In this document: in pieces, positions 1-64,000 of the stretch | Position numbering within the stretch: the first letter of the stretch is position 1 | Layout: every line of letters begins with the position of its first letter | Origin: Mucidula mucida | Taxonomy: Eukaryota; Basidiomycota; Agaricomycetes; Agaricales; Physalacriaceae | Assembly: GCA_015501055.1 (NCBI GenBank) | Contig: JADNYV010000058.1 | Span: 124,001 to 188,000, forward strand | Direction: 5' to 3' | Length of the DNA stretch: 64,000 nucleotides | The notes under the pieces: model-generated | What the model saw: only the letters and a program-made list of their open reading frames with translations | Told to the model about the DNA's origin: nothing | Database searches by the model: none | Translations under genes and position numbers: made by a program

Positions 1-3000
1 ATCGCCTGGAAGGTACATTCATATTCCTCCTCAACCGTGACGTGATGCGCTGATTTCCTTTTCAGCAACGCTTCGTATTCTGCAGCATGTGGACATTCCT
101 TATCCCAATGTAAGGGACTGCTGCAGATTTTACATGGAGACGGCGGAGGCTTCTGAAATTTCGTAGGTCTGTCATTTCTCTTGAAGAAGTACTCCTTCGG
201 AGGAGCTCTCTGTTTCCTGACACCTACTTGACAGGCTTCGTGATTACAGTCGCCGTGTTCTTCTTCCGGCTCTCCGAGGCATGCGCTTCCTTCTTCATCA
301 GCATCTTCTCGCATTGTCGTCAGATTCGCGTTGGCCGGATTCCTGTAACGGGGGCGTTCTCGATCTTTGGGTTCAATACCCATTTGCTTTAAGATGTTTG
401 CTACCTCGTTACGGACTTGATTATACCCAGTACGTCCTGTATCTTGAGTATAGGAAATGACCAATGCTTTACTTTGTTCGATTACCCAAGCCATTAACAT
501 CTTGGTGTCCCTAACAGTTGACGAGTTGAGGATGGGGCGCCATACGATAGGCGCGCGCCTTAGGATGGCTCGGGCCTCTTCTTGCGAGCCCACAGGAGTC
601 TGGGTTAACATCCGACTATACATGGCACGGCGTGTTATGAACGCTTGCGGGGACTCAGTCTCATGACTTCGTTGACGGAACCGTTGTGATTCGAAGACGT
701 CGTTCATCAGTGCCTGCCAGCTGTCGCCTAGGAAGTCTTCCTTAATGAGGTTTAACATGTTATACACGCTTTGACGGGCCTCTGCTTGATCCAGAGGAGG
801 TAAGGTATTGAACCATGTATAAATGTCCGAGTCTTCCTCAAAACTTTTCCAGAGCCACGCGCCCAAGTATTCTGGCATACGAGGACCTAAAGCTGCCAGA
901 TTGATGACCTTTGAAAAGTATTCGACGGCTTTATAAGCGTTACCGTCCCAGGTAGGGATATTCTCCGGTTTCAGTTCTCCTTTGATGAATACTTCCGAAG
1001 GATCCCTCTGAAACCCACCTCCAAGTGGCTGGTTTTGCGGAGCAACCGCTGCTGGGGGACCTGGTGGTCCAGGAGGACCCTCATCTCCTCTATCTCCGTG
1101 TCGGCCTCTAGGACCCATTTGACCTTATTGACCTCTTTCACCTTCATATTCCCTATGTCCTCTATGTCCTTGATGGCCCCAATGTCCTCTCGGGCCTCTA
1201 CCTCAATGATTAGAGGATGATGATGAAGAACTCGGTTCCGAGGGTGAATCTGAAGAAGGTGGATCATCAGGCGGTGGAGGAGGTCTGCAATTACTTCCTC
1301 AGCAATTGGAAGCTCCCCCGTGCGACGAACTAGGAGGATCTGGAGGTGCAGCCGAATGCCTGGACGGATTTGGAGAGCCTGAGGGGGTATGTTGCAATTG
1401 TCTCGGTACGGAGGCTGGTGGCGTACCCAAAGGGGTGTGTCTTGAGGCCGTAGGTACCAATGCATGCGAGTTTGGTCGACCTACATTTGGAGCTCTCTGA
1501 GACGTTCTCGAAGCTCAACTTGCTTCAGAAGCTTCTCGTGGTTGGCTCCGCAGTTGACTGTGTACCGAATGATGCTCTGATTTGTTGACATCAGGATCAT
1601 TTCTCCTGCTATGAGACGGCGATGGAGTATGCCCAGCTTGGGGCCGCATCGTTCCTCTTGGCTGAGGTGCGCTGGACGGAGGAACTTGTTGCAATGAGGA
1701 TGAAGTCTGTCTCGGAAGGGGTGCTGTTCTTGTCGACTGAGGGGTGTCCTCCGCAGCCGTGAACATCCTTGAAGGAGTAGGGCCTGCCGCTCTGGTATGT
1801 TCCCAGCCTGCATTCTGAGGTGATTTACCATTGTCTTCTGTATGGCTTCGCGGAGTTGAGAATTCACCCATAGGTCCCGAAAAGAAGTTCTTCTTTGCTT
1901 TGAACTTCGTGCCTGCTGTTGACATGTTAAACGAGTAATTCAATGCAGGCTCTTGGCTTCCTGCAAACCTGTAAGACACCGTTGGAGGGCGCAAGGGAGT
2001 AGGCGTTTGTAACCCTTCTTCAACCTCGTCCTCCGACCCATAATCTTCTGGAATACCATACAGTCCTTGCGGCCGATACCCTCTTGATGATCCCAAAGGA
2101 TTCAAGACCGACGCACCCGATGGTTCAGCATAGAATAGAGGATTATAAGGAGGAAATCCGAAGGATCGTTTTGAAGGTGAAGCCGCGACTTCCCGAATTT
2201 CCTTAAAACTTTCATCAATCGATAGCAACCTTTCCCATTTGTATTCTCCTTCGAGCAAGGCTTGTCTTCCAGTGTCCTCCAAGGATCGATTCAGTGAAGG
2301 AATCTTTGCGTATGCAGCATGTAACTTCAAAGCGGTCGTTAGTTCATGCTCTATTTCTCGATGCAAGTCTGGGTTTGTCGACCGGGGTGATAAAGGTGAA
2401 GCATTCTCTAGACTTGGAATCATGGTTTGCTGATATCTTTCCAGGAAGCTGCGACCTCTCTTTAATCGATTGGATAAGGCGTTCCACGTCGCTACCAAAG
2501 TTCTGTAGTCGTTGGCGCCGTAGTTGATGGTCTGAGAATACAGACCCGTAGGGTCTATCCTCCAAGCTCGAGGGAGTCCGGAGATAGAGGCGGCTTGATT
2601 CAGATGCTCCTGCAGGGATTGAACGACATTGTCGACAGCCTCAAGGAAGACCGGCTGGAGTGTAAACTCTGGCAACTTAGAAATTCTCATGTCACTTCTC
2701 TGAATTATGTTGTCCCGTACTAGAATGTACGTTTTGTAGAAGATAACCTGTTCTTGCACAGAATCCATTCTGTCGTTTGCCGGCTCTTCCGCGTATTCTC
2801 TGTACAAACGAGCCATAGCAACAGCTGACGTCTCATTTCCTTCCGTCGCGTTGACCCATTCCTCTGTGGTTTGTAACGCTTCTTCGTTTACCGGCGTCAC
2901 TTCTGGTTGAGAACTTCGGTGACTCGGCTCTTGTTCAGTAACAGGCTCGTTGACTGCTGTCACTGTTTCAATACCAGAAGTGTTGAGTCGACTAGATCTT

Positions 3001-3230
3001 CGAGTAGGTTCTTGAAGATCTTTGTTCTTTTTCTTTTTATCCTTTTTCTTCTTCGAAGAACTATTCGCGGGAGCTGGGCTTGGAGATGTTACGTCTTTCT
3101 CCTTCCCTTTAACCTTAGACGCGCTGGCTGTCGTTGGGTCGGCATAACTGCTCCGCGATTTGCCTTTGCTACGCGTACTGCTGGGAGGATCCGGTTCCTC
3201 AGGAAGGTTGTTCTTCCTCCTAGAGGACAT
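1..3230 (-). pseudogene. Gag polyprotein of the LTR retrotransposon, interrupted by four stops
   Basis: Gag packages retrotransposon RNA into virus-like particles. One frame runs from ATG 3230 to the left edge. The first 571 codons are Lys/Ser-rich, then charged, then Ser/Pro-rich. In the same frame follow stops at 1515-1517, 1299-1301 and 1203-1205 (TGA) and 1125-1127 (TAA). They fall within or beside a collagen-like Gly-X-Y tract (about 1040-1200, ending GPPGPPGPP). Downstream the frame is open and protein-like (GGGFQRDPSEVF, then a capsid-like region rich in Trp and Leu) and ends near the edge with a CCHC zinc knuckle, CKICSSPLHWDKEC, at about 90-135. All four stops can arise from CGA or CAA by C-to-T change, so this copy looks decayed. 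Frame assignment is firm; the exact subfamily is not. Confidence 0.75.
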
Positions 3231-3419
3231 GAAGAACGCTCGTATTTGGAATTACTATAGCAGTAGTCGTAGTATGACATGAAGCTCCGTGCTAGTCGTG
3301 TCCTCCCAACGCCAATGTTTGAATACAACATGTGTAAGAAGGCACGAGAACTCGTGCAAGAAAGATGGGAGTTGTTAGTACACAATCTGTACCTAGCGAA
3401 CGTTATGATACTTACCACG

Positions 3420-3791
3420 TGTAACAGTGGTGTGTCCTGAAGTGCGGGTAGATCAAAGAGAGCTTTCGGCTCTGTAAGGATGATCGTCAGGGAAGAGACG
3501 AGGATCTCGGAGATCAATCCGGTTATCGAGACGCGTAGTTCGTGGACCCAACACGGGCCTCGCAAGACAAACGCACACGTGTTTCCAAGGTTGGGGTAGA
3601 AAAGAGATGATATTGTAGTACTGACAACAGCCTTTTATACTATTTACGGAGCCGTACGCTGTGTAATAAAGAGTCAAGAAAGGAAAAGAGTCATAGATGA
3701 AGTCATAACGAGTCATAGGAGTACATGTGCATACCATACATGCGTTGTGCACGCGAACAATTTTCCTAGAGTAACCTAGCCCTTACAACAT
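3420..3791 (-). repeat. Putative 5' LTR of the retrotransposon
   Basis: On the minus strand the segment begins TGTTGTAAGG and ends CTGTTACA, giving the usual TG...CA ends with a short inverted match. It holds a TATA box in the right place and lies about 190 bp upstream of the Gag start. A TGGTAAG stretch right after the 3' end could be the primer-binding site, but I could not match it to a tRNA. Without the other LTR the borders are provisional. Confidence 0.45.
3632..3641 (-). promoter_or_regulatory. TATA box in the LTR
   Basis: TATAAAAGG on the minus strand, inside the putative LTR and about 400 bp upstream of the Gag ATG. This is the expected position for the U3 promoter of an LTR element; no initiator was identified. 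Confidence 0.45.
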
Positions 3792-4035
3792 GACTCACTG
3801 TGTATTGATACACCCACGATGACCTGAGCAACTGCATGTTCTAGAACGTACCCCATTAAGCACTGCTGGCAGCCTAAACAACTCACCCAGATTGAAGAGG
3901 GTTTGCTTCACATGTCTGAAGTGATGCGATTGAGGATATGGTATGTTTCAATGTATCCTGAATAATTCCAGGCGGTACTGTGTAAGTTTCCATTAAAAAT
4001 ATATTGCTGAGAGGTTTCTTCTGTACGCAGGCGCA

Positions 4036-6232
4036 TCAGCTCGTGAAATGTGAGTTGTGAATGCTCTTTCTAGGTTCATCTGTGGCCATGTTACATAGGC
4101 GAGCATCCATTGAGGGTGTGTCAAGCAATGAGAAAGTGTTTCCATTGCTCGTCAAGAGGCCGCGTCTGATGAATGCGCGCGAATTGAGAACCTGCCATAT
4201 GTTTTAAGTGACTGACGATATGCGAAGTCGTGAGATGGGGATTCACCACAAGCAGGCTGTTCGAATAGAGTTTGCAGAGCGCTGTAGATAGTGCAAGGTG
4301 ATAATTATAATGTCGGAACACCAGGAACAATGTCAAATCTAGTACCGCGATGACAGCACAGAGCATTCCGGTCTCAACGATTAAACATAGTAACCTGGTG
4401 TACAGCGGGCTCGCCGCTGCGAGATCATCGATCTGAGATCGGTGAAGGTAGAATACTAAACTCCCCGCAATAATGAGATCGGCAGTCGCGGCGCCGCCAA
4501 GCCACACCTAGGAAAATCAGAATGATAGGTGTTGACGCGAAGATCAGTACTAACAGACACAACCACAAATAGTTGCCCTTGACTGTGCATGTAGTTGTTC
4601 AAGTGATGTGCTTTAGCACCCGTCCATATTCCTCCAACACACTGCACGATTGATAACTAAAGATCTGATGAGTATCATGGGATGCATATTATCGTCAATG
4701 GCGTACTAGTAAGACGATTGCAGGCACCCAGATTGCTTTGCTCAGGATAAGAATTTGCCTAGTCTGAAGCCTATGTAGTCTCGTAAACCAACTCAACGAG
4801 AGAAGATGGGATACTCATGATTGTCTCTTAGTAGAGTCTGGAACCTATGTAGGGGGTACCTCATAGGCTCACTTCGGACTTCAAAAATTGCAGATGCCAA
4901 ACCCTAACCACAGAGTGTGCCATCAGACTGGAACCAGATGGATACAAGCTCGCAGCTTTTGCACTACTGAATCATATACCTCAAATTTACTGCCTTTAGT
5001 TAAAATTGCATATCTAAGGTCTGTCTATGGTTCATCATTCCTTGAATTTTCACTATAGATCACCTGCAACTTGATAACAATCCTCCGAATGGCCGGATGC
5101 GCTGCAACAACTGCCCACACTGCACTGTTGAGGCGCTGTGCCACATCAATCTCTCCATTATATGTAGAAGACTAGAGCCTATGTGGGGGTACCCTGTGAG
5201 GCTCACTTTGGAGTTTTGAAATGCACTAAGGTTAGGGTTACCGCTGGTTACCAATCACGCTAAATCATCCAGTGTTCACTGAGCACTCATCCCACTTTCA
5301 CCAGTGTAATCTACGTATAATGGAGAGATTGATGTGGCACAGCCCCTCAACAGTGCAGTGTGGGCAGTTGTTGCAGCGCATCCGGCCATTTGGAGGATTG
5401 TTATCGAGTTGCAGGTGATCTATAGTGAAAATTCAAGGAATGATGAACCATAGACAGACCTTAGATATGCAATTTTAACTAAAGGCAGTAAATTTGAGGT
5501 ATATGATGCATCAGTAGTGCAAAAGCTGCGAGCTTGTATCCATCTGGTTCCGGTCCGACGGCACACTCTGTGGTTAGGGTTCGGCATCTGCGATTTTCGA
5601 AGTCCGAAGTGAGCCTATGAGGTCCCCTACATAGGTTCCAGACTCTACCAAGAGACGATCATGAGTATCCCATCTTCTCTCGTTGAGTTGGTTTACGAGA
5701 CTAGAATTTGCCAATTGAAGAATGATTGAGCAAAAAAGCTGACTGAAACGCTTCACGATTAGGTACAAAAGATGACGGGACGAGGACGTATAGACGCTCA
5801 TCAATATTGGTACACTGAACCACATCATACCAACGGCACCCAGTGCGTCGAGGTTTCCCCACCCGGTTCTAAACACTCTCACACCATCAATCATTACCAA
5901 AACGGTTTGAACAACTTCGATAAAAGTGATCCAAGTAACGAAACACTTCAACCACCAGTGATCTTTGGTGAAGGCTTGAAAGTACAGGACTGGCACACGA
6001 GTCAGTGGTTATCGTCAAAGTGGAACAATTTGGGTATGTACAGACCTGAATGCAAAGCACACCAAAGAACCCAATGTTCATGAAGTGACCCAGGAGCTTC
6101 CAAGAGAATGAAGATGCAAGAAAAGTAGAGGAATAACATACCATCGGGACCGCTCTTTAAGGATACCATAGACTCATTGAATTACAGCTGTCAGATGTAC
6201 AATTTTCCAAGTGGTATCGCGGGCTGGTCCAT
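4036..6232 (-). pseudogene. DUF6534 membrane protein, copy I, disrupted by a foldback element
   Basis: DUF6534 proteins are uncharacterised fungal integral membrane proteins of about 300 aa with several (likely seven) helices. Exons recognised from right to left: start MDQPAIPLGK (ATG 6232), a helix ending GFFGVLCIQV, KDHWWLKCFVTWITFIEVV with DGVRVFRTGWGN, then an exon that should read FNWQILILSKAIWVP, then VWLGGAATADLIIAGSLVFY and the terminal exon VLNSRAF...SMDARL with stop 4036-4038. The FNWQILILSK exon is split by a 944-bp insertion; with insert and one target copy removed the frame is open. Copy IV at 33 kb gives the same exon order. A 3.7-kb transposon also lies about 95 bp upstream of the start. 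Apart from the insertions I saw no other lesion, so inactivation looks recent. Confidence 0.75.
4760..5703. mobile_element. Foldback (MITE-like) element with 388-bp inverted arms
   Basis: Left arm 4776-5163 is the inverted copy of right arm 5316-5703 with only scattered mismatches, separated by about 152 bp. Outer ends are TAGTCT...AGACTA; the left end has an extra 16 nt that begins with the same TAGTCT. The element is flanked by GAATTTGCC at 4751-4759 and 5704-5712, a perfect 9-bp target duplication. The spacer holds a diverged third copy (about 5170-5240) of a motif also present in each arm. No coding capacity is seen. Long inverted arms and a 9-bp duplication are usual for Mutator-like non-autonomous elements, but no source element is in the window. 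Confidence 0.88.
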
Positions 6233-6334
6233 GCTGGGAAAGACGCAGCATTGACGATTGTCATCATTATCAAAAGCATATGCGACAGTTCCCACCGTCC
6301 GGGGATGGACAAAAACGACATCCCTACAGTGTGT

Positions 6335-6358
6335 GGTGGTGGGCATCCGAGGGGTCCG
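6335..6358 (+). repeat. Left terminal inverted repeat of the 3.7-kb transposon
   Basis: 24 bp beginning GGTGGTGGGCATCC, identical to the reverse complement of 10040-10063. The preceding nine bases (6326-6334) repeat exactly after the right end. Confidence 0.88.
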
Positions 6359-6823
6359 CAATGGTAATTTGTACTTGTTTGGTAGCAGCGTCCACCAGCC
6401 TATGGGCAGAATCATGAATGCTCTGTTTTAATAGCACTTCACACATCAACTTCTGAGCCTCCGGACAATGATTAGACATAGGTTTGTATCATATTCGAGT
6501 ACATTGATACAAATGGATATTAATTTATTGTGAATAAGTATGAGTGTATCTGTAGACCTGTACCTCAGAGGACTAATCCACCGAAAATATCATCTGAATT
6601 TTTGTATTATATCACTCGAAATGACCACCTGAAGAGATCTCCCTATGACTTGAAGCCTGAGTTGAAAAGTGTGCTTTACTATTGAAACGACACCAGATCA
6701 CCCGCCAAAGTGTGAGTCACGTCACCGTGACACATCGCGCCACGGTCATTCACGTACCAGTTCTTGCTGTATAAGGTTAAATTACACTCAAGCGAAGCTC
6801 GCAACACTAAATATGGTTATAGT

Positions 6824-9800
6824 ATGGGACGTTACAAGAAAGGTGGCACGAAAGCCAATCAAATTCGCGGAAAAAACCTTCCAACCAATCCTTGCGGCAC
6901 CAAAGCTAATATGGAGAACCTCTCGCCTGCCGATGCTGCCCTTCTTCAGGAGCAGGAGCGGCGCAAAAAGGCAGAGAAACATGCTGCTGCCATGGCAGAG
7001 AAAGCTGCCCACCTACAAAAGAAGGTCGCTGATCTGCAACGCGAAGCAAAGAATGCACGCGATCGCGAAAAGCGGCACAAGAAGGCAAAAGCGGCCTTGC
7101 AGCGCAGGCTGAAGGAGAAGGATCTAAATATAGCCAACTTATACCTCAGGGTACAGTGTGCGGTTGCGGAAGCTTTGGCCGACAAGCGACAAAATCTGGC
7201 AAAACTCGAAAAACTGCTTAACGACGCAAATGCACGACTAGCAAAGGCAAATGAAGACTCCTCCCAATTGCAGAACCTGTCCTTTAAGCAGAAGTCTGAT
7301 CTCATCCTTCTACAAAAGACTCTGCACAACCTAAAGCGCACCGTGGCCCGTGGACGTCGTCTTCGAGAGCGTGTTCTGGAGAAAGCTCATAAGGCAAAGC
7401 TTCTAGCGAAGATGAAGAATAAACATGCCTTCAAGCCACAGATTCGGACGCTTGCACGAACACTCATCTCCTGCGGATGTGCCGAGGGCAAGGTGGGCCC
7501 GCTCATCAAGGATGTCGCGGCAATATTTGGGGTTACCATTAACAAGGTTATGAGCCGTCGTACAGTTCGACGGATCATACTTGAAGGCCTTGTCATGGCC
7601 AACGTACAACTCGGGCATGAAATGAATGCTACCAAAGGTCAGTTTGAGAGCTATTACTATAATAAATCAAACTTACACAGTGTTAGATCTCACGTTAAGT
7701 GGCAACAGCACTTCTCGTCGCAATCAAAACTACCAAGCACATCATGCAACCTATTGCGTGTTGGAGGTACTTCCTGATGGGACCGTTTGCCTGTCGCTTA
7801 AACCCCAGACACGCTTCATGGGTATCCGGTTGACAGTGGATCATACGACATTGAAATCGAAGGAGTTGTGGGTCAAAACAATGCAGGACATTCTCAGCAT
7901 CTATGTTGACTCCCCGTTAGCTAAGAGAACGGCTGGATACCAGTTTGACTTACGCGCAATCTGTCGCAAGCTTCGCGGGATGTGTAGTGATCATGCGAAC
8001 GGGGAAAAGGCAACGGCTGAGGCAATGGAGGAATTAAAACGCAAGGAGACGATGAAGGGACTTGGCGAAGCAAGAAAAAAAGAGATGGGCTTGGAAGCAT
8101 TTGAGGAACTTCTCAGAGAATAGAACTGGAAGAAGATAGAAGACGCCGGAGGCTGGGAGGGATACATGGCCCTCACTCCGGAGGAACGTGCCGTTCGGGA
8201 TATTGCAACGGTGGACGCGATGATGAAGAGTCTAGGCGAGGAAGAGTTCAAAACTCTGTCTGCGGAAGAGCAACGTCTGCTTACCTTGTTTGTTTGGTCC
8301 GGGTGCTGCATGCACAAGGACCAGAACAGTTTCAAAGGGGGAAATGCGGCGATGATGGCGGCATGGAAGGCGCTCGGGCTCCAGGGGCCCATCATCCTCG
8401 CGAACAAGGCCAATGCGGCAAAGGTGCACAATGTCGTCGCACCAGAGACCGGTTCAAGCACACCTACGGAGGCCGAGATAGCGGCGCTCGAAGCATCCAC
8501 ATTTGGTGGTGCGAAAACGGCATCGCTAGCTGGGGCCATCTTCAATAACCGTTGTGATAAGAAGGGTCAAGGAGAGACCCATGTTATCTTCCTCAGTCAG
8601 AAGGTGGAGAAACTTGTTCGGTGGTTTCCACAAACAAACAACACGTGATTTGGCAGTCACGGAGAGGCGGCCGGCGAGCTCCTCCTTCATCTGAAGGAGT
8701 ATTGAGAGTTCCTACTGCATATCAAGACGAAGAAGGTCTCGGTTTCCTGGACAAACATCGAGTTAAACATTTATAATGCGCTTCATGATGACCCAACACT
8801 TACAGAACTGGCCGTTCTCGCCCTCTATCAACAGCTCGTCACCCATCCGTACATGTGTATGGTTCGAAAACCGGAGGAAGCCGCGCTAAACTCGTTGAAC
8901 CTAGGACCGATGCATGCAAGTCTCCGCGAGCACTGCCAGAAGCTCATTGATAATCCAAACTTGATCCTTGATTTTGAGGATGACTGCCACCTCACGGCAA
9001 CATTTGACGGGAAACCGTTTGAGGAGCCTGGCATTGTTGATGCAATCCAAGAGATGGTGGCACTGGCAGAAGGGAAGCTAATACACCTGAAGGAGATGTT
9101 CGTCAGCTTTCTCACTGGCGCAAATGTTACGTGGCTCCAATTCTCATCAGAGTACGCACCTGGTGGCTTGATTGATGGAATGTCCGATGACGAGAAAGCG
9201 CGGGCGTTTATGAACGCAACAAATGACCGAAACAAGGGCGCATTGGGCTCCTGGTGCGTGTTCGCACGGAATAGCCCATCTTCATCTATGCAAAGGCACA
9301 ATGCCCTCGCAATGTTTTCGCGCAATCATACCCAGCAGTTCATCGACGCATTCTTCAGCCCTGAGGATCACATCTGGGCGATGTGCACTGCTCGGAAACT
9401 TGATGCGGCCGGTTTCGAGAAGGCGAGGCGGAAGGAGCAGGCAGAATTCAAGCTCAGGATGGTGGAAATGAAGAGACAGAAGATAGCGAGCCGGAAAGAG
9501 GCTGCAGAGAAGAAGCAGGAGTTATTGGATGCGACGCCGTTGATTGAGAACATCAACGACATCGAGAGGCTCAAGTTGACGGGAAAGAAACTTGACCTCC
9601 AGCTAGACAAGCTTCGTTCCATATGGGGAGCACGGATCCTGATCCCCAAAAGAAGGACATTCTCAAGGTAGCCCCGAAGAAGGATGCACTCCGGGCAGCG
9701 TTCCTATTACATCTCCAGTTCCGTAGGGACGGCGTGGCGCCACTGAGAGTGCAGCCTGACGCTGCTGAAGCTGTCCAGATGGTGGAAATGACTGTAGAGG

Positions 9801-9850
9801 CCTGGCATGAAGACGAGGATGAGGAGATGGATGAGATGGATGAGGATTAG
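6824..9850 (+). pseudogene. Large putative transposase (about 1,000 codons) of an uncharacterised fungal family, decayed
   Basis: The reading frame fills the 3.7-kb transposon. Exon 1 begins MGRYKKGGTKAN (6824; an upstream in-frame ATG is at 6764) and carries about 170 residues of Lys/Ala/Glu-rich coiled coil. An intron (about 7641-7690) leads into LTLSGNSTSRRNQNYQ. Then come RGMCSDHANGEK, VWSGCCMHKDQNSFKGG, SLAGAIFNN and, some 300 residues later, NATNDRNKGALGSW, then a second Lys/Glu-rich coiled coil and an acidic tail. I recall related proteins as common, unannotated, in agaricomycetes. Lesions: in-frame TAG 8121-8123, TGA 8646-8648, TGA 8703-8705, and a one-base frameshift near 9622. Acidic residues in three spaced motifs would fit an RNase H-type transposase with a long insertion before the last one, but that is inference. 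The transposase role is inferred mainly from position between TIRs. Confidence 0.7.
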
Positions 9851-9999
9851 AGGTCAATTGATGGCTTACACAGTAATTACCCACCTTAGGACTCTTACAC
9901 TGTACCAAGCATAATATCTCGCATTTCCGAGCATTTAAAGTCATCAATTCACGTACGACGAGCAAAACGACATGGAAGTAAGGAGAGAGCATTAATTCT

Positions 10000-10021
10000 C
10001 CGGTTACTAAAAAGTAACCGG
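10000..10021. other. Perfect hairpin near the transposon's right end
   Basis: A 9-bp stem (CCGGTTACT / AGTAACCGG) with a four-A loop, 18 bp inside the right TIR. It could be a subterminal transposase site or a transcript-end hairpin; nothing similar was noticed at the left end. Confidence 0.5.
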
Positions 10022-10039
10022 CCGATCGCCTGACTATCT

Positions 10040-10063
10040 CGGACCCCTCGGATGCCCACCACC
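10040..10063 (-). repeat. Right terminal inverted repeat of the 3.7-kb transposon
   Basis: Exact reverse complement of 6335-6358, followed by the second ACAGTGTGT target copy at 10064-10072. Confidence 0.88.
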
Positions 10064-10072
10064 ACAGTGTGT

Positions 10073-11440
10073 CACGGCCCCAGTTGATCCGAGTCCGTGC
10101 CCGCCATTGTCGCGTATATTCACTTAAGCCCTGCCTCCGGGTAGGTCAATAGTATTGTATCAGCGTGAAATACATAACGTTTATCCCAGGGCGCTCCTGT
10201 CGCCGAAGGACAACGTGTGGCAATGAAGATAAGTACTCTATCTGTTTGATCGGTATACCGTCGTCCGGCACGTTTTGTCTCGTCAGTGAGCTTGGGGCTG
10301 TACCCTCAGACTGTAGAAGGTGCTTGAACCATGAAGGTAGAAGCAGATGAGTGCGTGAAGACAGGACAATGACGCGTTCAGATCGCACTGTCACGGCACA
10401 TGACACTGGTCACACTCTGTTACGCTTGCACCTTCTTCCTGTTTCGTTCACACTGATTCGGGGCAAATCCCCCTTGCAAGCCTGGACAGTCAACGAAACA
10501 GTGCGATAGGCTACTTCTCCCTCTGGCGCCTTGAGAGGGAAGAGCTGCGGACAGCCGGACGGACGCGACTTGTCAAGGCCCTCTCCTGCCAGAGTTTCAG
10601 GACATCCTTCGACAAATCCAACAGGAAGAGGATCTACGGCCTTCAACCTAACAAATTTAGGTGGCTGAAACCACGCTTATGTCTCGTACTCGTGTTTTAA
10701 CAGGAAAACTACGTTCTCCGACTGAAGCTATGGTTGTCGACGTTTCTTTGAATCTTTCACAATCGGCCGGAATCCCGTGAAGTCTGGTCCCGTTTTCATT
10801 CTTTGGATCTCCATCTCCATCTCAGAACTCTTGACCACTAGAGCTGTCATTCTCTCGACACTGCGGTATCGTCAAGTTACGAGTATCAACACGGCTGCTA
10901 CCAACATCTGAGGCTTCTGAGCGAAACCTACTGGAATAAAAGAACCTCAGCACAAACTGATACGGTCCCGCACGACAACGTCTCAGAGGCCATCAAGAGA
11001 ATGAGGATGCAATCATTGTTACTTACGGAAAGGATATCATTGACCTCACTGATCAACCCTCACGATCAGGCTCGCTCCTCATTGAATGGACCGCGTGACT
11101 GCGCGTTAACGCGACGGCGAACGCCCTGATATACTCCTTGTCGCTCATTTTCTCCTTGAACAACGGATTCGGGTCAGGCTTAGCCCACAACGCTCCTCGC
11201 AATTGAGGTTGTTTTTCTTGTGATCGTTGCGCTATAGATGCAACAATCATCGGGATTAGACGTTCTCAGCAATGTCTGTTGCCTCATGGAACTATCGTGG
11301 AGTCGCGGGCAATACAACTCTCAATGCGGTTGCTGCCATCAGATCTTACGTTCTGGTCCGAGTCGATATATAGTTCGAAGAATGATTGCGACGACGCTTT
11401 GGCACCCTCTGCACTCCCCACGCCCTTCGGTCTCTCTCAA
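10073..11440. other. Non-coding flank; start of the DUF6534 tandem duplication
   Basis: The first part is the displaced upstream region of DUF6534 copy I. From about 10959 (GATACGGTCCCGCAC) the sequence is duplicated at 13121 and forms the upstream region of the two tandem DUF6534 copies. Short open frames here lack recognisable protein character. Confidence 0.5.
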
Positions 11441-12846
11441 ATGTCTTCTGTTACCTCCATTCCCCACAACATCGCAGAGCTGTGAGTCTGAAAATTTCGA
11501 TTACACGGATTTAGCTCACGGAAATAGTACTGGTCCGTTGGTGAATGCTCTTGCAGTCTCTCCTCCGAGTACATTCACCAACGACGCGTCAGCTCCTTGG
11601 GCACTTTTTCAACTGGGCGCTATTCGGAATCCTGTGTGTGCAGGCATGTGAGTACTATTCATTGACGAGTGATGACAGCAAATTGACAGCACGGTAACAG
11701 ATATCTATTACCTTGCCTTCCCAAATGATCGTTTATGGCCAACGAAAGCTCTAACCATATTTGTCTTCATTTGGAGTTGGCGCAGACTGTCGTCAATACC
11801 AGAGACGCCTTCAGAAATTTTGGTTTCGGGTATCAGCATCGGATTGGCTTTTCGTTAACCTACTGACGCGCGCCCCATAGCTGGGGCAACATGTCGGAGC
11901 TCGACTTCATGGGTACATACTGGTTCGGGGTACCCGTTATGGCGGCTATCAGTAAGTCGTGTGTCGTAATCTCAACTATTTCTGTCAATTGACACGATCT
12001 TAAAAAGTTAGCTTCGTCGTTCAAGTCTTCTACGCATGGAGACTCTGGATCTTGACAGGTCGGTTCTGGATTCCAGGTGTCATAATACTGGTGAGCGTGT
12101 TTCGTCACCGTTTCGCGAGGTGGATGTCCATACAATTCGCACAGTTCTCACTCACGCAATGCGTTGCTGGGATGTACGCGGGCGATTGCGCAAAGCGAGT
12201 CAATCATTTCACGGTTCTCCAGATTGATCACACATCTCATGTTGTGATATCGGTGCGCCTCAACCTCTTTCTTAGATTTTGAGTTTACAATGATGCGTAC
12301 ATAGCTCTGGCTAGCAGGAACTGCCATGTGCGATACCGTCATCGCCGTCTCAATGTCCTGGACACTGTTACGGGCTCGCACAGGAGTGCGTTATACGGAT
12401 GCCGTCGTTGTCAAGATTGTACGGCTCAGCGTGGAAACGGGGACCATATGCGCCATATGCGCGATGCTCGACCTCATCTTCTACCTGGGCTTCAAGAACA
12501 AAAACTTCTACACCTTGCCGAGCATCGCTTTGACCAAGATGTACTCTAACAGTTTTTTTGCGGCAAGTATCGCTCTTGAAGACTTGCTTACTTACGTTTG
12601 ACTGCCCGTTCATAGGTGCTCAACTCCAGAGTGAAGATCTCGGTGGCTCGAATGGGCGGCATGGGCTCAACAGAAGAGACTGACTCAGGGTGCACTTGTG
12701 GCGCCTCTGTGACGCCTGAATCTCTCGGAATACGGTGGAGACGCTCGCGATCTACAGCCGCAGCCCCCACGACGCACGACGTGGAGTTGACACAAGCGTC
12801 ACGCGAAACCGGCGGAATCGAATCACCCGTGGATCCAAGTATGTGA
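11441..12846 (+). pseudogene. DUF6534 membrane protein, copy II, one-base frameshift
   Basis: Start MSSVTSIPHNIAEL at 11441 (exon 1 to 11481, GTGAGT donor). Recognisable exons follow: LLGHFFNWALFGILCVQA, IYYLAFPNDRLWPTKALTIF, WGNMSELDFMGTYWFGVPV, SFVVQVFYAWRLWILTGR, FSLTQCVAGMYAG, LWLAGTAMCDTVIAVSMSW, and a terminal exon from VLNSRVKISV to the stop at 12844-12846. Relative to copy III, one T is missing in the run at about 11770-11773 (CATTTGGAG against CATTTTGGAG). That shifts the frame in the middle of a membrane helix (FVFILELAQTVV in copy III). The last intron has a GC donor (GCGGCAAGT) where copy III has GTAAGT. Everything else is conserved, so the loss is recent, unless it is a sequencing error. 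Confidence 0.75.
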
Positions 12847-13568
12847 TGCGACTAACGGTTCATTGTCTATAAGTCTACTTTCTGACGCTTAATGCTTAGA
12901 ACCAGGAGTCATCCAGATAAATCCACCCGGCTCTCTGGAAGGTTTATGACTCCAAGAGCCTCCGAAAACCCTTGTAGTAGTTCAATATCTTCAATAGTAC
13001 TTTGACACTTCAGTCGAGGTGGCGAGTGCTAGAGCTTGTGTTACGACTAATAACAGGTGTTTCGACGGTATTTGTTTCGCTTCGTTTTGAACAGCATGCT
13101 CCTTGCATGCTGATACATATGATACGGTCCCGCACGGCAACGTCTCTGAGGCCATCAAAATAATTGGGTGACAGACATAGTTACTTACTTACTTTAGAAA
13201 GGGTCAGTCACTTGCTCTCGCGATCAGGCGCGCTCCTCATTGAATGCACCGTGTAATTGGGTGCCACCACGACGGTGAATGTCCCAATATACTCGTTATA
13301 TTTCATTTTATCATTGTAGCACTGATCTGGACAAGCTTAGCCCGCAACGCTCCCTCAAAATGGCTTCTCCGTCCCGTTGTGAACGCGAAGATCATTGGCT
13401 TGAGACGCTCTCAACACCGTCTGCCGCCCTGTGGAGTAGCGGGCAAGGCAGTACCACTCTCAATGCGGATGCCGCCATCAGATCTCACGTTCTGGTCGAT
13501 ATATAACTCTTGCAACGACGCCTCGACCTTCTCTGCATTCGGCCCCCAGGCCCTTCCATCTCTCTCGC

Positions 13569-14981
13569 ATGTCTTCTGGTACCTCCTTTCCCACCAACGT
13601 CACAGAGCTGTAAGTCTGAAAATCTCGATTACACGGGTTTGGCTCACCGAAATAGTACTGGTCCCTTGGTAAATCCCCTTGCAGACTCCTCCGAGTACAC
13701 TCGCCAACAGGATGACAGCTCCTTGGGCACTTGTTCAACTGGGGACTATTCGGAATCCTGTGTGTGCAAGCATGTAAGTACCATTCATTGACGACTAATG
13801 CCAGCCAACTGACAGCACGATAACAGATATTTATTATCTTGCCTTCCCAAATGATCGTTTATGGCCAACGAAAGCACTAACCATATTTGTATTCATTTTG
13901 GAGCTAGCGCAGACCGTTGTCAATACCCGAGACGCATTCAGACACTTTGGATTCGGGTGTGTGCACCGGAACTTTTTCTTTCGTTGGGCCCACTGAAGCG
14001 GGCATCCCAGCTGGGGCGACTCGTTGGAACTCGACCTCATAGGTACGTATTGGTTCGGGGTACCCGTTATGACGGCTACCAGTGAGTCGTGTGCCGTAAC
14101 CTTCAACTATTCATATGAACTGACGCGATTGTGGCTAGTTAGCTTTGTTGTCCAAGTTTTCTACGCGTGGAGGATATGGATCCTGACAGGTCGTTTTTGG
14201 ATCCCAGGTGCCATACTACTGGTGAGCGATGTTTCCTCTTATGCGTGGTCTCGCGAGGTGTCTGTTCATACAATTCGAAAAGTTCTCGCTCACGCAATGC
14301 GTCGCTGGGATGTACGCGGGAGATTGCGCAAACCGAGTGCAGTATTTCTCGGTTCTCCAGAGTGATCATACAACCCACGTTGTAATATCGGTGCGCTCAA
14401 TATCTGCGTCTTTTCTTAGATTTTGAGTTACTGATGATAGGGACATAGCTCTGGTTAGCAGGAACTGCTCTGTGCGATACCGTCATCGCCGTGGCCATGT
14501 CATGGACACTTTTACGCGCCCGTACAGGAGTACGTTCTACAGATGTTATCGTCGTTAAGATTGTGCGGCTCAGTATTGAAACGGGCACTATATGCGCTAT
14601 CTGCGCGCTGCTGGATCTGAGCTTCTACTTGGGCTTCAAGAACAACAACTACTACACCTTGCCGAGCATCGCTTTAACTAAGTTGTACTCTAACAGTTTC
14701 TTCGCGGTAAGTACCGCGCCCGAGGAGCTGCATACTTGAGTTTGACTGTCCGTTCGTAGGTGCTCAACTCAAGAGCGAAAATTTCTGCGACTCAGAAGGG
14801 CGGTATCGTGGGCGCAGCAGAGACTGGCTCAAGATGTACTTGTGGCGCGTCTGCCGCCTTTGAATCTCTCGAAATACGTTGGAGACGCTCGAATTTCACC
14901 GTCGCAGCTCTCACAGCGCTTGATGTGGAGCGGACACAAGCGTCAGAGATAAGCCCGCCTGCCTCTTCGGATGGTTTATGA
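13569..14981 (+). CDS. DUF6534 membrane protein, copy III, apparently intact
   Basis: Tandem duplicate of copy II, about 2.13 kb downstream. Start MSSGTSFPTNVTEL at 13569; exon and intron order is identical to copy II. Diagnostic segments: LLGHLFNWGLFGILCVQA, TIFVFILELAQTVVNTRDAF, GTYWFGVPVMTAT, SFVVQVFYAWRIWILTGR, MYAGDCANR, LWLAGTALCDTVIAVAMSW, SIETGTICAICALLDL and IALTKLYSNSFFA, ending with a Ser/Ala-rich cytosolic-type tail (stop 14979-14981). About eight coding exons joined by GT-AG introns of roughly 50-60 nt, each with plausible borders. Predicted polytopic membrane protein of about 300 aa; function unknown for the family. Confidence 0.78.
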
Positions 14982-15000
14982 CTTCCCGAGCCTTCGACAA

Positions 15001-15851
15001 AACTCTATACAATTGATCCTCTTCAATACTGCTTCTCGTCGCTTTTTGAGGGCATTGAATGTGTCTAAATACCTTAATCAACTACATTTTAATACAGTAC
15101 CTAATTGGCCAACTGCTCTGAATGGACGTAGATGCTCAACGCCTCCTCGTTCTTCGATCTGACTGTTGACATGGGCATCCACTGAGAATTCTTCGCATTG
15201 GGAGCACGGTCGTTGCGTGCTCGGACGCCAAGCGCCCCCATTGTTCCTACCCCGCAGCGGAGACCTATCCAATGAGGGGCCAAGCGGCGTCCAAAGCGGA
15301 AACCATTGTAGCCATAGAGCTACTAATCGTGGTGTGGCATTTCAATTATCGATCGCTTTCGTCAATGTTTTACGCACCATCAGCGCGCTGAGCAATGCTT
15401 TCCCACTGGAAGACAGAGCACCGGCCGAGATGCTGTAAGATATGTTGAATGTGGCAGGTCACCCGACTTTGTACCAGTGGCAGGAGCACAGTACGGTACT
15501 GAACCCACCGGAAGAACTTGCATCATTCGTTGAAGGATGAGGGTGCGGGTACCATGCAGTGTCCACGAGTCCGTGCGCTTAGAGACTCAGCGTGTAATGC
15601 CAGTACTCCTTTGTGACCACAGCCTGAATCCTACGACGATGAGATGGCATGCACTTTGTAACTAGAGGAACTTATGCGCATGCATATAAATATTTTCGAT
15701 ACTCGATCAGCAACAGTCTGTAATGGCCAAAGAGAAGCGGGAAGAAAGGAAATGGTGGCAATTGACATGTATCTATACGCGGCAAGAACAACATAGCCAT
15801 ACAAGGAAGAAAGCATAGAGTAATTGTAAATGAGAATAGAAGTCATATCCT
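15001..15851. other. No gene recognised
   Basis: Downstream of DUF6534 copy III. Several open frames of 60-90 codons overlap on both strands, but none shows splice structure or family resemblance. Confidence 0.4.
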
Positions 15852-16154
15852 TCAGAGCCTCAGAACCAGGACTGCAGCCGGTCGAGCCACTACCACTCCG
15901 ACCGCTCCAGCACCGACAAAGCCAATGGCAGGAAGCGGAGCTCCCATCGCAATCCCTTGAATGACAGCTAAAGGTGCGCCCGCCGCAATGACGCCACCGG
16001 GGGCGGCAGCTTGGAGACCCGCAAAAACACCGCCTGCAACCGGTCCCGCCGCACTGACACCGAAAATGCCCCCAAGAATACTTGGCGCAAGCAAAGGAGC
16101 CGCTATTACACAGGCTACTCCAAGTCCAGCGTATGCAACATAGTTAGCGGCCAT
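15852..16154 (-). CDS. ISG12/IFI6-like small hydrophobic protein
   Basis: A single exon of 100 codons (ATG 16154, stop 15852-15854). The protein is nearly all Ala, Gly, Val, Ile and Pro, with repeated hydrophobic Gly-rich stretches such as GVACVIAAPLLAPSILGGIF, GGVFAGLQAAAPGGVIAAG and LAVIQGIAMG. This matches the Ifi-6-16 (ISG12/IFI27) family: short proteins with two or three Gly-rich helices, placed in mitochondrial or ER membranes in animals. Fungal members exist, but I know no assigned role. No separate signal peptide is evident. An N-terminal exon upstream is possible because many family members are slightly longer. Confidence 0.65.
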   Translation of the reverse strand: MAANYVAYAGLGVACVIAAPLLAPSILGGIFGVSAAGPVAGGVFAGLQAAAPGGVIAAGAPLAVIQGIAMGAPLPAIGFVGAGAVGVVVARPAAVLVLRL

Positions 16155-16637
16155 GTAAAGTGAGCGCTAGGAGGCGTAAGCACAAGCAGTGCGAGCAAGG
16201 AAGAATATGCACCTTGAATGGCTTGTTATGATTAAACAAATAGAAGGGTATCAAGCTTCACAATAGAATTTCTGCGCAAGAGGGAGGACAAGGCGCCTGT
16301 TGACACATTGAGATTGGTGTAATGCAAGCGGTGCGACGATATACCATGAATGGTTTTCTGTCTAAAAGTCAGAACTCAACATACGGCGTAACAAGTATTA
16401 TACTGACCTCATACGAGATGATGGTAAATGGCAGAGAGGTGGCCGTTACGGTTGGAGTTTTCAGTAGTGCTGGCCACGCTGAGACCTTGAGGCCACCCAC
16501 GGGTGATCTAAACTCATGCACAATGCCTGATAAACTTGCTTCTATAATCTAAGCTCAATCAAGAGTACTGCTGGTCAGTAAAGTGTTCTTCCAAAAATCC
16601 GATTATATGCCAAACTATTGCATCTATAAATTTGGTC
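16155..16637. other. No gene recognised
   Basis: Spacer between the ISG12-like gene and the remnant 3' end of the hAT-interrupted pseudogene. No protein-like frame. Confidence 0.4.
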
Positions 16638-16858
16638 TCAGCCTTTCCTTTTAGGACATGAAAAAAGGCCAATCATACCTTCAGTCTCCCAATTTGGCGC
16701 ATGTTTTGCCTTGTCACCCCTTTCAGCCCTGTTATCATTAATAAGGCTCCAACCATATACTATATGTATACGGTTCAGAGCCCTGTATACATATAGAGTA
16801 TATTATATGGTTTGTACTGTATAATATACAGTATATATATAGTTCTATATAGTTTGTT

Positions 16859-19800
16859 TCAGTTCAAAATTACTATGTGCTTGCCAACCTTGCGACACTT
16901 GCGAGGCGGCTCGTTTACGTCCAATAACCCGCTCCGAATCCAAACTTTGCTCAACAATGCCTGCCTGATACTTTCCGCCTTCAACGAGCTGCAAAGATCC
17001 GCGCAGATATGCCGTGACTGTGAAAAAACATGTTCGACTGCAACACTACTGCCCGAAATGGCCAAGTAGTCCCGCGCCATATGAGCTATCGTTGGGAACA
17101 AGCGTTGATGCTCCTACACAAGCGATAAGTCCAGGAATGCTTAAAGGCACTGTGAGTTACCTTCCACCAACAAAGGGACCCATTGTTGCCTGTGCATGGA
17201 ACACCGCCCTCGATTGCGAAGTACTTCTTGATCTCTTTGTGAAGCGCCTCATTTAGTGTCTTTGGGGGTGCTGTATTATTGTCTAGAGCAGACTGAATCC
17301 CGTAGTCGCCAAGATCATTGTTAAAGTCATTGCTAGGAGCGGGAGGGGCGACCGCACCTGTAGATGGTGTCTCTGCCGGAGCGGTCTCAAGGTATAACTC
17401 AGCCACAAGCTTGAATAAGAGCTCCACCTTCTCTTGCTCATCTCTGTCACCACTTCGCAGGAAAAACCTTGAGCAAAACTTAGGATGAAGCACTGTAGAG
17501 CCTTGTGAGTTTACGAGTGGTGGAAAAAGACCAAACCTACTTGTAGCAAGCTTGTGGAACTAATTGCTTCGCGCCAGCTCCGCATACTTCAACAGCTTCT
17601 TGAGACCTCTGCAAGCAGCGCGTCAAAGATTCTTGGGGTATGTCATATCAGCCGTAATGGTCTCGTAATGGACCTCCATCAGCTTGTAGTATGGAAGCGA
17701 CAGAGGAAGTGTTGGTGTCTGCTGTGTCGAGAGAACCTTTGTGTATTGATAGAAAGGCTGCACAATAATTAGTACTCAGTGAAGCATTCAGGGAAACAGA
17801 GCCGCACCTCGAGACGCTGCTTCAGCTTTTCCAGCTCCTCTCATTTGCTCTTCTTGATTAGGAGCTCGCTATAGGCCCCCTAGTTAACCTGCAAAGTCCA
17901 GAAATTAATTGCCTCTTTCAGCTTGAGTGCACACTTAATCATTGAGTAAGTCCAGTTCTATTGTGTTTGGACATCACGAATGACCATAAGGTGCAGGCAA
18001 CGTAGTAGAGATCGTCGGTGAGGAGATGAGACAATCTTCAAGCATAGGAATCAAAGCTATTGATATTACTGTCGGTTTTGTACACTGAAAAGTTGCCGGC
18101 TGTTGAACGTACCCGCTTCAGTGCACTCTGGTCACTAAGCTGCTCAAGTATGTCCTCGTCATTAACGGACATGTCTTTGTCGGCGGCCTTCTTCTGTTCC
18201 TCATTGGAAAGATCGGCTTCCTCATCAGAAAGATCGGCTTCCTCATCAGAAAGATCGGCTTCCTCATTGAGAGCGAGCTGATTGTTGTCCTCTTCTGAAT
18301 CCCAATATGCTGAAGCCTGCTTATCGGTGTTGTAATAGTCCTCAACATCAGGATTAGGAGCTTTATCAAGAGCGTGAAGTGTGTCCTGGACGGATAGATT
18401 GACGGTGTGGAGAATGCAGCAAATGTGAGCGTTGGTATTGACAGGAATATTGTACTTGGTGAGAATGAGCCTCAACGAAGTCTCCACCAAGGGAATGTTA
18501 GTGCTTGCATTATCCGTTGTCACAGCAAGGAACTTGACAGTAGCTCAGTTGATGTAGCAGGAATAGAGCATCAAACATACCTTATCAAGCCCACCAATCT
18601 TGCGGCGCTCTCAACGAATGCTTTACCCCCATAGACTCCGACATGATTTTTGTCGTCAAGCAACTGGAAGTTGACAATGTAGTTCATGAGGTTCCAGTCA
18701 TCGTCCACAAAGGATTCAATTATACATGCAAAGGTATAAACCATCTGACATGTCGTCCAAGTATTGGTTTGATAAGAGATACGCGACTTGACGTGCTGGC
18801 AGGTCTCATGAGTCATAAACATCTGAAAAGAGGGCTGTAACATACCACAAATGCCTTAACAATTTTGCCATGCAGCTCAGCAAAGATATGTGTTAGCTGG
18901 TTTTGCACAGTTGTGTCGCTCGGCAGTAACTGCTTGATTTTCAAGTATTTGAAAAGGAGGTGGAGTGCTGGCGCTTTGCCTGTTGTCCATGGGAGTGACT
19001 TGTCAAGGATCCAGGCAGAGAAGAGCCGAACAAAACCCCTTTGAGTAATTACAGCATCTGGATCAAGGTTGGCCTCTTTCAACTATGCTTCCATCATCTT
19101 ACAGCTCTCTTCCAAGTTCAGCTCCTTGGCGAGACCTGGCTGCTTGCTCTCAGCTTTTTCTGCTGCATCAGTGCGCTTCTTGCATTTTGGAGGATGTCCC
19201 AAGATATTTGTCATTGGTGGCAGCGTCTCCTCATTGTCGAAAGTGACATCAGGACCGTCAACAGTTTGAGCTACTCTGCGCACACTACATGGCTTTGGTG
19301 AGGTGACTTTTGCTAATGATTAGGTTGTAGAACGTACCATTCACAATGTTTACAGACAAACTTCCACTTCTTCTCGTGATCGACCACAATTGCAACAACG
19401 AGGTGAAACCAGGCAATGCTTTTGTTGACTGGACCATGTCATATACCATGACAGGCTTTTTCTTTGAACACATTCTGAAGGGCAGTGTCGCTGTCCGACT
19501 CTTCTCTGTCATCAATATCACTAGCAACATCGTCGTATGTAAGTGCCACGCCCTAACTGCTGTCAGATACTAACCTGTACAGATAGTTAGTGTGTACCGA
19601 CTGCTTGCACTTGACACCTCTTTTTGGCTTTGCTCTCGCCTTTTGCTTCTTGGCTTTCTGCTCAGCATCCTTTGCGCGCTGCTCCTTCCTTGCTTTTCCT
19701 TTGGCACGCTTTTCCTTCTATATGATGTCAATGATTGTGTCAGGACTACTGCATATAGCTCACCAGCTGTGACACAAGCTCAGTCTTGGCCATGATCTTG

Positions 19801-20027
19801 TTGCCGTCAGAATCAAGGAGCGACGTGTCTGAGCCATTATCATCGGGTACAGTTCGCTTTGGAGGCTTATACATGGGGTCTCTCTTTTTCTTGGTGCCCT
19901 GGGCAGACTTGCAAGGTGCAGGCTCCTCGTCACTAGACTCCTGGAGATTCAGTTTGGGCTTTCCCCTCCCCTTTTTTTTGGTCCTGGAGATGCTATCAGT
20001 GGTGCAGCATGCCGCAAACACAGTCAT
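16859..20027 (-). pseudogene. hAT-family transposase of element 1
   Basis: Spliced minus-strand gene. N-terminus is basic (RTKKKGRGKPKLN, then MYKPPKRTVPDDNGSDTSLL), followed by a BED-like finger region ending KKWKFVCKHCEW. Core: GFVRLFSAWILDKSLPW, NTWTTCQMVYTFAC, TTDNASTN and an acidic insert with a 21-bp repeat. The C-terminal hAT dimerisation region is FPTIAHMARDYLAI...VAVEHVFSQSRH...LLSKVWIRSGL, ending at 16859; an intron at about 17110-17160 joins CWWK to EHQRLFPTIAH. hAT transposases use a D-D-E triad. The first Asp of the D-x-W-T motif is Asn here (AAT), the second (TTDNAS) and the Glu (VAVE) are present. In-frame stops at 19439-19441 (TGA) and 19083-19085 (TAG) also break it. Confidence 0.78.
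18199..18261 (-). repeat. 21-bp tandem repeat, three copies, in the hAT-1 transposase
   Basis: Three near-identical 21-bp units encode the heptad EEADLSD repeated in the acidic insert after TTDNASTN. Units differ by one or two bases. Confidence 0.8.
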
Positions 20028-20117
20028 GTATGCGAGGAAAATGATTTCATCATATATACGCTAATATTTGGGGAGTGCAGCTTCCTATTGCTCAAGCCAT
20101 CCGTGATTCGACGCCCT

Positions 20118-20381
20118 CTACAGATAATTGGCAACTTTTTGCATGCCGAGTGGGCCACGGAAACGCGCATTGGAAAGGCGGCCTTCTACGCATGTATTTC
20201 TGCCAAAGAACATGTCAATTACGCAATTGAAGGACTCCCAGTTGTTGTTCTCAATGCTGGCAAACTGGCACGCAATAGGACCAGCTTTTGTGGCCAGAGG
20301 CAGAGACTTGGGAAGGTTTTGTACATGTATGAGGATTGCCGTCACTAGCTTTTGAATGAATTGCTTTGCCTTGGATGCCAT
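20118..20381 (-). CDS. Small hAT-1 internal ORF (87 aa), unknown
   Basis: ATG 20381 to stop 20118-20120, upstream of the transposase gene inside the same element. The product begins MASKAKQFIQKLVTAILIHV and ends RGPLGMQKVANYL, with a Cys-poor mixed-charge composition that looks coding. No domain recognised. It may be an accessory protein of this hAT lineage, a 5' exon remnant, or a captured fragment. Confidence 0.4.
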   Translation of the reverse strand: MASKAKQFIQKLVTAILIHVQNLPKSLPLATKAGPIACQFASIENNNWESFNCVIDMFFGRNTCVEGRLSNARFRGPLGMQKVANYL

Positions 20382-21643
20382 GGTGGTGTCGGACAACGGT
20401 GGAAGAAAGCGGGAACAAGTGCAGATAGGCCGTGACGGGTATAGACATATTTGCAAATGGGTGGTGCCATGTTGACCGAGTAGCGCAACATTGGACTGTA
20501 TACTATATACTATACTCTATAACTACTATATAACCCACTTCAAGAATGAGGCCATATAGATATACATATAATTATACAGTACTACTGTATATATACGGTT
20601 ATATATAATATAATGTTGGAGCCTTAATCATCAAGCTGCAATAGCATCTTCTCATCTTCATTCAGCAGGCAAATAGTCTTTGCCCAATCAACTATGTCCC
20701 TTTGTAATACTTTTACAACCAATACTTCAGTGTCCACTAACCCCATGTTGTTGAATCTGGTATTGACGGGGTGATCAAGGGTCTGAATAAGCTTGAGGCC
20801 ATCTTTAATTTTATTCTTCCCATCATTGCCAGCACTGAGAATTAGGATGGCATAAACAAGGCATGCAGCACAAGAGAAAACAAGCTTTGTCACAGAAACA
20901 CAAGAAATGGGAGATACTTCGGATGCAGATCTTTTTAAAATTGAACTTTTAGTTTGTCAAACATCTCGTTCACTCTATTCTGGGTAAAATTGTATTTTTA
21001 CACTACAATCATAATGACAAGCTAGACAGTGCATTAGTTGGTTATTAACACAATCAAACAAAGGCTCACATCTTGGAAAAAATTGACAACACTGTTATTT
21101 CCAGTCCATCTTGTCATATTGTGTGTTGGTACAATAGCATTAAACAAGCAACACAGCTATGAACCAGCGCTCCTCATGCAGAGCAAGCATGTGGGCCAGA
21201 ATTAGTATGAGCACTACACTGGCCAAAGGGCGCCTTTTCATTTCTATCTGGGTGTGCCATCTTGACAAAACCACGTCCATTGCCACCCTCCACATTTGTC
21301 CACTGTGTGGGGCTGGGGTGGGTACTGTACAGCTGCAAGACTGGTACTTGTGCTATTAGCTGTGTTGTTACTGGTATTCATAGTGCTTAGAGATTGCCAC
21401 AAATTATGAACTGGATTGATCCGTAATCCGGTTCATGGATATCTGTGCTCCCAAAGCCAAGACCGTACCCATATTGCAATCTGGATTGCCTTCAGGATCT
21501 GATCTGTACACAACTCAATCTGCGGATTAAAACATGGATCACCACTTGGACCGCACTCGGATTGAACTTGGATCACCTATAAAAAGCAGTAATAAGTAGC
21601 AGTAGCATTGTACTAAGTAAGTAGTTAACGGAGACAAAATATA

Positions 21644-22669
21644 CTAATTGTCCTCTTTATTGAAGGAATCATCAGAGACAACTATGGTACCATCCTTCAT
21701 TATAACATCTTCTTCTATCTCTATCTCTATCTCTATCTCTATCTCTATCTCTATCTCTATCTCTATCTCTATCTCTATCTCTATCTCTATCTCTATCTCT
21801 ATCTCATTATCAAGTTGTTCCCACTCCTCCTCAATCTCCTCCGGCTTAGATTCCTCTTGTACCTCCCTATGCCTTGCCTTCTCATTCAGATATTTGATGA
21901 TCTTCTTCCGCAACACCAATCCCTTAATACCAAACCAGTTTTGCAGGATTGTCCGCTCTCAAATAGACTTGGAAGTCAGATTGTGTCGGCGCTTCATGAC
22001 TACCAGACCACCATGTGAAAACAGTTGCTCTACACTAAATAAAATAACAAAAATATAAAGGAACTTACTCATCACAACCTTCCATATAATCCAGTTATCT
22101 GTCTTTGAGTAATACTTGTCCAAAACAGCCAGTGCACGTGCGACACCATGAGTAATAATAGCGGGCTGGGTGATGTTGTTGTAGATCTTCTCAAGCTTGC
22201 GGTTAAGAGTATCCATGTAGGGAATGACTTCATAAAGGGTAGGGTAAGATGATGCCAATATTTTAACCATTGCGCGCTTGAGAATGCAAAGGACTGGCAG
22301 CAGATGCTTGAAAAGGCTCCATTCTGCATCTGTCAGCTTAAACCACTCCAAGTGGGTCTTTGCCTTGCCTTGGTTGCACTCGGAAAGCATAATGAGGCGG
22401 TCAAGCATGGGTTGGAGCTTGAGGGCACACTTAACAACACTGTGCATAGTATTCCATTGTGTCGCAACTTGTTTAATTATCTTGCGCACTTTGAGACCCT
22501 CCTCCTTGCAGAGGTTACCAGGCAAGCCTTGGAGGATCTTCTTGTAAGTGCAGCATTTACCAATTTTGACGAGCTGAATCAAAATATAGTGAGAAACAAA
22601 TAGAAAACAGACTAGACCAAATACCTTAGTCATTGCCAACACGGCTTCCTTCTTTTCTTCTGGGGTCAA
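21644..22669 (-). pseudogene. hAT (zBED-type) transposase fragment of element 2
   Basis: The central part of an Ac/ricesleeper-like transposase: QVATQWNTMHSVVKCALKL, LTDAEWSLFKHLLPVLCILK, ILASSYPTLYEVIPYMDTLN and ITHGVARALAVLDKYYSKTDNW. After an intron-like gap, a short charged C-terminal frame (21644-21919) contains 15 Glu-Ile pairs encoded by the microsatellite. The N-terminal BED finger, the first catalytic motif and the C-terminal dimerisation region are missing. The copy is non-autonomous. Confidence 0.65.
21715..21804 (+). repeat. (CTATCT)15 hexanucleotide microsatellite
   Basis: Fifteen perfect CTATCT units, open as (Glu-Ile)n on the minus strand inside the hAT-2 transposase remnant. 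Confidence 0.9.
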
Positions 22670-22679
22670 ACAACAATGT

Positions 22680-23170
22680 TATGCAGGCCCGTACTAATTT
22701 TGGCCAAAAGAGTGTCCTCCTTCTCATCAAGGTGTCTCCTTTGTGCCCTACATCAAATTTGATGCATCATCATTTGGGGATTGGCAAATGCATGTTTTGT
22801 GTGTCATTGCTCACTTCAAGAGCAGGATGGCTCCAGAGGACACCAACAATGGGCACAACAGTTTTGCCTTGCCCAATGTCATAGTGCGGCGGAAGGTGTT
22901 TTGTGGTTTGTATTGGGTGACACACAGCTGGCGCCGTATTTCATCACTTTTACAAGATACAGCCGCAGCGGCAGAGCGGCTTTTGCACAAGTTTCTCGCA
23001 ACAGACCTTGCCATTGCAGAAGTTGGCCCCGCCTATCATTACACAAATTCTTACAATACTGTTATTGGACGCCCACCCCTCCTACCTCACAGACTTTGAA
23101 GATTCATCCTCTATGTACTTTAATTATACCATTGACCGCCTCCGCTGCTTTCTTGTTGTAGATTTAGTAT
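22680..23170 (+). pseudogene. Degraded unknown coding fragment inside hAT-2, opposite strand
   Basis: Three plus-strand frames look like one protein broken by indels: ARTNFGQKSVLLLIKVSP, then VPYIKFDASSFGDWQMHVL...SRMAPEDTNNGHNSFALPNV...LHKFLATDLAIAEVGPAYHY, then LTDFEDSSSMYFNYTIDRL. Composition and continuity argue for a real gene remnant with frameshifts near 22740 and 23090. No family recognised. It lies within the hAT-2 borders on the strand opposite the transposase, so it may be a captured host segment. Confidence 0.4.
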
Positions 23171-23845
23171 ACTTTTTTTTGTATTCTTTTTTTTGTAAAT
23201 TGATATGCTTACCGGACTAGATCTGAGTACTGAGATACTCAGTCTTTTAAGATCTTCTGGCCTAGTGATATGGTTACCTTTCTGGCACTATAATAGTTAG
23301 GACTCCATGGGTTAGTTTATTTTGTTCAAAGAAATAAATTTAGTTGGTGTGATTTTACTATGAACTTACCAGATTACTGTACAGATATTTGTACCAGCAA
23401 TCTGTACACTCCCCAGCCTGACCGTGATCCGGGGCACAATCCGGATTACACAGATCGAATCGCAAAACACAATCTGATCCACGGTTTGAGTATCAGATTG
23501 GGTAGCGGATATCCGCCAATTTACCCAATCCATGGCAGACTCTATTAGTGCTGGCCATTTTGGGGAACATTGCGCCCCAGTGACACAAAACAAGGATGCG
23601 ACATGGCACTAAACATGATAGAGGGCAGAGAGAACTCTTGTCAATGTGTGCATTTGTGTGTTGTCAGCTTTATGTTTTGCCAAGCCAAAATTCACACCCC
23701 AACTACCTACCTATCAACTAAGTACATGACACTCATAGATCCTTGGAAAGTATTGTCAGCAAGACTTTAACAACCACAAAAAAGGTTGTATAATACAGTG
23801 CATTGGAGTTACCTCCTCTTGAAATACTCTGAATAGAACATGTAC

Positions 23846-25206
23846 CTAGGCTTCCTCAAAGCCTGCTTGAATAAAAATAGTTGTGATTGCTTCTTCAACC
23901 ATGGCACCAATATAGGCTACACAAGGTAAAGCAGCCCCCATCACAATAACTTGACTTGCAGCCAACCACAAATCTGCTGTGATAACCCCACCTCTGGCTC
24001 CAAGATTAGCATAGACACTATACTTGGTGTGCGTAAAAAGTGCTGTAGACATTAGCACAAATAATATGATTTCAAAAAGAGTATAAACCTTTAATAGCTT
24101 CAAAGCCTGTCTTTAAGCACAATAGGAAGTGTCAGATATATGTATTATTCCACTGAGAATTATGTATGTCCGGTAAGCGTACTAAGCTGCACAATAAGAT
24201 AAAAGTAAGAGAGAGCAATATGTACAGAGCCACACAAAATAGTAATTGCACAATCAATGATAATGTGCCTGTTTACACGTTGAAATCTTTTGAGTACATG
24301 TAAGCAGCTGGCAATGCACCAAAGACAATCTCTGCTTGCCAGAATATAAGAGTGAACATGATAGGATATGAAGTATTACATTAACCTGACATAAGATGGT
24401 AGTAAAAGACAGAATAATAGAAGCATAGTGTTTTAGTGCTGCCGTAATAATTAAGCAGGTTCCCATGCTGAGAACATGTGAGTTAATTAATAGTAATCTA
24501 ACACCTTACTATAGACTTGCCATGATAACATCATCCTCCAAGCTTAATCAACCAGGCACCAGAAATTAAGGTATTCATTCCAGACTTGCAACAGGACATT
24601 ATTATTTTGAATAGATTTGGGCTACAGCACCTTGTCATTCTAATCACCTGAAGAAAGGCTTTAATCCTTCAACAAAACCAACAAGACTGCCCTTTCCAAA
24701 CAATGTGCTAGTGTGCGTTATCATTAAGCTTCTCAATCTTGTAGTATGGGGTAAACACACTTGTTCTTCTGAGCCCAAGGCAATTCACCTTGCTTGTTGG
24801 GCAAAAAATCAATCACTGCTCTGCAATCAGAGGAACTTCGGCTTGTTTGTTGGGGCAAACATCTGCAGACAGCCTCTGCTATAAGTATAATATAAATATA
24901 TGTGTGGAAATAGGGAAATGTGGCAGCAAACAAGTTGTAAAGGGGTGATCTATTAGCTAATGGGATGAGTGAGTCAGTAAATGGCGGCGGCGGTGCTATA
25001 AAGTTGGTGTGCAATTCATAAAGGTGCAGGAGGCAACACCTCAGAGTGACTCTCAAAGTCTGTATTGCGCTCTCTGAGGATGAAGAAGGGCAATAATCAT
25101 AGCTGGGTGAACAATAAGAGATATAATAGGAATTAAGTGATAACAGTAGGCAAGCACAAAAAGCTGAATAACAAGCATATACAAGTAGTGGTGGTGATGA
25201 CAACAC
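23846..25206 (-). CDS. Unknown polytopic membrane protein gene, structure uncertain
   Basis: Several minus-strand stretches look like exons of one gene. An N-terminal part (24733-25206) has LHLYELHTNFI, DSLIPLANRSPLYNLFAATF and FHTYIYIILIAEAV, then VIDFLPNKQGELPWAQKNK. A middle piece has FGKGSLVGFVEGLKPFF (about 24650-24700). Another helix reads FWQAEIVFGALPAAYMYSKD (about 24285-24350). The last part (23846-24103) has LFEIILFVLMSTALFTHTKY and AASQVIVMGAALPCVAYIGA. At least three transmembrane helices are likely. I do not recognise the family and could not settle the splice sites; short similar pieces recur at 25.2-25.5 kb, so it may be partly pseudogenic. Confidence 0.35.
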
Positions 25207-25597
25207 TGTCTACAGTAAGCGGGTTGCCCAACTGCATAATGTCACAATATAATTATCATGCAAAGGAGGACATGGCACCTATTGCTATGTTGAAATCAGC
25301 TTGAAGAAAGCTGGCTAGCATGTGTCAGAGTCAGAATCTCATATGATACACTGAAGCAAAGCATAACACTAACCTAACATAGTTAGATATAAGAGGATTT
25401 TGGTGTTACAGTGCTGCCATCATAAAGTTACCTTGTGAGTTTACCAGAGGCGGCATAAAACTATCCCAGTGGCCTCGAACTCCAACTTTGATTGTTATCA
25501 AAGCATACACAAGTTTGCTGACTACATTTAAAAATCATTTCATCTGAAAACATTGAGCTTTGCAAAGGAAGGGGGGGGGGAAGGGCTAGCCTGACCT

Positions 25598-26483
25598 TCA
25601 ATCAACAGTATCCCAATCCACTGCATGATTAGCCTTGTCCCTCTCAACCCTAAGCAGGACCGGCCTCTTTCCAACTCCATCCAGCAGTTGAATGGTATGT
25701 GCCCATTCTGTTTCCTCAATTGCTAATGTGAGCCAGACCAACTTTCCAGCCGCCAGTAACCCCAAGTCCTTGTGTTTAGTGTGATCAAGGATGTCATTTA
25801 GCTCGACTTTGACTTTGAATTTGAACTTCTGATCATTCGTAATGATCAACAGATAGCGATTGACGCGGTGTGCGGCCCTAGTGAAGTAGAGTTTTGTGAT
25901 CTCGATGCGAGTTACGGGAAATGCTGCGGATGGGGTGGGGTCTTGTTTGTATCGGACTTTGAGATCGTCAAATATCGCTTTGACTTCATCCTGGGCCATC
26001 TTGTGTTCGTGCACCATGTACATAGTGGCAAGCTAGATAACGCGTCTGTGGGTCATCAACACGATTGAGAGGCTCACTCACGTCGCGGTAGTAATCAGCG
26101 ACACTGTCAAAGTCGTCCCAGTCCATCTTTCCGTATCGCGCGTTGGTACGATAGCATTGGGCAAGCGACCAAGCGAGTGACCGGCGCTCCTCACACAGAG
26201 CGAGCATATAGACGAGAACCGCGATCGGTATGAGCACTGGACTGGCCAGAAGAACATAGACTGCCCCTTTTCGTTTCGATCTCGGTGTGCCGTCTTTGCG
26301 AAACCATGCCCGGTGCCACCATCCACCTCTGCCGACTATGCTGGCGAACCTGGGCTGGGGCGGGGTACTGTATGGCTGCGTCAGCAGCGGACCCCATAAT
26401 ATTGGTCGCGATATCTGTGGTGTTACCAGTCGCGTGGCACATCGAGCGGACAGTAAAAGAGGACGCGACGCGGTGCAAGACAT
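25598..26483 (-). CDS. Predicted mitochondrial single-pass membrane protein, paralogue 1
   Basis: Two exons: 26082-26483 and 25598-26032, with a 49-nt intron (GTGAGT...CTAG) kept in frame; 278 aa. The N-terminus is rich in Arg, Ser and Ala and contains TQPYSTPPQP, a typical matrix-processing context. Then GWWHRAWFRKDGTPRSKRKG precedes one strong helix (VLLASPVLIPIAVLVYMLAL). A soluble part follows with MDWDDFDSVADYYRDV, YFTRAAHRVNRYLLI and a conserved end, DKANHAVDWDTVD. No known domain recognised. The mitochondrial inner membrane location is inference from the presequence. Tandem relatives: 27706-28639 (intact) and 16638-23616 (broken). Confidence 0.65.
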
Positions 26484-27705
26484 GAAGAAGGGCGGGGAAA
26501 GAAAGGCATCCTTGCTTGTGCTTGTGTGCCATTGACTTCACCTCTTGCCGAGAGGTACGTGTACATACCGAACTTGTTGATAACGGGAACATTCATTATA
26601 TAGCCAACTAAAGACGAGGTGTACTTACATGCTAGTAGATGAAAGTCGTAACAAACCGGACTGAAGACAGGTGGCATCAACGCCACCACACTCTCTCCCG
26701 TCAATTCCATAGGCTGGAATTCAAAGACGCGCATAAATTCGCTTAGTATACTTTCTCTCCGTGTAATGGCTACTCGCATTCGATTACTATGATAGAATCC
26801 AACCACAGAAGATGGTGCCACCAGACAAATTTGCAACGTCGCCTGCGCTTCCTTGTCCAATTCGCCCAACAGTAACTTCCCATCCAATTTCAGCAGCTAG
26901 CATGGCGCGACAGATAGCTTCTTGATGGGACAACAAACATAAAATCATACGCACAGAAACAACTGGCAGGACGTTCAACGTAAATATCCTCGGCGTATAT
27001 CATGTCCGTCGCCCGCGCGCTTTAGCGCCTGAAAAATGGCATCAATCTTACAGGACCTGAAGCCAGAGAAACCAGATACCATTTTTCACAACCTGCGCAA
27101 TCTGTTCTACGCGCCTCCAATCCATTAAGATGCAGATCAATCAAAACGATGGCCGTTTGTTGAGTCAGACCCATAAAAGCGATGGACGACTACTGGGCAC
27201 CCTCTCCACGCCGGTCATCGAGTACGTGGTGGGGCACGAATAGGAAGCATATTTTGAAACGTCAGCAGCAGCGGAGGTGGGACTAACAGCATAGAACAGT
27301 CATTTGTGCAAGACGAAAAGGCACTCGTCAACACACCGATGACAGCGTCTGTTCGAAAGTCAGAATATGACCACAACCTGAACGCGCTACACTAACCTGG
27401 CATGCGTGTCATTGACTCCAAACAAAGATAGCAAAGTAGAAGCCCCGTCAACAATCGCGCTCCGCGTTCAGAAAAGCCGCAGGCTGAGGTCTTCAAGCTG
27501 CGAAAGCTGATCTACGCTTACCCAAAGAGATTCGATGAACTTGTTTCGAAACAACCAGGTGGCATAATACTCCGACCTTAATGGAAATTGGCACTAGACG
27601 TCAAAGCATCCTTGAACAAGACCAATAACTACATGCCAAAACCGTCCAATCTAAAAAAACATGGCCTCAGCACCAAAGAAAAAGAGGTCTAACATATCCT
27701 CACCT
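26484..27705. other. Spacer between paralogues 1 and 2; no gene settled
   Basis: Minus-strand frames at 26423-26978 overlap the paralogue-1 upstream region, and short pieces around 27.1-27.5 kb faintly resemble the membrane-gene exons at 24-25 kb. They look like remnants of the unit duplicated with the mitochondrial-type genes. No intact gene is supported. Confidence 0.3.
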
Positions 27706-28639
27706 TCAATCTACAGTCTCATAATCCGCCGCATCAGCCTTGAGCCTCTCAATCTTACTACTATCCAGCTCCAACAGCTTCTCTTCACCTCCACTCACAC
27801 GATCTACAGCTGCAGCCCACTCAACCATCGCAGAATGCAATATCATCACCGCCCAAAACCCAGTTTCCACCAGCCCCAGGTCGAATTCCCCAGCAAGAGT
27901 GCCGACGGTGGCGGGCGCGGGGCGGTCGATAAACTCAACAAGCTCGACGCCGACTTTTATTTTGGTCTTCCCATCGGAGGTGGGATTCAACAGGAGATGC
28001 ACGTCGTGCGCCGCGCGCGTGAATATGCGCTTCGTCAACAGAACGCGAGATTCGTCGGACGACGGAGCGGGAGGATCCTCTTTGCCCCAGACTTTTACGC
28101 GGTCAAACACCATCTCCACCTGATCCTGGTCCATCTCGTGGTGATTCACCAAAAGCACAATGACAAGCTGTAATGATATCACACGTCACCAATAAACACG
28201 GAGGTGATCCACGCCCACTCACGTCATGGAAATAGTCGACGACAGTGTCAAAGTCCTCCCAGTTGACCTTGTCGTATCGCGCGTCGGTGCGGTAGCATTG
28301 GACGAGCGACCACGCGATGAAGGAGTGCTCCTCAGTCAGAAGGAGCGCGTACATGAGCACCGGAATCGGTACGAGCGCTGCACTAGCAAGCACAGCGTAC
28401 AGAGCGCCTTTTCGTTTCGATCTGGGCGTGCCGTCTTCGCGAAACCACGCCCATTGCCACCATCCACGTTTGCCGAATGTGCTGGCGAAGCTGGGTGGTG
28501 GCGGCGTACTGTATGGCCGCGTTGCCCGTAATATTGGCCGCGTCGACGCCTGTATCCGAAGTGCTGACCATGGCGGGACGCAGCGGGCGGAGGGCGCGTG
28601 ACGGATGCGAAGAAGTGGACGTGACGCGGAGCGAAACAT
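27706..28639 (-). CDS. Predicted mitochondrial single-pass membrane protein, paralogue 2
   Basis: Two exons, 28223-28639 and 27706-28167, separated by a 55-nt GTGAGT...ACAG intron; 292 aa. Presequence MFRSASRPLLRIRHAPSARC with TRPYSTPPPP; then GKRGWWQWAWFREDGTPRSK, a helix (VLASAALVPIPVLMYALLL), VNWEDFDTVVDYFHDV, a hydrophobic VIVLLVNHHEMDQDQVE, a basic FTRAAHDVHLLL region, and a C-terminus ending KADAADYETVD. Exon structure matches paralogue 1. The shared blocks GTPRSKRKGA, W-x-DFD-x-V-x-DY and FTRAAH define this small family. Function unknown. Confidence 0.68.
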
Positions 28640-28827
28640 GAGGGAAAGAAATGGACCCTTGTTTGTGTCTGTGTGCTATTGCCTTTATTTGTTGCCGGAA
28701 AGTTGCCGAACTTATGAGCAATGAAACGAACCTGCATGATTTCGAAAGGAACATTTCTGTAATTGAAACAGGTGCTATGAACGCCACCAAACCTTGCAGT
28801 AACTGATGAGCGTAACCCAAAGAATTG

Positions 28828-30400
28828 TTACACACGAAGCGTCCCGCCTCTGCCTCCGTCCTCAACAGTTCCAAACGAAATCGGCGCCAACTCCCTAACC
28901 GGCGTCCAGTCGTCGTGAACATCATGTTCCTGTACATCCGCCAGAGCTACGCCTCTCCATGTCATTAATGGCAGCTTATTTGCGTTGACCATACTGTCGT
29001 ACGACCGAGTTCCTTTCCTTTCACTGCCATGCTTGTTCAAACACCAGTATACGCCACAACTGTGATACTTTCATAAGTAACTCTTGAACCGCGACTCAGC
29101 CTCTGTTCGAGGCATGCCGTGAACGCGTGAACTCTCGTCAGAGGGAGATGTTGCGCATCCATCGCGTCGATAAGCCCCAAGCATGACATGGACCAATTCT
29201 TGGGGAGACATCCATAGTGCTTCTTCATTGTTGCGTGTCTTTTTGACAAGCCACATTGAAGAGGGAAAGAGATCGTAATCAATAGCATTGAGGCAGAATA
29301 TTCCATGGAGGGAAAAGGCTAACACTCGTTCGTACAGCCGAAGGAACTCCTCTCGTCGATGGGTGATCACCTCTGAAAGACGCTCAATCCTACCTATGTC
29401 AAATAACCCAAGAAAATCCTGGTTTGCTTTTCTTCTCATACACTAAAGGAATGTCAGATGGTGAGAATTGGCGTAGAGAACACTGACTGGAATTAGTAGA
29501 TCGCTCAGGCCGACGATAAATTAGGCGTCTGTATAAGCGATTTGGTGTCACGCCATTCGAAATCCGTTCGTTCAATGATGCTACAATAATGTTATCCATT
29601 AGAGACAGATCACGACGAAACCAACATACTAATTGAAACGCTCTCTAACAGCCACCTTGTCAAAGATCTTGCGTGTGCCTTCTCCGCTGTAGTGCGCGCA
29701 AGCCCGGCGCAAAGTATCACTTGCACTCAACGGGAAGAAGAAAAGTCATTTGTACTCTGTCCCCATCAAAGACAGGTTCGCCGGCGAAGGCTTCAGTCAT
29801 ACCCATCGATAAGACTGGAAACGTTGACTTGTTCGTCTTCAAGTTGTCTTGTACTTGAAACCACAACACCGGGTTACAATTAACGAGCGCACGAAAGGCC
29901 TTATCCACACAATGATGGGCTTATAATGATCTGGAGAACCATAATCAGAGAAAAAATTGTGCGTGACAGGTCAACTTACAATGACGATAACTCTCTGTGA
30001 GAAAACTCATCGGAGAGGGATCTCAATGCGCCCATTCATGTTCTGGCACGCGAACTTTCAAACCGTCGTCCTCGACTGGCGCTGACTCGATGAACGGCTA
30101 TGGGTGCCATCAAGTTTGGGTTGCAACGCAGCAACCTGTACGATTATGGCGGGATAAGATAGTGGCAGAAGGGGAGATTGAAGTAGGAGTGCAAGATGGG
30201 AAGCCAAGGTGTAAGACAGAAGATCGACAAGCATCAAGAGTGACAGTCGTGCGGGCCGGCGGATTGAGGCGCATAGAAATTGTCCCTGGAGTGAAGGCGC
30301 GCAAAACGGATGTAAATGTTGTACACGGTTATATTCAATTTCTCTGGCTTCAGATCCTGTGAAATTATTGTCAGTTTTTAGGCGCAGAAGATGTGCGGGC
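28828..30400 (-). CDS. Unknown multi-exon gene
   Basis: Minus-strand stretches with coding character lie between paralogue 2 and the RRM gene. Right to left: an N-terminal candidate with FIESAPVEDDGLKVRVPEHE (about 30030-30100), MDKAFRALVNCNPVLWFQVQ and GMTEAFAGEPVFDGDRV (29740-29908), SASDTLRRACAHYSGEGT (about 29690-29730), RRKANQDFLGLFDIGRIERL and LHGIFCLNAIDYDLF (29071-29430), and a last exon MTWRGVALADVQEHDVHDDW to stop 28828. The pieces sit in several frames and imply five or more short introns. No family recognised; some joins may be frameshifts, and the extent is approximate. Confidence 0.35.
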
Positions 30401-30424
30401 GACGAACAGGATGTACATTTAAAA

Positions 30425-31229
30425 TTACTTCTCCGCAACCACCACTGACGAAATTGAGTAAGCAATGGCGCAAAGAACAAGGAGAAGCGTACATTGGTAT
30501 CGTTTCTTGGTAGAACTCGTCAGAGGCAAGAACGACTTGTGCTGGTAATTGAGGTAAAACCGATGTCTTCCTATCGCGAACCTCCTCGCCGTCGCTTCAG
30601 CCCAGCTTGCCTCAAGCGCGTTTACTGCATGGGCGATATCGGGAAATTTAGCATAACCGCAGAGGCCCACGCGGTTTGTCCGCAAACGCTGTTCGTGCTC
30701 ATCAAGCGGAACAGCTGAAACAATCAAAGACGGAGTGACTAGCATTGGGAAAACGTACGGATTTCAACGCGCACTGAACCGTAGGCACCTAATATGTCCG
30801 CTAGTCTCTCGGCAAGAACCTCGGGATGGATTTGGTAGAATTTGCCCTTGGGGAGGCCGTTGATAGCGAGGAATCTGGAGGCGGGAACTTCGACGCGCGT
30901 CTGGAAGTATGCTGGGGATCTTTCGTCACCAAGCACCCGTCGGAGTCTATCCATCGTGGGCGTCGAGGTCTCCGTTTCTAGTGGATCCACGACCGTCTCC
31001 GTAGGCTCAGGGATATCGTTCAATACTGGCTTTGGCGACTATGAATAGGCTTTCAAGTGTGAGATGGTGAACTCACTGATGGCTGCGACTCTGGCGACGA
31101 GGAAATTGTGGCTGGCTCTGGTGCCGGAGACGATTCAGGTGGCTGTGAGGAGGTGCTCGACGTGTAGCGCGGTTGACATCGAGGTAGCAAGGATTTGGAG
31201 GGTAGTCGCCGCTTCAGCAGTGACAACAT
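30425..31229 (-). CDS. RRM-like RNA-binding protein, probably mitochondrial
   Basis: Four exons with good borders: 31077-31229, 30759-31038, 30493-30714 and 30425-30444, giving 224 aa. The start MLSLLKRRLPSKSLLPRC with RYTSSTSSQPPE looks like a mitochondrial presequence, followed by a Pro/Ser/Glu linker. The folded part resembles an RNA-recognition motif: SRFLAINGLPKG (RNP2-like strand), helix HPEVLAERLADILGAYGSV, then GLCGYAKFPDIAHAVNALEA (RNP1-like strand and second helix). The RNP1 aromatic positions are only partly kept (GYAKF). The C-terminus ends LVVAEK. The RRM call is from pattern, not a search; it could be another ferredoxin-like fold. Confidence 0.55.
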
Positions 31230-31651
31230 GGTGGTTGGAGTTCAAGAACCAGATTACCACGTGCGGTCCAGATGGACGCGGCGGCTAAATCCCGACCAAA
31301 TTGACCCTGGACACCCTGCTCGGTAATGGAGGGGAGGAATGTCATCGATGAGGACGCGTCGCAATCACCTAGAGGAGACTTGATCAGGGATCGTCCGTTT
31401 TCGGCAATTGCGTTTCGGCCTCTCACTCTCTCGGATCGTTCAAGGTGTATGAACAGTCTAAATATCACTTCCGTTTATCTAAATGGACGTGTTCCAAAAC
31501 ACCTCTCTACAAGGACCTTCCTCCCGAAATATTTAATGTTGCAAGTCCTCCCACCGCCAGATCAGTCGGTTTCTGTAATCATCGTTTCTCTAGAAAGTTA
31601 TATCACATATGCCAACGCGTATGAACTCCAAGTCAACCTAACCCATTCCAG
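31230..31651. other. Intergenic, no gene recognised
   Basis: Between the RRM gene start and the 3' end of the RNase H remnant. Short frames on both strands only. Confidence 0.4.
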
Positions 31652-32575
31652 TCACATTTGACGCGTTTCCGAAAATGCCACTGCCGCGCGTTTCGCCTCC
31701 ATATCCGCTCTAGTGTTACCGCTCGCACCTTCGTGTGCGGGGATCCACTGCAAAGCTAGGCACATCGATGGCCGACTCTTCACCAGCAAGTGCAGCTGCC
31801 GATAAAACTCCTCCACCAAGCACCTCTCTCCACCTTTCACCTCTCCATTTCGAATCGCCATTATTGCGGATTGAGAGTCCGACAAGATGATGGCTCCAAT
31901 GAGTTTGCGCACTGCTCTGACCAATCCAAGAGCCAGAAGCACGCCTACCAATTCGGCTTCCAGGACGGTGCGTTGGTCGCTGCGTCCGAGATGAAAGTGC
32001 TCAGCAACTTCCATAGTGGACGAGGCTGTAAGTGTGGCGCTCCACGCCGCTGCACCAACACCTCCTTGCAGGCTAGAACCATCGGTGTAAATGGCGGGAA
32101 TACACCGCGATGAGTTCAACGGAGCATCTGAAAGGGCACGTTCCCTACTCTTCGCTATACGAATCTCGAGGTACTGTCCGAATAGACCGTAGTGGTCGAC
32201 TTTGCCTGTTTGACTTTCCATGCGGGCGACAGCCTGGCGCGAAGAGGAGTGAAGAAGATTCCGGATGTGAGAGAGGTCATTCTTCGGCATCCGAGGCGGA
32301 CGGGATTTGCAAAGGGAATGTGGCGGAGGAGTAGTGAAAAGGCGGGCGCCACCGCATCTGTTGAAATCTATCAAGAAGTTTCGGCGAAAAGCAGTGCGCT
32401 CAACAGAAGAGAGCAAAACTCGTGACATCTCGAGGTCTGCCTTCGTCGCAACGCCCTTGACTGGAGTTGACGTCGACTCGGAGGCTACATGGCTTATGAG
32501 TATTTGGAAGAGGTCACAGTCATCGTATTGGTCGCTCAAAAGAACGTATACGTAGTAACATTCAAGTCCGTTCAT
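31652..32575 (-). pseudogene. RNase H remnant of a non-LTR retrotransposon
   Basis: A 307-codon open frame. Its C-terminal 150 residues form an RNase H domain with all four acidic positions: YTDGSSLQGGVGAAA, LEAELVGVLLAL, LSDSQSAIMAIRN and IPAHEGASGNTRADMEAKRA. This arrangement is the C-terminal RNase H of fungal LINE elements (Tad/I-type), which removes the RNA template strand. No reverse transcriptase lies upstream, so it is a 5'-truncated insertion; the first about 110 residues look like flanking or linker sequence. No clear poly-A tail or target duplication was found. Keeping an open frame with intact catalytic residues is mildly surprising, and domestication cannot be excluded. Confidence 0.7.
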
Positions 32576-33025
32576 TCTAACAGAATGGTCAATCCACTCC
32601 CACTTAGCTCCATGGATGGGTCATTGTTCCCGCTGTACCAGCCACCAATACAACGGGAACTTATGAAAGCCTTAATCGTCGTCATCATTCCACAGCAATG
32701 ATTGTCACGCCGCGAAGAAGGCCGGTGTTGGAATCGTTGGTGGTAAGAGAGATGACTTCGGAAATTCCCACTTTCGAACTTCAACTATCACAGACATCAA
32801 TATTTATCTCCACACGTTCGTCGGCGGGTCTGGACGAACACATTGAATGGGGGGAGTAAGCGTCATTTGTATCAATACACTATTGATCTCATAATAATAT
32901 ACACGCATTCAGCGAATGGCGGGCTACGACTCGATAGGGATGGTGGGTCTCAGCCATCCCCTGATGATGAACCGTACAAAAGCACTTTGTATTGTCGCGA
33001 TCGCCAATGTAGCGTCTCCCCCAGC
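32576..33025. other. Upstream region of DUF6534 copy IV
   Basis: No coding frame recognised. The last 110 bp resemble the promoter of DUF6534 copy I (shared GAATGGCGGGC...ACTCG and GCGTC-CCCAGCATG at the start), which made the transposon empty site at copy I readable. Confidence 0.5.
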
Positions 33026-34300
33026 ATGGACGAGCCTGCGGTAACAATTGGAAAACTGTACGCCTTGATGTCCTCCCATTGAAGCAGCTAACGTCCATTG
33101 CGTTCTTCAAGAGCGGTCCCAATCGTGCGTAACATCGGCATCCACCTTCGACGTTCTCGATTCACATTGTCTTAAAAGCTCCTGGGCCAGTTCTTGAACG
33201 TTGGGCTCTTCGGCGTGCTTTGTATCCAGGTCTGTACGTGTCGAGATTGTTCTCTTTCGATTATGGTTGTTGACTCGCGGGCTAGTCGTGTACTTTCAAG
33301 CCTTCCCGACAGATCACTTGTGGTTGAAATGCTTCGTGGCTTGGATCAGTCTCATCGAGGTCGTGCAAACCGTTTTATTGCTTATTGATGGTGTAAGAGT
33401 GTTTGGGACTGGATGGGGAGACTTACACCAATTGGGTGCCGTTGGGATGATGTGGCTGAGTATTCCGGTGTTGACGAGCATCCGTACGTCTTCCATCCGG
33501 CCCTCTTAAGTTCGTAACTAACCGTAACGCCTTGCAGTCAGCTGTTTCGCTCAACTGTTCTTTACCTGGCGAATTCTCATCCTGAGTAAAGCGGTGTGGA
33601 TGCCGGCGGCCATCGTAACAGTACGGGATTGACGATTGTGCATTCCATGATACTCATCAAGTTCGCAGATATCAATAGTGCAGTGCGTTGGAGGGATTTG
33701 GACGGGCATCAAAGCATATCAAGCGGTCGGCTTAAAGCACATCCAAAAGCATTTATTCGTGGCTGCATCTGTTAGTATATACCTTCCCCTCGTCACATCT
33801 CATACTGAGTACTAATTATCAGGTGTGGTTGGGTGGCGCAGCGACTGCTGATCTCCTCATCGCCGGGAGTCTGATCTACTATCTTCACCAATCTCAGACC
33901 ATCAACGTCGGGCTATCGAGCCCGATGTACGTCAAGGTACTGCGATTAATCGTTGAAACCGGCCTGCTCTGTGCTGTCATCGCAACGCTGGACTTGATTC
34001 TCTTCCTTACGTTCCAAGATACCAATTATCACCTGGTGCCAGCTATCACGCTTTGCAAGCTCTATTCGAACAGTCTACTAGTGGTGAAGACATGTTCATC
34101 GAGCCCGCACATCGTCAGTCACTGAATATGTTTCGTAGGTTCTTAACTCGCGCGCATTTGTTCAACGCCGGCGCAGCAATTCGACGAGTAATATGAATAC
34201 GTTTTCGTTGCTCGACACTCCGTCGATGGATGCCCGGCTACGTCACATGGATATAGAAGAACCCAGGAAGAGCATTCGGGATCCCCGTTTCGAGAGCTGA
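33026..34300 (+). CDS. DUF6534 membrane protein, copy IV, apparently intact
   Basis: Closest relative of copy I. Start MDEPAVTIGK at 33026, followed by short exons. Diagnostic parts: LGQFLNVGLFGVLCIQV (donor GTACGT), VYFQAFPTDHLWLKCFVAW, IEVVQTVLLLIDGVRVF, GAVGMMWLSIPVLTSI, FAQLFFTWRILILSKAVW, VWLGGAATADLLIAGSLIYY, LIVETGLLCAVIATLDLILF and LCKLYSNSLLVV. The last exon runs from VLNSRAFVQRRRSNS to DPRFES with stop 34298-34300. About seven membrane helices are expected, with a Ser-rich tail. Every join has a plausible GT-AG border and no lesion was noticed. Confidence 0.75.
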
Positions 34301-34474
34301 TGCATTTGCACGTTATCCCGGAGATCTCTAGTTCAAAATATGCTGGAAATCGACGAACTTGGTAACGAGGAGACGGGCACATCACGGTGCTCATATAAAA
34401 TACAGTACGATTCTGTACAGCTTCAATATTGATATCTTTGTATTCCCAATATGGACGAATGCAACGCCACACCC

Positions 34475-35996
34475 TCAGTCGAGACTCATGCTCTCCAATG
34501 AGAAATCAACACTCGCTTCCGAAGCCCTTCCAAAATCCGGCAAAGACCTCAACGTCCTCACATCTACCAACCGGTTGAAATACTCCCACCTCTCTCCCAT
34601 GATACGCCTCGCTTTCGCCGCCAGCACGAGCTTCTTCGCATATCCTTGAGCGGTGATAGCATCGCCCAAAGCGACATATCCCTTCACCGCCTCATGTAGG
34701 AAGAAAAAGTACTCTTCGGACGCGTGAAGCAGCTCCACCTCAACAAGCTTGAGCACTTCCAGAGTTTGTTTCCTGAGATTGACGAAGCCGGACAGTCGTG
34801 GAGAGCCGGGACCGACGAGCATCGGATTTTGCGGGCTCTTGACAAGCAGGGCAGGTACATTGGAATTTATAATGGGCAAGCTCCCGGTGACGTGCGGCGG
34901 TCGAGCCCAAGGGACTACCGTTGTACCGGAGAGTAAGCTCTTCTCCCGGGGCGATATCTCGCGCAGCGCGTACTTGCATGGAGAAAGACGTAGTGTCCCA
35001 TTGTCCGATGACGTTTTGGCAACAGCTGGATATTGATCAGTTTCGCACAGAATAAAACATGGACAGGAAACGAATATGTACCTGTGGTTTAACAAGGAAA
35101 GTGTAACCCAAACAGCCGGGAATATCTCATGTCCAGCCACCGCTGATGGAACAGCTGAAGGGCGCGTCAGCCCAATAAGAATAAAAATGTGAACCAAAGA
35201 CCAACCTTTCCCGTCGACGACAAGGGAGCCGATTGAAAACCCATTGGTATTGAGCTTCCCCGGAAGCGAAAACCCAGCGCACTCCGCCGCACTCTGACAA
35301 CTATACAGATCCATAAAGGCCTTCCGATACTCCTCCGGCATTCTCTCCAACGCAGCCTTCACCATCTTCTCATGATGCATGTATTTAAGAGTCTTCGCCA
35401 GCTCAGGCGTCAACTTCTTCACTGGATATCCTGCGGGAAGACAAGTGGTTCCAAAGTTTCCGGTTCGATTAGGAGCGGGCGTTCGAGGTCTCCCATTCTG
35501 AGAGCGCACGCTGCGATCATTCCCCGACCCCTCCCTGGGATATCGACGATGCGATACGTCTCCCGGGACGGGCGTTCCAGGGCGCGCGGGAATCTGGGCA
35601 GCGCGAGGATCTGCTTTTTCATCGATGGAGGGATGAAACATTCTGTCCACCCGTCGGGGTACTCTGCGAGACTGAGGCTCGTGCGAGGTAGAGTCGTCAT
35701 CGTGCAGCGTCTATCTGAGTACTTTGGGCGCACAGTGGGCGTCGAGCTAGGTTCTGCAGCAAGATGAGCACGAGCGCAAAAAGGATAAGCAGAAACTGAC
35801 CTTCAGGACGCTTTGCCAGAGACTCTTCGCCGTCCGACTGCGAGAATCCAGACCCATCGGATGAAAGAGGGATAACCATAATAACATTGAGCGGTTTGGC
35901 AGACTCGGACGCAGCCATCGTTTTTACAGCGATTTGTCTGCTACGGAATCCGAGGGATGTTCCGTGGGGGTCATTGTTGAGAAAACCGCGCTTCAT
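34475..35996 (-). CDS. SET domain protein A (SMYD-like)
   Basis: Putative protein-lysine methyltransferase. The start MKRGFLNN (35996) is shared with SET protein B; an in-frame ATG lies six bases upstream. Recognised pieces: DGWTECFIPPSMKKQILALP, YRIVDIPGRGRGMIAACALR (first SET strand), a helical insert (ELAKTLKYMHHEKMVKAALE), the SET core TLSLLNHS-CCQN across an intron at about 34990-35050 (family NHSCSPN; Pro replaced by Gln), VRAARDIAPGEELTLRYN, the post-SET cysteines FQCTCPAC, and a helical TPR-like end (LEVLKLVEVELLHASEEYFF ... SLESMSLD). The core and the C-terminal part are in different frames near 34800-34830; an unusual intron (GTCCCG...TCAG, 40 nt) or a frameshift must join them. Substrate unknown. 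Confidence 0.65.
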
Positions 35997-36332
35997 GGTC
36001 ATGGTGAAGAGAGAGTTCTGGAATCGCAGCGATGGGATGCATTATATATGTGGACGGCGCTTATTTCTGATACACTCATGAATGTCGATCGGACTTTAAA
36101 CTTCACAGCGCGCAGCAAAAGGCCGTGTTCCGCATGGAGATGGGCTTGTGAGAATAAGGCATACACCCAAATCTTTGGACACTCAAAGTACGGATCTTCC
36201 ATTCCCGTCGTACCGCGAGGATTATGTGGCGTCCGACATCTAGTCCTCATGTTATAAGCAATGCAGTCGAATACAGAGTTGGGCAAAATGCGACAGAAGA
36301 AGACTGACATGGTCTACCCATCCACCTCATCG

Positions 36333-37805
36333 TCAATCTTCCTCCTCATCAGCCAAAAGAGATAGCATGTCCATAACGTCCGTCTGAAGCTGACGCGTAT
36401 GAAGCTCAATGTTAACATTCAATCCATGCTTCTTCAACTTCTGATATAGCCCAAGAACTTGCTCCCGCGGCTGTCCAATCTCCTTGCTAGCAAAGATGAA
36501 ACATGCATCCTGTAGCGAAGGATGTTCCGGCAACACGTAGCGTTTGCAGAGCATCTGCACGAGTCCGATGCCACTAACAAGGCTATCGATATTCGGCACA
36601 TCCGGATGCCACTTGAACTGTATTTTGAACGACTCCAATACGGGCAGTAAATGGAACTTGATTGAATTGTAATCGGGGGCGTCAAGGACGAGCTCGAGCC
36701 ATGGGTCGGTATCGTCGAATGTGGATAATGCAAGAATGATCAGAGGCAACAACTCGACCGTGGCCTCGTCCAAATGCTCGTATCTCATACTGAGCCGCTT
36801 CAGCGTTGGAATGGCCTGGAAAACATGGATGAGGTCGACATCGGGGAACGCGTCGGTGACGAGAAGGTATTCAAGATGCGGACAGCCGTCCGATGAAGTG
36901 AAGAGTGCGAGTAAAATGGTATTGATATCCTCCGGTTGAGGCGTAGAGTCGTAAAAGGTGGAGTCGATCATCAGCTGCTGCAAAGCAGGGAGGGAGAGAC
37001 CGCATAGGAATTCGGCATTGCAGATGCACAGGTAGCTGAGCTTCTGGTGTGCGACTGGCTCTCGTAGCGCCGGGATCATGATATTCGTGACTTGTAACTG
37101 CTCGAGATTAAGCGAGGAAGTCAATATGTTTTGATAATATGTGGCGATTGCATCCTCGTCCGAAAATGATCGGCTCCGCCTGTCAATAAACTCTCGAAGT
37201 TGGCCCCACGGAAAACTCGACTGGGTCTCAGAACCCGCGGAACCTGCAAGAACCAAGCGCTCGAGGAGAGGGCACGCTTCAAACGCCGTAAATTTCGACC
37301 CTGCATAATGAGTGAGGTGTAGAGAACGAAGCATAGGGAGTGCGCCGCGCAGGCTGTTGATACGGTCAACGGACAAAATAAGCACCCTCAACGTGACAGA
37401 TTCCCAACAAGTGGAATAGTGGATCAAGACTTGAAAAAGTTCCTGTGCGAGAGCACCATTTCTGCCTCGGTAGGCGGAGAGTGCCCAGGTAAAGTTGCAG
37501 CCCCGATAACGCGCACGCTCTAGTCTCGCCTTCACCAGTGACACCGGGTCCTTCAACGCCAAACAATCATTCCCGATGTGAATAGTATCATGCGACCACA
37601 GGCAAGAGCAGCATAATGTGGTCCTCCTCCAAAACGAGCACACGTGGGACACGTTCCAAGGGACCTCAGAAGGACGGCAGAGGGCACGCTCAAAAGAGGA
37701 AACTGCAAGCGGATAAGGGAGCGCAAATGTGAAAATTTCTGCCCACACTTCAGCCGGAATGCGACTCGCGCTGGAGGACGACAGGAGCCCGTTGTGGCGG
37801 GACAT
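36333..37805 (-). CDS. F-box protein, single exon
   Basis: A 490-codon uninterrupted frame. The F-box is at residues about 14-60: SRIPAEVWAEIFTFALP, then VPWNVSHVCSFWRRTTLCC and LWSHDTI. The rest is an irregular leucine-rich-repeat-like array (MLRSLHLTHY, PLLERLVLAG, NLEQLQVTNI, KLSYLCICNAEF, LPALQQLMI, HLEYLLVTDAFP, TLKRLSMRYEHL), ending in an acidic LLADEEED. F-box proteins recruit substrates to SCF ubiquitin ligases through Skp1; this lineage-expanded agaricomycete type usually has no known substrate. Stop at 36333-36335. Confidence 0.85.
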   Translation of the reverse strand: MSRHNGLLSSSSASRIPAEVWAEIFTFALPYPLAVSSFERALCRPSEVPWNVSHVCSFWRRTTLCCSCLWSHDTIHIGNDCLALKDPVSLVKARLERARYRGCNFTWALSAYRGRNGALAQELFQVLIHYSTCWESVTLRVLILSVDRINSLRGALPMLRSLHLTHYAGSKFTAFEACPLLERLVLAGSAGSETQSSFPWGQLREFIDRRSRSFSDEDAIATYYQNILTSSLNLEQLQVTNIMIPALREPVAHQKLSYLCICNAEFLCGLSLPALQQLMIDSTFYDSTPQPEDINTILLALFTSSDGCPHLEYLLVTDAFPDVDLIHVFQAIPTLKRLSMRYEHLDEATVELLPLIILALSTFDDTDPWLELVLDAPDYNSIKFHLLPVLESFKIQFKWHPDVPNIDSLVSGIGLVQMLCKRYVLPEHPSLQDACFIFASKEIGQPREQVLGLYQKLKKHGLNVNIELHTRQLQTDVMDMLSLLADEEED

Positions 37806-38168
37806 TTACGCGTGGTACGGAGTAAAGGACGCGTTCCAATCGATGTCCTGAAGCATGCGTGCAGTAGTCCTGGTGGTCAAAGAGAAAGTGCCGAAACAAA
37901 CTTGCGCAAACATTCCCCAAGAGGCGTGCCGATCCAGATCTCTGATACTGATGAGGCCAACTCGATCTCCTGCCGTCTCTTGCCATATTCTCACGGCACC
38001 TCGGTCAAGCTCAGCGTCAGTGTCTTCACTCACTAAGAGATTCGAAAACAACATGTATTGTGTTCGGTGAGGCCGTGCCAAATGAAGACTCAATGAAGAC
38101 TCATGAGGAAATAGGTAGTGGGCCTGTAGACATTGGAATATTGTTTGGTAGTGCAATACTTTGTCCAT
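37806..38168 (-). other. 120-codon ORF whose stop abuts the F-box start
   Basis: ATG 38168; its TAA (37806-37808) is directly followed by the F-box ATG (37805). The peptide (MDKVLHYQTIFQCLQAHYLF ... WNASFTPYHA) has no recognised domain. It may be an upstream ORF in the F-box leader or chance. Confidence 0.25.
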
Positions 38169-38536
38169 TTTGACCTGTTGTTACCTAGCTGTTGCATTGA
38201 TGCTCAAGTAATAGTACTTATAAGACTGTCCACATCCGGGAAATTGTGGCACAAGAAGAAGTGTGGTTGTGTTGGTATGTACAGTGTTCAAATTGTTTAC
38301 AAAAATTAAACAAAGTTCAACTGTCATATGAGAAAGATACTGGGCTGACCTAGTCCAGGTAAATGTGCGAGGGCTGCATGCTCCCGTTGCAGAACTGTGG
38401 CAATGGCATTGGGAGGACGACGCAGGACCACTGATGGCCGCACCCCAATGCCGACAGACTTGGTCCAGGCTGTTTCCTAAAACGGGGGGGTAGGTGTCGT
38501 GGGAATGATATCAGAGATCTGGATCGGGCACGCCTC

Positions 38537-39660
38537 TTGGATTTCTGCCAGCAACTGATGCAAGAGACCTCCCCGTCATTTGGCAGACCCAAACCTCCAA
38601 CGACAATGCCTCGCAGTATCTTTGACGCCCTCTTTGAGGCGGCCGCTCGGTGTGTCGACGGAAATATCAGTTCATCGACGTTCAAGCTTGGTGGCCTCTC
38701 CTTGAGTCATTTTCAGTTGGATCCGTTGTATCCCTTTTGCCTCTTCCAAAACGGCAAAGTCGTTGTACCTCACGAACTCCGTTTTCCTAGTCCTCCACCA
38801 GCTTCACGCCCATGCAATGTCACATCAGTTGGACCTTAAAACTCTGATTTACGATGTTTGTGCCTTTATCCCATTCAAGGTTGTCAAGCGATTCGTTTGG
38901 ATCATGCAACAAACTCCTGCTTCTGCCGCGCCTCAGTCTACGAATGTCTACATTTGGCCTGAATGTCACTGCTGCCATAGTATCCATCCAGCAAATGGTA
39001 TCGACAACGCCGCTGTCCTACATGTCACAACAAGCTGTCGGTATCCGAGGTCAAGATCCCCTCAGGATGGCGATGACGTTGCTACGCGTGCGTTGATAGC
39101 TTGCACAGTCTTGAGTTCACCGCATTAACATTCCTTAGCACCGGTTTCTGACAGTACACGCCCTGCATTGCAAGCTACGACGACACCTCCAAATCCTCTC
39201 CAATCTGTATCTACGAATGGAAGAGAAACAGTGACCGCAGCGCCGTCAACTCCTCGCTGTTCAAGAAAACGCCCAATCTCGGCGCAGTTCCCGAGTCCTA
39301 TCCGCGACGTCAACAGCTGCTCTCCTCTTGGATCCCCATCTAGGTCGTCCTTGACAAAGTACCGCTTTGGAAGTGAGTGCTCGTCTGCGCACAATTCAAA
39401 GAAGACACGCGTCTTGGAGGACATGTTGAATATACAACAGGGTGAACCAAGCAGTGCCGGATGATCGAAGATGGCCGGAAAACGGCGGCAGCGAGTTCAC
39501 AAGAAGAGGAATCTGCCACCGATGGGAAGGACCGACATGGACGAAGATCTGTCAGACACTTTCGCCCATCACCAAAGCGATCCCAGGGTCGTTTCTATTG
39601 CGTGGAGAGTACATGGAGGATGTAGCGTAAGAGAGAGAGGGAGAGAAAGCGGATGTCAAG
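38537..39660 (+). pseudogene. Decayed duplicate of the Ser/Thr/Pro-rich gene at 50.4 kb
   Basis: Successive frames align with the intact gene: TMPRSIFDALFEAAARCVDG with TMPRRVYDALVEAAAQCADG; CLFQNGKVVVPHELRF with CLFIGNKIVLPHDVVF; then, after a frameshift near 38789, LVLHQLHAHAM and LDLKTLIYDVCAFIPFKVV; then SRSSLTKYRFGSECSSAHNS with SSSLTKRLFETEISARETKK; and, in another frame, SPITKAIPGSFLLRGEYMED with SPITKTIPGSFLSHGEHLEG. At least three frame changes, plus loss of the N-terminal region, mark it as a pseudogene. Gene order and orientation relative to the F-box gene on its right match the duplicated block at 50-55 kb. Confidence 0.75.
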
Positions 39661-40221
39661 AATGGGTTGTGATGGTGCTACTCTTGGACGATGATGAGGT
39701 TTAGGGTGTTCTACTTGGGCATCGGTTGAAAACATTTTTGCTATGACTGCTATTCAATACACTCCTTCATGCTGTGGAGACTCGAATTTGAGATCCGTCC
39801 TTTAACAATACGCTGTTTGTAGGTATGAAAACAAAAGTGTTTCAAGAAAATTTCTGCAACTTGTGGTGGCGCACTTTCTACTGCTGTAAAGCCTCCTCGA
39901 CCTATCTTCTCATAGAGCTGTCCTGTACGCCCCGCGCTATTCTTTATAATGTCTAAATGACAGATTAGCAATGCCTACTTTTTCTAGAACGCAACTTCCT
40001 GCCAACACAGACATCATTAACCTGCTCGGCCCGTCGATGCACTCATTCAGAGGCACGCGCTTGTGCGAACAGAAGTAAAGAGACTCTGATCATCGAACAT
40101 GCGGTAAGCAGACTCGGAAGCTAGCAAAGCGTCCCGTTACTGAGTGACTGGAGTCTGGAGAACAGAAAGAACTACTATTAATTTATACGCTAAAGTAATC
40201 TATGATGCAAAACAACACGTC
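39661..40221. other. Intergenic, no gene recognised
   Basis: Between the pseudogene and the 3' end of the F-box gene. Part of the duplicated block; a CTCCTTCATG-type stretch near 39765 resembles 51775. Confidence 0.4.
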
Positions 40222-42185
40222 TTATCGCCTCGCTTCTCGCAGGTTCCAAGCCTCATCACCCGCCAACTCGTACTCAACCCCATGAATCGTCCTATTAAAA
40301 TCCCTTCCCATCTGCTCTTTCTCTACCTCGATCCTCTTCTGCGCGAACTCTATCGACGATCGGTCTTTGACAAGCAACCAATCATCGTGGTGCTTGTGCG
40401 CCTATAGACATCAAAGCCGTCAGCTCGCCAGTTCAAGGAGGCAGGTATGAACTCACAGCAGCCTCCTGCCGATTCAACACCCCCAGCCGCTCCTCACTCC
40501 AAAACGGATCGTCACTCCGACTATCCATATGGCACGTCCTGCAAATATACATCGCCTTCTTCGCGGCTTCAACCCTGGCCAATAACTTCCTCGTCGGGCT
40601 CGGCGCTACAGCGACAAAGTCGTCCCCTCGCCACCTACACTTCCGCTGCAACGAATACTCAATCACGTCGTCTCCACCCTCTCCACCCTTGACGACACGC
40701 GCTCGCTGGTACCGTCGCGCCCCACACGAATGTGTTAGCACCGCAGGATAAACGAGTCCCTTGGAGCATGAAGTGCATTTGAACCGGACAGATACAAGCT
40801 GCTCCTCTGGCGTCTGCATTGGATCGCGCGAGAGGCCTCGCTCGTCCATGAGCTTGAGAAGTCTATCCTGCATCATGCCGAGCATCGCCTCATTAGCGGA
40901 AGCGACGTCCTTGTTGAACGCCTCGGCACAAGGCCATTGGACTTCCTTCTCGATATCTGTTTCGTAAATGGGGCCAGAGAATGTCCATGCGCTGGCGATG
41001 TCGATGGCGTTCAGTCGAGGGGTACTAGCAGGTAAGGTAGCCGTCGCCTCTTTGTACAATTCCAGGAACTTCTTGAGTCGTTTAGTGGTGACATCGATGC
41101 GTTTGGCCCGACGCCCTTCCATAAATGCAAGCACCTCTAGTTTGATCTTGTTCCAGGCTATAACGCGTGTCGAGCATCGTAATACAGCTCTTGAAAGTGG
41201 TACAACCAACCTTGTTCTGTCAAAATCTTGGATTGGCGTACGATGGGAAGTCTGCGCAATTTAGACTTTGTGGAGCCAACAAGCTCCTTCTTCCATCCGG
41301 CAGCGCACAGCTTATCAATGATTCTGAGATGAGCGTACAGATTAGCATTACTGTTCAACGCGATTCCTCTGAAAAGAACGTACAAATTGAAACGACGTTT
41401 ACGAGCATCTCTTTCGGCCTCTATCGTTGGAGCCATTTGTTCCGCCCAGGCGAGAACAAACAACTCGCGTGCTTGAAAGCTCTCCAGCTCGTCGGACCCC
41501 ATGGTGCTCTCCAAAGCACGAATCTCGCTAAATGTTATTAGCATGGACAAAACCAGAAGGGAAAAGGACTCACTCAGCCCAATGCTCCATGCGCGCACAG
41601 TTCTCGCAACGTAGAACATGATAGCCCCATCGAATTCTCCAATCTAACTTGCGAGTTGCAGAGCATCGCTAAATGAGGATATTAAAGATATGTTCAGATG
41701 ATGGCATGAAGCTAACTCACACTGCATTGCATGCCAAAGAGCAGATTGATGTACGCTGCCTCGGAAAGACCAGGAAGAGTTGGGAGCAATGTTTCGAAGG
41801 AGGGATTTACGGCCATGAAATTCTCGCGGGCCGTGTCCCATAACGAAGGATCCTCCTGAACGATGTGGCGGAACTTGGTCTGAAGACAGCTAACACGAAG
41901 CAGGTCAAGGGGATCCAAATGCGACATTATCTAGAGGAAGAACGCGTAAGAAGCGGAACACTAAACAACTATTCATTGATCACGCACCATATTCAAGATG
42001 TCCTTGGGAAGGCATCCCAATGAGTCGCATGGATGATTGGGTTTTCGAGAAGTATCCTGCTTATCGTCTCTTTCCATTCTGCGGCGTTTCGTAGGTGGCT
42101 GTAATCCGCCTCCGGGACTGGGTGGGGCGTTGTACCCGTCATCTGTGTCCTCGATTCCTCGTTTCGTGGCGGTGCTTTCAACCAT
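40222..42185 (-). CDS. F-box protein with C-terminal cysteine-rich region
   Basis: Exons read right to left. Start MVESTATKRGIEDTDDGY, a Pro/basic segment (GGGLQPPTKRRRMER), then the F-box LGCLPKDILNM-VI-MSHLDPLDLLRVS across the first intron, and FRHIVQEDPSLWDTARENF. Next CRCSATRKLDWRIRWGYHVL with RCENCARM, a Cys cluster common in this family. Then EIRALESTMGSDELESFQAR, helical segments with ERDARKRRFNLYVLFRGIAL, KRIDVTTKRLKKFLELYKEA, then a second Cys region RFKCTSCSKGLVYPAVLTHS and MYICRTCHMDSRSDDPFWSE. The last exon, AHKHHDDWLLVKDRSSIEFA, ends NLREARR (stop 40222-40224). About 560-600 aa. Probable SCF substrate receptor; substrate unknown. A decayed duplicate lies at 52.9-54.4 kb. Confidence 0.75.
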
Positions 42186-42289
42186 GGTGTATGTTCGCAG
42201 ATGGCTGGAGAAGGAAGGTATGGGACAACAAGTAGAGGAATTGATTGGCTATTATACTGTTCCTGGAGGGGTCCATGTTGTTCAAAAAG

Positions 42290-43390
42290 ACCACGGCGCT
42301 TGTCCTACAATAAGAAGTTTATTGTTTTTCTCACAACAAGGCTGTAAAAACAAGGGAGGGCATACCTGACAGCCAATCTAACACAAATGGGTCAATGGGT
42401 TTATTCGTGGCGCAGGTTCTTGTCCTGAGCGCGCTTCCATGTAAAAGACCGCGGCGCATCATTCCATCTCCGTTTTGTTGTCGTTCTTTAGGACGCCGCA
42501 TAAGTCGCGACTTCAAATTCAAAGGGCCGGTCCTTGAGTCGATAATGCCACTGTCTATGAGAGAGACCGACCATGTCAATGATACCAGGCGCGATGTGGT
42601 GGTCGGAGACAAAAATCGATCGCGGCACCCGCCCTGCCGGGCCCGGGCTTCCCTTTTTGGACAGACGTCCTCCCGCCCACCGTACCCGTTCAATCGAACA
42701 GTCCAATAGCGAACACGCGCGATGTCGGCGCGTACCAGCAGGTCTGAGCATAGTTCAAGTAAATATCTTCGGCAGTAGCGGCGAATGCTGCAAGCAAGAA
42801 GAGGAGTTATTGACGAACAAAAACAACTTAGGGGTATCTACACTGCTGATGAGTCTGAACACTAAAAGGTCAACAAAAGGAGCATCCAGACATACAACCA
42901 GTATACAGCAGCAAGGACTAGTCTTTGCTGGACTCCCCCCATCCTAAATTTCAGATTGGCTGGCTAGCACCGAAAAATAACTCGGTAGAGTGCCTGCGAG
43001 TGCAGAAATGTATCTCAAAGGAAATTCCCGTCGTTTGTTGAGGTTTGGCCCACGTTAGACAGCAGGTATGACAATGTGATGGCATTGACATTGCATCATA
43101 CGAGTAGTCCCGCATCTGCTACTCCTCCAACTTGAGATTTTTTGTATCAATAAATCTGTACCGTAGACTAAAAGTTGTTAACCAAATAGCAGAACATCAA
43201 CTCGCACTTCGAGCATTCAAATTCAAACACGAACCTGTCGCGTGCGAGATCCAGGTCGGTGTTCAGTAAACGCCTGAGCTCGCGACGCGTAACACGTCTG
43301 CACGGGACGGAGGACAAAACTTCATCTAGCATAATCTTGCTGGCACAACCATGTTTTGAAAACTCAATTGTATTCAACGTTCAAAGCATA
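42290..43390 (-). repeat. Duplicated block A with F-box gene fragments
   Basis: Closely matches 53940-55160; the piece 42945-43150 against 54622-54830 is almost identical. It contains minus-strand fragments only: PIDPFVLDWLSGMPSLVF (42360-42420) and a Cys region RRLLNTDLDLARDRFVFEF-ECSKCELMFCY (43168-43377), related to the C-terminal Cys region of the neighbouring F-box gene. The fragments look like pieces of another member of that F-box family, not a working gene. Confidence 0.6.
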
Positions 43391-43513
43391 ACCAAAGTGG
43401 TGTGAGTGGCCAACGTGAGATCGTTCCAAAATGATGATGTTACGATAACTGTTCTTCGTACAACCGTAAGTAAGGTATCATTGCAATATCATTGAGGAAC
43501 ACGTCAAACATAC

Positions 43514-45629
43514 CTAGGCGTCAGCAATTCGGAGCAACCTCTGAGCCTTGATCGCCTTCCATGCCTGGATCTTCTCCCTCACAAACTTATCATAAGGCGC
43601 TCTCGACATGTCTCCTGCTTCTCTATCCTCATCACATCATCTTTCTCGCTATCCCGCGTACTCATGAAATGTTCCTAGGCCTCTTGACTGTCCGTGTTCA
43701 GGTCTGGGTCTTCTTCGGCAAGGGCTACACTCGGGGCGTCGCCTATTCACGACTAAGCACAACAGGAATTGAAAAGTCGGAATATACGCACCATAGGTCT
43801 CCACTGCAAGAGGCTTCCGACTCTTCATTACCGCATTCCTCGACCGGGTCTTTGCGGTCATGACCAGATAGAACAGCTGTCCAATCACCTCCACAGACAT
43901 CTGCTTTACATGCTCAAGCTTGCCTGAGGTACGCGCAGCGATGCAGCGCTCAACAAACTGCGTCGTGTACAGTGCGCCGAGGTTCTTCGCCGTATACCCG
44001 TCAGGGCAAACTTTCTCCAAGTCCAACCCCAGGTCGTCGACTTGAACCTCCCTAGTGTCTGCGGCTTTGCCAGCCAATCTAGCGTGTTTCGCCTTGACCT
44101 TCTTCTCCACAACCATCCTTTTCTTGACGTGTTTCCCGAATTCACGTCGCAGCCACTCTCTGGTGCGGGCGGTATCCCACGTTCTCGGGTCCTTCGCGTC
44201 GTACGGTGCTGGTCCACGCGGCTTCGGTGGTATAGTCAGGAAAGGTGCGGCGTACGAAAGTGTGTTAGTGCTGTGAACACTATCTTGGATATGCGGTGAC
44301 ACATGCGCGATAATGACTGCAGATGAAGGTTGTCTAGACTCAATGTCAAACAGAGGCTGTAGAAACGGTCAATATTTGGAGAAAGGCATTGAAAAGCGGA
44401 CGGCACCTTGAGTAACATAGTCAACTTGTTGGAGCGCCATGGAATGTGCACAAAACCGTCTTCCGCCGCCATCTTGGCTTTGGCTCGAACACACTCCTTC
44501 AGATTCATCAAACTCTCATTATTCTCCCTCGACTCCTTCATGCGCTGTTTGTCGTGCCCTTTGGAGTCTTCATAACGCTCACTGCCCGCGAGACTACCTT
44601 GTGGTCAGTAGCAGAACTTGGGAGAAGTGCCAATGCTTACTCGACAAGAACCAATTGGCCCTCCTCGGCGTACGGAAGAGTCTTGTTCTTGACATGAATA
44701 GTCAACACGGCATGACTCCGACTGCTGGTGGCGTTCCTATCCGTAGCGACTACACGCCGATGAGATAATGCCGACATTATTAGTGTTTGCAATTCCTCTG
44801 AGGTGTGGACCGGTGTATAGGTGAGTCTCGGTCGGACGTTACCAACCGTATCCTCGTGGATGGCTACCTCGCCTTTGTCTTGGTCGACTAGGTCCGTAGC
44901 ATGCTTGCCAAGCAGCTCAAGGAATGTAATCCTGAATTCAAAGAGGTCGTCGTCTCCTACATCTGGTGCGAGCCTTTGACCGACACTACGAGCGGCGTTG
45001 AAAAGATCACGGGAGATGCAGGCCTCGATTCCTTCCATGGTGAACGTTTTGCCGCTGCTCGTCTGACCGTATGCGAGAATACATCCAACACCGCCTGATA
45101 GGACCAATGGGAGAATCTACAGACATTCAACAGATAACTTTGCGAGGCAAAAGCTGAGCGTACGTTATTAGCAACGACGCATCTCTGGTAGACCTCTTCA
45201 GTGTCGATATCCGGCCCAAAAGCGAGATCTGCACGATATTCCTTATGAGTAAGAGTGTAACCGTTCCACTGCCGTGCACGTCAGATCGAGAAGAACCGCA
45301 ATCAACGCGTAACGCACCTTCTTGCCGGGAACATGAGCCACAAAAAGACCCGGTTCAGCACTCATCGGGGTAATGCCCAGACAAGGTTGAGTGTCGTGTT
45401 CCTCTTTCTCGTCTTCATCTTGCTGGTCCTCTAGAGCATGGAACTTGGTCTCTGCCTCGCCGTCAAGTGGAGGACGCGTCCTGAACGCAACCACAATATT
45501 CTTCTCCGCATGTCCCTGTCCCAAAGGACTAGCGAACCCTTTCATGGGAGGTTGCGCGTCAGACCATTCCTTGAGGAGACCGCGAAAGGTGGAGAGATGG
45601 GTAGTGACTTCGGTTGCGGAGGCTGCCAT
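43514..45629 (-). CDS. Kinesin motor protein
   Basis: ATP-driven microtubule motor. Start MAASATEVTTHLSTFRGLLK (45629); the motor begins NIVVAFRTRPPLDGE. P-loop AYGQTSSGKTFTMEG, switch I NATSSRSHAVLTI, and switch II LVLV-D-LAGSERYEDS across an intron at about 44600-44640. Then LMNLKECVRAKAK, IPWRSNKLTMLLK and, at the end of the motor, VIIAHVSPHIQDSVHSTNTL. The LKECVRA and RSNKLT elements resemble kinesin-13 type motors; the class is uncertain. Behind the motor are WDTARTREWLRREFGKHVKK, a basic helix, and a C-terminal candidate KFVREKIQAWKAIKAQRLL (stop 43514-43516). The last introns are unresolved; an alternative end is the TAG at 43675. Long cargo-type coiled coils are absent. Confidence 0.8.
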
Positions 45630-47203
45630 TGCTATGGGAAGACGCGCGGCTCAGAATATTGGCCGAGGGTGGATATGGTTGACAAGAGGAAGCACATGGA
45701 TGATGGCATGTAAATATATGAAGGTTGATGGGGACGGCTCCGGGGCACTGGCAGCAACCATCATATGCAAGGTGATCTTCCATGTTGACTTGTCCAGGTG
45801 CGAACAGTCATGATTCATAGGTTAGTCTTGCTGACTGTTGACGGTGTCCAATAATGTCTAAACTTGTGCCATCATGAGATGGGTTTCGCGACGAGCAGCT
45901 GCGTCAACGAATAAATCCTGAGCAGAAAGCAAGCAAGAAAACGCGCACATTCAGGCCGAAAACACGTCCAGTAAGGCGACTACGATGAAAAAGAGGATGT
46001 CCGCAACGTTGCCGAATTGACGCTAGTGGCATGATGGTGGTTAGAGAAAGGACCGGCACGCGCCATCCCGATCACTACCGGACGGCGGCAAATGTTTCTT
46101 CTAACGCCACTTACTTACGACCATTGCCATCTTGGATGGCAGGCAGAGTCGACTAGAACGATCCCGTGAGAAATTTTCACACATGTCAAGCCACAGCGCC
46201 GCGTTGAGACTGCTTTCTCTTCCTCGAGTCTCGACCACGATGCTCTCCCTAGCACTGCTCGCAGGGCGACTCGTAGCACATTTCGTACTCGTGTGCAACG
46301 AGTTAACGGCGCGTAAAAGGAAGGAGGTAAGTATGCTCAAAATAGCCTTACTGCCCTTGTTTCGGAAGATACAACGGTACAGCAAGCGCCATCTTCATGA
46401 CGGTAGACTTTCGAGTGTGGCCATGTATCACCAAAATGGGCGAAAAAACGATGTTTATAGATGTAAAGGCGCTTTGGCAAGTCAGTGGTTACGATCTAAC
46501 CCAAAGAAGTCAGGAAAACACCTTCTGGAGGCAAGACCTCCGACCCCGCAATCCTTGGTGCATTCATTTTCGAAGGGCGCGCGGCTGGAGGCCTAGTAGG
46601 CCTGCCCTTGATAAAACAATCGCGATCATAACTCAAGTACGTTGCCTGGTGTCAGGTGAATTCGTTGATCATTTTATATTGATAATATTTAGTATCGTCC
46701 TCGTGCGATGCGGTTGGCGCTCTGAACTGACGACGATAATCTCTACATGTCTCGTCGGTGGATCAATTGTATCAGCGGCCGACTTTGGAAAGTGTGGCGC
46801 AACAGACTGTCCGCAACACAAGCGCTCGTGGAGGTAAATTTACCTGCCTTTTATCATTGTCTGAAACTTACAATATTAACAAGGGTTGGTTTGGTTTCGC
46901 GTTTTGGTGTTTCCCGCCACGCTGATAAATAACATTGGTGAGAGCTCGGCATTGTTCTTACCTCAGAATTGCTTTCAACGGGGCTGAGAAACCGGCACGT
47001 TATGCATTTTGTGGACACCGTCACATTTGTCCACAACGCCATCTCGTGACCTGGTCTATCTCGCTGGTATAAGCGCAACATGTGACACTACAAAGCCTTT
47101 GCTCACGACCATCACGACCACCATCGACGGGATTCAGTGTTTCGCCGTTCGACGTCCTCTCTTCATCTAGACTACCTCTTCTACACTCTCAATCATTTTA
47201 ATA
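45630..47203. other. Intergenic, no gene supported
   Basis: Overlapping frames of 60-155 codons occur on both strands (for example 46132-46596 plus), but none shows family resemblance or splice structure. The last 60 bp before 47204 are pyrimidine-rich (CCTCTCTTCATC, CTACCTCTTCTACAC), as is common in leaders of well expressed fungal genes. Confidence 0.4.
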
Positions 47204-48499
47204 ATGGCCAAGGATAAGAGCACCAAGAAATTTGGCAAGCAAGCCACGGTCAAAGTAAACGCATCGGTGCCCGCTCCTCACCTTCAGCCCTCGGCGACGA
47301 GCTCCTTCAACGTCATTCGACCCGATGGGACAATCGACATCGCTAGGTTGATGTCCGACGATAACCCAAACCCTCCCGTGCTGGGCCCGAACGCCATGGC
47401 GTACTATAAACAACAAATGGCCATGCCGCCTCAACAAAATCCCCCCGCGAATCTGAGATACGCACCGTACCCAATGCCAGCTGCTCGGTAAGAGTTTCTT
47501 GTTCCCTTCTTTATGCACTGCTCACTGTGCTACAGACCTACTCACGGCCAGGCGCCGTCGTCTGCTCCCTTCTATTCGTACTCTTCATTCATGCCTGACG
47601 CGACCTTTACCACTCCTCAACTCCCCCATCCATCAACTATCCCTGCTATGGCACCACGGTAAGAGCTTCTTTTCGTGACGCTGATTTGTTTCTAATGACT
47701 CTTCAGAGCTCCTCAAGGTCAAGTGGCTACCTCTGCTTCGTTGTATCAACACCCTCCGTCAATGCCGCCCACAAATCCTACCGCTCCCCAATACCCTCTC
47801 ACGACAGCCCAGTAAGCACTCGTCTTCCTATTATAAATCTTGTTCTAATTCTCATCCAGGACGACTCACAGCCAAGCGGCTCCCACCTATCAATACCCTC
47901 CATTAATGCCCCCCACGAATCCGTTCGCGCGCCATTACCCGCGTGCAAACTACCCTGTTCATACGACAACAGCTCAGTAAGAACTCCTTTTCCTATCATT
48001 GATCTTGTTTTAACGCTGCTTCAGAACAGCTCACGCTCAAGCAGCACCCTCTACTTCTGGCATGTATCATCCCCCGCCGGCGATGCCCACTGCCAAACCT
48101 GTTCCCTTCAACGTTCGTCGTTCGCGTATCCCCACTATGACCCCGTACCCGAACTGTGCTGCAACCACACCGGAGTCCATCAGAGACCAGAAAGTCGTCG
48201 CTTCTCCTCCTCCTGCTCCAGCCGCCGTTCACAATGCCCCAGCGACGACGGCTGTTCGTTCTGCTCCACCTGCTCCGAAGCCGGTCAACGACAAAGAGAT
48301 TGACGCGCCTCCCGCAAAGGTCCCGAAGAAGAAGGAGAAGGTCTTGACTATTCCCGGTTGCCGCTGGCTGCGGGGTGTATCAGCAGATGAATACGCGAGG
48401 ACTGAACTTGCCTCAGACAAGTTTGTTCCTGAATCTTTGGACGAGGAAGAGGAAAAGGTGTTCGACGATTTCTTCAATTTCGATATGATTGAGGATTAG
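47204..48499 (+). CDS. Pro/Gln/Ala-rich protein with tandemly duplicated exons
   Basis: Five exons: 47204-47487, 47536-47658, 47707-47811, 47860-47976 and 48025-48499, giving 367 aa. All four introns are exactly 48 nt and begin GTAAG. The N-terminus is MAKDKSTKKFGKQATVKVNA with an RPDGTIDIARLMSDDNPNPP block. Exons 2-5 each start with the same motif (PTHGQAP, APQGQVA, TTHSQAA, TAHAQAA) and run through SMPPTNP, LMPPTNP or AMPTAKP, so they arose by duplication of one exon-intron unit. The C-terminus is structured: LTIPGCRWLRGVSADEYART, then the acidic FVPESLDEEEEKVFDDFFNF and MIED. No known domain. The disordered middle with a conserved tail suggests a scaffold or transcription-related role, but that is a guess. 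Confidence 0.8.
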
Positions 48500-48965
48500 G
48501 ACGTTTATCCATCTTCAATTGAATACCCAGCATATAGATACCCCGATCGGTTTGCCCTCGGAGCAATTCCAGTTATGTTTTCCTTAGCATCTACATTATT
48601 GTATGCCTACCTCCCATGTCCCACTCCATTTATTGTAATTTATGCCATCTACGTAACAGCAAACATACAGGCGGTTTTGTTTTTATGTCGTACTGTCATT
48701 ATGTAGTAACTAGTTTCATGTATTCTCTATTTGTATCGACATCTCCATGTCAATTGTACGTTCGTATTACTTCCGAACAGCAGCAAGCCTACCAAGAATC
48801 TCGCAGGTCGCTCTCGGGTGACGCAAGGACATCGCAAAAATGGTGAGTCCGTGACGTTGAAGCGCGTTGACCTCAAATTTGAGCAATGTTTAAGCATGTT
48901 TAAGCCTTTGCTGTATCACTGTTCTGTCACGGGCGCCAAGGTCTCCCGCCCGCGTCTTGAAGCGT
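48500..48965. other. 3' flank, no gene recognised
   Basis: Downstream of the exon-repeat gene; AT-rich, no supported coding frame. Confidence 0.4.
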
Positions 48966-49096
48966 CTTAAGAGCCTGGCGTTTACGCACGACGTCGAGAC
49001 GTCGGGATGCTTGATAAGGCATGAAGGCTGCGTGGAGGCTTTCGCGCGTCTCTGTCGAGAACATGTATCCGAGGGCAACAACGTGAAGGAAGACAT
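48966..49096 (-). pseudogene. 5' fragment of the small membrane protein gene at 55.7-56.2 kb
   Basis: Begins with MSSF (ATG 49096) and shares ATACATGTTCTCGACAGAGA-type sequence and the upstream GGAAGACATTGGTCGTTGA-type leader with the intact gene (start 56230). Small deletions shift the frame within 15 codons, and no transmembrane part follows. Confidence 0.6.
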
Positions 49097-50413
49097 TGGT
49101 CGTTGATTTGCTGAGTTCATCGCCAACTCGCTTCGATTATATACGATCACGCGGCAGAGGCGAAGGAAAAAGTGGGATAAGCAAGCACCTTAACGACCAC
49201 GTCAATACCCGTGATCTGTAACGCTCAATTAGAAGAGAACCTACCCCCACCTCGTCGCCGACATCCCACGCATCAGATGTGTTCCGGTCCTTTCTCCGCG
49301 ACAAGTCCAGAGAACTCGACACCCAGAATGCAGGTTGCATTGAGAGGGAGGGCATACTGGTCTTCAACGGGCTCATATCAACATTGCCAGGCAGGTGAGT
49401 ATGTAATGTTCCTTGCGCCACACTGAACGCGCACCTTTGCGGAAAGCAAATATCGTCATCCGGACGTTGACAGCAAGCGAAGCGACGATTCTTCTCCCAG
49501 TCGACGAAATCCAATATCACGTCAAGGCCCTTGGCAGCGGTGATAAGATGGCATGGATGATATCGAATCCTCAATCACGGAAGGTCTCAACTTCAGTCAA
49601 TCTTCCAAGGGTCTTGTGCCGTAGACGTGTTGCCTCGTAACCCATTTCCTCCTAGGACTCATAGCGTATCTGGCAAGTTTCCGTTCATAGCACGACGGTT
49701 CAGCACGGTGGGTAAGAATGTCACAATTCACTAGGTAATCCAAGCACAAAAAGTCTAGATGACACAACCCGACGAAGGAAGGAACGACGAAGAACGGCAT
49801 CCCAGCGGCCTCTGGATCGGCCCCCGAGCTCTGCGCTCGAAGCTGTAGCCTTGCTGTTATATCCAAGTGAAAGAGAGTTCGCCTGTAGATAGAAAGTGCA
49901 CAAGCTCCCAGCCATTTCGAAAGCTCGGAAAGTAAACGGTGCACCACCATTTTCCAAAAGAGTAGTGACTCACACTGAATGTAGACACAAAAGCAAAAGG
50001 GTGAAGGACAGGAGGATCTGAGCTCTATACAAGTATCTGGCAGCAGAGGACTCGCACTACCCTGGCTTCGCCGCCAGAAAGAGGAGTGTGGGTCCAGTGA
50101 TCTCCTCTAGTGCCATAAGAATTGTGGTGCTACACCGAGGTACTATCCAGATAGGCACAAAACGTTCACCATGGAGGATGAGATTCGCTGGCTAGCTAGA
50201 ACGCGCAAAGAATGAGGAGCGGTCGAGACAGTCTGAAAGCAGAAATGCGATCGGAAAGGAACTCCCGTGACTCCGGTGACAGCGCCCTGTTTACTGCCTC
50301 CTCAGGCTCTTCCTTTCTCCTGTTCTACCACGACCGTCTCGCTTGCTATCCTCGTACGCGCCCTGCAGCTCTTGATAACGTCTCGCTAATGAATTAATAG
50401 CAACCTATCATAC
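49097..50413. other. No gene recognised
   Basis: Overlapping frames on the minus strand at 49137-49957 lack protein-family resemblance. The first about 60 bp are promoter remnant of the small membrane gene duplicate. Confidence 0.35.
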
Positions 50414-51658
50414 ATGGCGACTCCATCACTTTCAGCTATAACCGCGGACACAGACATCGCTATTCATAATATACGCCTGCTCGCCGACGCGCTTATCCAG
50501 CAGTATTCTATTAGGCGGGAAGAAATCGAACTCTGTCCATCTCCTTTCTATCTTCATCTGTCGCAAATATCATCTCTCTCTGCCCTTGGGAGATCCAAAG
50601 CAACTCAAACGATGCCCCGCCGTGTCTACGACGCCCTTGTCGAGGCCGCGGCACAATGCGCTGACGGAGACATCGCCAAATCCAACTTTGTGTTCGAGAA
50701 TGTGCGACTGAAGTCCTTCTATCTTGTCTCGGCCTACCCATCCTGCCTGTTCATCGGGAACAAAATTGTTCTGCCGCATGACGTCGTCTTTACGGTCCTC
50801 TATCATCTACACACTTTTACTCTCCTCCGTCGTGTCCATCTCAAGGACCTCGCTCTCGAGCTTTGCTCTTATATCACGCTCGATATCGTGCAGTATTTCT
50901 TGCGTGTGGTCAAGAAGGCGTCACGTCTCTCTATAACTACCACCCAGCACGGCGTTCTAGTCGTTTCGTCGTCTGGAATCAATGTTACAACATCGACGAC
51001 TAAATCACCCGCAGCCGACAACATGGTTCCTATCTCCCACCCTCGCCAGCAGTCAACTCCTACCTCAGAATCTACGCAGCCTAATCTCACACAGACACTC
51101 TCTGGCTCTCACATCAAAACAAGTCCTCTCAATCATGACGAAACGGATCTTGTTGCGCCTTCCAGTCCTCTCTCGTCAAAGATAAGTCCAATTACGACGC
51201 ACTTTTCCAGTCCTCTCAGTGTCAACGACTCCTCTCCTTCACCTCGTTCGCCATCTTCGTCGTCCTTGACGAAACGCCTGTTTGAGACCGAAATATCTGC
51301 TCGCGAAACAAAGAAGGCGCGCATCTTGCAGGACACGCCGAATCAAGAACAGCCGACTCCGTCTGAAGGACAGGTCGTCGAATCATCGAAGAAGGCGAAC
51401 AAGTTGCGGCGGCGCGCGACTAGGAGCTTTGGGAAGGCTCAAGAGCGCATTGTGTCGCCGATGGGCAGCAAAGCGATCGTCGGAGATTCGTCAGGCGGTG
51501 ACCCGCAAACATCGCCTATCACCAAGACCATTCCGGGCTCGTTTCTATCGCATGGGGAGCATTTGGAGGGTATCTGGTGTAAGAGGATCGTCCGAGAGAA
51601 AGAGAATGAAGATGTTGAGAAGGGATCGTGGGGTGAGTATGCCTGGACATATCTGTAG
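50414..51658 (+). CDS. Ser/Thr/Pro-rich protein, unknown, intact copy
   Basis: A single exon of 414 codons. The N-terminal about 165 residues look folded and mostly helical: DTDIAIHNIRLLADALIQQY, TMPRRVYDALVEAAAQCADG, CLFIGNKIVLPHDVVF, LYHLHTFTLLRRVHLKDLAL and DIVQYFLRVVKKASRL. Residues about 170-290 are a disordered Ser/Thr/Pro stretch. Then SSSLTKRLFETEISARETKK with basic clusters (KKANKLRRRATRSFGK; nuclear-localisation-like) and a conserved end, SPITKTIPGSFLSHGEHLEG. No domain recognised. The nuclear location is inference. A broken duplicate lies at 38.5-39.7 kb. Confidence 0.7.
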   Translation: MATPSLSAITADTDIAIHNIRLLADALIQQYSIRREEIELCPSPFYLHLSQISSLSALGRSKATQTMPRRVYDALVEAAAQCADGDIAKSNFVFENVRLKSFYLVSAYPSCLFIGNKIVLPHDVVFTVLYHLHTFTLLRRVHLKDLALELCSYITLDIVQYFLRVVKKASRLSITTTQHGVLVVSSSGINVTTSTTKSPAADNMVPISHPRQQSTPTSESTQPNLTQTLSGSHIKTSPLNHDETDLVAPSSPLSSKISPITTHFSSPLSVNDSSPSPRSPSSSSLTKRLFETEISARETKKARILQDTPNQEQPTPSEGQVVESSKKANKLRRRATRSFGKAQERIVSPMGSKAIVGDSSGGDPQTSPITKTIPGSFLSHGEHLEGIWCKRIVREKENEDVEKGSWGEYAWTYL

Positions 51659-52939
51659 TGGTTTTCGGCGGACACTGGTGAAGCTTCTATTCGGGCATCG
51701 TTCGTCAATTTGTATATCCACCTATCCACTTGTGAGAAATATCATTGCTGTTGTTGCTACTGTCATTCAGTACAATCCTTCATGCGCACTGAAACTCACC
51801 TCCTCTGGGTTGGAGTTTCGCCGTATTTATCAAGGACTTTCTTAAGCCTACCCAGAGAAAACAGCGCCACACTAAGAACACTGACGGGGTTCCCTTATCC
51901 GCGCCTTTACATTGTTGATGTACGGCATACTCACTGAAAATCACCTATTTGGGTTCACAGAAACCGTCATCCGGATATCATGTTTACTTACAAACCCAAC
52001 TTCTCCAGCTGTCACTGCTGACACAAACATCGCTACCCGCGGACACATGTATTCGGCAACTCTGTTCGGTAGGAGGTCTTGTGAAGTTTGAATGGACAGA
52101 GAAGGGTCCTAGTAGAGACAGTGTATAACACCACGAAGAGAGAAAACGTAGACTAACGATATAATACAAATAGTGTATGGCAATGCGGCGATCCAAGTAA
52201 TATGCGTAAATGTCCGGGAAAGTGCCAGTAATCAACCAATGCAAGAAAGAGAGGCAGCACCAGGCCACCGATGCAAGATAAAGGCAGCACCACGCCAAGA
52301 GGAGTACAAGTCCAAATCGTGCCCACTCGCCAACCGACGGCAAGCCTAGCATTTCAGACCCTGAAGCAACACAAGAAAACACCAAAATCCAGTGTCGCAT
52401 TTGACTCCGGGCTGGGAACATCGTCATCCAGCCGTTTGATAAAACCTCGTCCAGAGGACATCGGTAGTCCCATACCACGTCATGCATCCGTTCCAGTTCC
52501 TGAAAGTGTGCGAGTAGGAGCGTAGGTCGGTAGCGAATGCGCTGTGCTTTGACATCGATGAAAGTGGAGCTTGATAGTATTCACAGAGAAGAACGCAGGA
52601 TCAAAGTTCCATGACTCTGGAGAAGGCAAGGGAGAGAACATTACTTGTGCATGCTCTATCGTGGATACGTCGCGATGATATCCATGCAACGCGAACGGAG
52701 ATGGAGACACAAAATGCAAGTCATGAGGCGATAGAAGAGGAGAGTGAGAGGATTCCGATGTTGATGATGGTGGCGATGAAGACGACGCGAACAACTGACG
52801 GCAACAATGCGAAGTCGAAGTCGGAGCGCGGTGTTTGGTCCTACGTCGCTGCTTGGCATGATCATGCTCGCTGTGCTTGCGCTGACAATCCTCTACTCAC
52901 CTGTTGGCCTCTATACTTAATCCCGTCGCCCTCTCCCCT
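51659..52939. other. Intergenic, no gene supported
   Basis: Contains a hydrophobic 167-codon minus frame (51984-52487) of doubtful coding value and short frames near 52.5-52.9 kb. Part of the duplicated block, with no clear equivalent gene. Confidence 0.35.
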
Positions 52940-54370
52940 TTAAAACACGCACGCTGGTACGGCCATGCCCAACACGAATGCATCGGCACGGCAGGATAAA
53001 CAGCATCCTTGGAACATGAAGCGGACATGGTCGAACAGCTCCTCTGGCCTCCGCATTGCCATGGATTGCGTGAAAGGCCTCACTCGTTCATGAGCTTGAG
53101 AGTTCTATCCTGCATCATAATGAGCATCGGCCCTTGGGCTGAGGCCACGTCCTTGGAACAAGGCCACTGGACTTCCTTCTCTATATCCGTTTCAAAATGT
53201 GACTGGAAAATGTTCAGGCGCTGGCGAATGTCGATGGCGTTCAGTCAAGGGTAGTTACGGGTAAGGTAGCACTCGCCTCTTTGTACATTTCGAAGAACTG
53301 CGTCCGTCGTTGGATAGCGAGATCGAAAGCACCTCTGATTCCATCGTTCCCGCTAAAGCGCGTGTTGAACGTTGTATCTCAACCCGCGAATTTTGCCTAA
53401 CCTTGTTCTGTCAAATCTCGAATTGGCGACAACGGAAAGCCTGCGCAGTTTGGCGTTCGTGAAGCCAACAAGTTCCTCTTGCCAGCCGGCAGCGCACAAC
53501 TATTCGATGATTCTGGATTAAATGTACAGATTAGCGTTGTTGTCAACTCGATTATCGATAAGAACATACAAACCGAAGCAACGTTTACGAGTGTCTGTTT
53601 CAGCCTGTGCTTCTTCGGAGCCATTCGTTCCGCCGAGACGAGAACAAACGATTCGCGTGTTGTAAGATCTTCAGATCATCGGACCCCCATGATGCTTTCA
53701 ATAGAGTAGAACGGAGCCTGCTGGATACATGATAAGCACGCCTGACCCGGAGAGAAGAGAAAGGACCAACTTTAGCCATTCATCGTACGCGAACACCTCG
53801 AGCAGAGTGGAACACGGTAGCCTACTAGCCCCATTGACTCCTCCAATCCGACTCGCATATTTCAGAGCATCGCTAATTCAGCATGAGGGGATTGAAAACA
53901 AGTTTAGACGATCGCACAGACCAAGCTTACACTGTGTCGCATCCTACATAGGTCTTGTGCAGTTCCTCGCTTGTCCTACGATAAGGAAGTTCATTATTTG
54001 CAGTAAAACAAGAGTTGGCATACCTGACGGCCAATCTAACGCGAATGGGTCAATGAGTACATTCGTGGCGCTACAAGGCAAGAGACGCGGCAGCATCATA
54101 CGCGAGCATTTCATGTTCGTTGTCGTTGATTTGAACGCCGCGTAAGTCGCAATCCAAAAGTCAAACAGTCGGTCCTCAAGTTCGATATCAGGGCTGCCGC
54201 CATTGTTTATGCGCGGCACCGGTCATGTCCATGATGCCAGGAGCGAAGTACTTAGTAGAACATGGTGGTGGTCGGAGACAGAAACTCGATCGCGGCACCG
54301 TGACCCGCCCAGCCGGTGTCTCCCTTTTCGGACAGATGTCGTCCCGCCCACCGTTTAATTGAAGATTCTA
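52940..54370 (-). pseudogene. Decayed duplicate of the Cys-rich F-box gene at 40.2-42.2 kb
   Basis: Nucleotide alignment with copy A runs through CTCGTTCATGAGCTTGAGAG (53085), CTATCCTGCATCAT, GGCCACTGGACTTCCTTCTC, ATGTCGATGGCGTTCAGTC and GTGAAGCCAACAAG (53460), in the same order and strand. Several deletions (for example in the NEAMLGMM-equivalent region near 53135) break the frame. The last exon with the second Cys region and the first exon with the F-box start are not recognisable. Only short frames remain. It lies just right of the intact Ser/Thr/Pro-rich gene, the same arrangement as block A. Confidence 0.7.
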
Positions 54371-55380
54371 TTAGCAACCAAGCCTGAAGTCGGAAAGCAT
54401 TAGCAGGTTCCATGAGCATTGTTCAAGTAGATTTTGTCAGCAGTAGCGGCGAATGCTTCAAGCAAGGAGAGGAGCTACCAACGAAAATACAAAGGGGGAC
54501 TGACACTGCTAATGAACTGGAACACAAAACGGTTAACAAAAGGAGCATCCAGACACGTAACTAGTATACAGCAGCAAGGACTGGCTTTACCTGACCTTGC
54601 TGCACTAATCCCCCCCACATCTTATCAGATTGGCTGGCTAGCACCGAAAAATAACTCGGTAGAGTGCCTGCGAGTGCAGAAATGTATCTCAAAGGAAATT
54701 CCCGTCGTTCGTTGAGGTTTGACCCACATTAGACAGCAGGTATGACAATGTAATGGCACAGACCTTGCATCATACCAGTAGTCCCGCATCTGCTACTTCT
54801 CCACCTTGAGATTTTTTGTATCAATAAAATTTCATCGAAATCTGTACCATAGACTACGTTGTTGTATCGTGCAAGTCAAGCAGATTCCTCCGAAGACAAC
54901 CTATAGGAAACGACACGAAAATCCTCGCTTCGCCACTTGAACTCGGAATCTAGAGTGTATTCAAAAGTTCCGTCAGATGAACAGCAACACGAATGGATCA
55001 TGACGGCCGGATAGCAGAACATCAACTCGCATTTTGAGCATTCGAACACAAACCTGTCGAGTGCGAGATCCAAGTCTGTGTCCAGTAAGCGCCGGAGCTT
55101 GGAGTTCATTGTCTCGTATAGAAGCGCAGATATCCTCGAGTATCCCGACAGTGAAGAGCGATAAACGTATGCATGTGCATTCTTCGAGGCGTGAAGTATG
55201 CTACAATGGGGTAGCTCGGCGCCTATTTGAAGGAAGATGTCCATGAGGGCGACGAGCTGCCAGTGCTGAAGACGTTGACGGTAATGTGTCTGACAGTGAT
55301 GGTGAGAGGGTAAAGTACTCTGGCTTAAACCTTCTGAAGTTGTAGTTGTAAGCAGTGATACTATCACAGCCATTCAGCGT
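53940..55380 (-). repeat. Duplicated block B with F-box gene fragments
   Basis: Counterpart of 42290-43390. It ends with a longer remnant than copy A (54876-55373): RRLLDTDLDLALDRFVFECS, KCELMFCYPAVMIHSC and FEYTLDSEFKWRSEDFRVVS, which parallels the RFKCTSCSKGLVYPAVLTHS and IEYSLQRKCRWRGDDF region of the intact F-box gene. So it is a C-terminal fragment of a related F-box gene. Confidence 0.6.
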
Positions 55381-55741
55381 CGAACTTAGATCACAGAATC
55401 TTCAAAATCGCAAAAGCAACGGGTGCCAATTTGAATATCTGGGTCCGCGCAAGGAAGCGCACTGCGGACGTTCTAGCAGGCATCGCTGCACATTACAGTG
55501 ATAGCATCAAAATGCATTGGTAGTCAAGTTGGTAGTAGAACAGAGAAATAAGTAGGAATAAATACAGATAGTGAGCTAGCGATACAGTGCGTGAAAATGC
55601 GAAAGGGTGGGCGTAAAATCGTGGATGAAGGAGAGTGTATGCGTGTGGGGTTCCAAGGAGAGTGTGTATGCACGCAGGAATGAAGGAGGGTGTAGATGTG
55701 AGGGCACCGAATGGTCGAAGGATGAGGGTGCTGATGGTGGT

Positions 55742-56230
55742 TTAAAGGTAACCGCGTACTGCAGCCCAGATGGAGACACCAGCGACGATACCGAAGAGAG
55801 TAACGACGAGCGATGCAACCAGGCATCGCCGCGCCCACTTCATCTCCGTCGTCCTGATCCTGTCAACAACCACCTGCTTCTCCGCATCCGTTTTATCTGG
55901 CAGCCATTCGCCGGCAGCGTCTGGGGCGCGTAATGGTGAAAATAGGATGAATATGCCCAGAATCCAGAATGGAGGGAATACTAAAGGTGGCGTAAGACTT
56001 CGGGTTTGAATGAGGGCGGCGGGATACTTACAGAATCCGAATTTGAACAAGTACATGGCGAGCGTCACAGGCTCGTCTTTGAGTGTGTATTCAGGAGGAG
56101 GCGAGGCCTCGTACTCCATGTATGGTGGCAACTCCGTAGAGAGGCGGCGGTCGTGGCGGCTTTCGCGCGTCTCTGTCGAGAATGTGTATCCGGCGGCGGT
56201 AAGGGCGTCGGCAGTCATAAAGGAAGACAT
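55742..56230 (-). CDS. Small two-helix membrane protein, unknown
   Basis: Two exons, 56032-56230 and 55742-55980, with a 51-nt intron (GTAAGT...TTAG), giving 145 aa. Start MSSFMTADALTAAGYTFSTE, then a Pro/Glu-rich segment (YEASPPPEYTLKDEPVTLAM), the first hydrophobic segment LFPPFWILGIFILFSPLR across the intron, a charged loop EKQVVVDRIRTTEMKWARRC and a C-terminal helix, LVASLVVTLFGIVAGVSIWA. I recall similar short proteins in mushrooms without assigned function. A broken 5' copy is at 48966-49096. Confidence 0.7.
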   Translation of the reverse strand: MSSFMTADALTAAGYTFSTETRESRHDRRLSTELPPYMEYEASPPPEYTLKDEPVTLAMYLFKFGFCKYPAALIQTRSLTPPLVFPPFWILGIFILFSPLRAPDAAGEWLPDKTDAEKQVVVDRIRTTEMKWARRCLVASLVVTLFGIVAGVSIWAAVRGYL

Positions 56231-57023
56231 ATTGGTCGTTGAGTTGGGACTGGCTGAATTCCGCTGGGGGGTTTGTTGATTCTCTCGCCATCTCGCTTCC
56301 GTTATATGCGATCAGGAGGGACGAAAGCAATTGAGAAGGAAAAAGTGGGAATAGCCAAATGAGGCAACTCCATTGAGAACAAATACACGACAACGATACT
56401 TTCGCCCTGGCAACCAAGTCGTTGTCTTCCGGCAATTGGCTCCAGAGAATACTAAACATAGGAAACATTGACCCACACGCTCCCACAATATGACAACAGC
56501 AGCCGAGAACACAATAACGGTAATGTGTTGTTGTTCTATACCATCACTGATCATGATCAGTGCCTCGCTTTGAACGAGACAAGTACAAGGACAGACAAGG
56601 AACAAGGACAACAAGACGTGTTGTTCACCGTTAGGCGATCAGTATCTCCAATCCCTGAGGCCTGAGGCATAGTCGAGAATCCAGTGTTGTTGTTCTATTC
56701 CATCAGTGCCTTACTTTGAACAAGGAGAGAGAAGCTTGTGATGTTTTGCCTCGCACAGCACAGCATCTCCATCGTGTGGTATGTATCCCAAAGACTAGTA
56801 TTCTCCTACGGTGCCTGCCACGCTTAAACGTCTGTGTCAAAAAAATTCTTACTGCGCCGATAGTTTTCAGACTACGGGGCTCCGACAAAGCGGGCCAATA
56901 GCACACAGAAATGAGCAAAGATGTTCTGACGATGGCCAGCTATGCTACCTAAGACCTAGCCAGACACGCAGTAGTTACAACCCTCAAGTGCTCTAGCAAG
57001 ACGATACATACAAACCCCTCTTC
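56231..57023. other. Intergenic with a short repeat
   Basis: TGTTGTTCTATWCCATCA...CAGTGCCT-CTTTGAAC occurs at about 56525-56575 and again at about 56685-56720. No coding frame supported. Confidence 0.45.
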
Positions 57024-58398
57024 TCAGTCAAGCGGCGTCATAGGGATATCATTTAACTTTTTCCACCACACCTGCCCAATCCCAAAATGAGGCGATCTCT
57101 TCACCTCAGCAGGATCCACATAACTCAACAACGCCTCCCGCTCTTCACTCGAAAGCTCAAACACCTTCGCCATCGCAACGAGCCGCGACGCATACCGTGA
57201 CACTGCACACAAGTCTCCCAGCACCGCATACGCATTCATCACGTCATAAAGCGCTTTCAAAAACTCGCGCCACGCCTGGACGTTCTCTAAAGCCACGAGC
57301 TGCAGTACTTCCAGCGGCGCCTGGATTCATATCAAAGGACTCTTCCTCCACACCAGGTCTCGATATGGAACGGGATTGTCACTGAGGGCGCGAATCCTGG
57401 CACGCCGGAGATCGGACTGGACGTAGTTGTGGCAAGAGAGACAGTCGCACTCGAAACCGTAGTCGTTGCGGAGCTTGTCCTTTCGCTTGGTGGAGGAGTC
57501 CAGCAATTCAAAAAGATTCGAAAGTGTTATCGGCTCTCCAGGGGAGATGCGACGCGCGGCGCGCGCGGAGTTGCATGGAAAACGACGTGGTACACCACTG
57601 ATAATGAGCGTTCGGCGAACAGCTATGACGGTGAATTAGCCCAAAACCAAATTTTAGAAGGTGCTGCTAACCTATGGTTTACGCATGACAGACTTTTGAA
57701 TACTCTATAGAATACTTGATCGCCACCGACACCTAGAACCACGTCAGAAGAATTTCGAGCAGTATATGTTATCATCTAACCTGCTATGATACTTCCCAAT
57801 GCAAAACCATTTGTTTTACAACGTCCACGCAGAGGTCCGCTAATGCCATCCTTGCGGGAATCCTCAAGAGACTTGCGGTGTTCCGGTGTCATCCTCTGAA
57901 GCGCATCACGCACCATCTGCTCCTCCTGAGCAGCTTGCATTCTCTCCACCTGTGAGAGGGATGGCATCACTGACGTCCGAATGGTCCTATTAGCCGGTCC
58001 GACTAGCAATGGACGCTCGTCAATGATAAGGTCTCCGGCCTGAAGCTCGCAGGCGGCGATCATACCTCGACCTTTGCCCAGTACGTCGACGACGGAATAC
58101 GTCTTCTGAAGAGGACGCTGGAGGGCAGCGGGAAAGCCAGGAAGAGAGAGAATGGCATTGCCCATAGCCGGTAGTATAAAGCATTCTGCACACCCATCAT
58201 GAGGATTGGAAAGCGCCTTCGGAGGAAGAGTGATCATTTGTTCCGTCTCCGTTCATTTTCATTCAAGACTGCAAAGAATTGACGTCTTGGCCGACTGCGT
58301 ATAGAAAACATAACAGTAACAGAACCGCTGCCCTTGACTAGGGTGTCGTCTGCAAGTCGAGCCTTGCTCTTGTTCGAGTTCAAAAAGCCCCGTTTCAT
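57024..58398 (-). pseudogene. SET domain protein B (SMYD-like), probably broken
   Basis: Paralogue of the SET gene at 34.5-36.0 kb. Start MKRGFLNSNKSKARLADD (58398). Then DGCAECFILPAMGNAILSLP, YSVVDVLGKGRGMIAACELQ, LIIDERPLLVG, an acidic helical insert and NGFALGSI; WCTTSFSMQLRA, RISPGEPITLSNLFELLDSS, GFECDCLSCHNYVQSDLRRA and a helical C-terminus (LEVLQLVALENVQAW, VMNAYAVLGDL, ending NDIPMTPLD). Between MQLRA and RISPGE the distance is 4 nt longer than in protein A, within a CGCGCG run at about 57549-57567, which shifts the frame. An in-frame TGA (57327-57329) follows unless a very short 33-nt intron is used. Either defect would truncate the post-SET part. Confidence 0.6.
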
Positions 58399-58725
58399 GG
58401 TGGTAAGAGAATGATTCCGGGTTGCGGTCGTGCGCTGAATGGCGTCCTGACTGGGAGATCGTCGCTGGTATCCAGGAGGGAGGATCTCAGCTGGAGACGT
58501 GGAAGAAGGCATTGCAGAAGCTGTCGCGTTGAAGCCGAACGCGACGAAACGAGGAAGGCAATCAGAGCGCCGAAACAAATCTTCCTCAAGACTGCCATTG
58601 AGATGGAAGGGAAGGAGAACAGTCGATTGACAAGCAAGAACAACGTTGAGCACAGCTTTCTACTTGGGTCTCGTCTTTGGACCGACAAGACAGTATATCA
58701 GAATAAAGAACAGACGGAAGGACTT

Positions 58726-59641
58726 CTAGTTGCTACTCTCAGTGACAACACGCTTCGATGATTCAAGAAGATCAAAAAAATGATCACTAGCATGACCAAA
58801 AGCATCCCTGCCCTCATCTGCGAAGATAACATAGAACACCTTCTGCGCGTCCTTTCCTATTGTCAAAAAGCATGAAACCCGAAAGGCTTCCTCGCCCATA
58901 TCGCGGTCAGATGACATGAACGTTAGGTCGCTAAGAGTTTCCGGATGGCTTTTATAATGGGCTAGCTCTGTCGGAAGGATCTCTGTGGTGGGCAAGTCTT
59001 GAATGTCGCTCGAGGAGAAGGCCTTCCCGAAAAGGACGGGGGGCCAGTCATCGACGGGGGACTCTGTACGCACGTTTGAACCGGATCCAAAGGACTCAGC
59101 GTTAAGAAGAGGGTGAGGGTTCTGTGGAATGACTAAAGGAGATGGTGGGTGTTGCTGATTGACACTACATATCATAGTGTTAGATCATAAAATCAAAGGC
59201 TGCGACAGTCGCTTACTATTTAGCGTTCACATATTCAGCGATTGCTAACTGGATGGGCCGACTAAACTCGGTATTCAGCGCCCTTTGGAGACGACAGAGC
59301 TGTCTAAGCGTGGTAGCGGCTCGGAGGTGCCTCAAAAAAAGGGATTAATGAAAGAAAGCATCGACTTGAAAAGACTTGTCCACTTACTCGTAGGATGTAA
59401 CGCATTCCTGTTCAATAATCTGCTCCCCAAGCAGGATGTCCTCCTCGTACTTGTCGCGGGGCGGCATAGTGCCAACTTGAATCGGCGGTACCAGGAGGGC
59501 GTACTGCTGACATGCTTGGGCGTACGCGTTTGGATCTGCTCGCAAGACCGCGTCGTGCTCCTCGGCAAGTGTTTCCCAGTCGAAAAGTTTCTGTCCCAGG
59601 TTATCGACCTGGGCACGTTCTGCAGCGGTGAGTTCAACCAT
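58726..59641 (-). CDS. Unknown protein, 268 aa
   Basis: Three exons, 59388-59641, 59217-59330 and 58726-59164, with in-frame GTAAGT-type introns. Start MVELTAAERAQVDNLGQKLF. Helical N-terminal half: DWETLAEEHDAVLRADPNAY, PPRDKYEEDILLGEQIIEQE, LRAATTLRQLCRLQRALNTE. Then a Ser/Pro-rich linker and a C-terminal block: FRVSCFLTIGKDAQKVFYVI, DEGRDAFGHASDHFFDLLES. No domain recognised. Clean splicing and even coding character suggest a working gene. Confidence 0.6.
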
Positions 59642-59764
59642 GATGGTTCTGAACAAGAGAGTCGATCACTTAGGCAAATTTACAATATGATATTTGTCCT
59701 GCATGTAGTATCGTAAAGCAACATGAGTCTCTCTGTAACTTCACAATTCACTGCGAGCTCGACA

Positions 59765-62700
59765 CTACTGCTTCTCACAAATACCCACTCGACGCCAGTA
59801 TGCCATCCACCGTCGTACATCATCTTCATTCAGCGGATGAATATCCCTAACCTTCAAGGACGATGATAAAACGATATGCGGCATCCCGAAAGCATCTCGA
59901 TTATCATAGTCAAGAACTTGCGCGTTTTCCTCAAAAAACGTCAACAACTTCCGACTAGCCACTGTCTCCTCTCTAGAGCCTAACATCAAATCCAACCATT
60001 CCGTATACGGTACCAGCTTTACACCAAGCTCCTCGGAGATAGTCTTGGAGAGGCTACTCCATGGAACAGGGCGAGGATGTACGATATGGTAAGTCGCTGC
60101 CGGAATATCGAGATTGTCAGCGATGATAGTAGCGCCATCGCTGACCGCAATCCACGAGATTTCCTACACGAGCGGAGTACATCAAGTCAGTGAAGACTCT
60201 CGCGGAGAGAGGAACATCTTACTTTATTTGAAGTCGGCAGACATCCTAGCTCCTTCGAGCTCTGCACCAAGGTCGGGAACCATTCTCGAGTATGCCATGC
60301 TCCAGTCCTGCCGCCAGCCAATTGCCCGATACGCAGAACAATACCGCCCACTTCGGGAAGAGCCCGTATGAGTTCTTCGACAATCCACTTGGAGGCGCTG
60401 TATCCTGTGGCGGATGCAGTGCGCACATCAACTGGGGATTCGAGTAATCGGTCGTCGGGGCGCGCAGCTTGATAGCTACTGATTAAGCGGGGCGTTTGAC
60501 AATTGTGGAATGAGCCTACTGGCAAATACACCGACAGAGCTCGTGAAAATAAAACGAATCCGGTTTTCCCGCGCAACGTTGAGAAGATACGTAGCCTCCA
60601 GTATGTTGGGTTCGAAGGATACGAGCGCCAGATTGAAGTCGACCCTCCAGGCTACGATGTACTCGTAAGCGATGAACGGTGGCGCGACATGAACATTTGT
60701 GCTCACCATTGTGTATTATGTGAGTCAAAGACTTGATGACCTAGATCAACAGCAGGATCAGTACCACACCATTGTACTAGAAAAGATGCATACCTCGTTC
60801 GGGAGCGACACTCCACGAGACAGATTCATCACAAAGAGCGACAGCTTCGGCGACTGGAGAAGCCCAGCGTCAAGACCGTGGTTCAAAAATGCATTCCTCT
60901 GTCGCATTTCCGTCGCAACAGCACCTGGGCGATTCACAGCAGCCACCGCCTCGACATCTGGGTCCGCGAGCAAGGTAGCCAAAAGATGGCATCCCAGAGA
61001 CCCAGTCGTACCGGTGATCAAAACCCGTTTTCGCTGTGTCCCCTTCGGCTCCACGGTTATTGGCTCCACACTCAGCAGCTTTTTATACTTGTTCAACATA
61101 CGGAGCATATCCTCTTCTGATGTTCCGGGCTCATCGCTGCTCTGCGCACCTTGCGCAAGAGCGCATACCAAGTCTGATAGACCGTTGATCGTTGGATGCG
61201 TGTATACAAAGTTGGCCGTTGTCTGGCGTCCGTCAAACTCGAATGTATCCCTAAGAGCGCGAAGTAGAGAATTCCGGATCCAGGTTGCGGAAAGACTATC
61301 ACAGCCATGTTGGAAGAGGTCGTCAGAGTCGTCTATAGGGTGCGATAAAACATTGTGGATAACGGTCCGCACGAAACCTTTGGTACTATCAGGATCCCAT
61401 TGGGTTGGAGGGAGTAGTCCAGGCTGTGTGCTTTCCTCGACTGCGTTATAGAGGTCCTCTATCTCCTGTTCGTATTCCTTGAGAATCGGTTTCCGCCTAC
61501 AAACAGATGAGAGGGATTCATCTAAAAGCAGCTGGCGTACCGTGTCGTATTCTTTGCAGTATACAGAAACGGTTTGTTGGGATGCGCCACAAGAATCATC
61601 TTGCCGAAAGCGACGGTGAATCACGATGGTCAGATCAACGGGACGACATACCTCCTTGAATATGCGGGAATGCTGAGGAGCGAATCCATTCATCCGTTCA
61701 ACAGTCGGCCTGCCGCCTAATATGAGCATCACGTCGTACTTGAAAAAAAAAATCCGCATACCAGACGAGATTCCGAAAACGCTCGACTTCACTTCTATCG
61801 GATGGATCAAATCGGTATGGCTCTTTCGGTTCAATCACAACGCCCGCTTGAAATTTTCCACGGCCAAACATCACGGACGCCGATACATACGCGTCCTGAT
61901 TCAGAATATTTTCTGTTCGCATATTTTGTCAAACCGAGATCCTTGCGACATGCATCGGGAAGCTCTTACCCAATGGACTGGGGTTTGTCTTCGCGACGTC
62001 AGCGCCCACCAATGTGAGGTTAATCAGAACATGCCTTTTCTCCAGTGGAATGGACAATCTGATCATCGGACCGCCCAAAGACTCTCCAAAAATCCGGCTT
62101 GGTCGGATGTTGCATGAAGAGGTCAGAAGTCCGGAACGCACGAGTACCGCAGATCTGCGTGTTGATAATACTTGGACTGCATGAGTCACTTTCCTTGCAC
62201 CGGCAGCGTCGGCGGCGAAGAGATGAAATAGACTTAGAGTGGGGCTTACCAGCATGACAAGTTCAAACAAACCGTTTCCGTAAGGCTCCATGTGTGGTGA
62301 TATGCAACCGATGAACTTAAAATACTCCCAATCACGTCCAACTTGTTCTGTGGCGCATCAGGTTGCGTTCTTGGAATAATTCAGGATACTGACTAGGATC
62401 GGGAAGCATTGGATTCATGATCCCGCATTCTGACCTGTATACAGACTGTGTGTTACCATTGAAAGCCATAGGCTCTGAGACCACTTACGATCCGTAGAGA
62501 GTACAAATCCGGACTCCTTTCGAAGTCAGGTAATCTCCGACTTCTTTATTCAACGGACCACCACCGTACATCTGACGGTTGTAAATATCAATGTCTACAT
62601 TTGAATTAATTCACAGCACAACGTACCGCTCCTCCAACACGGGATGATAGCCAGTTGACACATTCTTCGCGTTTCGACCATGCCTATATGTAACTCTAGC

Positions 62701-63836
62701 AAGGAAGAAACAAGGTAGCGCGGTAGAAAACATACCTCAATGAACGACGGTACACAGAAAACAACGTCTGTCTCGGTCAGCTTCGCGGCCTCGAAGAGGT
62801 TTTCCGGCGTGGGAAAGATAGCTGGGGATCTCGGTTCAAACACGCCAAGTACCAGTCCGGCACATGCCTTTACAGGAATGAGTAAGATCAAAAAAAGCCG
62901 CAATTACCATGACTTGCCGTCCACGATATTTGTAGGACACCCATACCGTGATACATAGGCATTACGTGGAGGGAGAGAACCATATCACACATATCTTGTC
63001 CGCTGTACCATGGGATCATGCAGAGTTCTATGAGGCGACGTTGGGTCCAGGGAATGGGTGTAGGAAATGCCGTTGAGCCTGTGGTAATTCCCGCTTCAGT
63101 CTGAGAGTGTGTGGCTAGGAACGGATGCGTACCAGATGAATGAAGATACAGAGCGGGAGCATCAGGATTCATTGGAGCGCGGGGTAGTTCCCCCTCTCGA
63201 TCTAGATAAGCCTCCCAGTCGTCCTTAAACAGCTCTTCAAATGTTGGCATTGCAAGCGTTGTAGGCGCGTTCGTACTTGTATATTGAGTCTGCAAGAGCT
63301 CTGTGGCTTGTTTCAGCAGGTCGTCCAATGCTGTATCGTGCCCGACGAATACATGACTGACGCCGACTTCGTTGATGAGATGAGCGATCGCATGTGCAGA
63401 ATTACGCGTCGAAATGGGGAAGAAAACGATGTTTGCGAACATTAGACCCATCATAGTCACGAAGTAAGAGATGCTGTCTAACGAACGATGAGTGAACAAG
63501 TCGGAGAAGCTGAGAGTGACTTGAAGTGATACCTGAACAGCCATTGGCTACGATCGCGACCACTGGAGGTCGCTGCCCATTGCCAGGCGTCATGATTGCG
63601 TCGAAGAGTCTGGCAGCCCGGTAAATTGCCCCCACGGCTTCTGCCCAATATATGGTCCTCACAGAGCCATCAGCTCTGGCGAAGACAAAAATCCGATGCT
63701 GCGGCGAGTGATGGAGGTGCCAGTGGTAGATGCCTTGTAGAGTCAGTGAGCCATCCAAAGTTGGGATAGCAAATGTTTTCGAAGCGCGACTTTGCGTCTG
63801 AGGTGGAGGAGGAATGCGACGGAACGGTTGAGCCAT
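59765..63836 (-). CDS. NRPS-like reductase (adenylation-thiolation-thioester reductase)
   Basis: Activates a carboxylic acid as AMP ester, loads it on a carrier and reduces it to an aldehyde or alcohol, as in aminoadipate-reductase-like enzymes. Start MAQPFRRIPPPPQTQSRASK. Adenylation motifs: LYLHSSG-STAFPTP across an intron, MYGGGPLNKEVGDYL, LYGSSECG, GRDWEYFKF, SDLFMQHPTKPDFWRVFGRS, DDQIVHSTGEK-TNP, and FAPQHSRIFKEMILVAHP. Carrier domain: DLFQHGCDSL (Ser for the phosphopantetheine arm). Reductase: RVLITGTTGSLGCHLLATLL (NADPH fold), HIIHNAWR-VDFN, FTSSVGVFA (catalytic Ser) and GYSASKWIVEELI (Tyr-x-x-x-Lys), ending RRVGICEKQ. About 1,050 aa, over ten introns, one apparently GC-AG. The frame does not join cleanly at 60480-60520 (see findings). 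Substrate not predictable by eye; no tailoring genes are beside it. Confidence 0.85.
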
Positions 63837-64000
63837 ATATGATATCTCTTGGTATGTTCAAGGAAAGTTGAGAATAGCAACCGAGTCGCTCTCTCAGCCG
63901 CTCTTCTTTAGAGAAATAGAGAATCTTAGTAATGATAGAAGGTTTGTTGTGGCATGGCGCTCAGCGCTCAGTGTTCGGCGTCAGCGCAAAGTCCGACCAA
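63837..64000. other. Upstream region of the NRPS-like gene
   Basis: Pyrimidine/purine-mixed promoter stretch with no recognised site; it runs to the window edge. Confidence 0.4.

Follow-up and report, generated by a model that had tools for sequence, protein, structure and literature searches.

The window, a 64,000-nucleotide stretch of DNA from Mucidula mucida, contains an element that is very probably a cut-and-paste DNA transposon. Its transposase is predicted to have an RNase H-like DDE core laid out like that of hAT elements and would act with a 7-bp stagger, and by the sequence tests made the element belongs to a lineage apart from hAT and KDZ; the copy in the window is an inactive remnant. 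The evidence comes from comparison of this copy with others in the same genome (59.9 Mb in 1047 contigs, in which the window is C582:124001-188000), from related sites that lack the insertion, and from the predicted fold of the encoded protein.

Ends, copies, and target duplications

The boundaries and flanking repeats of the window element are as follows.

6334..10064 (3731 bp), + strand: whole transposon with T...A ends, from comparison of the ends of multiple copies and from empty sites
6327..6333, + strand: left 7-bp target site duplication CAGTGTG, its length set by the uninserted relatives of other copies
10065..10071, + strand: right 7-bp target site duplication CAGTGTG, its length set in the same way
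6334..6358, + strand: 5' terminal inverted repeat TGGTGGTGGGCATCCGAGGGGTCCG, 24/24 from base 6335 plus the terminal T
10040..10064, − strand: 3' terminal inverted repeat, from the inverted-repeat match and genome-wide matches to the repeat

The preliminary description had reported a complete transposon with a 24-bp terminal inverted repeat (TIR) and a 9-bp target duplication. The ends, the duplication, and related uninserted sites support completeness, and 6335-6358 and 10040-10063 do form a perfect inverted repeat (24/24), but the TIR is 25 bp long once the terminal T is included. Similarly, ACAGTGTGT is present on both sides of the element, but the true duplication is only CAGTGTG, 7 bp long; on each side, the two additional bases are the terminal base of the element and a base that matches by chance. 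Because the duplication is 7 bp, the element spans 6334-10064 and has a perfect 25-bp TIR. Models with 9-bp or 8-bp duplications fail at C323, C64, and C166 and are contradicted by the empty sites.

Four sites (C166, C323, C606, and the window) have uninserted relatives. Those of the first three have exactly one 7-mer each (across the three, CAAGGAG, AAACCAT, and ATATTTG) and lack both the terminal T and the terminal A, which must thus be bases of the element. The relative of the window site, on C352, has one ACAGTGTGT; its right flank is identical to that of the window (252/252), and its left flank matches at 89.5% over 256 columns with 21 gaps. Taken alone, this site fits 7, 8, or 9 bp equally. 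Judging from the aligned flanks, C352 is a better empty site for the window than the promoter of DUF6534 copy IV, which had been proposed earlier. There, the left flank matches, but the argument is not a strong one, as the right flank is barely above shuffles (a score of 37 vs. a maximum of 29 in 50 shuffles, over 150 bases) and resumes ∼24 bases off. Incidentally, window positions 5703-6258, in the left flank of the element, are ∼72% similar to 33577-33000, in the region of DUF6534 copy IV, and represent a local gene family. Searches for empty sites gave none for C64 or C119 and, for C90, a candidate that matches at 73% at best.

Genome-wide, the TIR has 26 matches with three or fewer mismatches, compared with none for a reversed-pattern control. 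The element as a whole has 35 DNA matches, including four further near-full copies with 97%-99% identity (C208, C397, C606, and C117). There are also internally deleted forms of 1434 bp (C90 and C323), related forms whose ends are ∼70% identical (C64 and C166, 916 bp; C260, interrupted), and split or truncated copies (C165, C394, C125, and C560).

Flank identities of 98.5%-99.9% suggest that C208 and the window copy are alleles of one site, as are C117 and C606; each allele pair was counted once. The resulting count of 13 two-ended sites omits C208 and C117, the single-end copies (C560, C394, C125, C107, and C715 [left end without its first bases]), and relatives without recognized ends. An exact 7-bp duplication is present at nine of the 13 (C582, C606, C90, C323, C64, C166, C260, C119, and C105), when the chance of an exact match is ∼6 in 100,000 per site, given equal base frequencies. 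C397 matches at 6/7 bases, and there is no direct 7-bp match at C549a, C549b, or C165 (2493-17262, where the window-family copy is in pieces). On its own, C208 matches at 0/7 positions, seemingly because it has lost a few bases of the terminal repeat. When the C606 copy (L004) is compared with L084 (C149) and many other contigs, its insertion is seen to lie in a retroelement-like dispersed repeat, and 37 of 40 scored candidates (from 561) are related stretches without the insertion.

The gene and its relatives in the genome

As previously described, the sole gene inside the element encodes a protein of roughly 1,000 codons. It has one intron, and its parts are listed below.

6824..7637, + strand: exon 1, coiled coil and then a conserved stretch ending LARTLI..VMSRRTVRRIILEG, an open frame from ATG
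7638..7686, + strand: 49-bp intron GTCAGT...TTAG, placed by frame and homology
7687..9850, + strand: exon 2, transposase core with an acidic C-terminal tail, covered by an open 741-codon frame in copies L003, L004, and L005
7704..7706, + strand: position of the first catalytic Asp, where the codon is Asn, by alignment and codon table
7989..7991, + strand: second catalytic Asp (SDHA), retained here, by alignment
8304..8315, + strand: CxxH motif (CCMH), by alignment
9234..9236, + strand: position of the catalytic Glu (TNDxNEGxLG), where the codon is Lys, by alignment

The conserved stretch of exon 1 is possibly a DNA-binding region. In the window copy, exon 2 is broken by TAG at 8121, TGA at 8646 and 8703, and a frame change before 9671, and none of the five near-full copies has all three predicted catalytic codons intact. 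Based on its sequence, the window copy is a dead, inactive remnant. Across the five copies, transitions account for 146 of 155 two-state columns, and 123 of these 146 are in CpG context, a pattern that suggests methylation-linked decay.

It had been proposed that the decisive test would be whether homologues lie between TIRs of the same kind. When the same genome was searched with the protein P0001 (the 741-codon frame around exon 2 in the C397 copy), there were 46 matched stretches at E ≤ 0.01, and three further families are indeed bracketed in this way. Family B (C549; ∼42% protein identity) has the ends TGGGGGTGGGCAAT, and a 20-base pattern of this end has eight genome matches with three or fewer mismatches (control, 0); exon 1 of its member L059 is 31% identical to that of the window copy over 150 amino acids. 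Family C (C119; 35%) has the ends TGGTGGTCGGCAA and the duplication GTGTTTG, and family D (C105; 62%, a C-terminal fragment) has the ends TGGTGGTGGGCACCC and the duplication TAGATAA. No convincing ends were recognized within the ∼1.5 kb of flank examined at L065, L066, L068, L070, L072, and L075. Judged by these alignments, several diverged families have a common end sequence and a 7-base target duplication. Two inverted copies of family B are located at C549:184682-195323 (L049, L058, and L059). Their flanks cross-match between outer and inner sides (CCAATTC), a pattern expected had recombination between the two copies inverted the intervening segment.

One of the homologues, L061, has an outer 21-bp TIR (TAGGGATGTGCGCC) with an 8-bp duplication. 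This was considered as a hAT-type end of the window family and rejected, as the end belongs to a separate hAT family: it has 60 forward and 56 reverse genome matches with three or fewer mismatches (controls, 2 and 4). This abundant family, with the ends TAGGGATGTGCGCCGTACC, is represented at L061:829-4954 and on many contigs, often as pairs of ends ∼650 bp apart. Exact 8-bp duplications flank seven of the 10 pairs fetched, and a 3.45-kb copy on C78 contains a hATC domain. The homologue's own element is nested at L061:1279-4750, where it has separate ends and a separate 7-bp duplication.

L061 is located within an unrelated miniature hAT element, itself flanked by an 8-bp duplication; this could be taken to mean that the gene is a passenger, and that another transposase moves TGGTGGTGGGC-ended DNA via the same ends. 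The inactivity of the window protein and the movement of short derivatives without most of the gene are in line with this. We nevertheless think it highly improbable, given that the same gene type is found between the same ends in families A, B, and C (with a fragment in D), that the predicted fold is that of a transposase, and that the gene's own ends in L061 are inside the hAT ends.

Sequence classification and predicted fold

With the sequence libraries tried, the transposase remains unclassified, as the preliminary description had it: there is no Pfam family and no real PDB sequence match. P0001, the family B core, and window exon 1 have no match in Pfam. The Pfam matches for 19 members comprise nine weak, chance-level families, and neither these nor the chance-level matches of fragments and exon pieces, far below cut-off, include hATC (PF05699), BED, another hAT family, KDZ (PF18758), or CxC zinc clusters. 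When a BED zinc finger was sought in exon 1 of the window copy, L059, L061, and L069, Pfam returned only weak coiled-coil-type matches. PDB sequence searches gave nothing apart from one chance match (RPL6, 0.018), and no relative turned up in two scans of viral contigs or in one of bacterial and archaeal genomes.

Structure prediction had been suggested as a check for an RNase H fold. The AlphaFold2 model of a relative has RNase H-like topology, with a predicted D, D, E core (D15, D110, and E521, conserved across the alignment). The second Asp and the Glu are 411 residues apart in the model, with a helical domain inserted between them. In structural comparisons, both models are matched best by Hermes, a hAT transposase. 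It should be noted that the Foldseek matches of the first model (pLDDT 64.4) are meaningless, and that the second has no Foldseek match at E ≤ 0.001. The earlier view that the protein is not assignable to hAT is softened: it holds for the sequence tests, but the predicted fold is nearest Hermes.

The element could be a highly diverged member of the hAT superfamily and be placed there, as was done for hAT5, hAT6, and hAT7 with their odd duplication lengths. We regard this as a genuine possibility, although we lean against it. With Hermes as the best match, the modeled protein has in common with hAT the order D, D, CxxH, helical insertion, E, and the elements are alike in having TIRs and target duplications of similar length (usually 8 bp in hAT, with 5, 6, or 7 bp in sub-lineages, vs. 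7 bp here). However, no sequence match to hAT and no BED or hATC domain was found, although hATC has at least 104 matches elsewhere in this genome, with a best score of 49.4 bits. The family also differs in its N-terminal coiled coil and in its TGG ends (TGGTG or TGGGG, whereas the hAT terminus consensus is (C/T)A(A/G)NG), and the modeled spacing of 411 residues compares with ∼324 in Hermes. Lineages of hAT with 7-bp duplications are reported from rust fungi (PMC12730594), but hAT7, as presented there, was classified by hAT sequence similarity, and none was found here.

By eye, none of the hATC matches listed falls in a family gene. Those at C260:223430-223714 fall within the interrupted C260 element and appear to be nested there, and a weak match on C151 (28171-28326) is ∼1.25 kb from a family relative.

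KDZ (Kyakuja/Dileera/Zisupton) and Dada, both known in mushrooms, have duplications of 7-8 bp and 6-7 bp, respectively, and membership in either seems improbable to us. KDZ elements are likewise fungal transposons with unusual transposases, and Kyakuja is credited with 7-bp duplications, as is hAT7, in an account by Kojima (2025; PMC12730594). The KDZ Pfam model and cysteine clusters are unmatched in our family, however, and none of the at least 89 genome matches to the model is at the family's loci among the matches listed, checked by eye. Moreover, Kyakuja is characterized in the same account by CA..TG ends without TIRs, and the KDZ elements reported from Cryptococcus are 9-11 kb long with TIRs of 139-241 bp (PMC12810828).

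Dada, described by Kojima and Jurka (2013; PMC3706591), is closer in some respects, with D, D, DxxH, E (compared with CxxH here), 6-7 bp duplications, and presence in Laccaria; 15 families are listed for Agaricus bisporus (PMC7473861). What sets it apart is its description in the 2013 paper as 4.7-11 kb long, without TIRs, targeted to small RNA genes, and with N-terminal and C-terminal zinc fingers in the protein, compared with TIRs and 3.7 kb here. No tRNA or Rfam match was found in 11 loci covering 10 of our 13 sites.

A candidate superfamily and its possible mechanism

In the literature examined, we found no description of these ends with this protein, and the transposon family in the window is likely undescribed. 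Work on mushroom elements describes A. bisporus TIR elements with 9-bp duplications and mentions Abr1 (PMC10051438), and active hAT elements are described in Marasmius (PMC9674265). The P element and IS256 (ISCth4) have no sequence match to the window transposase. Their ends differ from those of the window element.

We consider the chances even that the families represent a sister superfamily to hAT among eukaryotic DDE transposons, as yet unnamed, with 5'-TGGKGGTSGGCA ends, 7-bp duplications, and a two-exon transposase that has a coiled-coil N-terminus and the motifs SxDxTSxRxxNYE, GDHA, CxMHK, and TNDxNEGxLG. The predicted fold and catalytic residues suggest a transposase laid out like those of hAT, in which a DDE core of RNase H type is accompanied by a CxxH motif and by a large helical insertion between the second Asp and the Glu. 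The product of exon 1 would most likely bind the TGGKGGTSGGCA ends. From the anatomy of the element and by analogy with hAT-type enzymes, the transposase would excise the element and join it to a target with a 7-bp stagger, leaving the 7-bp duplication and the T...A termini. The deleted, non-autonomous forms would move in trans.

If the reading as a sister superfamily of hAT is true, it would explain a protein type that we take to be among the commonest "hypothetical proteins" of mushroom-forming fungi. Independently of that reading, a protein type that is blank in Pfam is now identified as a probable transposase, with known ends and a rule for its target sites, so that hypothetical genes of this type in fungal genomes could be re-annotated as transposons. 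The families would form a distant branch beside hAT, P, and IS256, useful for understanding the origin of that group, and would provide a defined 7-bp system that is open to laboratory testing.
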